Source: Bacteroidaceae bacterium | GTDB taxonomy: Bacteria > Bacteroidota > Bacteroidia > Bacteroidales > Bacteroidaceae | Assembly: GCA_017540585.1 (NCBI GenBank) | Contig: JAFYAT010000117.1 | Coordinates: forward strand, 1-42,831 | Direction of reading: 5' to 3' | DNA length: 42,831 nt | Shown here: piece by piece, positions 1-42,831 of the stretch | Numbering within the stretch: the stretch's first letter is position 1 | Layout: each line of letters opens with the position of its first letter | Program-made: the position numbers and the translations under genes | Notes under the pieces: generated by a model | What the model was told of the DNA's origin: nothing | Seen by the model: only the letters and a program-made list of their open reading frames with translations | Databases searched by the model: none

Positions 1-6
1 GCAAAT

Positions 7-79
7 GCGTCCTTAGCTCAGCTGGTAGAGCAATTGACTCTTAATCAATGGGTCCAGGGTTCGAGCCCCTGAGGGCGTA
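7..79 (+). tRNA. tRNA-Lys (anticodon CTT)
   Basis: A full cloverleaf can be drawn. The acceptor arm is GCGTCCT with AGGGCGT (two G-U pairs), the D arm begins GCTC, the anticodon stem is ATTGA/TCAAT around a seven-base loop with CTT at 40-42, and the T arm is CAGGG/CCCTG around TTCGAGC. CCA is not encoded. It lies 42 bases before tRNA-Ser in the same direction, so the two are probably one transcript whose promoter lies left of the window. Confidence 0.95.
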
Positions 80-121
80 CAATTTGCAAAGATTATTCGA
101 CCGAAGTCGTGGAGCAGTGTT

Positions 122-206
122 GGAGAGATGGCAGAGTGGTCGATTGCATCGGTCTTGAAAACCGACGTACTGAGAGGTACCGGGGGTTCGAATCCCTCTC
201 TCTCCG
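122..206 (+). tRNA. tRNA-Ser (anticodon TGA)
   Basis: The acceptor arm is GGAGAGA with TCTCTCC and discriminator G206. The anticodon stem TCGGT/ACCGA closes a loop carrying TGA. A long variable arm (GTACTGAGAGGTAC) marks it as a class II tRNA, and the T loop is TTCGAAT. The last bases of the gene and its downstream flank recur at 304-328 as a partial duplicate. Confidence 0.95.
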
Positions 207-303
207 CAACAAAGAAGGAAGTCAAAATGACTTCCTTTTTTTGTGGTTTAGAGAGAGTGGATGAGAACCCAATGGTTCGACCCTCGTAGAGCTGGGCGTA
301 GCC

Positions 304-328
304 AATCCCTCTCTCTCCGCAACAAAGA
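304..328 (+). repeat. partial duplicate of the tRNA-Ser 3' end
   Basis: Twenty-five bases here are identical to 191-215, which cover the T loop end, the acceptor 3' strand and the flank of tRNA-Ser. GGTTCGA also recurs just upstream but is separated from the identical block by about 23 unrelated bases. No complete tRNA can be formed. A tRNA tail repeated downstream of an intact tRNA is what integration at a tRNA attB site followed by loss of the element would leave, but local slippage duplication would look the same. Confidence 0.6.
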
Positions 329-363
329 GTAGAATGCTATGTACATAAAAAAGTACATATATT

Positions 364-395
364 TTTGGCGGTATGAGATTAATGGTTTATCTTTG
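364..395 (+). promoter_or_regulatory. Bacteroidota-type promoter for the 48-residue protein
   Basis: TTTG at 364-367 is separated by 20 bases from TATCTTTG at 388-395, which matches the -33/-7 consensus of the Bacteroidota primary sigma factor. The start codon at 422 follows about 26 bases after the -7 element. Confidence 0.75.
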
Positions 396-421
396 CCACG
401 TAAACAATAAATACAACGATT

Positions 422-568
422 ATGACATCATTATCATTTTCCGATTTCAGGAAGAACATTGCCAGCTTGGAAGCCAAGATTGAGAATGCTCGTCAGGAAT
501 ATCGTGAAGGTCGTACGCTGCATTTTGAGAATGCTGCCGCTGCCAAGAAATGGATGGATGAGTTATAA
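422..568 (+). CDS. small hypothetical protein, 48 residues
   Basis: The frame starts ATG ACA TCA and ends at TAA 566-568. The product is charged and probably helical: after MTSLSFSDFRKN comes a stretch with K/E and R/E pairs and a C-terminal FENAAAAKKWMDEL. There is no signal peptide, membrane segment or Cys. It has its own strong promoter (364-395) and a terminator (607-637), so it is a complete monocistronic unit, which is the main argument that it is real. I do not recognise the family. An antitoxin-like or regulatory mini-protein would fit, but nothing proves it. Confidence 0.55.
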   Translation: MTSLSFSDFRKNIASLEAKIENARQEYREGRTLHFENAAAAKKWMDEL

Positions 569-606
569 CTGCTTAAAATTAAACTATAACGAATAAAATA
601 GGTGTA

Positions 607-637
607 TAACAGTTCATTTTTGAACTGTTATTTTTTT
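607..637 (+). terminator. intrinsic terminator of the 48-residue gene
   Basis: TAACAGTTCA (607-616) pairs perfectly with TGAACTGTTA (621-630) around a TTTT loop, followed by seven T (631-637). Confidence 0.85.
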
Positions 638-761
638 CGATTAACGGTATAGATTTGGTGCAGAGAAACGATATTTTGTCGAATAAGCGGTGTGGAATCG
701 GGAGTTTTTGTCGATTAAGCATCGTTCTGTAGTCGTTTTGTTCAGTAATAATATTGCCCAC

Positions 762-825
762 TATAAACCAAAAACCAGCGGAATCGTCAGATGAACATCG
801 GATTCCGTTGGTTTATGGTTTTATA
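762..825. other. long hairpin, function unknown
   Basis: Bases 772-785 pair with 801-814 over 14 base pairs (one G-U). Outside this, 762-770 pair with 816-825 with one bulge. The loop is 15 bases and no pure T run follows. It could be a terminator for the minus strand or a remnant of a small repeat. The stretch 638-761 holds nothing else I can support. Confidence 0.5.
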
Positions 826-939
826 ACCGTTTTGTTTTAGAGTTCCATAAGTTGGGGGGAGTTGAAGGGGGCTTTCTTATCGTAATAATGAAGAAAAGTC
901 GCCATGATTATGTGTCAGGACAACTTTTTTCTATTTTAA

Positions 940-972
940 TTGCTGTTTTACCAAATTAATATTGTACCTTTG
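940..972 (+). promoter_or_regulatory. probable promoter of the xylanase gene
   Basis: TACCTTTG at 965-972 is a full -7 element. The -33 element is only TTGC (940-943), 21 bases upstream. Transcription from here gives an unusually long leader of about 315 bases before the ATG at 1296. The leader contains a 23-codon open frame (985-1056) and several CTTAACTTC-like words but no riboswitch I recognise. Confidence 0.55.
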
Positions 973-1295
973 TGACAATTGCGAATGAGGAGGTTGGTGG
1001 TATCGTTACAATTAACTTTCACGGAAGACGTGAATTGCTTGACCTTTACTTCTTAACTTCTTGGGGCAATATAGAGAAGATTTATTCAATATTCGGAAAT
1101 ACTTCTCTTGTAGTAAAGATGAGTAAATAGAAGTTAAATTAAGTAAAGAGACACTGCCATGTCAATACAATTTGGCGAACAGACTATTGTCTTTTAACTT
1201 CTTTTTAATCCTTTTTATTTCATTTTACTTCCATAAATGAGCAAGTTGATTAAGTGAATTATTATTTTAATACTAAACCTAAATAGCATTAACAC

Positions 1296-3974
1296 ATGAA
1301 AAAAAGCTTTAGTGAATGTCCTGCACTTGCCTTACGTAAGCACCTTACCACAGGAATGCTTACTGCATTGATGGCTATGGCATCTAACGGTGCAAAGGCT
1401 CAGCTGTCAACCAATCCGGACAAGTTCCTCGGAAACATTACAACCTCGTATCAAGTGGATTATGGCAAGGAGAAGTACTATACTCTCTGGAATCAGATAA
1501 CCTGCGAGAATGAGTCAAAGTGGAGCTCCATTGAGGGCTCGCGCAACTCGTTCAACTGGGGTGGCAGCGACAATGCGTACAACTACGCCAAGAGCCACGG
1601 TTTCCCATTCAAGTTCCACACTCTCATCTGGGGCTCACAGTACCCTGGATTCATGGACAACCTATCTACTTCCGAACAGTACAAGGCTATCGTGGAGTGG
1701 ATGGATGCCATCAAGAAACATTATCCTAACCTCGAGATGATAGACGTGGTCAACGAGGCTGTGGCAGGTCATGCTCCAGCTCCTTACAAGAACGCACTCG
1801 GAGGTGACGGCAAGACAGGATTTGACTGGATAATCAAGGCATTCGAGATGGCGCACGAGCGTTGGCCTAATGCCATCCTTATCTACAATGACTACAACAC
1901 GTTCCAGTGGCAACGCACTCAGTTCATCGAACTTGTGCGCACACTTCGTGACGCTGGTGCCCCTATAGACGCATACGGCTGTCAGTCACACGACCTTACG
2001 GATATGGACGTCAACAGCTTCAAGTCAGCCATGAACGAGATACAGACGGCTCTCAAGATGCCTATGTACAGTACGGAGTACGACATTGGCACATCGGATG
2101 ATAGCAAGCAGTTGCAGCGCTACAAGGAACAGATCCCTTATATGTGGGAAGCTGACTATTGTGCAGGAGTCACTCTCTGGGGATATATCTATGGCAAGAC
2201 ATGGACAACAGACGGTAACTCAGGCATCATCAAGGATGGCAAAGACCGTCCAGCAATGTCATGGTTGCGTGACTATATGGCATCAGACAAGGCTAAGACT
2301 GCCAAGAGCCCGTTCCCAGGAATGAAGAAGGAGGCATCCGTATATATCAAGCCAGCAAACATACGAGTGGAGAAGGGAGAAGATGTGCCTGTAGAGGTGC
2401 GTGCAGCCCTTCGTACAAAGACCATAGAACGCGTTGAGCTGTATTCAAAGAACACTCTTGTTGCCACACTTACTGAGGCACCTTATACCGTGACCATTCC
2501 TGCCACCGCACTTGGTAGATACGACCTCAAGGCCATCGTGTATGACACTGAGGGCAACAAGTATGAGCGCATAGGCGGATTCACGGCTTACAATCCTCGC
2601 AAGGCTTACAAGAACCTCTCCATCCCTGGAACTATTCAGGGCGAAGACTTTGACATAGGTGCAGAGAGCATCTCTTATCATGACGGCGACGGCAATAATC
2701 AGGGAACAAACTCATACCGTTCAAACGGCGGTGGCGTGGATATCGTGACAGCATCATCGGGTTATGCCATCGGCTATACTCAGGCAGGCGAATGGCTCGA
2801 ATATACAGTCAATGTCAAGGAAGCCGGCATCTACTCATACGATGCATATCTCTCAGCCGATGCAGCAGGAGCAGCAGTCCGTCTTGCAGTGGTCAAGGAC
2901 GGAGTGCCACAGGATATCAGTGGCGACATCAACTGTCCTAACTACGGATGGGAGTCATACCGCAATGTACACGGACGCACCAGCATAGCCCTTGAAGAGG
3001 GAACGAACGTCATCCGTGTAACATGGATGAAGGGCGCGTGCAATCTTGACCGTTTGACCTTCAAGAAGGTGGAGGTCGATAATGACATGAAGATTTCCCT
3101 CAATGTCACTCCTTCTCCAGCAACAGTAAGTACGGCATCAAACATCAGCGTTACGGCATCCTCACCAACAAGCACTATCAGCAACGTGAAGATTTATGTG
3201 AATGATGTATTGTTACGTACACTTACAAGCAGTTACGAAACAACTTACACACCTACAGCAAAGGGCACCGTTGTCATTTCAGCCATTGCAACAGATGCAG
3301 AAGGCAAGGAGTCAAAGATAGCGTCAAAGAGCGTAGTCGTAAACAACAAGCGTACAGCCTACCGCACAGTCACTCTCCCAGGAACGATTGAGGCAGAGAA
3401 CTTTGACAAGGGTGGTGAAGGTCTCACGTTCCACGACTCCGATGACAAGGACGAGGGTAAGGCAAGCTACCGTACCGACAACGAGGGTGTGGATATTGTC
3501 AAGACATCATCAGGCAATGTGCTCGGATATACTGCCACAAACGAGTGGGTAGAATATACTGTCAAGGTCAAGGAGGCAGGAACATACACATACGAGGCAA
3601 CCGTTTCGTCAGGAACAACAGGCTCAGGCTTCCGCATCAGCAATGTCGTTGACGGCAAGCTTACGACCCTTGCAACAGTGTCAGTTCCTCAGACAGCCAG
3701 CAACAGCTGGGATACTTACAAGGTTGTTAAGGGTAGAATCCTTAAACAGCTTGAAGAGGGCGAGTACCGCATCCGTATCACCATCACAGGTGCTAACTGC
3801 AACATTGACAAGATTAACTTCATCTGTTCAGTTCCTGCTGGAATCGGAGAAGTTGAAGCCGACGTTCCAGCAGCTGATGACAGCAAGCCAGTATATAACC
3901 TCCGTGGTCAGAAGGTTGATACCAATTATAAGGGCATCATCATCCGCAATGGTAAGAAGATTATACGCAGGTAA
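1296..3974 (+). CDS. secreted GH10 endo-1,4-beta-xylanase with two CBM6 modules
   Basis: This enzyme should cut the beta-1,4-xylan backbone outside the cytoplasm. Residues 1-35 are a signal peptide ending in AKA before QLS. The GH10 domain covers about 36-335: DVVNEA carries the probable acid/base E154, STEYDIG the probable nucleophile E261, and LWGY is seen near 294. An Ig-like spacer (345-430) leads to a first CBM6-like module (441-592; GTIQGEDFD, GEWLEYTV, CNLDRLTF), a second Ig-like spacer (597-685) and a second CBM6-like module (692-845; GTIEAENFD, NEWVEYTV, CNIDKINF). The C-terminus VYNLRGQKV...GIIIRNGKKIIRR resembles the sorting tails of type IX secretion cargo. At 892 residues it is a modular plant-wall enzyme. 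No susC/susD or other glycosidase lies nearby, so it is an orphan rather than part of a visible polysaccharide utilisation locus. Start and signal peptide agree. Confidence 0.93.
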   Translation: MKKSFSECPALALRKHLTTGMLTALMAMASNGAKAQLSTNPDKFLGNITTSYQVDYGKEKYYTLWNQITCENESKWSSIEGSRNSFNWGGSDNAYNYAKSHGFPFKFHTLIWGSQYPGFMDNLSTSEQYKAIVEWMDAIKKHYPNLEMIDVVNEAVAGHAPAPYKNALGGDGKTGFDWIIKAFEMAHERWPNAILIYNDYNTFQWQRTQFIELVRTLRDAGAPIDAYGCQSHDLTDMDVNSFKSAMNEIQTALKMPMYSTEYDIGTSDDSKQLQRYKEQIPYMWEADYCAGVTLWGYIYGKTWTTDGNSGIIKDGKDRPAMSWLRDYMASDKAKTAKSPFPGMKKEASVYIKPANIRVEKGEDVPVEVRAALRTKTIERVELYSKNTLVATLTEAPYTVTIPATALGRYDLKAIVYDTEGNKYERIGGFTAYNPRKAYKNLSIPGTIQGEDFDIGAESISYHDGDGNNQGTNSYRSNGGGVDIVTASSGYAIGYTQAGEWLEYTVNVKEAGIYSYDAYLSADAAGAAVRLAVVKDGVPQDISGDINCPNYGWESYRNVHGRTSIALEEGTNVIRVTWMKGACNLDRLTFKKVEVDNDMKISLNVTPSPATVSTASNISVTASSPTSTISNVKIYVNDVLLRTLTSSYETTYTPTAKGTVVISAIATDAEGKESKIASKSVVVNNKRTAYRTVTLPGTIEAENFDKGGEGLTFHDSDDKDEGKASYRTDNEGVDIVKTSSGNVLGYTATNEWVEYTVKVKEAGTYTYEATVSSGTTGSGFRISNVVDGKLTTLATVSVPQTASNSWDTYKVVKGRILKQLEEGEYRIRITITGANCNIDKINFICSVPAGIGEVEADVPAADDSKPVYNLRGQKVDTNYKGIIIRNGKKIIRR

Positions 3975-3990
3975 AGATAAAATATAAATA

Positions 3991-4028
3991 AAAATGGGAG
4001 TTAACTTCGGTTAGCTCCCATTTTTTTT
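3991..4028. terminator. bidirectional terminator between convergent genes
   Basis: AAAATGGGAGTTAAC (3991-4005) pairs with 4010-4024 around a UUCG tetraloop, with one G-U pair. Eight T follow on the plus strand, and the A run on the 5' side serves the minus strand. It ends the xylanase transcript and sits at the stop of the convergent metallophosphoesterase gene. Confidence 0.9.
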
Positions 4029-5730
4029 ATTCTTCTTTTTCCTTATTTTTATCGTTGCCAAAAAGTATTTCGCGTTCCCTTACTTCTGCAACCTTAACCC
4101 ATTCTTCTGGAACAAATCGCCAGTGGTTCTTGGCTTCAGGGATAATGGTGTGCTTCTCCTTGATGTACTCCATAAGATAATAACGAATATCCTTGTCGGT
4201 ACTGCACACCACACGCTTGTCTATCTCTTCCTTGGTAAGGCCTGCTCCCTTGGTAAGAAGTTCGCCACCTCCATTTGAGCGGTAAGCGGTCATTGCAACC
4301 TTGTACATGCGGTTCATGTCAAAAGGTGTTCCGTCATCCATGCACTTTATGGTAATACGTTCGCCATCGCCCTTGCGAACATCCACTTCATATTGAATGC
4401 CAGAAGCAGAATCGAAGTTGAAGATGAAATTCTTGAACCCAATACGGTTCGGATTACTCTTCATTGGACCAATCTGAAGGAATGGGTCGTCGGCTGATGT
4501 CATCTGACATATCCATGCGCCATAGCTCATTTCGAGATAGTTCTTTATCTCCTTGCCACTAAGCATGAGAGTGTAGAGGTGGTCTTCAAAACGGTAAAGG
4601 TTGAACAAGTTGTTTACCTTCACCTCACCAGGTTCTATACTGGCGGAGAAGAACAAAGGTGCTGCAAATGAAATGTCTGCACCAGAAATGTGCAACTGGA
4701 GTTCCTGAATAAGGTCGATGTAAGACGAAGAACCGAAGTAGGCATCACTCACATCAACACCATTGACGAACTTGCCAATCTTTTCGGAGGAGAACACGCG
4801 TATGTTCTTGAAGTCATAGTGGAACATCTTCTTGAACTCGTTGGCATGAAGATTGCTTAGCGTTCCTATATAGTGAAGTTGGCAAGAACTTTCGTGCCTA
4901 ACCACCTCGCCCGATGAATTGAGCGAAAATTCAAGGTTAACCTCGGCAACACTATTGGCATAGCAACCAGGATTGACACAGAGGACACTCTTGCCACAAG
5001 GTGCTTCAACCTCTTCCATATTGCTTGCGTGGTCGTGACCATATAATATAAGGTCAAAGCCATCAACGCCCGTTGCTGTATCACGAGTGGCGTTCTCCTT
5101 GTATTCTGGAGTGTCAATGCCATCATCCATACCCGAATGGAAAAGTCCTACGATAAAGTCAGGTTCTTCCACCTCCTTTACGTGTGCAATCCATTTTCTT
5201 GCACTCGTCTTGATGTCCTCAAACCTCATGTCCTTCCACACATCACTTGGAATCCAATGAGGTATGGCAGGTGTGACAAAGCCTATGATGGCAATCTTAA
5301 CGCCACTACGACGGATGATGGTGTAAGGTTCAAAATAGGGAAGTCCCGTTTCTACGTCAATGGCATTTGCACCAAGAATAGGAAAGTTACAGTCGCCCAC
5401 AAACTTATCGAAAACCTCATGTCCCGTTTCTATATCGTGATTACCTATCACGCCTACGTCATAACCGATGAAGTTCATCATGTCTGCTACACGATGATGC
5501 TTGGATGGGTCATTCACGTAGTTGAAATAGTATGATGTTGGTTCGCCCTGAATAATGTCGCCACCATCGATTAGGATTGTTCCTACGGGATTCTTCTTGC
5601 ATAACTGAGCCACAAAACCATGAACACGCTGAAGACTTCCTTTGCCCCAGCGTTCATGTCTGAAATCATACGGAAAATAGTTTCCATGTATGTCAGTTGT
5701 GAATAATATGGTTAGTTTGCGAGTTTCCGT
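4027..5730 (-). CDS. 5'-nucleotidase/cyclic phosphodiesterase-like metallophosphoesterase with no standard start codon
   Basis: The protein reads as a calcineurin-like metallophosphoesterase followed by a 5'-nucleotidase C-terminal domain. In frame one sees TTDIHGNYFPYDF (first metal ligands D and H), IDGGDII, VIGNHDIE, LFHSG and YGHDHASN, then the substrate domain with AYRSNGGGE. No signal peptide precedes the catalytic domain. The first ATG/GTG/TTG in frame is GTG at 5613, but it lies 27 codons after the DIHG motif, so starting there would remove metal ligands. The frame is open to the stop at 5749-5751 and contains no ATG, GTG or TTG before DIHG. An ACG at 5730 sits where relatives would start (about 12 residues before the D) and is my placeholder start, giving 567 residues. 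Either a near-cognate start is used, an ATG was mutated or misread, or the gene is decaying. No -7 element is seen upstream, only the octamer array. Confidence 0.75.
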   Translation of the reverse strand, partial: TETRKLTILFTTDIHGNYFPYDFRHERWGKGSLQRVHGFVAQLCKKNPVGTILIDGGDIIQGEPTSYYFNYVNDPSKHHRVADMMNFIGYDVGVIGNHDIETGHEVFDKFVGDCNFPILGANAIDVETGLPYFEPYTIIRRSGVKIAIIGFVTPAIPHWIPSDVWKDMRFEDIKTSARKWIAHVKEVEEPDFIVGLFHSGMDDGIDTPEYKENATRDTATGVDGFDLILYGHDHASNMEEVEAPCGKSVLCVNPGCYANSVAEVNLEFSLNSSGEVVRHESSCQLHYIGTLSNLHANEFKKMFHYDFKNIRVFSSEKIGKFVNGVDVSDAYFGSSSYIDLIQELQLHISGADISFAAPLFFSASIEPGEVKVNNLFNLYRFEDHLYTLMLSGKEIKNYLEMSYGAWICQMTSADDPFLQIGPMKSNPNRIGFKNFIFNFDSASGIQYEVDVRKGDGERITIKCMDDGTPFDMNRMYKVAMTAYRSNGGGELLTKGAGLTKEEIDKRVVCSTDKDIRYYLMEYIKEKHTIIPEAKNHWRFVPEEWVKVAEVREREILFGNDKNKEKEE

Positions 5731-5738
5731 GGGATGTG

Positions 5739-5898
5739 AGTTTTTAAGTTATTGAGTTTTTAAGTTTTTAAGTTTGTAAGTTTGTAAGTTTTTGAGTTTT
5801 TAAGTTTTTGAGTTTTTAAGTTTTTGTGTTATTGAGTTTTTGAGTTATTGAGTTTTTGAGTTTTTGAGTTCTTAAGTTTGTAAGTTCTTGAGTTATTA
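5739..5898. repeat. degenerate octamer tandem array upstream of the metallophosphoesterase
   Basis: About 20 copies of an eight-base unit run head to tail, AGTTTTTG or AGTTTTTA on the plus strand (AACTCAAA/AACTTAAA-type on the coding strand of the minus gene), with variants such as AGTTATTG and AGTTTGTA. Because 8 is not a multiple of 3 and the unit contains TAA, all frames are stopped inside the array, so it cannot be coding. The same word in the same coding-strand sense precedes ruvX (24421-24446) and deoD (41770-41898). Confidence 0.85.
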
Positions 5899-5950
5899 CA
5901 TTCTTGAACTCTATGGAAAACTATAAAATATAGAATGACTATACTTTATA

Positions 5951-6003
5951 AAAATATTAGAGGCTCCAGACAATATAGAATAACTATAATACTCCAGAGC
6001 CTC
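5951..6003 (-). terminator. probable terminator of pheS
   Basis: On the minus strand GAGGCTC (5997-6003) pairs with GAGCCTC (5960-5966); flanking TGGA/TCTG words may extend it. The loop is long (30 bases) and contains ATAGAATAACTATA-like words. T-rich sequence follows. Moderate because of the loop. Confidence 0.5.
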
Positions 6004-6024
6004 CAAAATAACTCTTATTTATGA

Positions 6025-7041
6025 TTAGTTTGCTGCCTCAAACTCCTTGAGGAAACGAACGTCGTTCTCTGAGAAGAGACGGAGGTCCTTAACCTGATAC
6101 TTGAGGTTTGTAATACGCTCAATACCCATACCGAAAGCATAACCCTTGTACTTTGTAGAGTCAATACCATTAAGCTCAAGCACGTTCGGATGAACCATAC
6201 CACAACCAAGAATCTCAAGCCATCCGCTACCCTTACACATAGAGCAGCCTTCACCCTTACAGAGGGTACAGCTTACGTCCATCTCAGCACTTGGCTCTGT
6301 GAATGGGAAGTATGAAGGACGGAGACGAATCTTTGTGTCCTCACCGAACATCTCACGTGCAAAGAGGAGAAGCACCTGCTTGAGGTCTGTAAAGCTTACG
6401 TTCTCGTCAACGTAGAGCCCTTCTACCTGATGGAAGAAGCAATGAGCACGTGCACTTACTGCCTCGTTACGATAAACACGTCCTGGGCAGATGATACGGA
6501 GTGGTGGTTGCTGCTTCTCCATCACACGGCTCTGTACAGAACTTGTGTGAGTACGGAGAATTATGTCTGGATGAGCCTCCACAAAGAATGTGTCCTGCAT
6601 ATCACGTGCTGGATGATCTTCTGCAAAGTTCATTGCAGAGAATACGTGCCAGTCGTCTTCAACCTCAGGTCCCTCAGCGAGAGAGAATCCGAGACGAGAG
6701 AATATATCGATGATTTCGTTCTTGACAATAGTGAGAGGGTGGCGTGTTCCGAGTGCTACAGGATAAGCTGTACGTGTGATGTCAATACCACAGTCAGTAT
6801 CAGTAGTTTCAAAAGAGGCACGAAGAGCATTGAGTTTCTCTGTAGCCTTGTTCTTGAGTTCGTTGATTTTTACACCAATCTCCTTCTTCTGCTCAGCAGG
6901 TACATTACGGAAGTCTGCCATCAAGGCTGTAATAGCACCTTTTTTGCTGAGATACTTGATGCGCAAAGCCTCAATCTCGTCAGCATTGTTTGCAACAAGA
7001 CTGTCAACTTCTGCAATCAAACTATTTATTTTTTCTAACAT
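6025..7041 (-). CDS. pheS: phenylalanyl-tRNA synthetase alpha subunit
   Basis: The catalytic alpha chain of the heterotetrameric PheRS charges tRNA-Phe in the cytoplasm. The product has 338 residues, normal for the family. The N-terminal coiled coil (1-90) is followed by the class II core: HPLTIVKNEIIDIFSRLGF, then HARDMQDTF (here HPARDMQDTF), LRTHTSSVQSR (motif 2 region), a short Cys cluster CTLCKGEGCSMCKGSG, and GFGMGIERI-type motif 3 (AFGMGIERITNLKY). The start ATG is followed by a typical MLEKINSLIAEVDSL. pheT is not in the window. A -7 element lies 40 bases upstream. Confidence 0.96.
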   Translation of the reverse strand: MLEKINSLIAEVDSLVANNADEIEALRIKYLSKKGAITALMADFRNVPAEQKKEIGVKINELKNKATEKLNALRASFETTDTDCGIDITRTAYPVALGTRHPLTIVKNEIIDIFSRLGFSLAEGPEVEDDWHVFSAMNFAEDHPARDMQDTFFVEAHPDIILRTHTSSVQSRVMEKQQPPLRIICPGRVYRNEAVSARAHCFFHQVEGLYVDENVSFTDLKQVLLLFAREMFGEDTKIRLRPSYFPFTEPSAEMDVSCTLCKGEGCSMCKGSGWLEILGCGMVHPNVLELNGIDSTKYKGYAFGMGIERITNLKYQVKDLRLFSENDVRFLKEFEAAN

Positions 7042-7080
7042 AATTACTTATAATTACAGTTGCTTTTTTACATTTTCACG

Positions 7081-7088
7081 CAAAGATA
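7081..7088 (-). promoter_or_regulatory. -7 element of the pheS promoter
   Basis: On the minus strand this reads TATCTTTG, a full match, about 40 bases before the pheS ATG. No good TTTG is found at the -33 position, where an A run lies instead. Confidence 0.55.
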
Positions 7089-7108
7089 ACGCTTTTTTTT
7101 TGTATTTT

Positions 7109-7140
7109 GGTATAAGATATAAAATTATAGTGTAAATTTG
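7109..7140 (+). promoter_or_regulatory. promoter of the lipoprotein gene
   Basis: TTTG at 7109-7112, 20 bases, then TAAATTTG at 7133-7140. This predicts a 5' leader of about 60 bases. A second -7-like word, TATTTTTG (7197-7204), ends two bases before the ATG and could only yield a leaderless message. Confidence 0.65.
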
Positions 7141-7206
7141 CGCAAAAATCGTCGGGCACTATCTGCAAAAAGTGTTTTTGAGTAATGCTGACGACTTATT
7201 TTTGCA

Positions 7207-8046
7207 ATGAACATAACATCTACAAAGGTACTTGTTCTGGCATGCATTGTCATGTGTGCTTGTAACAATGGCGGACAATCGTCATCTGACGAAACAACTA
7301 ATGACTCTATAAATTCTGCAGACGAGAAACTTGACACACTTAATCTTTTTGATGAAGTCGAGCCTCCAGTTTCTGCAGATGAATTGTTCGTTGATTTCTT
7401 CTTCAATTTTGCTGCTGACCCTAAATATCAGAGCCAACGAATCAAGTTCCCGCTCCCTATGAAGGATAATGATGCACGTCTTGACATTACTCCTGACGAT
7501 TGGCATCAGTTCAACCGTTTCAAGGCTCAGGAATTCTATTCTGTAATATATGAACGAGAGAATGACCTTGAGCTGCAGAAGGATACATCGCTTTCGCACG
7601 TTTGTGTACAGTGGATTGACCTCAAGGATGAATATATAGAAGAGTTCAACTTCAGGCGTATCAATGGAAAATGGATGCTTACGGACATAGTGAAAGAGGA
7701 TATGAAGAATTCGCCTAATGGTTCTTTCTTAAAGTTCTATGCACAGTTCGTATCTGATTCCGTTTATCAACGCGAAGCTATAGTTTCTCCTCTTAAGTTC
7801 ATAACGCTTCAGGAAGACCCAGATGAACCTACATTAACAGAGGAATTGTCGGTGGATGAATGGTTCAGTATGCAATCGGATATGCCTGTTATTACAGACG
7901 TTATAGCAAATATAGACTTCGGACAGACCTGCATTAGTCAGAACCGTAAGAAGATACTTATGGAGGGTGTAAGCAATGGCCTCTGTATCAAGTTCAAGTT
8001 TGATAAGGTCGGTAATCAATGGAGATTATTTGAAGTGGAAAATTGA
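7207..8046 (+). CDS. DUF4348-like lipoprotein
   Basis: A 279-residue product starts MNITSTKVLVLACIVMCACNNGG, a lipoprotein signal with two candidate lipobox cysteines (C13 after VLA, C19 after MCA). An acidic, Ser/Thr-rich linker (residues 22-55) leads to a folded domain with SADELFVDFFFNFAADPKYQSQRIKFPL, which I associate with the Bacteroidota family DUF4348, and a second similar half later (ELSVDEWF...ILMEGVSNGLCIKFKF). It is probably anchored to the outer membrane or periplasmic face. Its job is unknown. It leads a run with murB and the MBL hydrolase, separated by only 68 and 79 bases. Confidence 0.8.
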   Translation: MNITSTKVLVLACIVMCACNNGGQSSSDETTNDSINSADEKLDTLNLFDEVEPPVSADELFVDFFFNFAADPKYQSQRIKFPLPMKDNDARLDITPDDWHQFNRFKAQEFYSVIYERENDLELQKDTSLSHVCVQWIDLKDEYIEEFNFRRINGKWMLTDIVKEDMKNSPNGSFLKFYAQFVSDSVYQREAIVSPLKFITLQEDPDEPTLTEELSVDEWFSMQSDMPVITDVIANIDFGQTCISQNRKKILMEGVSNGLCIKFKFDKVGNQWRLFEVEN

Positions 8047-8114
8047 TTTTTCAGATTAGACAAGTTCTATAGATTTATTAGAGCGTGTCATTAAGCTTTT
8101 AATCCCGAAAAATA

Positions 8115-9110
8115 ATGGAAAATTACTCGCTTTTGCAACATAACACGTTTGGCATGAAAGTTCGTGCCAAGCGTTTTTTTGAATATAAGTCAGTAGAAGA
8201 ATTGCAGCAGCTGATAAAGTCAGTTCCTATTGATGAACCTTTGTTACACATAGGTGGTGGAAGTAACCTATTATTTACAGGTGACTATGAAGGAACAATC
8301 CTTCATTCTGCCATTAAGGGAATAGAGGTTGTTGATGAGACTGATGACAACATACTCGTTAGGGTAGGTGCTGGTGTAGTATGGGATGATTTTGTGGCGT
8401 ATTGCTGCGAGCACAACTGGGGTGGGGTGGAGAACCTTTCACTCATACCAGGTGAGGTAGGTGCAAGTGCTGTTCAGAACATTGGTGCATACGGGTCAGA
8501 AGCTAAGGACACCATTGTACTTGTTGAAGCTGTAGAACTTCGTACTGGACAACTTCGTGTACTTGGTAATGCTGAATGTAACTATGCTTATCGCCAAAGC
8601 ATATTTAAGCAGGAACTTAAAGGCAAGTACGCCATCACATATGTTACGTACAAGCTTGACAAACATCCTGTACTTAAACTTGACTACGGCAATATTCGTA
8701 CAGAACTTCAGTCTAAGGAACACGTGACGATAAGTGATGTTCGTCAGGCGATAATAGACATCAGAAACACTAAACTTCCTGACCCGAAGATACTCGGAAA
8801 TGCGGGCAGTTTCTTCATGAATCCAGTTGTTAGTCGTGAAAAGTTCCTGTCTATTCAGAAAGATTATCCTCAGATGCCTTTCTATGAAGTGGATAATGGA
8901 GTTAAAATCCCAGCAGGATGGATGATTGAACAATGTGGATGGAAAGGTAAATCACTTGGTAGAGCAGCTGTACACGACAAGCAAGCACTTGTGCTTATCA
9001 ATCTTGGCGGAGCTACATCAGACGAGATTATTGCACTTTCTGATGCTGTTTGCAAGTCGGTAAAGGATAAGTTTGGTGTAGATATTCATCCTGAGGTGAA
9101 TTTCATCTAA
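8115..9110 (+). CDS. murB: UDP-N-acetylenolpyruvoylglucosamine reductase
   Basis: MurB reduces UDP-GlcNAc-enolpyruvate to UDP-MurNAc with NADPH and FAD, the second committed step of peptidoglycan synthesis. Residues 1-20 include [10 protein letters not shown]. The FAD-binding domain shows [11 protein letters not shown] and [26 protein letters not shown]. The C-terminal domain shows [10 protein letters not shown] with the catalytic Ser, [34 protein letters not shown], and ends HPEVNFI with the catalytic Glu. The extra Tyr loop region ([11 protein letters not shown]) marks the E. coli-like type I enzyme. At 331 residues it is full length. Confidence 0.96.
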
Positions 9111-9189
9111 TAATCTATAACTCCAAATTTATACCTTATGGCAGAAAGAGCAAGTTGAAGACTTGCGAAACTTAAATTTGTAATATAAC

Positions 9190-9957
9190 ATGAAGATTAC
9201 GTTTCTTGGTACGGGTACATCATGCGGAGTACCATTCATAGGTTGTGATTGTGAGGTCTGTACGAGTACTGACCAGCATGATAAGCGACTAAGGACATCG
9301 GCTTTGGTCGAGATAGGGGACAGACACATCCTTTTGGATTGTGGACCTGATTTTCGTCAGCAAATGCTTACAGTACCTTTCAGCAAGCTTGATGGCGTAC
9401 TTGTTACACATGAACATTATGATCATGTGGGTGGTCTTGACGACCTACGTCCGTACATGATGTTTGGTGAAGTGAATGTATATACAGAGGATTTCTGTGC
9501 CACACACCTTGAAGAGCGTATTCCTTATTGTTTTACACCAAAGGAAAAGCGTTATCCTGGAGTCCCATCCATCAATCTTGTCCGTGTTGAGCCACACAAG
9601 CCTTTCAATATTGAAGATATAGAGATTATGCCGATTCGTGTAATGCATGGCGCACTTCCGATTCTCGGTTTCCGTATAGGCAAGATGGCTTATATTACAG
9701 ACATGAAAACCATTGATGAGAGTGAATATGCTTATCTTGAAGGTATAGATACTCTTATCGTCAATGGATTGCGTCACAAGGAACACAGAAGTCACCAGTC
9801 AATTGAGGATGCCATTGCTTTTTCCAAGAGAATTGGTGCAAAGGTGACATATCTTATCCACATGTCACATGATGCAGGTCTTCATGCCATAGAGGAGGCA
9901 AAGCTTCCTCCTACTTTCCATTATGCTTATGATGGACTTGTTATCGAGGTTGAATAA
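9190..9957 (+). CDS. metallo-beta-lactamase fold hydrolase, PhnP-like
   Basis: A 255-residue MBL-fold protein. MKITFLGTGTSCGVPFIGCDCEVC opens the fold and includes a Cys cluster found in PhnP-type phosphodiesterases. THEHYDHVGGLDDLRP is the HxHxDH metal motif, and further ligands are probably H in VMHG, D in YITDM and H in LIHMSHD. By family it would hydrolyse cyclic phosphodiesters such as 5-phosphoribosyl 1,2-cyclic phosphate, but no phosphonate genes are near, so the substrate is open. A -7-like TAAATTTG (9173-9180) lies directly upstream. The 3' end overlaps the convergent S41 peptidase gene by 17 bases. Confidence 0.88.
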   Translation: MKITFLGTGTSCGVPFIGCDCEVCTSTDQHDKRLRTSALVEIGDRHILLDCGPDFRQQMLTVPFSKLDGVLVTHEHYDHVGGLDDLRPYMMFGEVNVYTEDFCATHLEERIPYCFTPKEKRYPGVPSINLVRVEPHKPFNIEDIEIMPIRVMHGALPILGFRIGKMAYITDMKTIDESEYAYLEGIDTLIVNGLRHKEHRSHQSIEDAIAFSKRIGAKVTYLIHMSHDAGLHAIEEAKLPPTFHYAYDGLVIEVE

Positions 9958-11659
9958 CCTTTTTATTTTTCTTTCCTTTGTTGATTACTTTGAAGGCTGT
10001 GTCCAAAGCATCTTCTTGTGCAACGGATATGTCAGGAAGTGTACCGTGAATATCCTTCTCGTCAGCACCATAGAGCCAGAAACGCTTGAATGAAATGCTG
10101 CATTTGAGATTTGATATTGGTAATGTGTACATGAGTATATCTCCGAAGCTGACGTTCATTCCGCCTGTCTCTTCACCAATTACTGTACCACATCCGAAAT
10201 ACTTGAATGCCCATGCAAATGAATTGGCAGACGAGAATGTGTGGTGACTTGTGAGTAGTATGACGTTACCATCATAATATTTGTCAGTTCCGTAGTATGA
10301 CTCCGTAAGCTGGTTATTATTATAGAAACTTATTCCAGGAGTAATATCGTTTCCTTGCATCATCCTGCGTGAGGTTGGTGTTATTCTTACGTATGTCTTG
10401 GCAAACTGACAGAATGGCTTTGGTGATATATAACGTAACAGCTCGTCTCCGACACGAGAATTACCTCCTCCATTTTCTCTTATGTCGATGATAAGATTCC
10501 TGATGCCTTGTTCCTTTAAAGTCATGAACATTGAGTCTGCAAAATTCTTCATTCTGTCAACATCCCAGAAGCTCCTGAAATCCATTATTGCAATAGATTT
10601 GTCTTTCAGGATTTGGAACGAGTAATTGTCCTTGTTAGAAGTTGCTATTGCATTTCTCTTGTTGTAACCAAGCCTAAGTTGCTTGCTGTCCTCAAATGAA
10701 ATGGATGGAACAGTTATGGTTTTTGACTTTTTCTCTCCCTTTAGTTTATGCTCTATTTCATAATTGTCATTGGTGAAAAGCAGGTGGAAATATGCAAGAA
10801 AATCATCACTAATTCTGTTGAGCTTATAAAAGTCACGTTCACCACTTACGTATTGCATCATCAGCGTGAGCATTTCTTTTGTATCAATACCATTTATGCT
10901 TGTTATCTCAGCATCAATAGGAATGAGGTCGTTGTGACAGGCTTTTACTATGATTTTGTAATCGTCTGTAACCTTAACGATAACAGGAAAACGTCTGAGT
11001 TCTTGTGTAAATATACTATTTACAGGATATTGAAGTCCAGTATGTGCATCGCCTATTGATGTCACCCATGGCATGAGCATTTTGTATAAGTTTGCGATGT
11101 CGATTGAGTCTGTTACTTGATTCTCGATGTCAAGCAATTTCTGCATGAGCTTTTCATGCCCTGTTACTGCAAACATATCAGGATGTGTCTCGCTTATTGT
11201 ATAGGCGAGTGCATCAATATCATAGAGAGCCTGTTGACGTGAAAGTTTGCCTGATGGCGAAAGTGTTCCTAATTCCTTAGGTGTGTTTTCCAATGGGTTA
11301 TTAGCCACCCATTGTACTCGTGTAAATGCAGAGTCGTTATTTGCATTTAGTATTACAAAGTCGTATTTGCCACCTTCTTCAACACTAATATGAAGAGTGT
11401 CAATGTCTGTCACGAAATAGACATCCTTACTGTATGACTCCAATATGTCAGGTCTTGCACTTGGAGTTATTGTCCATGTTATCTTTGTGTTGTTATTGAT
11501 AACAAGAATTTTGTCCTTATTGGAGTGAATAACGGGTAGAGTTGTATTCTTTGCAAGTTTAGAATATTCTGCCCTTATTCCTTTAGTGTTCTGCCCGTAT
11601 ATGTTTACGCTTGTTGTTATTGCAAGCAGAATGGTTAAAAGATGGTATTTATGATTCAT
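9941..11659 (-). CDS. secreted S41-family peptidase
   Basis: A 572-residue protein with a signal peptide ending around YGQ (residues 21-23). A PDZ-like segment lies near 225-265 (DLIPIDAEITSINGIDTKEM). The S41 protease core follows: FRSFWDVDRM, LIIDIRENGGGNSRVGDELLRY, then LLTSHHTFSSANSFAWAFKYFGCGTVIGEETGG, where S477 is the likely nucleophile. It resembles tail-specific proteases but has family-specific N-terminal sequence (25-130), perhaps a beta-sandwich. Probably periplasmic. It lies 63 bases after the YigZ-family gene and may be co-transcribed with it, since no promoter is evident between them. Confidence 0.88.
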   Translation of the reverse strand: MNHKYHLLTILLAITTSVNIYGQNTKGIRAEYSKLAKNTTLPVIHSNKDKILVINNNTKITWTITPSARPDILESYSKDVYFVTDIDTLHISVEEGGKYDFVILNANNDSAFTRVQWVANNPLENTPKELGTLSPSGKLSRQQALYDIDALAYTISETHPDMFAVTGHEKLMQKLLDIENQVTDSIDIANLYKMLMPWVTSIGDAHTGLQYPVNSIFTQELRRFPVIVKVTDDYKIIVKACHNDLIPIDAEITSINGIDTKEMLTLMMQYVSGERDFYKLNRISDDFLAYFHLLFTNDNYEIEHKLKGEKKSKTITVPSISFEDSKQLRLGYNKRNAIATSNKDNYSFQILKDKSIAIMDFRSFWDVDRMKNFADSMFMTLKEQGIRNLIIDIRENGGGNSRVGDELLRYISPKPFCQFAKTYVRITPTSRRMMQGNDITPGISFYNNNQLTESYYGTDKYYDGNVILLTSHHTFSSANSFAWAFKYFGCGTVIGEETGGMNVSFGDILMYTLPISNLKCSISFKRFWLYGADEKDIHGTLPDISVAQEDALDTAFKVINKGKKNKKVIQPR

Positions 11660-11722
11660 AAGTTATATGTTTATTGTTGGTTACTATGGTATTTACTGGT
11701 CGTAAGTATTATGGTTATGACC

Positions 11723-12316
11723 TTATTCCTCAAAATGTAGAGTCTCAACTTTTTCAAGACGGGAACGGAGACGAGGTAGGAGACCTTTGCGGATGCGGAG
11801 AGTCATAAGACAGTCTGAATCGTAGCCTTGTGAGATGATTTGTGGTTCTTCTTCCTTGACAATACGCATCACGTCATTCATGTATGGATATTCAAATGTG
11901 AAAGAAAGGTCACAATCAACGGTTTTCTCTATTATTTCTGCATTTGCTATTGCTTCTGCCGCAGCAAGACGATAAGCAACGATAAGACCGCTCGTACCAA
12001 GTTTGACTCCTCCAAAGTAGCGCACAACAATGATGAGGATGTTAGTCAGTTCGTTGGAATTTATTTGTCCGAGTATTGGCTTGCCAGCAGTACCTGAAGG
12101 CTCACCATTGTCGTTAGCACGAAAGTCAAGACGTTCAGCACCAAGCATGTAGGCATAACACACGTGCCGAGCATCATAATATTTCTTCTGATACTCTGCT
12201 ACATGCTGTTTTACTTCTTCTACGTTGGTTACAGGAATAGCAAAAGCGAGAAACTTACTACGTTTCTCGCTATACTGACCTTCTGCTAATGTGCTTATTG
12301 TCTTGTACGAATCCAT
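11723..12316 (-). CDS. YigZ/IMPACT family protein (UPF0029)
   Basis: The 197-residue product contains the IMPACT N-terminal fold: EKRSKFLAFAIPV, YYDARHVCYAYMLG, DNGEPSGTAGKPILGQI and VVRYFGGVKLGTSGLIVAYRLAA. These motifs define the YigZ family, often linked to ribosome or translation stress. The C-terminal 65 residues form the DUF1949-like half. The gene begins only 9 bases after the stop of the upstream DUF1015 gene, so the two are translationally close and likely one transcript. Confidence 0.92.
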   Translation of the reverse strand: MDSYKTISTLAEGQYSEKRSKFLAFAIPVTNVEEVKQHVAEYQKKYYDARHVCYAYMLGAERLDFRANDNGEPSGTAGKPILGQINSNELTNILIIVVRYFGGVKLGTSGLIVAYRLAAAEAIANAEIIEKTVDCDLSFTFEYPYMNDVMRIVKEEEPQIISQGYDSDCLMTLRIRKGLLPRLRSRLEKVETLHFEE

Positions 12317-12325
12317 TCTAAATAT

Positions 12326-13594
12326 TTATGATAGTTTGTGGATAACAAGTCCTGACCTAAGCTTTGGTTCAAACCATGTAGCCTTTGGGGGCATGATGTT
12401 TCCACTATCTGCTATTGTCATTATTTGTTCCATTGTGACAGGGAAAAGAGCGAGGGCAGTCCTCATCTCACCGCTGTCAACCCTACGTTTCAACTCACCA
12501 AGTCCACGGAGACCTCCCACGAAATCAATACGCTTATCACGACGAAGGTCCTTGATACCGAGAATCTCGTCAAGTATAAGCTTGCTTGATATTGATACAT
12601 CAAGTACTCCGATTGGGTCATTGGCATCGTATGTACCCTCCTTTGCTTTGAGACTGTACCATTCACCATCGAGGTATAGGCTGAACTCGTGAAGCTGTTG
12701 TGCACGGTATTCCTCTGTTCCTTTGTTCTCTACGGTGAAGTTTTTCTTTAATGCATCGAGGAATTGAACGGATGTGAGTCCGTTAAGATCCTTGATTACT
12801 CGGTTGTAGTCGAGGATTGTCAACTGACTTGCTGGGAAACAAACTGCCATGAAGTAATTGTATTCCTCGTCACCCTTGTGGTTTGGGTTCTGCTTTGCCT
12901 TCTCAGCACCAACAAGTGCTGCTGCTGCTGAACGGTGGTGACCATCAGCGATATATAGTGCTGGCATAGCCGCAAACTGTTTTGTGACAGTCTCAATGTC
13001 TGCATCTTCGGTTATGCACCATAACTGATGACGAAAGCCGTCGATAGGAGCAACGAAGTCGTACTCCGGTTGAGTCTTTGCATATTTGTTGATGAGTGCA
13101 TCAAGCACCTTGTCATCAGGGTAAGCAAAGAATACAGGCTCTATGTTTGCATCATTAACTCTTACGTGCTTCATACGGTCTTCCTCTTTGTCAGCACGTG
13201 TAAGTTCGTGCTTCTTGATTACTCCGTTCTGATAGTCACCTGAGTATGCACCTACTACTATACCATACTGAGTCTTTTCCTTATTGCCGTTAGCAGGAAG
13301 ACATGATGTCTGAGCATAGATATAGTATTGTTCCTTATCATCCTGAACGAGCCAGCCTTCTTTCTGGAACTTTGCGAACTGTTCTGCTGCACTGTCATAC
13401 ACGCGTGGGTCATATTCGCTTGTTCCTACTGGAAAATTGATTTCTGGCTTGATTATGTGGTAGAGTGATTTCTCGTTGTTGCCTGCTTCTGCACGTGCTT
13501 CTTCTGAATCAAGTACGTCGTATGGACGTGATTCTACCTGTTCTACAAGTGCCTTAGGAGGGCGTACTCCCCTGAATGGTTTTACGATTGCCAT
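12326..13594 (-). CDS. DUF1015 family protein
   Basis: A 422-residue soluble protein that begins MAIVKPFRGVRPPKALVEQVESRPYDVL, the hallmark of DUF1015. It continues with the conserved HIIKPE, YDPRVYDSAA, YADGHHRSAAA-like (LYIADGHHRSAAAALVG) and PKATWFEPKLRSGLV segments. The biochemical role is unknown, but the gene is a regular companion of serC-serA in Bacteroidales, as here. A strong hairpin with a T run (13671-13724) lies between serA and this gene, so its level is probably set by read-through or by a weak promoter in 13595-13670, where I see no clear -7 element. Confidence 0.92.
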   Translation of the reverse strand: MAIVKPFRGVRPPKALVEQVESRPYDVLDSEEARAEAGNNEKSLYHIIKPEINFPVGTSEYDPRVYDSAAEQFAKFQKEGWLVQDDKEQYYIYAQTSCLPANGNKEKTQYGIVVGAYSGDYQNGVIKKHELTRADKEEDRMKHVRVNDANIEPVFFAYPDDKVLDALINKYAKTQPEYDFVAPIDGFRHQLWCITEDADIETVTKQFAAMPALYIADGHHRSAAAALVGAEKAKQNPNHKGDEEYNYFMAVCFPASQLTILDYNRVIKDLNGLTSVQFLDALKKNFTVENKGTEEYRAQQLHEFSLYLDGEWYSLKAKEGTYDANDPIGVLDVSISSKLILDEILGIKDLRRDKRIDFVGGLRGLGELKRRVDSGEMRTALALFPVTMEQIMTIADSGNIMPPKATWFEPKLRSGLVIHKLS

Positions 13595-13670
13595 ATATTA
13601 CAATTAGGTTAGTTTGATGTACAGATTCTTTGATTAATCTGTAAGTAAAAGGATTAGTATTTGGTTTGTG

Positions 13671-13724
13671 AAAAAAGAGGTTTCAGAGTGAGGTGTAGAA
13701 AAGTACACATCATTCCGAAACCTC
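13671..13724 (-). terminator. terminator or attenuator between serA and the DUF1015 gene
   Basis: On the minus strand an eight-base GAGGTTTC/GAAACCTC stem, extended by about a dozen further pairs with a few mismatches, encloses a CTTTTC loop and is followed by six T (plus-strand A 13671-13676). It is the strongest hairpin of this region. Confidence 0.85.
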
Positions 13725-13742
13725 ATTATTATAGTACAAGTA

Positions 13743-14663
13743 TTACTTGTTTACCTGGAACTTAGTGATTCCTTCCTTGATGTAGCCAACAATCTGGTTA
13801 GCTGCAGCAAGACCAGCATTTGTGTTTGCCTCTGCTGTCTGAGCACCCATCTTCTTAGGAGTAGAGAAGTAGCGTCCCTCGAACTTAGCGAACTCGTCAT
13901 TAGCATCTGGCATGATGTCAGTAATGTACTTGAGGTCTGTTCTCTCAGCAAGAAGTTCAAGAAGCTCTGGCTCATTGATGACTTCCTTACGTGCTGTGTT
14001 GATAAGGATTGCTCCCTTCTTCATAGTAGAGCAAAGAGCCTTGTTGATAGACTGCTTAGTCTCTGCTGTTGCAGGGATATGGAGTGATACGATGTCTGCA
14101 CACTTGAAGAGTTCTGCCTGTGAAGCACAAGCCTTTACACCTGCAGCCTCGATAACGTCTGCTGGGCAGAAAGCGTCGTAAGCACATACGTTCATACCGA
14201 ATCCCTTTGCGATACGTGCTACGTTACGACCAACATTACCGAACGCAAGGATACCGAGTGTCTTACCCATAAGCTCAGAACCAGCCTTACCGTTGTAGAA
14301 ATTACGTACAGCGAATACGAGGAGTCCGAGAACAAGCTCAGCTACAGCATTTGCATTCTGTCCTGGAGTGTTCATTACGACTACCTTGTGAGCAGTTGCA
14401 GCTTCAAGGTCAACATTATCGTAACCTGCACCTGCACGAACAACAATCTTGAGGTTCTTGGCAGCATCAAGAACTTCTGCATCAATCTTGTCTGAACGAA
14501 TGATGATTGCATCAACATCTGCTACGGCAGCAAGAAGCTGTGCTTTTTCTGTATATTTTTCAAGGAGAGCAAGTTCAAATCCTGCACCTTCGATGATTTC
14601 CTTAATTCCAGCAACTGCAGGAGCCGCGAAAGGCTTCTCAGTTGCAACTAAAACTTTAGCCAT
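13743..14663 (-). CDS. serA: D-3-phosphoglycerate dehydrogenase, Lys-type
   Basis: First step of serine synthesis, oxidising 3-phosphoglycerate with NAD+. The 306-residue protein has the D-isomer 2-hydroxyacid dehydrogenase fold: a substrate domain with VRAGAGYDNVD, and a nucleotide domain with LGILAFGNVGRNVA and D163 (AYDAF). The active-site Arg is in INTARKEVIN (R225) and the Glu probably in the PDANDEF segment. Where most family members have His in PHxGAST, this one reads TPKKMGAQT, so K271 (or K270) takes the His place. Such Lys-type short PGDHs are known from Bacteroides-like bacteria and Entamoeba. No ACT or ASB regulatory domain is present. It lies 105 bases behind serC in the same direction. 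Confidence 0.92.
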   Translation of the reverse strand: MAKVLVATEKPFAAPAVAGIKEIIEGAGFELALLEKYTEKAQLLAAVADVDAIIIRSDKIDAEVLDAAKNLKIVVRAGAGYDNVDLEAATAHKVVVMNTPGQNANAVAELVLGLLVFAVRNFYNGKAGSELMGKTLGILAFGNVGRNVARIAKGFGMNVCAYDAFCPADVIEAAGVKACASQAELFKCADIVSLHIPATAETKQSINKALCSTMKKGAILINTARKEVINEPELLELLAERTDLKYITDIMPDANDEFAKFEGRYFSTPKKMGAQTAEANTNAGLAAANQIVGYIKEGITKFQVNK

Positions 14664-14768
14664 GTTTATTTGTCTTTATTATGTATATCTATATGTGAAA
14701 ATAAAGTGTAATCCTAAGCATTCTATTTTACAATAGAAGACTTAGGACTACCATATTTTATCTGTCTA

Positions 14769-15836
14769 TTAGTGAGCAGCCTCGAACTCCTGCATACATG
14801 CGATAAGAGCCTTAACGCCTTCAACAGACATTGCGTTGTAGCAAGATGCACGGAAACCACCAACATCGCGGTGACCCTTAACACCAACCATGCCCTTAGA
14901 AGTAGCGAATGCGAGGAACTCAGCCTCAAGATCCTTGTATTCGTCCTTGAGAACGAATGTGATGTTCATGAGTGAACGGCTATCCTTCTCTGCTGTACCT
15001 ACGAACAACTTGTTGCGGTCAATCTCAGCATAGAGGAGGTCTGCACGCTCCTGAGCACGCTTAGCCATAGCCTCTACACCACCCTGAGCCTTGATCCACT
15101 TAAGGTTCTGAAGTGCACAGTAAATAGGAACAACAGGAGGAGTGTTGAACATAGAACCCTTGCTCACGTGAGTCTGGTAATTGAGCATAGTAGGAATCTG
15201 ACGGCTTACCTTGCCAAGGAGTTCGTCCTTAACAATAACGAATGTAACACCTGCCATAGAGAGGTTCTTCTGTGCTCCACCATAAATCATACCATACTTG
15301 CTTACGTCAATAGGACGTGAGAAGATGTCTGATGACATATCTGCGATTACTGGAATTGGAGAGTCGATATCTTCACGAAGCTCAGTACCATAGATAGTGT
15401 TGTTGGTAGTGATGTGGAGATAATCAGCATCAGCAGGAATCTCGAAGTTCTTAGGAATGTAAGTGAAGTTCTTGTCCTTTGAAGATGCAACTTCTACTAC
15501 CTCACCAAAAAGCTTAGCTTCCTTCTCTGCCTTTGTAGCCCATACACCTGTGTTGAGGTATGCTGCCTTCTTCTCAAGGAAGTTATATGGAATCATACAG
15601 AACTCAAGACTTGCACCTCCACCAAGGAAGATTACCGAGTATCCCTCAGGTATGTTAAGTAACTCCTTGAAGAGAGCCACAGTTTCATCTACTACTGGCT
15701 GGAAATCCTTTGCACGGTGGCTGATTTCCATAAGTGAAAGTCCTGAGCCATTGAAATCAAGACAAGCCTGTGCAGTTGCTTCAATAACCTCTCTTGGAAG
15801 TATAGAAGGTCCTGCATTGAAATTGTACTTTTTCAT
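14769..15836 (-). CDS. serC: phosphoserine aminotransferase
   Basis: PLP enzyme that converts 3-phosphohydroxypyruvate and glutamate to phosphoserine and 2-oxoglutarate. The 355-residue product starts [19 protein letters not shown] and shows [22 protein letters not shown], the PLP lysine in [18 protein letters not shown], and the C-terminal [24 protein letters not shown]. Full length for the type found in Bacteroidota. It is the first gene of the serC-serA-DUF1015-yigZ-like run, with a -7 element about 70 bases upstream. Confidence 0.96.
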
Positions 15837-15905
15837 TGTTATTATTATTGGGATTAAAGTTTCGTTTTAATATCAAAACAGTAAAGTTCTGAAATAAATT
15901 TTGTG

Positions 15906-15913
15906 CAAAAGTA
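15906..15913 (-). promoter_or_regulatory. -7 element of the serC promoter
   Basis: The minus strand reads TACTTTTG. A TTTG lies 23 bases further upstream (15937-15940), slightly too far for an ideal -33 element. Confidence 0.55.
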
Positions 15914-15951
15914 ATAAAAATCCTTTTAATATAACACAAAAACAAAGAATA

Positions 15952-16716
15952 TTATTGTTTTTTATAACAATATTGCCCTTTTCCCTTTGTAAATGTACCA
16001 TATTGTATAGAATTAGTTGGGCATAAATGATAGCAACGCAAACATCCTACACATTTGTCTCCCCATATTGGTGTTGATGTTTCTTCGCTGAGTTTGATGT
16101 TCTGCATTGGACATTCTTTTGCACATTTGCCACAGTGAATGCAGCTTTCTGTTGTATGGAAAGGTGTTGCAGTCATGAGACACTTATTAAACATAGGACG
16201 TATGACTGCGGATTTAAGCCATGCAAAATTGCCAGGAAGAGTCTCAAAGCAATTCTTGTCGTAGTTCTTAAGATGAAGAATGATTTCTTCCAGCTTCACC
16301 CTCGCATTTGTAAGCTTTCTTTTTTCCAGATTTTTGTCATCAACATCAAAGCCAGGAAGACATACGTAGGTGTTAGGCATCTTAACTGCATAGCCAAGGC
16401 TTATGTTCCATCCTTTACTTTTTGCAATATTGCAAACCTGTTCCTTTGTTTTTCCTGTATCGTCACCACAAGTACAAACGTAATATATATAGCTTGCACC
16501 TTTTATAGATAAACGAGATATGAAATCAGCTACAAAATCAGGTATGCCCCAAGCATAAATAGGGAACACAAATCCCAAACGTTCACCATCTGACAATTCG
16601 TAAGTGTCACTTGAAGTAAGGACATCAGGAATGAAGATGCACTTGTCACCCAATGCCTCTGATATTGTGTTTGCTACATACTCCGAATTGCCAGAACCCG
16701 AAAAATAGAATATCAT
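15952..16716 (-). CDS. EFR1-type flavodoxin/ferredoxin fusion protein
   Basis: A 254-residue soluble redox protein. MIFYFSGSGNSEYVANTI is a flavodoxin phosphate-binding loop, and FVFPIYAWGIPDFVADF supports an FMN domain of about 150 residues. The C-terminal third carries two 4Fe-4S clusters, CIHCGKCAKECP and CVGCLRCYHLCP. Such proteins shuttle electrons in anaerobes; no partner enzyme is adjacent, so the pathway is unknown. It is 10 bases from corA, likely the second gene of that transcript. Confidence 0.9.
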   Translation of the reverse strand: MIFYFSGSGNSEYVANTISEALGDKCIFIPDVLTSSDTYELSDGERLGFVFPIYAWGIPDFVADFISRLSIKGASYIYYVCTCGDDTGKTKEQVCNIAKSKGWNISLGYAVKMPNTYVCLPGFDVDDKNLEKRKLTNARVKLEEIILHLKNYDKNCFETLPGNFAWLKSAVIRPMFNKCLMTATPFHTTESCIHCGKCAKECPMQNIKLSEETSTPIWGDKCVGCLRCYHLCPTNSIQYGTFTKGKGQYCYKKQ

Positions 16717-16726
16717 AATGATTTAT

Positions 16727-17686
16727 TTACAACCAATTCTTTCTCTTAAACCACATAAGAGACAGAATCGTAGATAATATACAAGTTATTATTGCAATCG
16801 GGAAACCGCCAGACCAATTTTCCATACCATTGATAAGATTCATACCGAACATACTCGTGATGAGTGTTGGGAACATGATAATCATGTTAAGCGAAGTGAG
16901 AAGTCGCATAACACTATTCATATTATTATTAATGATATTGGCGTAGGTATCCATCGTAGAATTAAGGATGTTAATGTAGATGGAAGTAGTCTCACGAGCC
17001 TGATTCATCTCAATGTTTACGTCCTCGATAAGTTCAGCATCAAGTTCGTCAACAGGAAGACGGAACTTAAGCTTTGAAAGCAAAGTCTCGTTTCCCTTGA
17101 TTGAAGTTGCAAAGTATGTAAGACTATCCTGCAAGCGTGAAAGGTTCACAAGGTCCTTGTTATCAATATGACGGTCAAGGTCACGCTTTGCTTTTTCAAT
17201 AATGCCGTTTACCTGCTTCAAATACTTCAAGTACCACACAGAGGCAGAAAGGAAGATTCGGAACACAAGGTCTGAAGCATCCGTGAATCCTTCATTACGA
17301 CGCATCTGATGATTGATAAAATCAAGCATCATACGAGTCTCCTGATTGCAGATTGTGATAATCTTGTCCTCCTTGATAACGATACCAAGCGGAATAGTAG
17401 TATAAGGTGAACGTGAAGAGAAACTCTTGAGATGAGGAATACGAAGGATAATCATAAGCCATCCTTCGTCTAAATCGTAACGGGCACGCTCATCTGTATC
17501 GGCAACGTCTGAAAGGAAGTAATCTGGCATGCCAAGTTCCTTCTCAAGATATTCAACGTCCTCATCAACAGGACATGTAACTTGTACCCAGCAGTTTGGA
17601 TGCCAGGAATCAATGTGCTTTATACTACCATTAAAATTCCAGAATGTTCGCATTGTCTGAATCTTTACTTTTTTAGAGAATAACAT
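16727..17686 (-). CDS. corA: CorA-family Mg2+/divalent cation channel
   Basis: Inner membrane channel of 319 residues. A long cytoplasmic N-terminal region contains the acidic and helical segments typical of CorA (LEKELGMPDYFLSDVADTDERARYD). Two C-terminal membrane segments follow (about 266-280 and 293-312), joined by the periplasmic loop with the GMN signature (G281-M282-N283, FGMNLINGMENWSGG). The protein ends with the usual basic tail KRKNWL. A promoter (17800-17829) and a 110-base leader with a hairpin precede it. Confidence 0.93.
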   Translation of the reverse strand: MLFSKKVKIQTMRTFWNFNGSIKHIDSWHPNCWVQVTCPVDEDVEYLEKELGMPDYFLSDVADTDERARYDLDEGWLMIILRIPHLKSFSSRSPYTTIPLGIVIKEDKIITICNQETRMMLDFINHQMRRNEGFTDASDLVFRIFLSASVWYLKYLKQVNGIIEKAKRDLDRHIDNKDLVNLSRLQDSLTYFATSIKGNETLLSKLKFRLPVDELDAELIEDVNIEMNQARETTSIYINILNSTMDTYANIINNNMNSVMRLLTSLNMIIMFPTLITSMFGMNLINGMENWSGGFPIAIITCILSTILSLMWFKRKNWL

Positions 17687-17732
17687 GAAGTATGATAAAG
17701 ATTCTGACTATGCTACGAGAGTGTCAAAACCT

Positions 17733-17766
17733 TTATCCGATATTACTTGTATTATTCGCCGGATAA
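17733..17766 (-). other. hairpin in the corA leader
   Basis: TTATCCG and CGGATAA form a seven-base-pair stem around a 20-base loop, within the predicted untranslated leader. No terminator T run follows and I do not recognise a Mg2+ riboswitch. Region 17830-18022 holds nothing else I can support. Confidence 0.4.
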
Positions 17767-17799
17767 TCGTCCATAACTTCTATATTTTTTAATTTTTTG

Positions 17800-17829
17800 C
17801 AAAGGTACGATAATATTGGAAATTACAAA
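17800..17829 (-). promoter_or_regulatory. promoter of corA
   Basis: On the minus strand TACCTTTG (17800-17807) is preceded 18 bases upstream by TTTG (17826-17829). Confidence 0.65.
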
Positions 17830-18022
17830 ACTGTTGAAAGCAAAAAATACAATTGAACCGATTTTTTTTATTTTGAGCAACGTGAGTAACTCTCATACAT
17901 ATATGTAAATAAATATCGTTAATGCTTTGCTTACATTTTGTTTTATCGGTAATCCATCGGCTTTTCCATCTGTATTTCACAACTTTTCTATTAGTTTGTG
18001 TATTTTTACAATAAGATATGTA

Positions 18023-18056
18023 TAAAAAATCCTTCCAATCGCATGATTGAAAGGAT
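18023..18056 (-). terminator. terminator of the thrS-infC-rpmI-rplT block
   Basis: On the minus strand ATCCTTTCAATC pairs with GATTGGAAGGAT (one G-U) around an ATGC loop, followed by TTTTTATA. It lies 33 bases after the rplT stop. Confidence 0.85.
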
Positions 18057-18088
18057 AATGTTTTGATAAGTAATCTATGTAATCTGAT

Positions 18089-18433
18089 TTACTTTACCTT
18101 AGCTACGATAGCCTTGAATGCTTCTGCATTGTTGACTGCGAGATAAGCAAGAGTCTTGCGGTTGATCTCGATGCCAGCCTTGTGGAGAGCACCCATAAGC
18201 TGTGAGTAAGACATACCCTCGAGACGAGCTGCAGCGTTGATACGCTGAATCCAGAGAGCACGGAACTCGCGCTTCTTACGACGACGGTCTGCGAATGCGT
18301 ATGTGAGACCCTTCTCGTATGCGTTCTTAGCAACTGTCCAAACGTTCTTACGAGCGCCGAACTGACCCTTAACGCGCTTTAAAATCTTCTTACGACGTGC
18401 ACGTGATGCAACATGATTTACTGATCTTGGCAT
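18089..18433 (-). CDS. rplT: 50S ribosomal protein L20
   Basis: A 114-residue basic protein starting [32 protein letters not shown], with [24 protein letters not shown] and a C-terminal [15 protein letters not shown]. It binds 23S rRNA early in 50S assembly and in other bacteria represses its own operon. It is the last gene of the thrS-infC-rpmI-rplT order. Confidence 0.97.
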
Positions 18434-18525
18434 AATTTTTCTTTTTTTTGAACTATAGCGGCGAATAATGTCTCGCTCTTTGGTGCTATATGTTCGGTTA
18501 AACTTAAAAAGTTAATTCTTACTTG

Positions 18526-18559
18526 CTGATTCTTTAATTAAAGATGTGTCTTTAATCAG
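18526..18559 (-). promoter_or_regulatory. hairpin between rpmI and rplT
   Basis: ATTAAAGA (18537-18544) and TCTTTAAT (18549-18556) pair perfectly around four bases, and the flanking CTGATT/AATCAG words can extend or compete. Downstream lies a further 90 bases of leader before rplT. It may be an attenuator or an L20-binding site. Confidence 0.4.
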
Positions 18560-18564
18560 AAAGA

Positions 18565-18762
18565 TTAGCGGAGGCAGAGAAGGTCACGAACCTGCTTTAC
18601 GTTAGCAGATACTACGATTGCAGAGTGATCGAGATTTCTCTTCTGCTTCTTAGTCTTCTTTGTCAAGATGTGACTGTGATAAGCGTGCTGACGCTTGATC
18701 TTTCCTGTACCAGTAAGCTTGAAACGCTTCTTTGAAGCGGAGTTAGTTTTAACTTTTGGCAT
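18565..18762 (-). CDS. rpmI: 50S ribosomal protein L35
   Basis: A 65-residue basic protein, [44 protein letters not shown], typical in length and sequence for L35. It sits between infC and rplT in the standard order. Confidence 0.97.
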
Positions 18763-18791
18763 TTTTTTTATGTTTTAATTATTAATAATTA

Positions 18792-18823
18792 GTGGCAACG
18801 CATATACCAAGGGCGTTACGCAC
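18792..18823 (-). promoter_or_regulatory. leader hairpin between infC and rpmI
   Basis: On the minus strand GTGCGTAACGC pairs with GCGTTGCCAC (one bulge, one G-U) around CCTTGGTATAT. No T run follows closely, so it looks like a regulatory or processing structure rather than a terminator. An L20 operator would be expected around here by analogy; this is inference. Confidence 0.4.
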
Positions 18824-18853
18824 TTTCTTTTCTTGATAAGAGAGGAGAGGGGA

Positions 18854-19522
18854 TTAAGCCTCCTTGTTTGCTATTGCATCAGCAAGACCTGCAAATGGAC
18901 TGTTTGGATTAGGTCCTTCTGTCTCGTTCTGTGCTTCTGCCTTAGCCTTTGCCTCAGCAGTTTCGTTGTCACGCTTCTGCTGACTCTTCTTTGGCTGTCC
19001 TGCTTTCTTAGGAGCGAGGATGAGAATCATCTTCTTTCCTTCGAGTACAGGCATGCTTTCTACCTTTGCATGTTCTTCAAGGTCGTTGGCAAGACGGAGA
19101 AGAAGAACCTCTCCCTGCTCCTTGAAGACGATTGAGCGTCCCTTGAAGAATACATATGCCTTAACTTTGTTTCCATCGTTAAGGAATTCCTGTGCATGCT
19201 TGAGTTTGAAAGCATAGTCTGCTTCTCCGGTCTGAGGACCGAAACGAAGCTCTTTAACTTCTACCTTGACCTGCTTGGCTTTCATATCCTTTGCCTTCTT
19301 CTTGAGCTGGTAAAGGAACTTAGAGTAGTCAATAATTCTACATACCGGAGGATTGGCATTTGGAGAAATCTCTACGAGATCAACTCCTTTATCTTCTGCC
19401 ATCTGTAGTGCTTCCTTAGTTGGCACAACTACAGATTCGACATCGTCGCCTACAATTCTCACTTCGCGCACACGGATCTGTTCGTTGATGCGGTGCTGCT
19501 GTTTTTTGTTTTCACCTTTCAT
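18854..19522 (-). CDS. infC: translation initiation factor IF-3
   Basis: The 222-residue product contains the IF-3 N domain ([16 protein letters not shown]...[35 protein letters not shown]) and C domain ([14 protein letters not shown]-like [25 protein letters not shown]). It keeps the 30S subunit free and checks initiator tRNA. After the canonical end near residue 178 comes a lineage-specific tail of about 45 residues rich in K, E, A and Q. The start is an ordinary ATG ([15 protein letters not shown]), unlike the rare AUU used for autoregulation in enterobacteria. Confidence 0.96.
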
Positions 19523-19644
19523 TAATGTGATTTTCCTACGGTTTGTTTGTAAAAGTTGTATTTTATTTTTTTTGTTTTTTATTTAGAAGTTCCCAAGGAT
19601 TTTGATGTCCTTGGGAACTATCTTATTCATTTTCGGCTGCAAAG

Positions 19645-21588
19645 TTAAAAATTTTCTGTCATTTCACGAACTTCTTCGTTGATTTTCTTTGCAAAATCCT
19701 CAAATTTCATTGTTTCTTGGCTCTGTGTACCCTGTTTTCTTACATTTACAGTGCCATCAGTTGCTTCTTTCTCACCAACAACGAGCATGTAAGGGATGTG
19801 CTTAATCTCATTGTCGCGAATCTTACGACCAATCTTCTCGTTACGGTCATCGACTGTTGCACGTACATCATTCTGTGCGAGATATTCGCATACTTTCTGT
19901 GCGTAGTCGTTGTACTTTTCTGAGATTGGAAGGATTGCAACCTGATCTGGAGTGAGCCAGAGTGGGAAGTGTCCTGCTGTGTGCTCGATGAGTACGGCGA
20001 TGAAACGCTCCATGGAACCGAATGGTGCACGGTGAATCATTACAGGACGGTGCTTCTCGTTGTCTGCACCTGTATATTCGAGTTTGAAACGCTCTGGGAG
20101 GTTGTAGTCAACCTGAATAGTACCAAGCTGCCAACGACGTCCAAGTGCGTCCTTGATCATGAAGTCAAGCTTAGGACCATAGAATGCAGCTTCACCAAGC
20201 TCTGTGCGTGTAGGAAGTCCCTTTTCTGCACAAGCCTCGATGATAGCGTTCTCTGCCTGCTCCCATACCTCGTCTGAACCGATGTACTTCTCCTTGTCGT
20301 TAGGGTCACGGAGTGATATCTGTGCCTCGAAGTCTTTGAAGTCAAGTGCCTTGAAGATGATGTTGATGATATCCATAACGCGGAGGAACTCCTCCTTCAC
20401 CTGATCTGGGCGACAGAAAATGTGTGCATCGTCCTGTGTAAATGAACGTACACGAGTAAGTCCGTGAAGCTCACCTGACTGCTCATAACGATATACTGTT
20501 CCGAACTCTGCGCAACGGAATGGGAGATCCTTGTATGAACGTGGCTGCCATGCGAAGATTTCGCAGTGGTGAGGACAGTTCATTGGCTTGAGGAGGTATT
20601 CCTCGCCTTCCTCTGGAGTCTGGATTGGCTGGAATGAATCCTTACCATAGTGATCCCAGTGACCAGAAGTCACGTAGAGGTTCTTTCCACCGATATGTGG
20701 TGTCATTACCTCCTGATAACCGAAACGCTTCTGAATCTTGCGGAGGAAGTCCTGAAGACGGATACGAACGGCAGTTCCCTTTGGAAGCCACATTGGAAGT
20801 CCCTTACCTACACGGTCAGAGAACATGAAGAGTTCCATCTCCTTACCAATCTTACGGTGGTCACGCTTCTTAGCTTCCTCAAGTGCTACGAGGTACTCGT
20901 CGAGCATCTTCTTCTTTGGGAAAGAGATACCGTAGATACGAGTCATCATTGGACGCTTCTCGTCACCACGCCAGTATGCAGCAGCAAGTGAGAGGAGCTT
21001 GACAGCCTTGATTGGGGCTGTGTTCATGAGGTGTGGACCCTTACAGAGGTCGATGTAGTTGCCCTGTGTGTATGTTGTAATCTTACCATCCTCAAGTTCG
21101 GCGATAAGTTCATTCTTGTATGTCTGTCCCTTTGAAGCGAAGAGAGCCATAACCTCGTCCTTTGAAATCTCCTTGCGGATGAGGTCTTCCTTCTTCTGCT
21201 GGAGTTCCTGCATCTTCTTCTCGATCTTTGGGAAGTCAGCATCGCTAAGTTTAACACCCTCTGGTGGCATTACGTCATAGTAGAAACCATTTTCGATAGC
21301 AGGACCGATACCGAATTGTGTGCCTGGGTAGAGCTCTTCGATAGCCTCTGCCATAAGGTGTGCAGAAGTGTGCCAGAAGGCATGCTTACCTTCTGCGTCG
21401 TCAAACTTGTAGAGCGCAATGGTAGCATCCTCGTTGATTGGACGGTTAAGCTCTGTTGTCTCGCCGTTAACGCCACATGCGATAACATCCTGTGCAAGAC
21501 GCTGGCTGATGCTTTCAGCAATCTGGAGGCCAGTTACGCCGTTTTCGTATTCGCGTACTGAACCATCAGGGAATGTAATCTTTACCAT
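19645..21588 (-). CDS. thrS: threonyl-tRNA synthetase
   Basis: A 647-residue class II synthetase. Domain order: TGS (1-62, [19 protein letters not shown]), editing domain with [10 protein letters not shown] and a later Cys (IDLCKGPHL), catalytic core with motif 2 and the zinc ligand Cys in [48 protein letters not shown], motif 3 [20 protein letters not shown], and the anticodon domain at the C-terminus. Full length. It lies 122 bases before infC. A -7 element (21666-21673) is 78 bases upstream, although the preceding TPR gene may also read through. Confidence 0.97.
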
Positions 21589-21665
21589 ATTATGTTGTTT
21601 TTATTATATTCTTCTTTATAATGTTTTGGATAGTCTGGAATTGACGTTAAAATCCAAACATTTGG

Positions 21666-21673
21666 CAAATTTA
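21666..21673 (-). promoter_or_regulatory. -7 element before thrS
   Basis: The minus strand reads TAAATTTG. The -33 position has only a weak TTTCG word. A separate thrS promoter within the ruvX-def-TPR-thrS run is plausible. Confidence 0.45.
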
Positions 21674-21737
21674 GTGTTTCTTTTTTTGAAAAACGAAAGA
21701 TTGCTATAAAACTTTGTCTAAATGACACGATTTTACG

Positions 21738-23345
21738 TCAGTTCTTCTTTTTCTGATTCTTCTTGATTATGTTGTATGCACCAACAATACCAAGTTCACC
21801 AGCCTTGCTCAAGTCTTGAATGGCAAGCGTATTTTCGTTTATGAGAAGTCGTAGAAGTCCTCTGTTGTAATATGCCTCGGCAAATGTGTCGTTCAGTTCT
21901 ATTGCTTTAGTGAGTTTGTCAATAGCATTCTGCACATTTCCTGTCTGAGCATCTCCATAAGCCTCGTCGAAGAGCTTGGTGGCTTGAGTGTCATGTAGCT
22001 CATTAAACGTCCTTGATGCTTCCCCAATTGTCCTCAAGAGTGTGGCATCGACATTTCGGTTTTGTACCTTACCTCGGTAAGGGTTGTCGTATGTCTTTGT
22101 CTCGGTATCATCTTCCACGAGCTTGTCGTAATCGTCAATCTTGTCGTCTTCTGACTGCTTTCGTGTCTCTGTTGGCTTCTTCTTTTTCTTGTGGGCTACA
22201 TATCCGTATTTATGGGCAAGCTGTTCTTGGATGACGTACAACTCGTCCTTGTCTGCACCTCTTGTATCGCCCATCTTGCGTTTTGCCTTTGCTCTCTGCT
22301 GGTAGCCGTAGAGAAAGTCCGGGTATTTGTTTATGACGGTGGTATAATCTTTTATGGCATCCCTGTACTGACCTGTCTGTAGGAGGAGTTCGCCACGGTT
22401 GAATATAGCCATCATGTCATTAGGGTCAATCCTGATGATGAAGTCAAAGTCCTCAATGGCTTTGTTGTCCTCACCAACGTATGCGAGGAGAAGTCCACGG
22501 TTGTAGTGACCAGAGAAGTTGCGAGGGTCAAGTTGTATGGCATAGTCGTAATCGTTCATCGCACCACGGAGATTGTCCTGATGATAGCGTGATAGTCCGC
22601 GGTTGACGAATGCTCCTGCATTCTTAGGATTGACGGTTATAGCTCTGTCGTATATTGCTTCTGCCTCCTTATATTCCTCATGTGACAGGAGAATACCTCC
22701 CTTGATGAAGAGGGAGTTGAAGTCATACTTGTTTATCTTGAGAGCTTCATCGATGTATGTTTCAGCCTTGGCTGTATCATTCATCTCAAGTGCAACCTGT
22801 GCCTTCATCTGGTATGTGTCTGCGTGTCCTGACCATTTCTTGATAAGGATATCACAGATGGAGTCGGCTTTATCAATCTCCTTTGACTCTATGAGACAAT
22901 AGACATAGTTGTGCCAGAGCGACCTGTTGTCGGGTCTGAATTCTATGGCCTTGTAATAATCCTCTGCTGCCTCATCATACCTATGGAGGTTGATACGTGC
23001 AAGTCCTCGAAGCTCGTAGCTGTTTGGATAGAACGGATTACGGTCTATGGCGACACTACAGTCATTTTCGCATCCAGAGTAGTCTTCAAGAAAGAACTTA
23101 GCCTCACCTCGCAGGAACCATGGTTCATAGAGGTGTGGCTTTGCTGTAATAATCATGTTGAAGTACTGTATGGACAGTACGTAGTCGTCAAAGTACAAGG
23201 CATTGCGTGCCACATTCATAAGATGTGTCGTATTAAGCTGTGCCTTGATAGGGGAGACGAGTGAGAAGAGACACACAACAACAATAACTGCATTCCTTAT
23301 GGCATGCAGTCTTGGGTTACTAAGTATTTGGTTATGTCTGTTCAT
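21738..23345 (-). CDS. secreted TPR-repeat protein
   Basis: A 535-residue protein with an N-terminal signal sequence (IRNAVIVVVCLFSLVSPIKAQ, residues 16-36). About ten tetratricopeptide repeats follow (for example EPWFLRGEAKFFLEDYSGCENDCSVAIDRNP and AGAFVNRGLSRYHQDNLRGAMNDYDYAIQLDP), with an interrupting charged linker near 390-440 (KKKKKPTETRKQSEDD...), and two final repeats. It should act as a periplasmic scaffold for protein contacts. No enzymatic motif is seen. Its conserved place between def and thrS suggests co-transcription rather than a shared function. Confidence 0.88.
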   Translation of the reverse strand: MNRHNQILSNPRLHAIRNAVIVVVCLFSLVSPIKAQLNTTHLMNVARNALYFDDYVLSIQYFNMIITAKPHLYEPWFLRGEAKFFLEDYSGCENDCSVAIDRNPFYPNSYELRGLARINLHRYDEAAEDYYKAIEFRPDNRSLWHNYVYCLIESKEIDKADSICDILIKKWSGHADTYQMKAQVALEMNDTAKAETYIDEALKINKYDFNSLFIKGGILLSHEEYKEAEAIYDRAITVNPKNAGAFVNRGLSRYHQDNLRGAMNDYDYAIQLDPRNFSGHYNRGLLLAYVGEDNKAIEDFDFIIRIDPNDMMAIFNRGELLLQTGQYRDAIKDYTTVINKYPDFLYGYQQRAKAKRKMGDTRGADKDELYVIQEQLAHKYGYVAHKKKKKPTETRKQSEDDKIDDYDKLVEDDTETKTYDNPYRGKVQNRNVDATLLRTIGEASRTFNELHDTQATKLFDEAYGDAQTGNVQNAIDKLTKAIELNDTFAEAYYNRGLLRLLINENTLAIQDLSKAGELGIVGAYNIIKKNQKKKN

Positions 23346-23386
23346 CCTTTGTTGTCCTGTGTCTTCTGGTTTGTTGTTCTTCTGCT

Positions 23387-23944
23387 TTAGCGATTAGCCT
23401 TGCACTTGTAAGAGGCAGAGAACTTTCCCTTAGTCATGTTCACGAGCTTTGACTTGATGAGCTGCTTGCGGAATGTTGAGAGGTGGTCAACGAAGAGCTT
23501 TCCGTCAAGGTGGTCATACTCGTGCTGGAATACTCGTGCGAGAAATCCGTCAATCCACTCGTCGTGCTCCTTGAGGTTCTCGTCTGTATATTTGACGTGA
23601 ATCTTTACAGGACGCTTTACTGACTCGTGAATACCAGGAACGCTGAGGCATCCCTCCTCGTAGCTGCTTGTTTCCTCGCTGCTCTCAAGAATCTCAGGAT
23701 TGATGAATGCGTGAAGGAATCCCTTGTATTCAGGCATGTCATCGCTTATTACATCAAGGTCAACGATGAACAAGCGTATGCTCTTTCCGACCTGTGGACC
23801 TGCAAGACCTACACCTTCAGCCTTCTTGTTTGTCTCGTACATATTCTGAATGAGTTCCTGAAGACCCTCATAGTTGTTTACGTCTATTTCCTCGGCTACC
23901 TTTCTGAGAACAGGCTGACCGAAAATGTACATTGGTAATACCAT
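23387..23944 (-). CDS. def: peptide deformylase
   Basis: Removes the formyl group from N-terminal Met of new proteins, with Fe2+ or another metal. All three motifs are present: GVGLAGPQVG, EGCLSVP (metal Cys) and QHEYDHLDG (two His and the catalytic Glu). The product has 185 residues, and the C-terminal FSASYKCKANR tail is usual for Bacteroidota. It lies 58 bases after ruvX and 41 bases before the TPR gene. Confidence 0.96.
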   Translation of the reverse strand: MVLPMYIFGQPVLRKVAEEIDVNNYEGLQELIQNMYETNKKAEGVGLAGPQVGKSIRLFIVDLDVISDDMPEYKGFLHAFINPEILESSEETSSYEEGCLSVPGIHESVKRPVKIHVKYTDENLKEHDEWIDGFLARVFQHEYDHLDGKLFVDHLSTFRKQLIKSKLVNMTKGKFSASYKCKANR

Positions 23945-24002
23945 TATATTTTGATTTTTATGATTCTACTTTTTCCTATTATATAATATAGTGGAGATGT
24001 TT

Positions 24003-24419
24003 TCAATATTTTATGCTCTCCAAGTAATCCTCAAGGATTATGGTTGCGCTAATCTTGTCAACGAGCCCTTTGTTCTGTCTTGCCTTCTTGCCTATGCCTG
24101 AGTCAAGCATGGCTTTGTGGGCAAGTACTGATGTGAATCGCTCGTCATACATTTCTATCTTCTTGTCTGGGAAGAGTTTCTTGAGACGATTGACGAAAGG
24201 TGTGATGCGCTTCATGTTCTCTGAGTCCTCACCATTCGTTTGCTTGGGGAGTCCTACGACTATTGTCTCCACGTCCTCCTTCTGCATATAGTCCAAGATG
24301 AACGCCTCCAGATTCTTTGTGTCAACTGTCGTGAGACCGTTGGCAATCATCTGGAGAGTGTCCGTAACAGCAATACCTGTTCTCTTCTGCCCGTAATCTA
24401 TGGATAATATTCTGCTCAT
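24003..24419 (-). CDS. ruvX: putative pre-16S rRNA nuclease / Holliday junction resolvase-like YqgF
   Basis: A 138-residue RNase H-fold protein: SIDYGQKRTGIAVTD carries the first catalytic Asp, VVGLPKQTNGEDSENMKRI the middle motif, YDERFTSVLAHKAM the Glu region, and DKISATIILEDYLES the last Asp. Members process the 5' end of 16S rRNA. Immediately upstream of the ATG lies a short block of the AACTTAAA-type octamers (24421-24446). Confidence 0.93.
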   Translation of the reverse strand: MSRILSIDYGQKRTGIAVTDTLQMIANGLTTVDTKNLEAFILDYMQKEDVETIVVGLPKQTNGEDSENMKRITPFVNRLKKLFPDKKIEMYDERFTSVLAHKAMLDSGIGKKARQNKGLVDKISATIILEDYLESIKY

Positions 24420-24420
24420 A

Positions 24421-24446
24421 TAAAATGAGTTTGTGAGTTTTTAAGT
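24421..24446. repeat. short octamer repeat block in the ruvX leader
   Basis: Three octamer-like units (GAGTTTGT, GAGTTTTT, AAGTTTTT on plus) lie directly before the ruvX ATG, the same word and same coding-strand sense as in 5739-5898 and 41770-41898. Confidence 0.6.
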
Positions 24447-24476
24447 TTTTTGTTCTCGCGGAGGAGAGTTATATGC

Positions 24477-24525
24477 GAACAGAGTAAAATTGATTTTTCA
24501 CTTTTCACTATTCACTTTTCACTCC
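24477..24525 (-). repeat. 49-base dispersed repeat, copy 1
   Basis: The reverse complement matches 38725-38773 in 48 of 49 bases. It contains GTGAAAAGTGAATAGTGAAA and ends TTTTACTCTGTTC. Between here and the lptD stop (24526-24583) lies a further AT-rich series of TTAATTTTGAATTC-like words. Confidence 0.85.
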
Positions 24526-24583
24526 AAAAATCTTAAATCTTAATTTTGAATTCTTAATTTTGAATTTTTAATTTTTAATTCTT

Positions 24584-27505
24584 TTAGTACCACTTTATGC
24601 TACTTGAGTAGCTACTCTTCTTGTCATACTTGAGTGCATCGGTAAGTGTGCTTGCCTTGGCACGCATAGTGATGTTGTACGAAGTGAAGATACCGAATGT
24701 GAGACCGCACGAAATGTCGAAACAATGCATGTCACGATGAATGTTGACAGTTGTCATAGACAGTTTCTTTGCGTTGAAGTCCCATCCTGAACTGAAGTTG
24801 ATGTTCCAGTTGCTTGACAGCTTGAGATTACCTGAGAAGTTCATGTTCTGGGTGAACTTGTATGGGTAGCGCATAGTCTTAATGTTAATCTTTGCGCTAC
24901 GGTCTTCAGTCATTGAGATACCGTAAGAGATTGTGAACGACCAAGGCATGGAGAACTTCATGTAACCATCGGCATCAAGACCGTCTGCACTAGCTGAAGA
25001 CTTGCTGTTCATGTCGTGAGCCTTGTCGATATTTGTCTCGTCACTTTCCTCACTATCTATGTTGTCATCCTTCTTTTCAGTTGAACCCTTTGCATCCTTT
25101 TCGTCTTCCTCTTCTTCTTCCTTGCCGAGAAGCTTGTTTATCTTTTTCTTTACGTTCTTCAACGTTTGGTTGTTGAATGTGTATGAGAGGTTCTTGCTCA
25201 TTCCCTGGAAGCGTCCGAAGCGACCGTGAGACCATTCTGTCGTGTTACCCACAATTACGTTACCGTTCTTGTCAAATTCGTAAGCGTATGTCTGGAACAC
25301 AGCATTCATGTTGAATGTAGTCTTTCCCCATTTGAGACGAAGACGTGTGCTGAGGTTGCTCCAAGGCTGCTGTTTTGCTGCAAGGTTATAAGAGATACTT
25401 GCACCCAGTTCGTCAATGATGCTGAACTTCTTGGTACTGTCATTCTTGTCCTTGTACTTTGCCTCGATGTTGTTTGAAATGTCAAAGCTGAGCGAACCGT
25501 TCTTGCCGCCACCAGGCGCTCCGTAGAGCATTCCTGCATACTTAGAGTATGATACAGTCGTTACGTTGCCTTCCTCGTCTGTCTTTACGTATGTGCCGTA
25601 ATATCCATACTTGTCGCTACTGAAATCAGGAGCGTATGAGTAGCCGACTGAAGGTGTGATGACGTGACGGATGACTTCTACTTTCTTGCCAAACATAGGA
25701 AGCGGTTTGTAGAAACCATATACGGTAGTATTGGCAGACACGCTGAGGTTGTAGTCCCATACTCGGTTGAATCCGTTGATTGTGTCTATGCGTTCTCTAT
25801 GTCTGTCATTGTCCCACGAACGCTCAGTCTTGAATGAGTACCATCGTTCTGTGTAGTTAATCTGCGGAACAATATTGATGTAGTTGAACACGCTGAATGT
25901 TGCAGATATCGGTACAGAGTGCTGAATACCGTTCTTCCAGTCCTTTGTGAGACTTGAATTCATGAGCTTGTCCTCCTTGGTGTTGATGCTGTTGGAGAGC
26001 GAACCTGAGTAGGAGAGAGCTATCTTTTCGTACCATCTTTCCTTTCCTGCGGCATGCTTGCGCTTGAAAGGGTAGAGGCGGGCGAGATTCACGTTAAGGC
26101 TTGGAAGTGTGAGGCTTATTGTTGAGTCTCGCATGTTCTGAGCCACGTTCATACTGCTTGAGAGCGAAAGACCAGACTTCGGAAATGAGCGAGAGTAGCT
26201 CACACTTGATGTACGTGTACTCTGTGAGTATGATGCAGGATTGTAGAGGCTTGAGAGGTTCTTCTTCTCATAGCTTTGTGTCGTGAAGTTGACAGAGGCT
26301 GAGAATGAACTGTTAGGACTTGCTTTAGGGTCCTGACGATGCGTCCATTGAATCTTGAAGTTCTTGGCTACGTTATAGTCAGGCATGTTCTCTTCGCCTT
26401 CCTTTGTCACCTGATAGTTGAAGTAGAAGTTACCGCTATACTTGTAGCGTTTCCTGTATGTCGTCTGACCTCCGATACCCCATGAGCCTTTGGTGTATAT
26501 TTCACCTGTTAGCTTCAAGTCCATCATGTCGCTTATGGCAAAGTAATATCCACCATCGCGAAGGTAGAATCCACGTGTGGTCTCATCTCCGTATGTTGGC
26601 ATGATTAATCCTGACGAATAGCTGCTCGTGAATGGGAAATATGCGTAAGGAATTGCCAAAGGAAGCGGTACGTCTTCTATGACGAGCCATGCTGGTCCTG
26701 AGAATACGCTTTTCCCTGGGCGTACCTTAGCACGACTGAGGGCTATGTAGAAGTGTGGATGCTTTTCGTCACAGGTGGTGTAAGTACCGTTCTTGAGGTA
26801 CATCTCGTTGTCTGCACCTTTCTTCGACTCCGCACTTGTGAGGAATCCGTCTTCCTGAGCCGTATATACGTTGGTGATGTAACCCTTCTTTGTCTTGAAG
26901 TTGTAGCTCATACTTTCTGACTCGTATGTGTCGCTACCTTCCTTGAAGATAGGCTCACCGAATTTGTTTCCTGTTGAATCGACAGCACCTGTTGCGTGAA
27001 CAATGCTGCTGTCCATGTTCATCTGGATAATCTCGGCTGTAATCTCCTTGTCGGTATATTTCACGTCGCTCTTTCCGTAGAGGAAGGCATCCTTTGAACC
27101 CATGAAGAACACGAGTGAGTCACTTGCTGTGAACTGTACTGGTGCATCGAGTGGACTCTTCTTGACATGCTTGAGTGAGTCTTCTGCACGTGCCACGGAA
27201 TCGTTCCATTGTATGGCGTTACCCTTTCCCTTCTGCGAAGAATAAACAGCCTTGAGGGAGTCAAGGTATGAGAGTACGATGTGGTCGGAGTCGTTCTTGT
27301 TTGTTAGGGTGTCAATATTCTTTATCTTGGCTTGGATGGATGAAATAAGCGAATCCTGGATAACACTATCCATGTCTATAGTGTCACCCAGGCTGTCTTG
27401 CCCTGAATACTGTCTCTTCTGAGTCATTACTCCACGCTCGGCGTATGATACGAACGAGAGTACTGAAAACAGTAAAAATGAGAATATTATTTTATGATGT
27501 TTCAA
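24584..27505 (-). CDS. lptD: LptD-like outer membrane protein (OstA)
   Basis: A long beta-barrel protein that should insert LPS into the outer leaflet with LptE. A signal peptide MKHHKIIFSFLLFSVLSFVSYA leads to an OstA/LptA-like domain (SDSLVFFMGSKDAFLYGKSDVKYTDKEITAEIIQMNMDSS) and a large barrel full of alternating aromatic strands. The last residues SSSIKWY fit a barrel signal. An acidic insertion rich in K/E/D lies near residues 805-860. I chose the TTG at 27505 (973 residues) rather than the ATG at 27550, because a promoter -7 element (27538-27545) overlaps the extra 15 codons and the signal peptide begins exactly at this TTG. Confidence 0.88.
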   Translation of the reverse strand: MKHHKIIFSFLLFSVLSFVSYAERGVMTQKRQYSGQDSLGDTIDMDSVIQDSLISSIQAKIKNIDTLTNKNDSDHIVLSYLDSLKAVYSSQKGKGNAIQWNDSVARAEDSLKHVKKSPLDAPVQFTASDSLVFFMGSKDAFLYGKSDVKYTDKEITAEIIQMNMDSSIVHATGAVDSTGNKFGEPIFKEGSDTYESESMSYNFKTKKGYITNVYTAQEDGFLTSAESKKGADNEMYLKNGTYTTCDEKHPHFYIALSRAKVRPGKSVFSGPAWLVIEDVPLPLAIPYAYFPFTSSYSSGLIMPTYGDETTRGFYLRDGGYYFAISDMMDLKLTGEIYTKGSWGIGGQTTYRKRYKYSGNFYFNYQVTKEGEENMPDYNVAKNFKIQWTHRQDPKASPNSSFSASVNFTTQSYEKKNLSSLYNPASYSQSTRTSSVSYSRSFPKSGLSLSSSMNVAQNMRDSTISLTLPSLNVNLARLYPFKRKHAAGKERWYEKIALSYSGSLSNSINTKEDKLMNSSLTKDWKNGIQHSVPISATFSVFNYINIVPQINYTERWYSFKTERSWDNDRHRERIDTINGFNRVWDYNLSVSANTTVYGFYKPLPMFGKKVEVIRHVITPSVGYSYAPDFSSDKYGYYGTYVKTDEEGNVTTVSYSKYAGMLYGAPGGGKNGSLSFDISNNIEAKYKDKNDSTKKFSIIDELGASISYNLAAKQQPWSNLSTRLRLKWGKTTFNMNAVFQTYAYEFDKNGNVIVGNTTEWSHGRFGRFQGMSKNLSYTFNNQTLKNVKKKINKLLGKEEEEEDEKDAKGSTEKKDDNIDSEESDETNIDKAHDMNSKSSASADGLDADGYMKFSMPWSFTISYGISMTEDRSAKINIKTMRYPYKFTQNMNFSGNLKLSSNWNINFSSGWDFNAKKLSMTTVNIHRDMHCFDISCGLTFGIFTSYNITMRAKASTLTDALKYDKKSSYSSSIKWY

Positions 27506-27537
27506 TCCTATGTCTGTTTCTTTTCTTAAACCGACTG

Positions 27538-27545
27538 CAAAGGTA
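27538..27545 (-). promoter_or_regulatory. -7 element of the lptD promoter
   Basis: The minus strand reads TACCTTTG, five bases inside the upstream ATG frame. Transcription would start about 25 bases before the TTG at 27505. The -33 element is poor. Confidence 0.6.
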
Positions 27546-27705
27546 CACATAATTAATGAAACTATTGTACTCGGAAATGAAAAATATGCTCCTTATTTCG
27601 TCTTAATTAAATTCTTTTAACTTTAGTCGTTCGCGTTATGTTTTCTCTTTCGGGTAAGTTTGTTCTTGCCAGAAATAATTTTTTGACAGAATAGGGTGTT
27701 GTAAA

Positions 27706-27737
27706 TTTGCAGTTGTTAAAATATTTACCTAATTTTG
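27706..27737 (+). promoter_or_regulatory. promoter of purN
   Basis: TTTG (27706-27709), 20 bases, TAATTTTG (27730-27737). The TTTG itself is the end of another -7-like word, TAAATTTG (27702-27709), so two overlapping start sites are possible. Confidence 0.7.
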
Positions 27738-27758
27738 CGTCGATTTTATTCTTTTGTG

Positions 27759-27791
27759 CCTCGTGTAGCTTTCGATTTGATAGCTACGAGG
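27759..27791 (+). promoter_or_regulatory. hairpin in the purN leader
   Basis: CCTCGT-AGCT (27759-27770, two-base bulge) pairs with AGCTACGAGG (27782-27791) over ten base pairs. It ends 26 bases before the start codon. Not a recognised purine riboswitch. It could serve translation control or mRNA stability. Confidence 0.45.
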
Positions 27792-27817
27792 CGATTAAAC
27801 ACGACAAAACAAGAAAC

Positions 27818-28396
27818 ATGGATAAAAAGACAATTAGATTGGCTGTTTTCGTAAGTGGAAACGGTACGAATCTTGAGAATATCATCAATTATTTTCATGA
27901 TGACAAGGCTGTGGAAGTCTCTGTTGTTGTGAGCAATCGTGAAGATGCTTTTGCTCTTCAACGTGCTAAGAACCACGGAATACCTTCTGTTGTTATCTCT
28001 CGCAAACAATTTGCAGAAGAACCAGAGACCGTACTCTCTGCTGTCAAGGATTGTGACTACATTATCCTTGCAGGATTTCTTGTACGTGTTCCTGATTATC
28101 TTATTGAATTGTACCCAAATCGTATCATCAATATTCATCCTGCTCTCCTGCCTAAGTATGGTGGCAAGGGCATGTATGGCCATCATATTCATGAAGCCGT
28201 AAAGGCGGCAGGCGAAAAGGAAACGGGCATCACTATCCACTTCGTCAATAATGAGCTTGATGCTGGCGAGCATATTGCCCAGTATCGTGTTGCTCTTACC
28301 GATGATGATACTCCTGATACGATAGCTGAGAAGATTCACGTCCTTGAACAGGCGCATTTTCCGGAAGTGATAGAGAAGGTCATCAAGGCAGAATGA
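27818..28396 (+). CDS. purN: phosphoribosylglycinamide formyltransferase
   Basis: Transfers the formyl group of 10-formyl-THF to GAR in purine synthesis. The 192-residue protein starts MDKKTIRLAVFVSGNGTNLENII. The active site contains LAGFLVRVPDYL, NIHPALLPKYGGKGMYGHHIHEAV (catalytic N and H) and ETGITIHFVNNELDAGEHIAQ (catalytic D). The frame is open for 37 codons upstream, to an ATG at 27707, but that overlaps the promoter, so the ATG at 27818 is preferred. Confidence 0.95.
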   Translation: MDKKTIRLAVFVSGNGTNLENIINYFHDDKAVEVSVVVSNREDAFALQRAKNHGIPSVVISRKQFAEEPETVLSAVKDCDYIILAGFLVRVPDYLIELYPNRIINIHPALLPKYGGKGMYGHHIHEAVKAAGEKETGITIHFVNNELDAGEHIAQYRVALTDDDTPDTIAEKIHVLEQAHFPEVIEKVIKAE

Positions 28397-28418
28397 CATC
28401 TACTTTTTGTAAGATAAG

Positions 28419-28570
28419 AACGAAAATTTAGAAAATTAAAGATAATTTTGATTTTATCTCAAATTTCAAATTTGTCATTTATGCGTCCATATATGAACTG
28501 AAGGCATAAATTAAAGTTTTTGAGATTTGTTTTTGATTAAAAATTTTCTTTAATTTTCTAAATTTTCGTT
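28419..28570. repeat. near-complete palindrome of about 150 bases (MITE-like or bidirectional terminator)
   Basis: The outer arms 28419-28442 and 28547-28570 pair perfectly over 24 bases. Nested pairs continue inside: ATCTCAAA with TTTGAGAT and ATTTATGC with GCATAAAT. The whole lies between the convergent purN and DUF3810 genes and is very AT-rich. Confidence 0.8.
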
Positions 28571-28590
28571 TCTAAAAAAACTTTATATTT

Positions 28591-29622
28591 TCAATTCCTC
28601 TCCAAGCTTACTATCATCTCTACAACTGTATCGTAATTCTTTGTACCTGATGAAATTCTGTTGCTCTTTAGTAACAGATTGAACAGAAAGTCTTGAATGT
28701 CCGAAATCCAAGGGCTTATCTGACTCTTCCAGAACTCGTCATGTGTCTTGAGGTCTTCGAGTATTCTGCTGTCAATAGTCTTTGTCCATTCGTCAAATTC
28801 ATCGTCAGGCAAGAATGTTCTTGCTGTCCTTGCTACGTTCGGCAGAATCCTGTAATAGCCAGCATATCGAATCTCACGACTTTTGGCTTTTGTACATATC
28901 CTGTATGCCCAATAGTTGGCTTCACCTTCGTTGCTCACACCGAGCAGATGCGATAACTCGTGAGCATAAATAAATGGATATTCGTTCTCTAAAGTCTGTT
29001 CGTTTATATGGCTTTCTGCTGCAAAAGGTCCCATATAACCTGATACTCCAACAGAACTGTACAGACGGTTGAATATTAACTTCTTCGGTTTCTGAAAGGA
29101 GTGGGGATGCGTAAGCCCGAAATTGTCGGGTACGTCCTTGAACAGCTCCTTAATCTCTTCTTCCGTTTTCTGCTTGTTAATCTTTCCTGCTTTTACGTAT
29201 GAGCGGTTGAGAGCGTCTGTGTAATCATACAGAAACCTGACGAGTTGTATGGAATCCACCTTAGCAGGTTCTGTCTTTGCTCGTTCATATATGCTGTCAC
29301 GATAATAGTTGCATGCCCATCCCATGTAGAACCAAACGAATATCCATCCACAGAATTCTATCTCCATTCCGCAGATGTGTTTCCATTTTTGCCCTTTTCT
29401 TTGAGCTACAAATGGGTAGATGATTATGGCAGCCACCCATCCCACGACGATAATCTCGTCAAGTGACCACGGACAGATACTTGCCATGAGCGAAAGTACA
29501 TACGACACACAAGGGTATATGTGGGTTGCATAGAACTCACCTCCGTGCCTTACAAGCCTTATTGTAAATATTGATGCAACAAGTATGGCAAGTGCCCATC
29601 TTCTTATTATGATTCTTGACAT
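28591..29622 (-). CDS. DUF3810 membrane protein with zinc-peptidase motif
   Basis: A 343-residue protein. Three hydrophobic segments sit in the N-terminal third (about 8-24, 35-70, 88-105). The rest is soluble and holds HELSH in YAHELSHLLGVSNEGEANYWAY, an HExxH zinc motif with a downstream Glu (NEGEAN). This matches DUF3810, a Bacteroidota family of putative metallopeptidases with no known substrate. The gene starts at the base directly before the stop of the upstream HD-domain gene, so they are coupled. Confidence 0.88.
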   Translation of the reverse strand: MSRIIIRRWALAILVASIFTIRLVRHGGEFYATHIYPCVSYVLSLMASICPWSLDEIIVVGWVAAIIIYPFVAQRKGQKWKHICGMEIEFCGWIFVWFYMGWACNYYRDSIYERAKTEPAKVDSIQLVRFLYDYTDALNRSYVKAGKINKQKTEEEIKELFKDVPDNFGLTHPHSFQKPKKLIFNRLYSSVGVSGYMGPFAAESHINEQTLENEYPFIYAHELSHLLGVSNEGEANYWAYRICTKAKSREIRYAGYYRILPNVARTARTFLPDDEFDEWTKTIDSRILEDLKTHDEFWKSQISPWISDIQDFLFNLLLKSNRISSGTKNYDTVVEMIVSLERN

Positions 29623-30159
29623 CTATTCAAACATCTTTATCCACTCCTTGAAGCGTTCATATCCGTCTTCGCCAAAGCCGGCAAGGCTTGCGAGGGCTTG
29701 CTCTACAGTCTTTTCTTTCTCCAGCTTCGTCTTTGAGAAAAACTTGTCGGCATAGCACACAATCTTTTCTTCAATACTCTCTGGCAACAGGTCACGATGT
29801 GGAATAGGGAGGTTCTGTCTCTCTATCTCTGCTAATGAAAGTCCTGCTCCTGTATGGCGTTCGCATACGAGTGCATGACGTGGAAATTCCTCTTCACGCA
29901 TGATCTCTGCACCTATCGTTCCGTGGCAGATGTAATGTTTGTCGCCAAAACAATATATGGCAGGAGCGTTACAGCGGAAAATTCCTATATCGTGAATCAT
30001 GGCAGCCTCTTCTACAAACTGGCGGTCAGCTCCCAGTTCAGGATGTTTATCTACAATCGCCAGAGCCTTGTCTGCCACCAGTCGTGAGTGAACCATGAGT
30101 ATATGTTTCAACTCATTTTCTTCTGGATAATATTTGTCTATTATTGCTTGATAATCCAT
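29623..30159 (-). CDS. HD domain protein (HDIG-like phosphohydrolase)
   Basis: A 178-residue soluble protein with the HD motif in AAMIHDIGIFRC, further His in HLICHG-like (HYICHGTIGAEIM) and HTGAGLS, and an Asp in VCYADKFF. This is the metal-dependent phosphohydrolase fold; its substrate is unknown. First gene of the pair with DUF3810. A -7-like TAATTTTG (minus strand, 30191-30198) lies about 30 bases upstream. Confidence 0.9.
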   Translation of the reverse strand: MDYQAIIDKYYPEENELKHILMVHSRLVADKALAIVDKHPELGADRQFVEEAAMIHDIGIFRCNAPAIYCFGDKHYICHGTIGAEIMREEEFPRHALVCERHTGAGLSLAEIERQNLPIPHRDLLPESIEEKIVCYADKFFSKTKLEKEKTVEQALASLAGFGEDGYERFKEWIKMFE

Positions 30160-30190
30160 AGTTGTTTTGTTTCTTTATATTTTGATAGGA

Positions 30191-30198
30191 CAAAATTA
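30191..30198 (-). promoter_or_regulatory. -7-like element before the HD gene
   Basis: The minus strand reads TAATTTTG, but no -33 TTTG is visible. Upstream (30228-30270) are three or four imperfect copies of CTTCGTTAAT. Confidence 0.35.
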
Positions 30199-30345
30199 TC
30201 TTTTGTCTGTTTTGTCTTTCGTCTTTAATCCTTCGTTAATGTTTCGTTAATCCTTCGTAATTCTTTCGTGCATATTTCCCTTTACAGATATAGGACAAAA
30301 GAAATACATTCGCTTGTCTTGTACGGTTAAAAACGTATTGCTGTT

Positions 30346-30525
30346 TTTTGCCGCCAAGCGGCCAATTAGAACTTAGCGAAGCGGTCTCACTGACCAACGG
30401 GAAGTAAAAACAAAAGAAAACATGAGAAAACAAAAGAAAATATGTTTTTTCTTGTTTTTGTTCTGTTTGGCTTCGCCGAGCTAAAGGTTCTTGCCTGTTT
30501 TTCTAATTGGCACCTTAGTGCAAAA
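30346..30525 (+). repeat. mobile-looking repeat element, copy A
   Basis: The element starts TTTTGC and ends GCAAAA. Both ends carry CCAATTAGAA-type inverted termini and a small palindrome: GCCGCCAAGCGGC (30350-30362) and GCACCTTAGTGC (30510-30521). Inside are TTGGCTTCGCCGAGC and several CAAAAGAAAA words. A near-identical copy lies inverted at 37240-37383. Copy A has an extra segment of about 35 bases (30371-30405) absent from copy B. No ORF is present, so it would be a non-autonomous element. Confidence 0.8.
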
Positions 30526-30630
30526 ATATAATTGTACATATCGAAATGCTTTTGCGTTTTTGCGTGACAATATTTATGACCACAAAGTTAATGTTTTTAT
30601 CGTTAATTAATCGAATTTCCATTAATTTTT

Positions 30631-30665
30631 TGATTAATTCGTGGCAAATTGGTGATAATTCGTGC
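30631..30665. repeat. AATTCGTGGCAAATT-type repeat
   Basis: TTAATTCGTGGCAAATT is followed by GGTGATAATTCGTG. The same words form the arms of the element at 34590-34722. Confidence 0.6.
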
Positions 30666-30839
30666 CTCAAACAGTACCAAAGGTGCATTTGTAATAGTCA
30701 AAACTCAAATTGCTGTGTGTTTGCTTGTAATCCGTCAAATGTTAATTTTTTAACAGTTCTTGTGGTGTGATATGGATAAGATGTCTCAATAGGATAGATG
30801 AAGAAAACATCTGTACTCGTTTGGAATGTTCCTCATGTT

Positions 30840-31058
30840 CCTCCGTTTTGTGTCAGTCGATTCTCCGTTCTGCCTCCGTTGTAAGTCCGTTGATACTCCG
30901 ATGTGAGTACGGAGAATGTCCACCGCATCTCCATCGCATCTCCACCGAATGTCCATCGTTTCGGTGGACATTCGATGGAGATATGATGGACATCCGATGA
31001 TGATGGTACGGAGTTACTACGGAGTATCATCGGAGGCAGAGCGGAGAATCAACGGAGG
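30840..31058. repeat. 219-base imperfect palindrome with 11-base periodic core
   Basis: The outer arms CCTCCGTT/AACGGAGG (30840-30847, 31051-31058) enclose 30859-30878, whose reverse complement matches 31031-31050 in 19 of 20 bases. Near the centre 30940-30955 pairs with 30965-30980 (15 of 16). The core arms are built of 11-base units such as TCTCCATCGCA, TCTCCACCGAA and TGTCCATCGTT, mirrored as GATGGAGATAT and GATGGACATCC. It is richer in GC than its surroundings. Open frames on both strands here are by-products of the symmetry. Confidence 0.75.
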
Positions 31059-31245
31059 TGTGACGAATGTCAATTGATATTTTATTGGAAGCCATACGGA
31101 GAAAATCGTAATTATGATTTTGAAAAGTAATCTTTATGATAATGTTAAATGGGTTTGTTGAGGTCGTGGCGTGAATGAATATGTTGTTCTTGCTGTATGT
31201 CAATCGTTTTTTGCTTCTATGTGTTATTTGATACACAAAAACTGA

Positions 31246-31278
31246 TTTGAAATGTTGAACAGTTACAGATTACCTTTG
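31246..31278 (+). promoter_or_regulatory. possible promoter, role unclear
   Basis: TTTG (31246-31249), 21 bases, TACCTTTG (31271-31278). The only frame it could serve is the 18-codon one at 31347, or it adds to the RNA promoter downstream. Confidence 0.45.
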
Positions 31279-31346
31279 TGTTTTTGAGGAAAAAGCTAAG
31301 ACGAAAAGGACTGAAATTTTGTGTGTATTGTTGATATTTGGAACGA

Positions 31347-31403
31347 ATGAGAGAAAAACGTGTGGTTTTATACATTTTTCTTGCGTTTTTTGTTTGCAAG
31401 TAA
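31347..31403 (+). CDS. candidate 18-residue hydrophobic peptide
   Basis: ATG AGA GAA AAA CGT ... TGC AAG TAA encodes MREKRVVLYIFLAFFVCK. A charged start, a hydrophobic stretch and a Cys look like a lipoprotein signal peptide cut short, or like a small membrane peptide. A promoter lies 69 bases upstream. It may equally be chance. Confidence 0.2.
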   Translation: MREKRVVLYIFLAFFVCK

Positions 31404-31423
31404 AACAAAAAGGCTTATTTTTG
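31393..31423 (+). promoter_or_regulatory. strong promoter before the candidate structured RNA
   Basis: TTTG (31393-31396), 19 bases, TATTTTTG (31416-31423). Start of transcription is expected near 31430. Confidence 0.75.
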
Positions 31424-31429
31424 CAATCG

Positions 31430-31778
31430 ATTCGTTACATTTGATTACTTTGTGATTATATGTGTCGAATCATGTTTGTGTCAAATCTTTTTGACAGGAA
31501 CTTAGACATAATAAAAAGGCGTTTCACGCTTTGTTCTTGACTTGTAGAAACTTCGCAACTTTCAACTCTAAGCAAGACAAAGTGACATGGAATGTCTACG
31601 GATGGATTATATCCATGTGTACAGCAATAGTTGTATCCTTTTGTGAGGATGCAATTATACTGTACACAAACCATATATAATCTTATGGCGTGGGCTTCTG
31701 TAGTTACTTGTTCTCTTAGAAAGGGTATTGCGAAGACCTCTACAGGTGGGACGAGTGGCAAGACTCCCCGCCTTTTTT
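31430..31778 (+). ncRNA. candidate structured RNA of about 350 bases upstream of the RiPP cassette
   Basis: Three helical domains follow the promoter. First, 31525-31543 pairs with 31570-31584 through CAC/GTG, CTTTG/CAAAG, TCTTG/CAAGA and CTT/AAG with bulges. Second, a long rod: GATTATAT (31605-31612) with ATATAATC (31675-31682), GTGTACAG (31617-31624) with CTGTACAC (31660-31667), ATCC with GGAT at the tip. Third, GGCG-GGG (31687-31694) with CCCCGCC (31766-31772), followed by TTTTTT (31773-31778), a terminator. Inside the third domain CTGTAG/CTACAG (31698-31703, 31740-31745) and ACTTGTTC/GGACGAGT-type pairing (31706-31713, 31749-31756) cross each other, suggesting a pseudoknot. Only a 26-codon frame is present. 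It is not a tRNA, tmRNA or RNase P by the motifs I can check. It might be a known Bacteroidales RNA family or a long leader of the precursor gene. Confidence 0.55.
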
Positions 31779-31964
31779 CGTTTAAACACATTATGCAGAA
31801 ATCTTGGGAGGGAGAGTATGCCTATGAATAGCCAATGAGATAACGAAAAAAGACGTTTATTCTTCCTTTTCTCCAGTGGGGAAATAGGTATTTCTATTTT
31901 TAAATAGCATAAGAAAGCATTTTTATAATCTAATATTTTATATCTAATCTAAATTTATTTTCTA

Positions 31965-32180
31965 ATGAAAAAAGAATTTGTAAAGCCAGAGATTAAGAGT
32001 CTCAGACTTCGTGAAAACATTTTGGCTGGTTCTGGTGGAAGTGCGGCAGGTGGTGGTACTGGTTGTTTGAAACATCAGGATTCAGGCTGTACACAGCATT
32101 GTTATTACAATTGTCCAACCGAATGTTATAGTCTTACTGGTGGTAAATGTACTGGTCATTGTCAAACAATAGGTTTCTGA
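31965..32180 (+). CDS. Cys-rich RiPP precursor peptide
   Basis: A 71-residue peptide with a leader MKKEFVKPEIKSLRLRENIL, a Gly/Ala/Ser-rich hinge (AGSGGSAAGGGTG) and a core with seven Cys at 34, 42, 46, 50, 54, 62 and 66. All spacings are multiples of four, so C42-C54 is a CxxxCxxxCxxxC run. His, Tyr and Gln fill many of the other places. The leader type KPEIKSLRLRENILAGSG is common for radical SAM-modified peptides of Bacteroidota. The radical SAM gene follows after 38 bases. The Cys periodicity suggests thioether bonds (sactipeptide, ranthipeptide or CXXX-repeat type). The GG motifs could be a cleavage site, but no peptidase or exporter gene is adjacent. Confidence 0.82.
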   Translation: MKKEFVKPEIKSLRLRENILAGSGGSAAGGGTGCLKHQDSGCTQHCYYNCPTECYSLTGGKCTGHCQTIGF

Positions 32181-32218
32181 TTTGTTTTGAACTTAATTAT
32201 TTTAATATTTAATAGAAA

Positions 32219-33586
32219 ATGAAAATTATTTCCTTACCACTTAGGGAAGTAATCGATATAGCGGGAAACCAACCTTCTTTTGGTTGCGTTTCCCGTAAGT
32301 CTTCCTTTTATTTTGACGTAAAAGTTGATAAAGGTTATATTCTATATAATTCATTAACGAAAGAATGTTTGTATGTTGATGATTCGGAATATAATAACGA
32401 TGAGTTGAAAAACACTTTTACCGAAAAATGGTTTTATGTTCCATTGGATTTTGATGAAACAAAGTTCGTGGATGAGATTCGTGATGTCATTAATTATACC
32501 TTGTGTCAAACACAAGGCTTTGTGTCGTACACAATTTTGACTACAACAGATTGTAATGCAAGGTGTTTCTATTGCTTTGAGGCAAACTCAAAAAAAATAA
32601 CGATGTCAGATGAAACCATTGGTAAAGTTCTTGATTATATAGAGCGAACACGTTGCAAAGATTCTAAATTGACTTTACAATGGTTTGGAGGAGAACCATT
32701 ATATAATAAAAAGGCTATCAATTCAATTTGCCGTTGTCTTAAAGAAAAAGGAGTTGAGTATGCAAGCTCGATGATAAGTAATGGATATCTTTTCGATAAA
32801 GAGACAATTTGTGAAGCTAAAGATTTGTGGAATCTTAATAATGTCCAAATAACTTTGGATGGTACGGAAAAGACATATAATAAGGTTAAGTCTTATATCT
32901 ATAAGGATGTAAATGCTTATGAACGAGTTCTCCAAAATATCGATAATCTCTTGTCTGCTGAAATAAGCGTTTCTATAAGGCTTAATATTGATGCTTATAA
33001 TATCCAAGATATGAGGTGTCTTGTTAATGAATTGGCTTTGCGATATAAAGGCAAGAAAGGACTGTCTGTTTATACTCATACGTTATTTGAAGAAGTCGGT
33101 AAATGTGGTGGTTTTGTGAGAACACAAGAGCGCAGAAAGGAAATTTGTGAGTTGCAAAAGGCTTTGGAAGATGAAATTGTTTCTTTGGGGCTTGCTCATA
33201 GTACGTCTCGTATGTTGAGTAAGAAATTTATGGATCATTTTTGTATGGCAGATGCTCACGGTTCTATTGTTATTTTGCCAGATGGTCATTTGACAAAGTG
33301 TGAGAGTAGTCTTGATGATAATTTTGTAGGTCATATAGACAATGATTGCTTGAATGAAAAAATGCTTGCTAAATATCGAAGGCATTGTAAAAAATTAGAA
33401 GAGTGTAAAACTTGTGTTTTGTATCCAGATTGCATTAAACTTGAGGTTTGTCATGAAGCAGGCAAATGTTATGAGGAATTTAGAAATAAAAGAATTTCTG
33501 ATTTGAAAGAGGCTGTCCTTAATGAGTATCATGCATTCTTGGAACGAGAGAAAGAAAATGCAAATAATAAGGATAAAGTATCATGA
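32219..33586 (+). CDS. radical SAM/SPASM peptide maturase
   Basis: A 455-residue enzyme that should modify the preceding precursor by radical chemistry. The 4Fe-4S SAM cluster motif is C112-N-A-R-C116-F-Y-C119, followed by GGEP at 157-160 and ISNGY near 186. The C-terminal SPASM region supplies ligands for auxiliary clusters: C342, C361, then C390, C396, C399, C405, C411 and C417. The N-terminal 100 residues have no cluster motif and may contact the leader. The gene is AT-rich compared with its neighbours. Its TGA overlaps the ATG of the PqqD-like gene (ATGA), which implies translational coupling. Confidence 0.9.
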   Translation: MKIISLPLREVIDIAGNQPSFGCVSRKSSFYFDVKVDKGYILYNSLTKECLYVDDSEYNNDELKNTFTEKWFYVPLDFDETKFVDEIRDVINYTLCQTQGFVSYTILTTTDCNARCFYCFEANSKKITMSDETIGKVLDYIERTRCKDSKLTLQWFGGEPLYNKKAINSICRCLKEKGVEYASSMISNGYLFDKETICEAKDLWNLNNVQITLDGTEKTYNKVKSYIYKDVNAYERVLQNIDNLLSAEISVSIRLNIDAYNIQDMRCLVNELALRYKGKKGLSVYTHTLFEEVGKCGGFVRTQERRKEICELQKALEDEIVSLGLAHSTSRMLSKKFMDHFCMADAHGSIVILPDGHLTKCESSLDDNFVGHIDNDCLNEKMLAKYRRHCKKLEECKTCVLYPDCIKLEVCHEAGKCYEEFRNKRISDLKEAVLNEYHAFLEREKENANNKDKVS

Positions 33587-33852
33587 GAACAATAGAAGGA
33601 TATGAGTTGAGGGCATTAGGTTCGCAGAATCTTTTGGTCGGAGTGGGTGCGAATGTTGCCCATTCGGGAGTGCTTCGTAAGATGAACGAAAGTGCTGCTT
33701 ATTTGTGGAAATCTGTGGTAGGTAAGGATTTTACAGAGGACATGTTAGTTGATTTGCTCTTGGCAGAATATGACGTAAGTCGTGAAGATGCCACAGAAGC
33801 TGTTAAAGATTTAATCAAAGACTGGAAAGCTGAAAATATCATAGAAGAATAA
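33583..33852 (+). CDS. PqqD-like RiPP recognition protein
   Basis: An 89-residue protein with the winged-helix PqqD fold: LRKMNESAAYLWKSVVGKDFTEDMLVDLLLAEYDVSREDATEAVKDLIKDWKAENII. The NESAAYLW and VxxFLxxLxxxxII-like ending are family traits. Such proteins hold the leader of a RiPP precursor and present it to the radical SAM enzyme. Last gene of the cassette; it overlaps the maturase by four bases. Confidence 0.85.
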   Translation: MRTIEGYELRALGSQNLLVGVGANVAHSGVLRKMNESAAYLWKSVVGKDFTEDMLVDLLLAEYDVSREDATEAVKDLIKDWKAENIIEE

Positions 33853-33946
33853 ACATAACTTTGTAAATCATCGTTATAGAATTGATTTTGTGAAAGGGTG
33901 GGGATTTTGGTGTTCGTTTTGGAATACTCAGATTCTCCATCTCTTT

Positions 33947-33995
33947 ATATTTTGGCGTAATGTTAGCAAAAATATAAGATTGCGCCAAAGTATAA
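33947..33995. other. hairpin after the RiPP cassette
   Basis: TTTGGCG (33951-33957) and CGCCAAA (33983-33989) pair, extended by flanking ATA/TAT, around a 25-base loop. No T run follows, so it is at best a weak terminator. The rest of 33853-34087 is AT-rich with nothing I can name. Confidence 0.35.
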
Positions 33996-34087
33996 TATCT
34001 ATATATGCTTTATTCGAAAAGAATGGCTGGGTTAATACTGATGAAAAATATAATTGACGAAGGGAAATGTATATTCTTCATCCATTA

Positions 34088-34119
34088 TTTGATTGTGTCG
34101 TTTTTTTGTCTTAATTTTG
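34088..34119 (+). promoter_or_regulatory. promoter of the 134-residue secreted protein gene
   Basis: TTTG (34088-34091), 20 bases, TAATTTTG (34112-34119). The leader would be only about 14 bases. Confidence 0.7.
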
Positions 34120-34139
34120 TCCGCAAATAATATACGAGT

Positions 34140-34544
34140 ATGAAGAAAATGATATTTGCTTGTCTGATGATGCTTTGCGGCATCACGGCATTTGCACAAG
34201 ATATGTGGAAAGGTTCCTTCTTCAATAAGGAACTGATGATAAGGATGCGGATAAATCTCGAAAAGAGTGATATCCCTGTTCCTGGACTTGAACTTGAGAA
34301 TTGCTATGGCTACATACAGGGTAACGTAAATGGTTCATGGTTGATTCTCAAGGTAAAGAAGCTTGACGACAAGGGTGCTGTGGTGCGTGCTATGTGTGAC
34401 AGAGGCGACGTGGCTCAGGACCTTGAATTGAAGTTTACGAATGATGGTCTTGAAATGAAACAGGTTGGTGGTACGAATATGAAGGGTATTGCTGACCGTA
34501 AGTATGTTAAATTGCCAAAGGTGGTTTCGTTTGTAAAAGAATAA
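34140..34544 (+). CDS. small secreted protein of unknown function
   Basis: A 134-residue product with a clear signal peptide, MKKMIFACLMMLCGITAFAQ, probably cut after AFA. The mature part (DMWKGSFFNKELMIRMRINLEKSDIPVPGLELENCYGYIQGNVNGSWLILKVKKL) looks like a small beta-rich domain and has two Cys (C55, C85). It resembles hypothetical proteins of Bacteroidota that sit alone. Its base composition is closer to the housekeeping genes than to the RiPP cassette, so it is probably not part of that system. Confidence 0.75.
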   Translation: MKKMIFACLMMLCGITAFAQDMWKGSFFNKELMIRMRINLEKSDIPVPGLELENCYGYIQGNVNGSWLILKVKKLDDKGAVVRAMCDRGDVAQDLELKFTNDGLEMKQVGGTNMKGIADRKYVKLPKVVSFVKE

Positions 34545-34589
34545 TTTTTTAGTAACAAAAAGGTAACTTGATAAAAAAAATAGTTTTTG

Positions 34590-34722
34590 CATAAATTACC
34601 ACGAATTTGCCACGAATTATCATTAATTTTGATTTCTATTTTGTTGAAATCTATTCATGATAATTAATATGATACGCAAAAAAGATTTATGATAATTCGT
34701 GGCAAATTAATGGTAATTTATG
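34590..34722. repeat. MITE-like element with 38-base inverted termini
   Basis: 34590-34627 and the reverse complement of 34685-34722 agree in 35 of 38 bases. The arms contain CATAAATTACCA and AATTTGCCACGAATTATCAT. A 57-base AT-rich centre separates them. There is no ORF. Related words occur at 30631-30665. It ends 49 bases before uvrD. Confidence 0.8.
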
Positions 34723-34771
34723 GCTTAAAAAACTTTTCGTGTTATTTTTTGTTTATTACTTAGGATAGCAG

Positions 34772-37192
34772 ATGTCTTATAATTTTGATTCGTTTAATCC
34801 TGCACAGAGGGCTGCCGTAGAGTATTGCGACGGTCCTTCACTCGTTATAGCAGGTGCAGGTTCTGGTAAAACTCGTGTACTTACTCACAAGATAGCTTAT
34901 CTCATGTCTGAGTGCGGACTTCAGCCATGGGAGATTCTCGCCTTGACGTTTACCAATAAGGCTGCAAGGGAGATGAAGGAGCGTATTGATGGCATCGTGG
35001 GTGGCGATGGCGCAAAGCATCTGTGGATGGGTACGTTCCATAGTATCTTTCTCCGTATTCTTCGTGCAGAACACGAGGCTATAGGATTCTCTGCTAACTT
35101 CACGATTTATGATACGGCAGACAGCAAGAGTCTGCTCAAGACCATCACAAAGGAGATGGGACTTGATGACAAGACTTATAAGCAGTCGGATGTGCTTGGC
35201 AGAATAAGCAACGCAAAGAACCGCCTCGTTTCGGCAGATGATTATGTCAATTCGCCTGAGTATTTCAAGGCGGATTCTCAGTCACGCAAACCTGCCATCG
35301 GTAGCATATACAAGCGTTATGCAAATCGTTGTCGTCAAGCCGACGCCATGGACTTTGACGACATCCTTCTATATACATTCTATCTCTTTGAAAAGAATGA
35401 GGATATTCGTCGCAAGTATGTGGAGCGTTTTCGTTATGTGCTTGTGGATGAGTATCAGGATACGAACTATGCCCAGCATCGTATCGTCTATCAGTTGACA
35501 AAGGAACGCCAGCGTCTATGCGTGGTGGGTGATGATGCTCAGAGTATATATAGTTTCCGTGGAGCTAATATTGATAATATTCTTACATTCAATAAACTCT
35601 ACGAAGGTGCACAGACATTTAAGCTTGAGCAGAATTACCGTTCAACTCAGATGATTGTTAATGCTGCCAATAGTCTTATCTGCAAGAACAGAGGGCAGAT
35701 TCAGAAGAATGTTTTCAGCGAGAATGATCCAGGCGAGCGCATCAAGGTTTCTGAGGCTTATTCGGATGTGGAGGAAGGACAGATTGTCATCCGTCAGATA
35801 GAGCATCTTCGTCGTGCGGAGAATGCTGAATATTCGGATTTTGCAATCCTCTATCGTACCAATGCGCAGAGTCGTGTGTTTGAAGAGGCTTTGCGTAAGA
35901 GCGGTATGCCATATAAGATTTATGGAGGTCTGTCGTTCTACCAGCGCAAGGAGATAAAGGATATCATAGCTTATTTCCGCATGATTGTCAATCCTAATGA
36001 TGAGGAGGCGTTTAAGCGTATCATCAATTATCCAGCACGTGGAATAGGCAATACTACTCTTCAGAAGATTATAGATTGTGCCAATAATAACAGCACAAGC
36101 CTGTGGAACGTCATCTGTAATCCTGAAGTATATTCTCTTGGTTTGTCAAATGCGACTATGGCTCGTGTGAACGTGTTCCGTGAGTTGATAGAGAAGTATA
36201 TGAGTATTGCTGCCACGGAAAATGCTGAGGAAGTTGGTCGTGGAATTGTTGTTGACAGCGGAATATATGCGGATGTTCATTCTTCGTCTGATGCTGAAGA
36301 CCTCGTACGTCAGGAAAATGTGGACGAACTTGTGAGCGGATTGAGTGACTTTGTTCAGAGCCGATTGGAGGAAGATAATAATAATGTGACTATAACTGAC
36401 TATCTCTCAGAAGTGTCATTGTTGTCTGACTTGGATTCGGACAAGGGTGGCGATGAGCATAAAATCACGCTTATGACTATTCACTCGGCAAAGGGATTGG
36501 AGTTTCCGACTGTCTTTGTCGTAGGACTTGAGGAGAACCTTTTCCCAAGTCAGATGGCGTGTGAATCCATGCGTGAGATGGAAGAGGAACGTCGCTTGTT
36601 CTATGTGGCAATCACTCGTGCTGAGCGCCATTGTTTCCTCTCGTATGCCAAGAGCCGTTATCGCTACGGTAAGATGGAGTTTGGCAATCCTTCACGCTTC
36701 CTCTCTGATATTGCGCCTGAGTACCTTGACCGTCGTTCAACGGTTAAGTCTTCTTTCGGTCGTTCGGCAGACGTGGAATTGCCATGGAAGCGTAAGACTA
36801 ACGTGTATAATGACGAGCCTGAGTTTATGCGTAGCAATAATGCGTATTCGCGTCCTGCTGCGCCATCCAGAACTGTGTCCATGCCAAATATCAGCGGTGG
36901 CGTGTCTTCGTTCACTCCTAAGGTGCAGAATACGGATGCGTTCACTCCTGTTACGGGTATTCGTCGTGTGTCAAAGGTAACAGATGCAAACGTAACAAAT
37001 GCGAGTGCTAAATCACCAGAGGCAAGTGCAAGCATAGCCGTGGGCAAGCATATCGAGCACCAGCGTTTCGGTATTGGAGTAGTGGAAAAGATTGAGGGAA
37101 CTGGTGACCAGATGAAGGCTACCATCAACTTTAACAATCTTGGCAAGAAGCAGCTGTTGCTCAAGTTTGCGCGTTTCAAGGTCATCGATTAG
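34772..37192 (+). CDS. UvrD/PcrA-type ATP-dependent DNA helicase
   Basis: An 806-residue SF1A 3'-5' helicase for repair and replication restart. Q motif FNPAQRAAV, Walker A AGAGSGKT (27-34), motif Ia ALTFTNKAAREM, Walker B VLVDEYQDTN, motif III VGDDAQSIYSFRGA, motif IV LEQNYRST, motif V LMTIHSAKGLEFPTVFVVGLEENLFP and motif VI EEERRLFYVAITRAE. The C-terminal 60 residues carry the PcrA-like GKHIEHQRFGIGVVEKIEG...ARFKVID Tudor-like domain. Full length. The upstream 50 bases show no clear -7 element. Confidence 0.95.
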   Translation: MSYNFDSFNPAQRAAVEYCDGPSLVIAGAGSGKTRVLTHKIAYLMSECGLQPWEILALTFTNKAAREMKERIDGIVGGDGAKHLWMGTFHSIFLRILRAEHEAIGFSANFTIYDTADSKSLLKTITKEMGLDDKTYKQSDVLGRISNAKNRLVSADDYVNSPEYFKADSQSRKPAIGSIYKRYANRCRQADAMDFDDILLYTFYLFEKNEDIRRKYVERFRYVLVDEYQDTNYAQHRIVYQLTKERQRLCVVGDDAQSIYSFRGANIDNILTFNKLYEGAQTFKLEQNYRSTQMIVNAANSLICKNRGQIQKNVFSENDPGERIKVSEAYSDVEEGQIVIRQIEHLRRAENAEYSDFAILYRTNAQSRVFEEALRKSGMPYKIYGGLSFYQRKEIKDIIAYFRMIVNPNDEEAFKRIINYPARGIGNTTLQKIIDCANNNSTSLWNVICNPEVYSLGLSNATMARVNVFRELIEKYMSIAATENAEEVGRGIVVDSGIYADVHSSSDAEDLVRQENVDELVSGLSDFVQSRLEEDNNNVTITDYLSEVSLLSDLDSDKGGDEHKITLMTIHSAKGLEFPTVFVVGLEENLFPSQMACESMREMEEERRLFYVAITRAERHCFLSYAKSRYRYGKMEFGNPSRFLSDIAPEYLDRRSTVKSSFGRSADVELPWKRKTNVYNDEPEFMRSNNAYSRPAAPSRTVSMPNISGGVSSFTPKVQNTDAFTPVTGIRRVSKVTDANVTNASAKSPEASASIAVGKHIEHQRFGIGVVEKIEGTGDQMKATINFNNLGKKQLLLKFARFKVID

Positions 37193-37239
37193 GATTGAAA
37201 AAACGGAAATATTGAAAATATTTGACCTGTAGGTGGCAG

Positions 37240-37383
37240 TTTTGCACTAAGGTGCCTATTAGAAAAACAGTCAAGAACCTTTAGCTCGGCGAAGCCAAAC
37301 AGAACGAAAACAAGAAAAAACAGTTTTTCTTTTGTTTTCCATTGTTTTCTTTTGTTTTTCTAATTGGCCGCTTGGCGGCAAAA
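37240..37383 (-). repeat. mobile-looking repeat element, copy B (inverted)
   Basis: Its reverse complement follows copy A (30346-30525) almost base for base, except for the missing internal segment and a few substitutions. The palindromes GCACTAAGGTGC (37244-37255) and GCCGCTTGGCGGC (37367-37379) mark its ends. Similarity continues about 17 bases beyond the right end (GCGTTTTTAACGT). The two copies enclose the RNA candidate, the RiPP cassette, the secreted protein and uvrD. Confidence 0.8.
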
Positions 37384-37483
37384 AATAAATGCGTTTTTAA
37401 CGTATGGGGTGAAAAAATCAAGTTAAAAGTCTCATAATAGTCTCATCTTGTATCGTGCGGAATGTGGTACGAAGAAAAACAAA

Positions 37484-37522
37484 TAAAAAATCGACACTAT
37501 CATAATGATGGTGTCGATTTTT
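37484..37522 (-). terminator. terminator of tRNA-Thr
   Basis: AAAAATCGACAC (37486-37497) pairs with GTGTCGATTTTT (37511-37522), and the stem continues with ATC/GAT. On the minus strand a T run follows. It lies 26 bases after the tRNA. Confidence 0.85.
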
Positions 37523-37547
37523 ATATGTACATTTGCAAGAGTTTTGG

Positions 37548-37620
<73 letters not shown>

Positions 37621-37644
37621 ATTGCATTTTTGCAATTGCGACGG

Positions 37645-37675
37645 CAAAGGTAATGCTTTTATTAAAACTGACAAA
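37645..37675 (-). promoter_or_regulatory. promoter of tRNA-Thr
   Basis: On the minus strand TTTG (37672-37675), 19 bases, TACCTTTG (37645-37652): a complete consensus. Confidence 0.8.
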
Positions 37676-37695
37676 ACATTATAGCGTGTTTTTTT

Positions 37696-38688
37696 ATGAA
37701 CAAGAGTAAGAAAAAATCGGAAAACAGAAATAGAATCATATATGCAGCCTTTATAATTGCCATTCTTGGAGGAGCTTACATCAAGGAGTATGGTCTTCCT
37801 TTTGGTGAGGAAAAGGCTAAGGAGTCGAAGGTGTTCTCCAAGGCTGCGGAGACAGAGGAGGAGAATGACATGGATGCGCTTGCTGCCGAGGCAGAGGCTG
37901 AGAATGCCAGTAGTGACCCTTCGGAGATAAAGGGCAGACGTGACCTGTCTAACAAGATTGAGGCTCCTTCTGAGGGCTTGTCACGCATCATAGGCGAGGA
38001 CCTCGAACAGCCTGCTCCTATCTCAAACAGCGAGGTTATTCTCTTCAAGAATTCATTTATCGTATCATATAATATGGAGACCAAATGCCCTAACTATGTG
38101 GCATGGTGCCTCACCAAGGACAGGCTTGATGGCAAGGTGTCACGTTCTGACACCTTCATCGGGGATGATGTGATAGGTGAAAGTTCAAGGGTGGAGACAC
38201 AGGATTATTCTGGTTCAGGGTATGACCGAGGTCACATGTGTCCTGCTGCCGACAACCGTCACGACCAGATGTCCATGATGCAGTCGTTCATGATGACAAA
38301 CATCTGTCCTCAGAACCATAATCTCAATTCGGGTGACTGGAAGGAGCTGGAGGAGCAATGCCGCCAGTGGGTCAAGGATTATTCTGAACTCTATATCGTG
38401 TGTGGTCCTATCTTCGACAAGAAGAATCCAAGGACTATTGGCAAGCGCAAAGGATTAAAGATTGCTGTTCCTGACCGTTTCTTCAAGGTGGTGCTCATGA
38501 TTGGCAAGAATCCGAAGGCTATAGGTTTTATCTATCCTAATGCTGAGACCAATAAGGATATCCGTGACTATTGCGTTACGGTTGACCGTGTGGAGAGCAT
38601 CACGGGTATTGACTTCTACCCATCTCTCCCTGATGATGTGGAGAAGAAGGTGGAAGCAGAGTGCAAGCCAGCGGCATGGGGAATATAA
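37696..38688 (+). CDS. membrane-anchored DNA/RNA non-specific endonuclease
   Basis: A 330-residue protein with an N-terminal membrane segment (about 13-28, RIIYAAFIIAILGGAYI) and an acidic, Ala/Glu-rich linker (35-85). The NUC1-type nuclease domain runs from about 115 to 315. The active site is DRGHMCPAADN with the catalytic His, and the Mg2+-binding Asn is in MTNICPQNHNLNSGDWKELE. The domain should lie in the periplasm and digest nucleic acid. The ORF starts eight bases after the T run at 37688-37695; no promoter is clear. Confidence 0.9.
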   Translation: MNKSKKKSENRNRIIYAAFIIAILGGAYIKEYGLPFGEEKAKESKVFSKAAETEEENDMDALAAEAEAENASSDPSEIKGRRDLSNKIEAPSEGLSRIIGEDLEQPAPISNSEVILFKNSFIVSYNMETKCPNYVAWCLTKDRLDGKVSRSDTFIGDDVIGESSRVETQDYSGSGYDRGHMCPAADNRHDQMSMMQSFMMTNICPQNHNLNSGDWKELEEQCRQWVKDYSELYIVCGPIFDKKNPRTIGKRKGLKIAVPDRFFKVVLMIGKNPKAIGFIYPNAETNKDIRDYCVTVDRVESITGIDFYPSLPDDVEKKVEAECKPAAWGI

Positions 38689-38724
38689 GGGAATGTGGAA
38701 TGAGGAATGACAAGTACGCTGATG

Positions 38725-38773
38725 GGAGTGAAAAGTGAATAGTGAAAAGTGAAAAATATATTTTACTCTGTTC
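38725..38773 (+). repeat. 49-base dispersed repeat, copy 2
   Basis: Matches the reverse complement of 24477-24525 in 48 of 49 bases. Upstream lies GGAATGTGGAATGAGGAATGA-like text (38691-38710), and downstream CTTCTTAACT words repeat at 38835-38870, before pyrK. Confidence 0.85.
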
Positions 38774-38896
38774 ACAATTTCATTCTCTGTGCTCTCTGAG
38801 TTCTTTGTGTTGAAATCAAGAGCCATCATTCGTCTTAACTTCTTAACTCCAGACTTCTTAACTCCTATAAAATAGAAAGAAACAACATCAAAATAT

Positions 38897-39673
38897 ATGA
38901 AGAAATTCGTTAAAGATTTAACTGTAGCAGAGGTGGAGTTCCCACACTCACGCTATGTACTCTTGAAGCTGACAGACAGTGAACCTCTTCCAGAGATGTT
39001 GCCAGGTCAGTTTGTTGAAGTGAAGGTGGAGGGTAGCCCTAAGACATTCCTTCGTCGTCCTATCTCAATCAATTATGTGGACAAGGAAAAGAACCAGTTG
39101 TGGTTGCTTATCCAGACGGTAGGCGAGGGTACTCACAAGCTTGCAGAACTCAAGGCAGGTGATAAACTTAACCTCGTGTTCCCTCTTGGCAATGGTTTCT
39201 CACCTATGCAGAAGGCAGGTGAGAAGGTGCTCCTCGTGGGTGGTGGAGTGGGAGTTGCTCCTCTCCTCAACTATGGCAAGGAACTTAAGGAGGCTGGTGC
39301 TCAGCCTGTATTCCTTCTTGGCGCACGTTCAAAGGCAGACCTTCTTGAGCAGGAACTGTTCAAATCTATTGCTCCTGTATATGTGACAACAGAAGACGGT
39401 AGCGAAGGTGAGAAAGGATTTGTTACTCAGCACTCATTGCTCGAAAGCGAGACTTTCGACCGTATCTCCGTTTGTGGTCCTAAGCCTATGATGGTGAGTG
39501 TGGCACGTTATGCTAAGTCTAAGGGAATACCTTGTGAGGTGAGCCTTGAAAACATGATGGCGTGTGGTCTTGGAGCATGCCTTTGTTGTGTGGAGAATAC
39601 AGTCAGGGGTAATGTGTGTGTCTGCAAGGAAGGACCTGTGTTCCCAATAGAAGAGTTGACTTGGGAACTTTAA
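38897..39673 (+). CDS. pyrK: dihydroorotate dehydrogenase B, electron transfer subunit
   Basis: Iron-sulfur flavoprotein that passes electrons from PyrD to NAD+. The 258-residue product has an FAD domain with FLRRPISIN, an NAD-binding part with VLLVGGGVGVAPLLNYGKEL, and the 2Fe-2S cluster near the end: CEVSLENMMACGLGACLCCVENTV...CVCKEGPVF. It lies 26 bases before pyrD in the same direction. Confidence 0.95.
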   Translation: MKKFVKDLTVAEVEFPHSRYVLLKLTDSEPLPEMLPGQFVEVKVEGSPKTFLRRPISINYVDKEKNQLWLLIQTVGEGTHKLAELKAGDKLNLVFPLGNGFSPMQKAGEKVLLVGGGVGVAPLLNYGKELKEAGAQPVFLLGARSKADLLEQELFKSIAPVYVTTEDGSEGEKGFVTQHSLLESETFDRISVCGPKPMMVSVARYAKSKGIPCEVSLENMMACGLGACLCCVENTVRGNVCVCKEGPVFPIEELTWEL

Positions 39674-39699
39674 TGAACTCATAAAAGATTATTTTGATT

Positions 39700-40611
39700 A
39701 TGGCAGATTTGAGTACAAATATAGCAGGTCTTCAGATGAAGAATCCTGTAATGACTGCATCAGGAACATTCGGTTATGGAGTGGAATTTGCAGATTTCGT
39801 AAATCTTGAAGATATCGGCGGTATCATCGTCAAGGGTACTACGCTTAATCCTCGTGAGGGTAACGACTATCCTCGCATGGTGGAGACTGCAAGCGGTATG
39901 CTGAACTGTGTGGGTCTTCAGAACAAGGGTGTGGATTATTTCTGCAAGAATATTTATCCACAGATTAAGGATATAAAGACCAACATGATTGTCAATGTGT
40001 CTGGTTCTTGTCCTGAGGATTATGCCGAGTGTGCTGCCCGTATCAACGACCTTGACAGCATACCAGCTATTGAGCTTAACATCAGTTGTCCTAATGTGCG
40101 TCAGGGTGGTATGGCATTTGGCGTGACTACGGACGGAGCTGCAAGTGTCGTTCGTGCCGTTCGTGAGGCATATAAGAAGACGCTTATCGTGAAGCTTTCG
40201 CCTAACGTGACAAGCATCACGGATATTGCCCTTGCCGTACAGGATGCAGGTGCTGATGCCGTTTCGCTTATCAACACTCTCATGGGTATGGTCATCGACA
40301 TAGAGAAGCGCAAGCCTATCCTCAGTATTGCAACTGGTGGTATGAGTGGACCTGCCGTCAAGCCAGTAGCCGTCCGTTGTGTATGGCAGGTGGCAAAGGC
40401 TGTAAATATCCCAGTCGTTGGTCTTGGCGGTATCATGAATGCCCATGATGCAATAGAGTTCCTTCTTGCAGGTGCGTCTGCAATAGAGATTGGAACAGCC
40501 AATTTCGTTGACCCAGCCATAACTCTAAAGGTGGCTAATGGTATAAGCGAATGGCTGGATAATCATGGCTGCAAGTCCGTAAAAGAGATTATCGGACAGT
40601 TGGAAGCATAA
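39700..40611 (+). CDS. pyrD: dihydroorotate dehydrogenase B, catalytic subunit
   Basis: FMN enzyme of pyrimidine synthesis, class 1B. The 303-residue product shows [28 protein letters not shown], the catalytic Cys region [32 protein letters not shown], and [33 protein letters not shown] six bases upstream (39694) is also in frame; I prefer the ATG at 39700 because homologs start MADLS-like. Confidence 0.96.
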
Positions 40612-40613
40612 AG

Positions 40614-40721
40614 GTAATGAGGAATGAGTAATTAGTAATGAGTAATTGATAATTTCCCTTTGAAGGTAGCTTTGCGAACCATCAAACAATTCCTAATTTC
40701 TCATTCCACATTCCTAATTAT
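40614..40721. repeat. inverted pair of GAATGAG-type repeats
   Basis: The left part holds TAATGAGGAATGAGTAATTA, and the right part (40687-40721) is its approximate reverse complement, TAATTTCTCATTCCACATTC. The loop is about 40 bases. Similar words occur before pyrK at 38691-38710. Confidence 0.6.
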
Positions 40722-40740
40722 GAAAAAAAACGCAAAATCT

Positions 40741-40771
40741 TTTGTTTCTTAGTGAGGAAATCATACCTTTG
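40741..40771 (+). promoter_or_regulatory. promoter of the glycosyltransferase gene
   Basis: TTTG (40741-40744), 19 bases, TACCTTTG (40764-40771). The leader is about 115 bases and ends with a six-codon frame, ATGAATATTTTGAATGATTAG, that overlaps the start codon at 40892. Confidence 0.75.
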
Positions 40772-40891
40772 CACGGAAATGTTGCAGATTGTTGCATTAT
40801 ACGGGGTGTTTATTGAATTGTACGTTTATGATTTTGACGTAGTGTAGGAGTTCTAACCGTACAGTTGTGTTTTTTAAAATGAATATTTTGA

Positions 40892-41671
40892 ATGATTAGT
40901 GTTAAGACATTAAGGCTGCTTATAAGTAAATCGGAACTCGACCGAATGCCTGAGGGAAAGGTACTGATAAATACAATAAATGCGTTTTCGTACAATAATG
41001 CCCGTAAGGATAGTTTGTTTGAGGAAGCGTTGACAAAGTGTGACGTGCTTATTCCTGACGGTGTAAGTATCGTTCGTGCTTGCCATATTCTTAATGCTAA
41101 ATCAAAGCCTTGGGAGAGAATAGCAGGATGGGACTTGTTCGTGTATGAGATGACAAGGATGAACGAGCCACTCGAAAAGGCTGAAACCATACCTTACTGG
41201 AAGACTGTACACCCTGAGCGCAAGCGACCTGTCGTCATGTTTATGGGCAGTTCGGAGAATGTACTTGGAAAGATTCGTGAACAGGCTGCCAAGACGTACA
41301 AGAATATTGATGTTGTTACATATTCGCCACCATTCCGCAAGGAATTTACACTTACGGACAATATGAATATGTGTAAGGCTATCAATGATGCTGACCCCGA
41401 CCTTCTGTGGATAGGTATGACTGCTCCAAAACAAGAGAAATGGGCATATTCCAACTGGATGCGCCTTGACATCAACTGCCATTGTGGTACAGTGGGAGCT
41501 GTATTCGACTTTTTTGCTGGAACGCTTGAACGTGCTCCTATTGCATGGCAACAGGCAGGATATGAATGGCTGTATCGTCTCCTCAAGGAACCAAAGAGAA
41601 TGTGGAGACGCTACATAATCGGTAATACGGAATTTCTATACTTGATGTTTCGTGAATGGGCGGGAGTTTGA
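40892..41671 (+). CDS. WecB/TagA/CpsF family glycosyltransferase
   Basis: A 259-residue enzyme of the GT26 family. The N-terminal INTINAFSYNNARKD and the catalytic segment DVLIPDGVSIVRACHILN (Asp) are typical, followed by ERIAGWDLF, VVMFMGSSENVLGKI, LLWIGMTAPKQEKWAYSNW, and GTVGAVFDFFAGTLERAPIAWQQAGYEWLYRLLKEPKRMWRRYIIGN at the C-terminus. It should add ManNAcA, ManNAc or a related sugar to a lipid-linked intermediate of a surface polysaccharide. No other capsule gene is in the window, so the product is open. Confidence 0.9.
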   Translation: MISVKTLRLLISKSELDRMPEGKVLINTINAFSYNNARKDSLFEEALTKCDVLIPDGVSIVRACHILNAKSKPWERIAGWDLFVYEMTRMNEPLEKAETIPYWKTVHPERKRPVVMFMGSSENVLGKIREQAAKTYKNIDVVTYSPPFRKEFTLTDNMNMCKAINDADPDLLWIGMTAPKQEKWAYSNWMRLDINCHCGTVGAVFDFFAGTLERAPIAWQQAGYEWLYRLLKEPKRMWRRYIIGNTEFLYLMFREWAGV

Positions 41672-41688
41672 AAAAAACTCCCGTTTTT
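41661..41688 (+). terminator. terminator of the glycosyltransferase gene
   Basis: CGGGAGTTT (41661-41669) pairs with AAACTCCCG (41675-41683), followed by five T. The stem overlaps the last codons and the stop codon. Confidence 0.85.
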
Positions 41689-41690
41689 AT

Positions 41691-41721
41691 TTTGTACAAA
41701 AAAAAGATATTATTATTTTTG
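41691..41721 (+). promoter_or_regulatory. promoter of deoD
   Basis: TTTG (41691-41694), 19 bases, TATTTTTG (41714-41721). Transcription would start near 41728, giving a leader of about 174 bases made largely of the octamer repeats. Confidence 0.75.
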
Positions 41722-41769
41722 CAAAGATAATACATAGTTTTGGCTTCTTTCGGAACTTTCAAAAGTAGG

Positions 41770-41898
41770 AACTCAAAAACTTATGAGTCCCAAAAATAAA
41801 GAGTCCAAGAGCCCAAAAACTCAAAAACCAACAAACTTAAAAACTTAAGAGTTCAAGAGTCCAAAAACTTAAAAAACAACAAACTTAAAAACTTATAG
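41770..41898. repeat. octamer-type repeats in the deoD leader
   Basis: AACTCAAA, AACTTATG, AACTTAAA and similar words run to within four bases of the deoD ATG. AACAAACTTAAAAACTTA occurs twice. They have the same coding-strand sense as the arrays at 5739-5898 and 24421-24446 but are less regular, with AGAGTCCAA words mixed in. Confidence 0.7.
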
Positions 41899-41901
41899 AT
41901 T

Positions 41902-42618
41902 ATGGCAACACCTCATAATACCGCACCTGATGGTGCTTTCGCAAAGACTGTTTTGATGCCAGGCGACCCACTACGTGCTAAGTTTATAGCAGATACATTC
42001 CTTACAGACGTTAAGCTCGTTACTTCCGTACGCAACGTATATGGATTCACAGGTAAGTATAAGGGAAAGCCTGTGTCAGTTATGGCAAGTGGAATGGGAA
42101 TGCCAAGCATAGGTATCTATTCATGGGAACTCTATAACTTCTATGGAGTGGAGAACATCATCCGTGTTGGCTCTGCTGGTAGCTATACCGACCGTCTTGA
42201 TGTGCTCGATGTGTGCCTTGCCGAATCTGCATTCAGCGACTCTACATATGCAGAATGTCAGAATGGTGATAAGGAGAAAGTCAAGTATCCAAGCGAGAAG
42301 ATTAACAAGGTTGCCCTTGATAAGGCAAAGGTACTTGGTATTGATTGCAAGTTGTGTAAGGTACATTCGTCAGATGCTTTCTATACTGACCCTAAGCTTG
42401 GAGGTTGGGAGGCACTTCGTGACCGTACCAAGGCTGAGTGTGTTGAGATGGAGAGTTTCGCTCTCTTCCACAATGCTCAGGTGCTCGGCAAGGGAGCTGC
42501 ATGTATGCTCACCATTTCCGACTCCTTCGTCACAAAGAAGGAACTCTCTGCCGACGACCGTCAGAATGCTTTCCGCACCATGATGGAACTTGCTCTCGAA
42601 ACTGCCATTAGTTTGTAA
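41902..42618 (+). CDS. deoD: purine-nucleoside phosphorylase, DeoD type
   Basis: Cleaves purine (deoxy)nucleosides with phosphate. The 238-residue product begins MATPHNTAPDGAFAKTVLMPGDPLRAKFIADTFL, the DeoD signature, then VTSVRNVYGFTGKYKG, ASGMGMPSIGIYSWEL, IRVGSAGSY, VEMESFALFHNA and TISDSFV. It lies behind its own promoter and a repeat-rich leader. Confidence 0.95.
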   Translation: MATPHNTAPDGAFAKTVLMPGDPLRAKFIADTFLTDVKLVTSVRNVYGFTGKYKGKPVSVMASGMGMPSIGIYSWELYNFYGVENIIRVGSAGSYTDRLDVLDVCLAESAFSDSTYAECQNGDKEKVKYPSEKINKVALDKAKVLGIDCKLCKVHSSDAFYTDPKLGGWEALRDRTKAECVEMESFALFHNAQVLGKGAACMLTISDSFVTKKELSADDRQNAFRTMMELALETAISL

Positions 42619-42831
42619 TAGGGTAGTGACCATTCTGCTATATAGTATTCTTATCTTTAGGACTATATTGTTATTGTCACATCCTTATCAATAAGTAGGT
42701 GTGCATAATTATTTTTACAATCCTTGCACCGCCTACTGCGCATCTTCACCGCCTAAAAACAATCGAGTAGGAGTCACTACACTCATTTATTTTATGCGCT
42801 GAACCTACATCATTAATCAATACAATCATTA
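42619..42831. other. gene-free tail of the window
   Basis: No gene is seen. GTAGTGAC (42623-42630) and GTCACTAC (42773-42780) form an eight-base inverted pair 150 bases apart. Between them GTAGGTGTGC and GCACCGCCTAC can pair imperfectly, and ACCGCCTA occurs twice. It could be a terminator or another small repeat. Confidence 0.3.

Follow-up and report, generated by a model that had tools for sequence, protein, structure and literature searches.

The window analysed here, 42,831 nucleotides long, is an entire contig of a Bacteroidaceae genome (3.62 Mb, 86% complete) and carries a compact trio of forward-strand genes encoding a small cysteine-rich peptide, a radical SAM/SPASM enzyme and a PqqD-family protein, with the following features:

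31965..32180, forward strand: precursor peptide gene, 71 aa (open reading frame; match to the leader HMM, of which the window peptide is one of 22 seeds)
31977..31988, forward strand: FVKP (residues 5-8), an instance of the leader motif [YF]xxP and a putative PqqD-binding site; motif role after passages of PMC13381572
32064..32171, forward strand: core C-x-x-Z units C34-H37, C42-H45, C46-N49, C50-E53, C54-L57, C62-H65 and C66-I69 (sequence and Cys+3 statistics)
32219..33586, forward strand: radical SAM/SPASM maturase, 455 aa (Pfam Radical_SAM, sub-cut-off NCBIfam matches, pLDDT 93.1, fold match to 5WHY/5WGG)
32291..32503, forward strand: N-terminal strand-and-helix region of the maturase, residues 25-95, possibly RRE-like to judge from its secondary structure
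32552..32575, forward strand: CxxxCxxC radical SAM cluster motif, C112/C116/C119, invariant in 76 sequences
33242..33469, forward strand: SPASM region with seven invariant Cys (342, 361, 396, 399, 405, 411, 417) in an alignment of 76
33583..33852, forward strand: PqqD-family protein (RRE), Pfam PqqD 49.7 bits against a cut-off of 23.4; a 13-sequence profile matches PqqD-family structures

The precursor and maturase genes are 38 bp apart, and the maturase and PqqD genes show the ATGA overlap that an earlier note on this DNA had described. The same note's account of the peptide (71 residues, Cys at 34, 42, 46, 50, 54, 62 and 66, hence steps of 8, 4, 4, 4, 8 and 4) was reconfirmed from the open reading frame, and the CxxxCxxC motif that it had ascribed to the enzyme lies at residues 112, 116 and 119. 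The Cys-rich end of the maturase stands as well, but not its count of eight: nine Cys occur from residue 342 onward (342, 361, 377, 390, 396, 399, 405, 411, 417), and the seven that are invariant among the 76 aligned sequences would be consistent with ligands of auxiliary clusters. The assignment of the trio to a radical SAM RiPP cassette is supported by the domain matches, by leader-HMM peptides near related maturases and by the predicted fold. A maturase, a PqqD-type RRE and a precursor with conserved leader and variable core are combined in one unit, whose predicted product is very probably a cysteine-rich peptide modified by a radical enzyme.

The maturase matches Pfam Radical_SAM; its best NCBIfam match is TIGR04463, at 141.4 of the 525 bits required, and the scores for Clo7bot (118.7 of 600) and PapB (74.9 of 340) are likewise so far below the curated cut-offs that membership in any of the three families was rejected. 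All 76 homologues match the same three models at E 1e-10. An AlphaFold model of the enzyme (mean pLDDT 93.1) has as its top three fold matches chains of 5WHY/5WGG (E 5e-17 to 2e-16, 17-18% identity, TM 0.57-0.62, rmsd 8-10), aligned over the full-length maturase (445-458 columns) and followed by TigE, SuiB, anSME and SkfB. 5WGG/5WHY, which we take to be CteB, is the top PDB sequence match as well, and its structure title refers to thioether bond formation. The strand-and-helix region that precedes the radical SAM motif may be RRE-like; profile comparison of the maturase with the PqqD set gave no match.

A PqqD profile of 13 sequences matches the TbiB1 and TfuB1 structures and five other PqqD-family chains. 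Discrete RREs of lasso and LPP systems bind [Y/W]xxP, as set out in parts of PMC13381572 and PMC12710340, and by analogy the window PqqD protein would bind the FxxP motif of its own precursor. The lasso markers themselves (macrolactam synthetase, B2 peptidase) were not recognised among the neighbouring translations. The window PqqD protein has 81% identity to its counterpart at locus L081, where the maturases share 45%, and 77% identity to the one in genome G020 (L006/L013; maturase 66%); this partner either evolves more slowly than the maturase or gets exchanged.

The best 80 of 409 relatives from a scan of named genomes were kept, giving 79 loci (L013-L091) that were analysed together with the window. 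A leader HMM, whose 22 seeds were picked by eye at no more than 1.5 kb from maturases (one seed bears an extra M), recovered 61 putative precursors at E 0.2 in 57 of the 80 loci and none in the other 23; weaker YTKP peptides were seen in L049 and L062 (E 13 and 1). The collected set retains possible non-precursors, namely opposite-strand single-Cys peptides of L016, L029, L044, L068 and L069 and the two-Cys peptide of L074. Of the 80 loci, 55 have a leader-HMM peptide no farther than 1.5 kb from the maturase, and 25 have one on the same strand at most 300 bp upstream. Matches to the HMM number 58 in 222 kb near maturases, two in 193 kb at 1.5-3 kb and one in 234 kb at distances above 3 kb, a contrast that is partly circular because all 22 seeds are near peptides. 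The motif [YF]xxP occurs within the first 20 residues of 49 of the 61 precursors (4.5 in shuffles) and [YF]xxA in 11 of the remaining 12; as the peptides were selected by the leader HMM, this count describes a shared family trait and is no independent test. Below this common leader the cores are hypervariable. The window precursor has no NCBIfam or Pfam match at E 1, and among 47 precursors compared with both collections the best match (E 0.0083) concerned one member only. The possibility raised earlier that the maturase always pairs with another precursor class is not borne out, close relatives sharing the leader class of the window.

Other small open reading frames accompany some relatives. 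A subclade comprising L015 and L039 has upstream GG-type peptides (ELSEDDL..A.GG) in place of [YF]xxP ones; distant Clostridial relatives (L154-L157) are flanked by several short Cys-rich frames, many starting like MKYIVKP...EGYC; and antisense frames of repeated LACL units lie beside the precursors of two Faecalibacterium loci (L114, L117), suggesting a short tandem DNA repeat.

Orphan [YF]xxP small proteins, often with LAGS-like N-termini, are found in the window's own genome (L003, L093-L096, L099) and in L118, L119 and L122-L128 (Prevotella tf2-5, AGR2160). Their presence invites the view that the short frame of the trio encodes one of the generic small proteins of Bacteroidota that share this N-terminus and lies beside the maturase by chance, all the more as no maturase was found near the orphan peptides in 19 loci (L003, L093-L099, L118-L128) of about 2-3 kb each. 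We consider this very improbable: leader-HMM matches near and far from maturases stand at 58 against one, the leader persists beside the maturase in the window's nearest relatives L013 and L014, and the orphans that were read carry between zero and two Cys. All 15 orphans whose N-termini were typed have [YF]xxP, most of them having been found with a profile of that leader.

The spacing of the Cys in the window peptide is beyond chance, all seven being congruent modulo 4 in a fraction of only 5.5e-5 of 200,000 core shuffles, or 5.3e-4 if any period from 3 to 7 is admitted. To this extent the strict four-residue grid proposed in the earlier note holds for the peptide itself. It does not extend to the family: in the two nearest relatives found, L013 and L014 (maturase identity 66% and 59%), the leader is kept and the grid is lost, with core Cys steps of 5, 5, 10 and 4 in the former and 4, 5 and 6 in the latter (20, 4, 5 and 6 over the whole L014 peptide, whose first Cys sits in the leader). 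Because these nearest homologues lack it, a conserved i,i+4 arrangement placing Cys on one helix face or making repeated rings was rejected as a family rule; such homologues are what the earlier note had named as refuting evidence, and they tell against the grid but not against the cassette. A more distant member, L063, has steps of 4, 4, 4, 4, 4, 2, 5, 6 and 4, and its precursor contains three consecutive CxxD units. Across the family cores, a step of 4 is the commonest (35 of 131 steps against 12.4 in shuffles, with none of 5000 shuffles as high; 31 against 11.7 without the window), yet steps of 5 and 6 are likewise in excess (18 against 10.6 and 16 against 9.1), and two Cys seldom stand side by side (1 against 19.4). 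The commonness of step 4 is better explained by C-x-x-acceptor units than by a defining grid.

Such units emerge when Cys positions are held fixed and the remaining core residues are shuffled. In the 61 cores, Asp occurs three residues after Cys 53 times against 21.0 expected (z 8.2), an offset that was chosen after a scan of 12 offsets and 9 residue classes, and elsewhere between -6 and +6 its z never exceeds 0.7. Since the counts at Cys-1 (25 against 22.2) and Cys+4 (17 against 16.2) are near expectation, the signal is not simply that of Asp preceding the next Cys. The excess at +3 persists in a non-redundant set (49 against 19.1), in Bacteroidota including the window (37 against 15.6) and in other phyla (16 against 5.2), with none of 2000 shuffles as high in each case, the phylum labels having been assigned by hand from record titles. 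Asp and Tyr are strongly and His and Asn weakly enriched at this position; Ser and Thr are strongly and Gly and Ala mildly depleted, and Phe and Trp show no enrichment. Without the window's clade, D/E/N/Y/H at +3 still amount to 94 against 44.6 (z 9.2) and Tyr alone to 15 against 4.3. Core starts were placed behind the leader motif by a fixed rule. In a later set of 13 cores, delimited by another rule with two peptides set by hand and excluding two additional L208 peptides, Asp at +3 deviated in the same direction without reaching significance (6 against 3.0, 122 of 2000 shuffles as high); neither D/E (9 against 5.8, 186 of 2000) nor D/E/N (10 against 7.6, 386 of 2000) was significant there.

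For the window peptide, five of seven Cys are followed at +3 by D/E/N/Y/H (p 0.003), a result carried by three His; all three core His occupy this position (p 0.003 in a post hoc test), and D/E/N alone account for two (p 0.07). His at +3 is not enriched outside the window's clade (3 against 2.5), and the clade-mates L013 and L014 by themselves show no +3 excess (4 against 3.2), the +3 residues of window and clade-mates being mixed. Across the collected family the C-x-x-Z rule thus has good support; for the window peptide it is only suggestive, since the signal there rests on three His and His is not enriched at +3 outside the clade.

The reading that we favour, and to which we give roughly even chances, is a ranthipeptide-like RiPP in which a PqqD-delivered precursor is modified by a SPASM enzyme that links Cys(i) with the residue at i+3, the grid following from CxxZ units in tandem. 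The PqqD protein would grip the N-terminal FxxP of the precursor much as lasso and LPP RREs grip [Y/W]xxP. The radical SAM/SPASM enzyme would then abstract a hydrogen from the residue at +3 relative to a core Cys, whose sulfur would close a thioether ring once per C-x-x-Z unit, with a loss of 2 Da each; this step is suggested by the Cys+3 statistics together with known ranthipeptide chemistry. Tandem CxxZ units would space the Cys by four and so produce the grid, and the leader would finally be cut off by a peptidase, none having been recognised beside the trio. Candidate acceptors in the window peptide are H37, H45, N49, E53 and H65, while L57 and I69 would be poor ones. Such a mechanism is plausible because related chemistry is known: PapB links Cys to Asp or Glu in CX3D and accepts Cys-Xn-Asp with n from 0 to 6 in vitro, as reported in parts of PMC9413430, and a Cys-Asn link in NxxcA and a Cys-Thr link in CteA are covered in passages of the review PMC8326336.

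Two other readings address the same Cys+3 profile. The Cys could instead be joined to alpha-carbons, as in sactipeptides, or to acceptors that vary, in which case the +3 residue would serve as a recognition determinant only. SkfB (6EFN), which is among both the sequence and the fold matches of the maturase, makes a sactipeptide-type product according to passages of PMC8326336; a +3 preference can stem from recognition as well as from chemistry, and the mixed +3 residues of the window and its clade-mates fit this view. We nevertheless regard it as unlikely, if the more serious of the two: 5WGG/5WHY ranks first by both sequence and fold, and at +3 Asp and Tyr are strongly and Asn and His weakly enriched, with Ser, Thr, Gly and Ala depleted. 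The acceptors known from sactipeptides are hydrophobic and small, and residues of that kind would not predict such a profile.

The second holds that the product is a metal-binding peptide, in which Cys and D/H/Y/E/N at i+3 chelate and the change made by the enzyme is minor or unrelated. Asp, Glu, His, Asn, Tyr and Cys are usual metal ligands, and the residues at +3 correspond to this set rather than being simply aromatic, as the lack of Phe and Trp enrichment shows; the window core combines seven Cys with three His, every one of them within CxxH. Against this, no metal-transport gene was recognised among the open reading frames at 27-39 kb, of which six proteins including the trio were scanned with Pfam, and the recurrent partner of the peptide is a SPASM enzyme, which would be compatible with chelation too. 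On balance this seems distinctly improbable.

The favoured thioether-forming cassette has features of several described systems. With PapB/PapA (freyrasin) the family shares several Cys each near an acidic residue and a SPASM maturase, the PapB model being matched by 76 of 76 homologues; however, the natural PapB motif is CX3D (i+4), whereas the present signal lies at i+3 and includes Tyr. A PapB-type ranthipeptide (CX3D/E) was rejected on the near-expectation count of Asp at +4 across the 61 cores, and no window Cys has D/E at that position. CteB/CteA, a SCIFF ranthipeptide system, provides the best fold match across the whole enzyme and the best PDB sequence match; unlike the window enzyme, 54 of the 76 homologues match the SCIFF maturase model at E 1e-10. 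The precursor model of SCIFF is presumably TIGR03973. Cys-every-fifth (CefB) and CXXX-repeat (TIGR04115) systems, whose names imply regularly spaced Cys, have models matched at E 1e-10 by 75 and 72 of the 76 homologues, respectively. The likeness to CXXX-repeat peptides suggested in the earlier note was not upheld, TIGR04115 being absent from the window enzyme's 14 matches at E 1e-10 and from the best 25 of its 29 families at E 1. Cys-every-fifth was rejected too: CefB is not among the window enzyme's matches, the window steps are 8, 4, 4, 4, 8 and 4, and the corresponding precursor model is absent among the eight families matched at E 1 by 47 precursors.

LPP systems resemble the family in their YxxP-type leader, discrete RRE and variable core, and in the HPr-kinase-like and S24-like genes that lie beside some relatives; an HprK-like kinase and a leader peptidase resembling signal peptidases are encoded in LPP clusters, as described in parts of PMC13381572, whose main text contains none of the terms 'radical SAM', 'thioether' and 'Bacteroid'. 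Unlike LPP clusters, the window has an FxxP leader and an RRE without a kinase or S24-like homologue by tblastn, and LPP membership was rejected since the kinase and SpI-like peptidase partners were not found there. Among the 80 loci an HPr-kinase-like gene occurs in 21, an S24-like gene in 13 and both in 11; a single tblastn query for each of the two gave no match in the window, L013 or L014. Pfam support is weak for the kinases tested, whose E values of 0.005 and 0.002 fall short of the cut-off; of three S24-like proteins, two pass the Peptidase_S24 cut-off, and that of L085 has no Pfam match at E 0.01. In agreement with the earlier note, no exporter or peptidase was recognised beside the window trio, but the kinase-like and S24-like genes recur among the family's loci. 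An ABC cluster present in 12 of the 80 loci is no evidence of an exporter, as its representative has an ABC_tran_Xtn domain, and a C39 peptidase search of the window's own genome gave one match over 25 positions (23.3 bits against a cut-off of 22).

In counts that include the own or centre genome, the maturase occurs at E 1e-30 in 4 of the 45 congeneric genomes and in 6 of 399 sampled across the family. Alignment A1 at 1e-40 matches 13 of 393 genomes from the order and, for the family to which a Faecalibacterium genome belongs, 16 of 396; at 1e-70, 7 of 375 genomes match in the order of that Faecalibacterium genome. With alignment A3 at 1e-70, the genus of Prevotella tf2-5 has 10 matching genomes among 190. 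The kept relatives belong to Bacteroidales, Clostridia and, in one case, Atopobiaceae, and many have titles that name rumen, cecum, rectum or feces. The window clusters with L013 and L014 (support 100/100) in a tree of 76 maturases, and phyla are clustered but imperfectly separated, with three to four label changes.

An HD-domain neighbour of the cassette is present in 44 of the 45 congeneric genomes at E 1e-30. The other neighbour, which we take to be UvrD-like, was found in none of 30 loci, among them the window's own, that were fetched with flanks of 1.5 kb; the gene lies beyond such flanks, so this is uninformative about cassette gain. GC content per 500 bp across 31.0-34.0 kb (0.32-0.37) does not stand out clearly against that of the flanks (0.34-0.49), a promoter and terminator scan gave nothing informative, and Rfam at gathering scores returned three tRNAs only. 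Positions 30853-31057 of the window, 5' of the cassette, form an imperfect inverted repeat of about 200 bp with arms of 96 nt that are 71% complementary. Elsewhere, in L253 (genome G027, positions 1501-1641), a PqqD remnant with 72% identity over 47 residues and two internal TAG codons lies among homologues of the flanking genes of the G020 cassette; at E 1 neither a maturase nor a precursor was matched in the locus, and the remnant suggests cassette loss.

A separate triad of kinase-like, S24-like and PqqD genes lies beside a gene that we take to be ung-like, all four being present in 25 of 30 loci (L243-L272), of which L246-L272 are from congeneric genomes; PqqD homologues occur in 40 of the 45 congeneric genomes at E 1e-10. 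Thirteen maturases used as tblastn queries matched 3 of the 30 triad loci (1.5 kb flanks), all of them known cassettes. The triad resembles an LPP-type core and might process the orphan [YF]xxP peptides.

No description of the present family was recognised among the papers listed by searches of one open-licence library, an absence that is no proof of novelty. PMC10352776, in the parts available, is a survey of Bacteroidales RiPPs, and a rumen culture survey counts, in the relevant part of PMC13289728, two ranthipeptide clusters in Bacteroidota by the rule TIGR03973. Because it used that rule and counted only these two clusters, the latter survey may have overlooked the present group.

In summary, the trio could, at a rather low probability, belong to a branch of radical SAM RiPPs in rumen and gut Bacteroidales and Clostridia that the papers found do not describe, in which lasso/LPP-type [YF]xxP delivery would be joined to SPASM-made i,i+3 links from Cys to Asp, Tyr, Asn or Glu and, in the window, His. 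We know of no radical SAM thioethers between Cys and His or Tyr, and such links, if the reading is true, would be new chemistry. C-x-x-Z offers a testable sequence rule for maturases that fall below every NCBIfam cut-off shown for the window enzyme, and it ties together two separately described RiPP logics, [YF]xxP/PqqD delivery and SPASM cross-linking; should the enzyme accept His or Tyr, the range of enzymatic peptide cross-linking would be widened.
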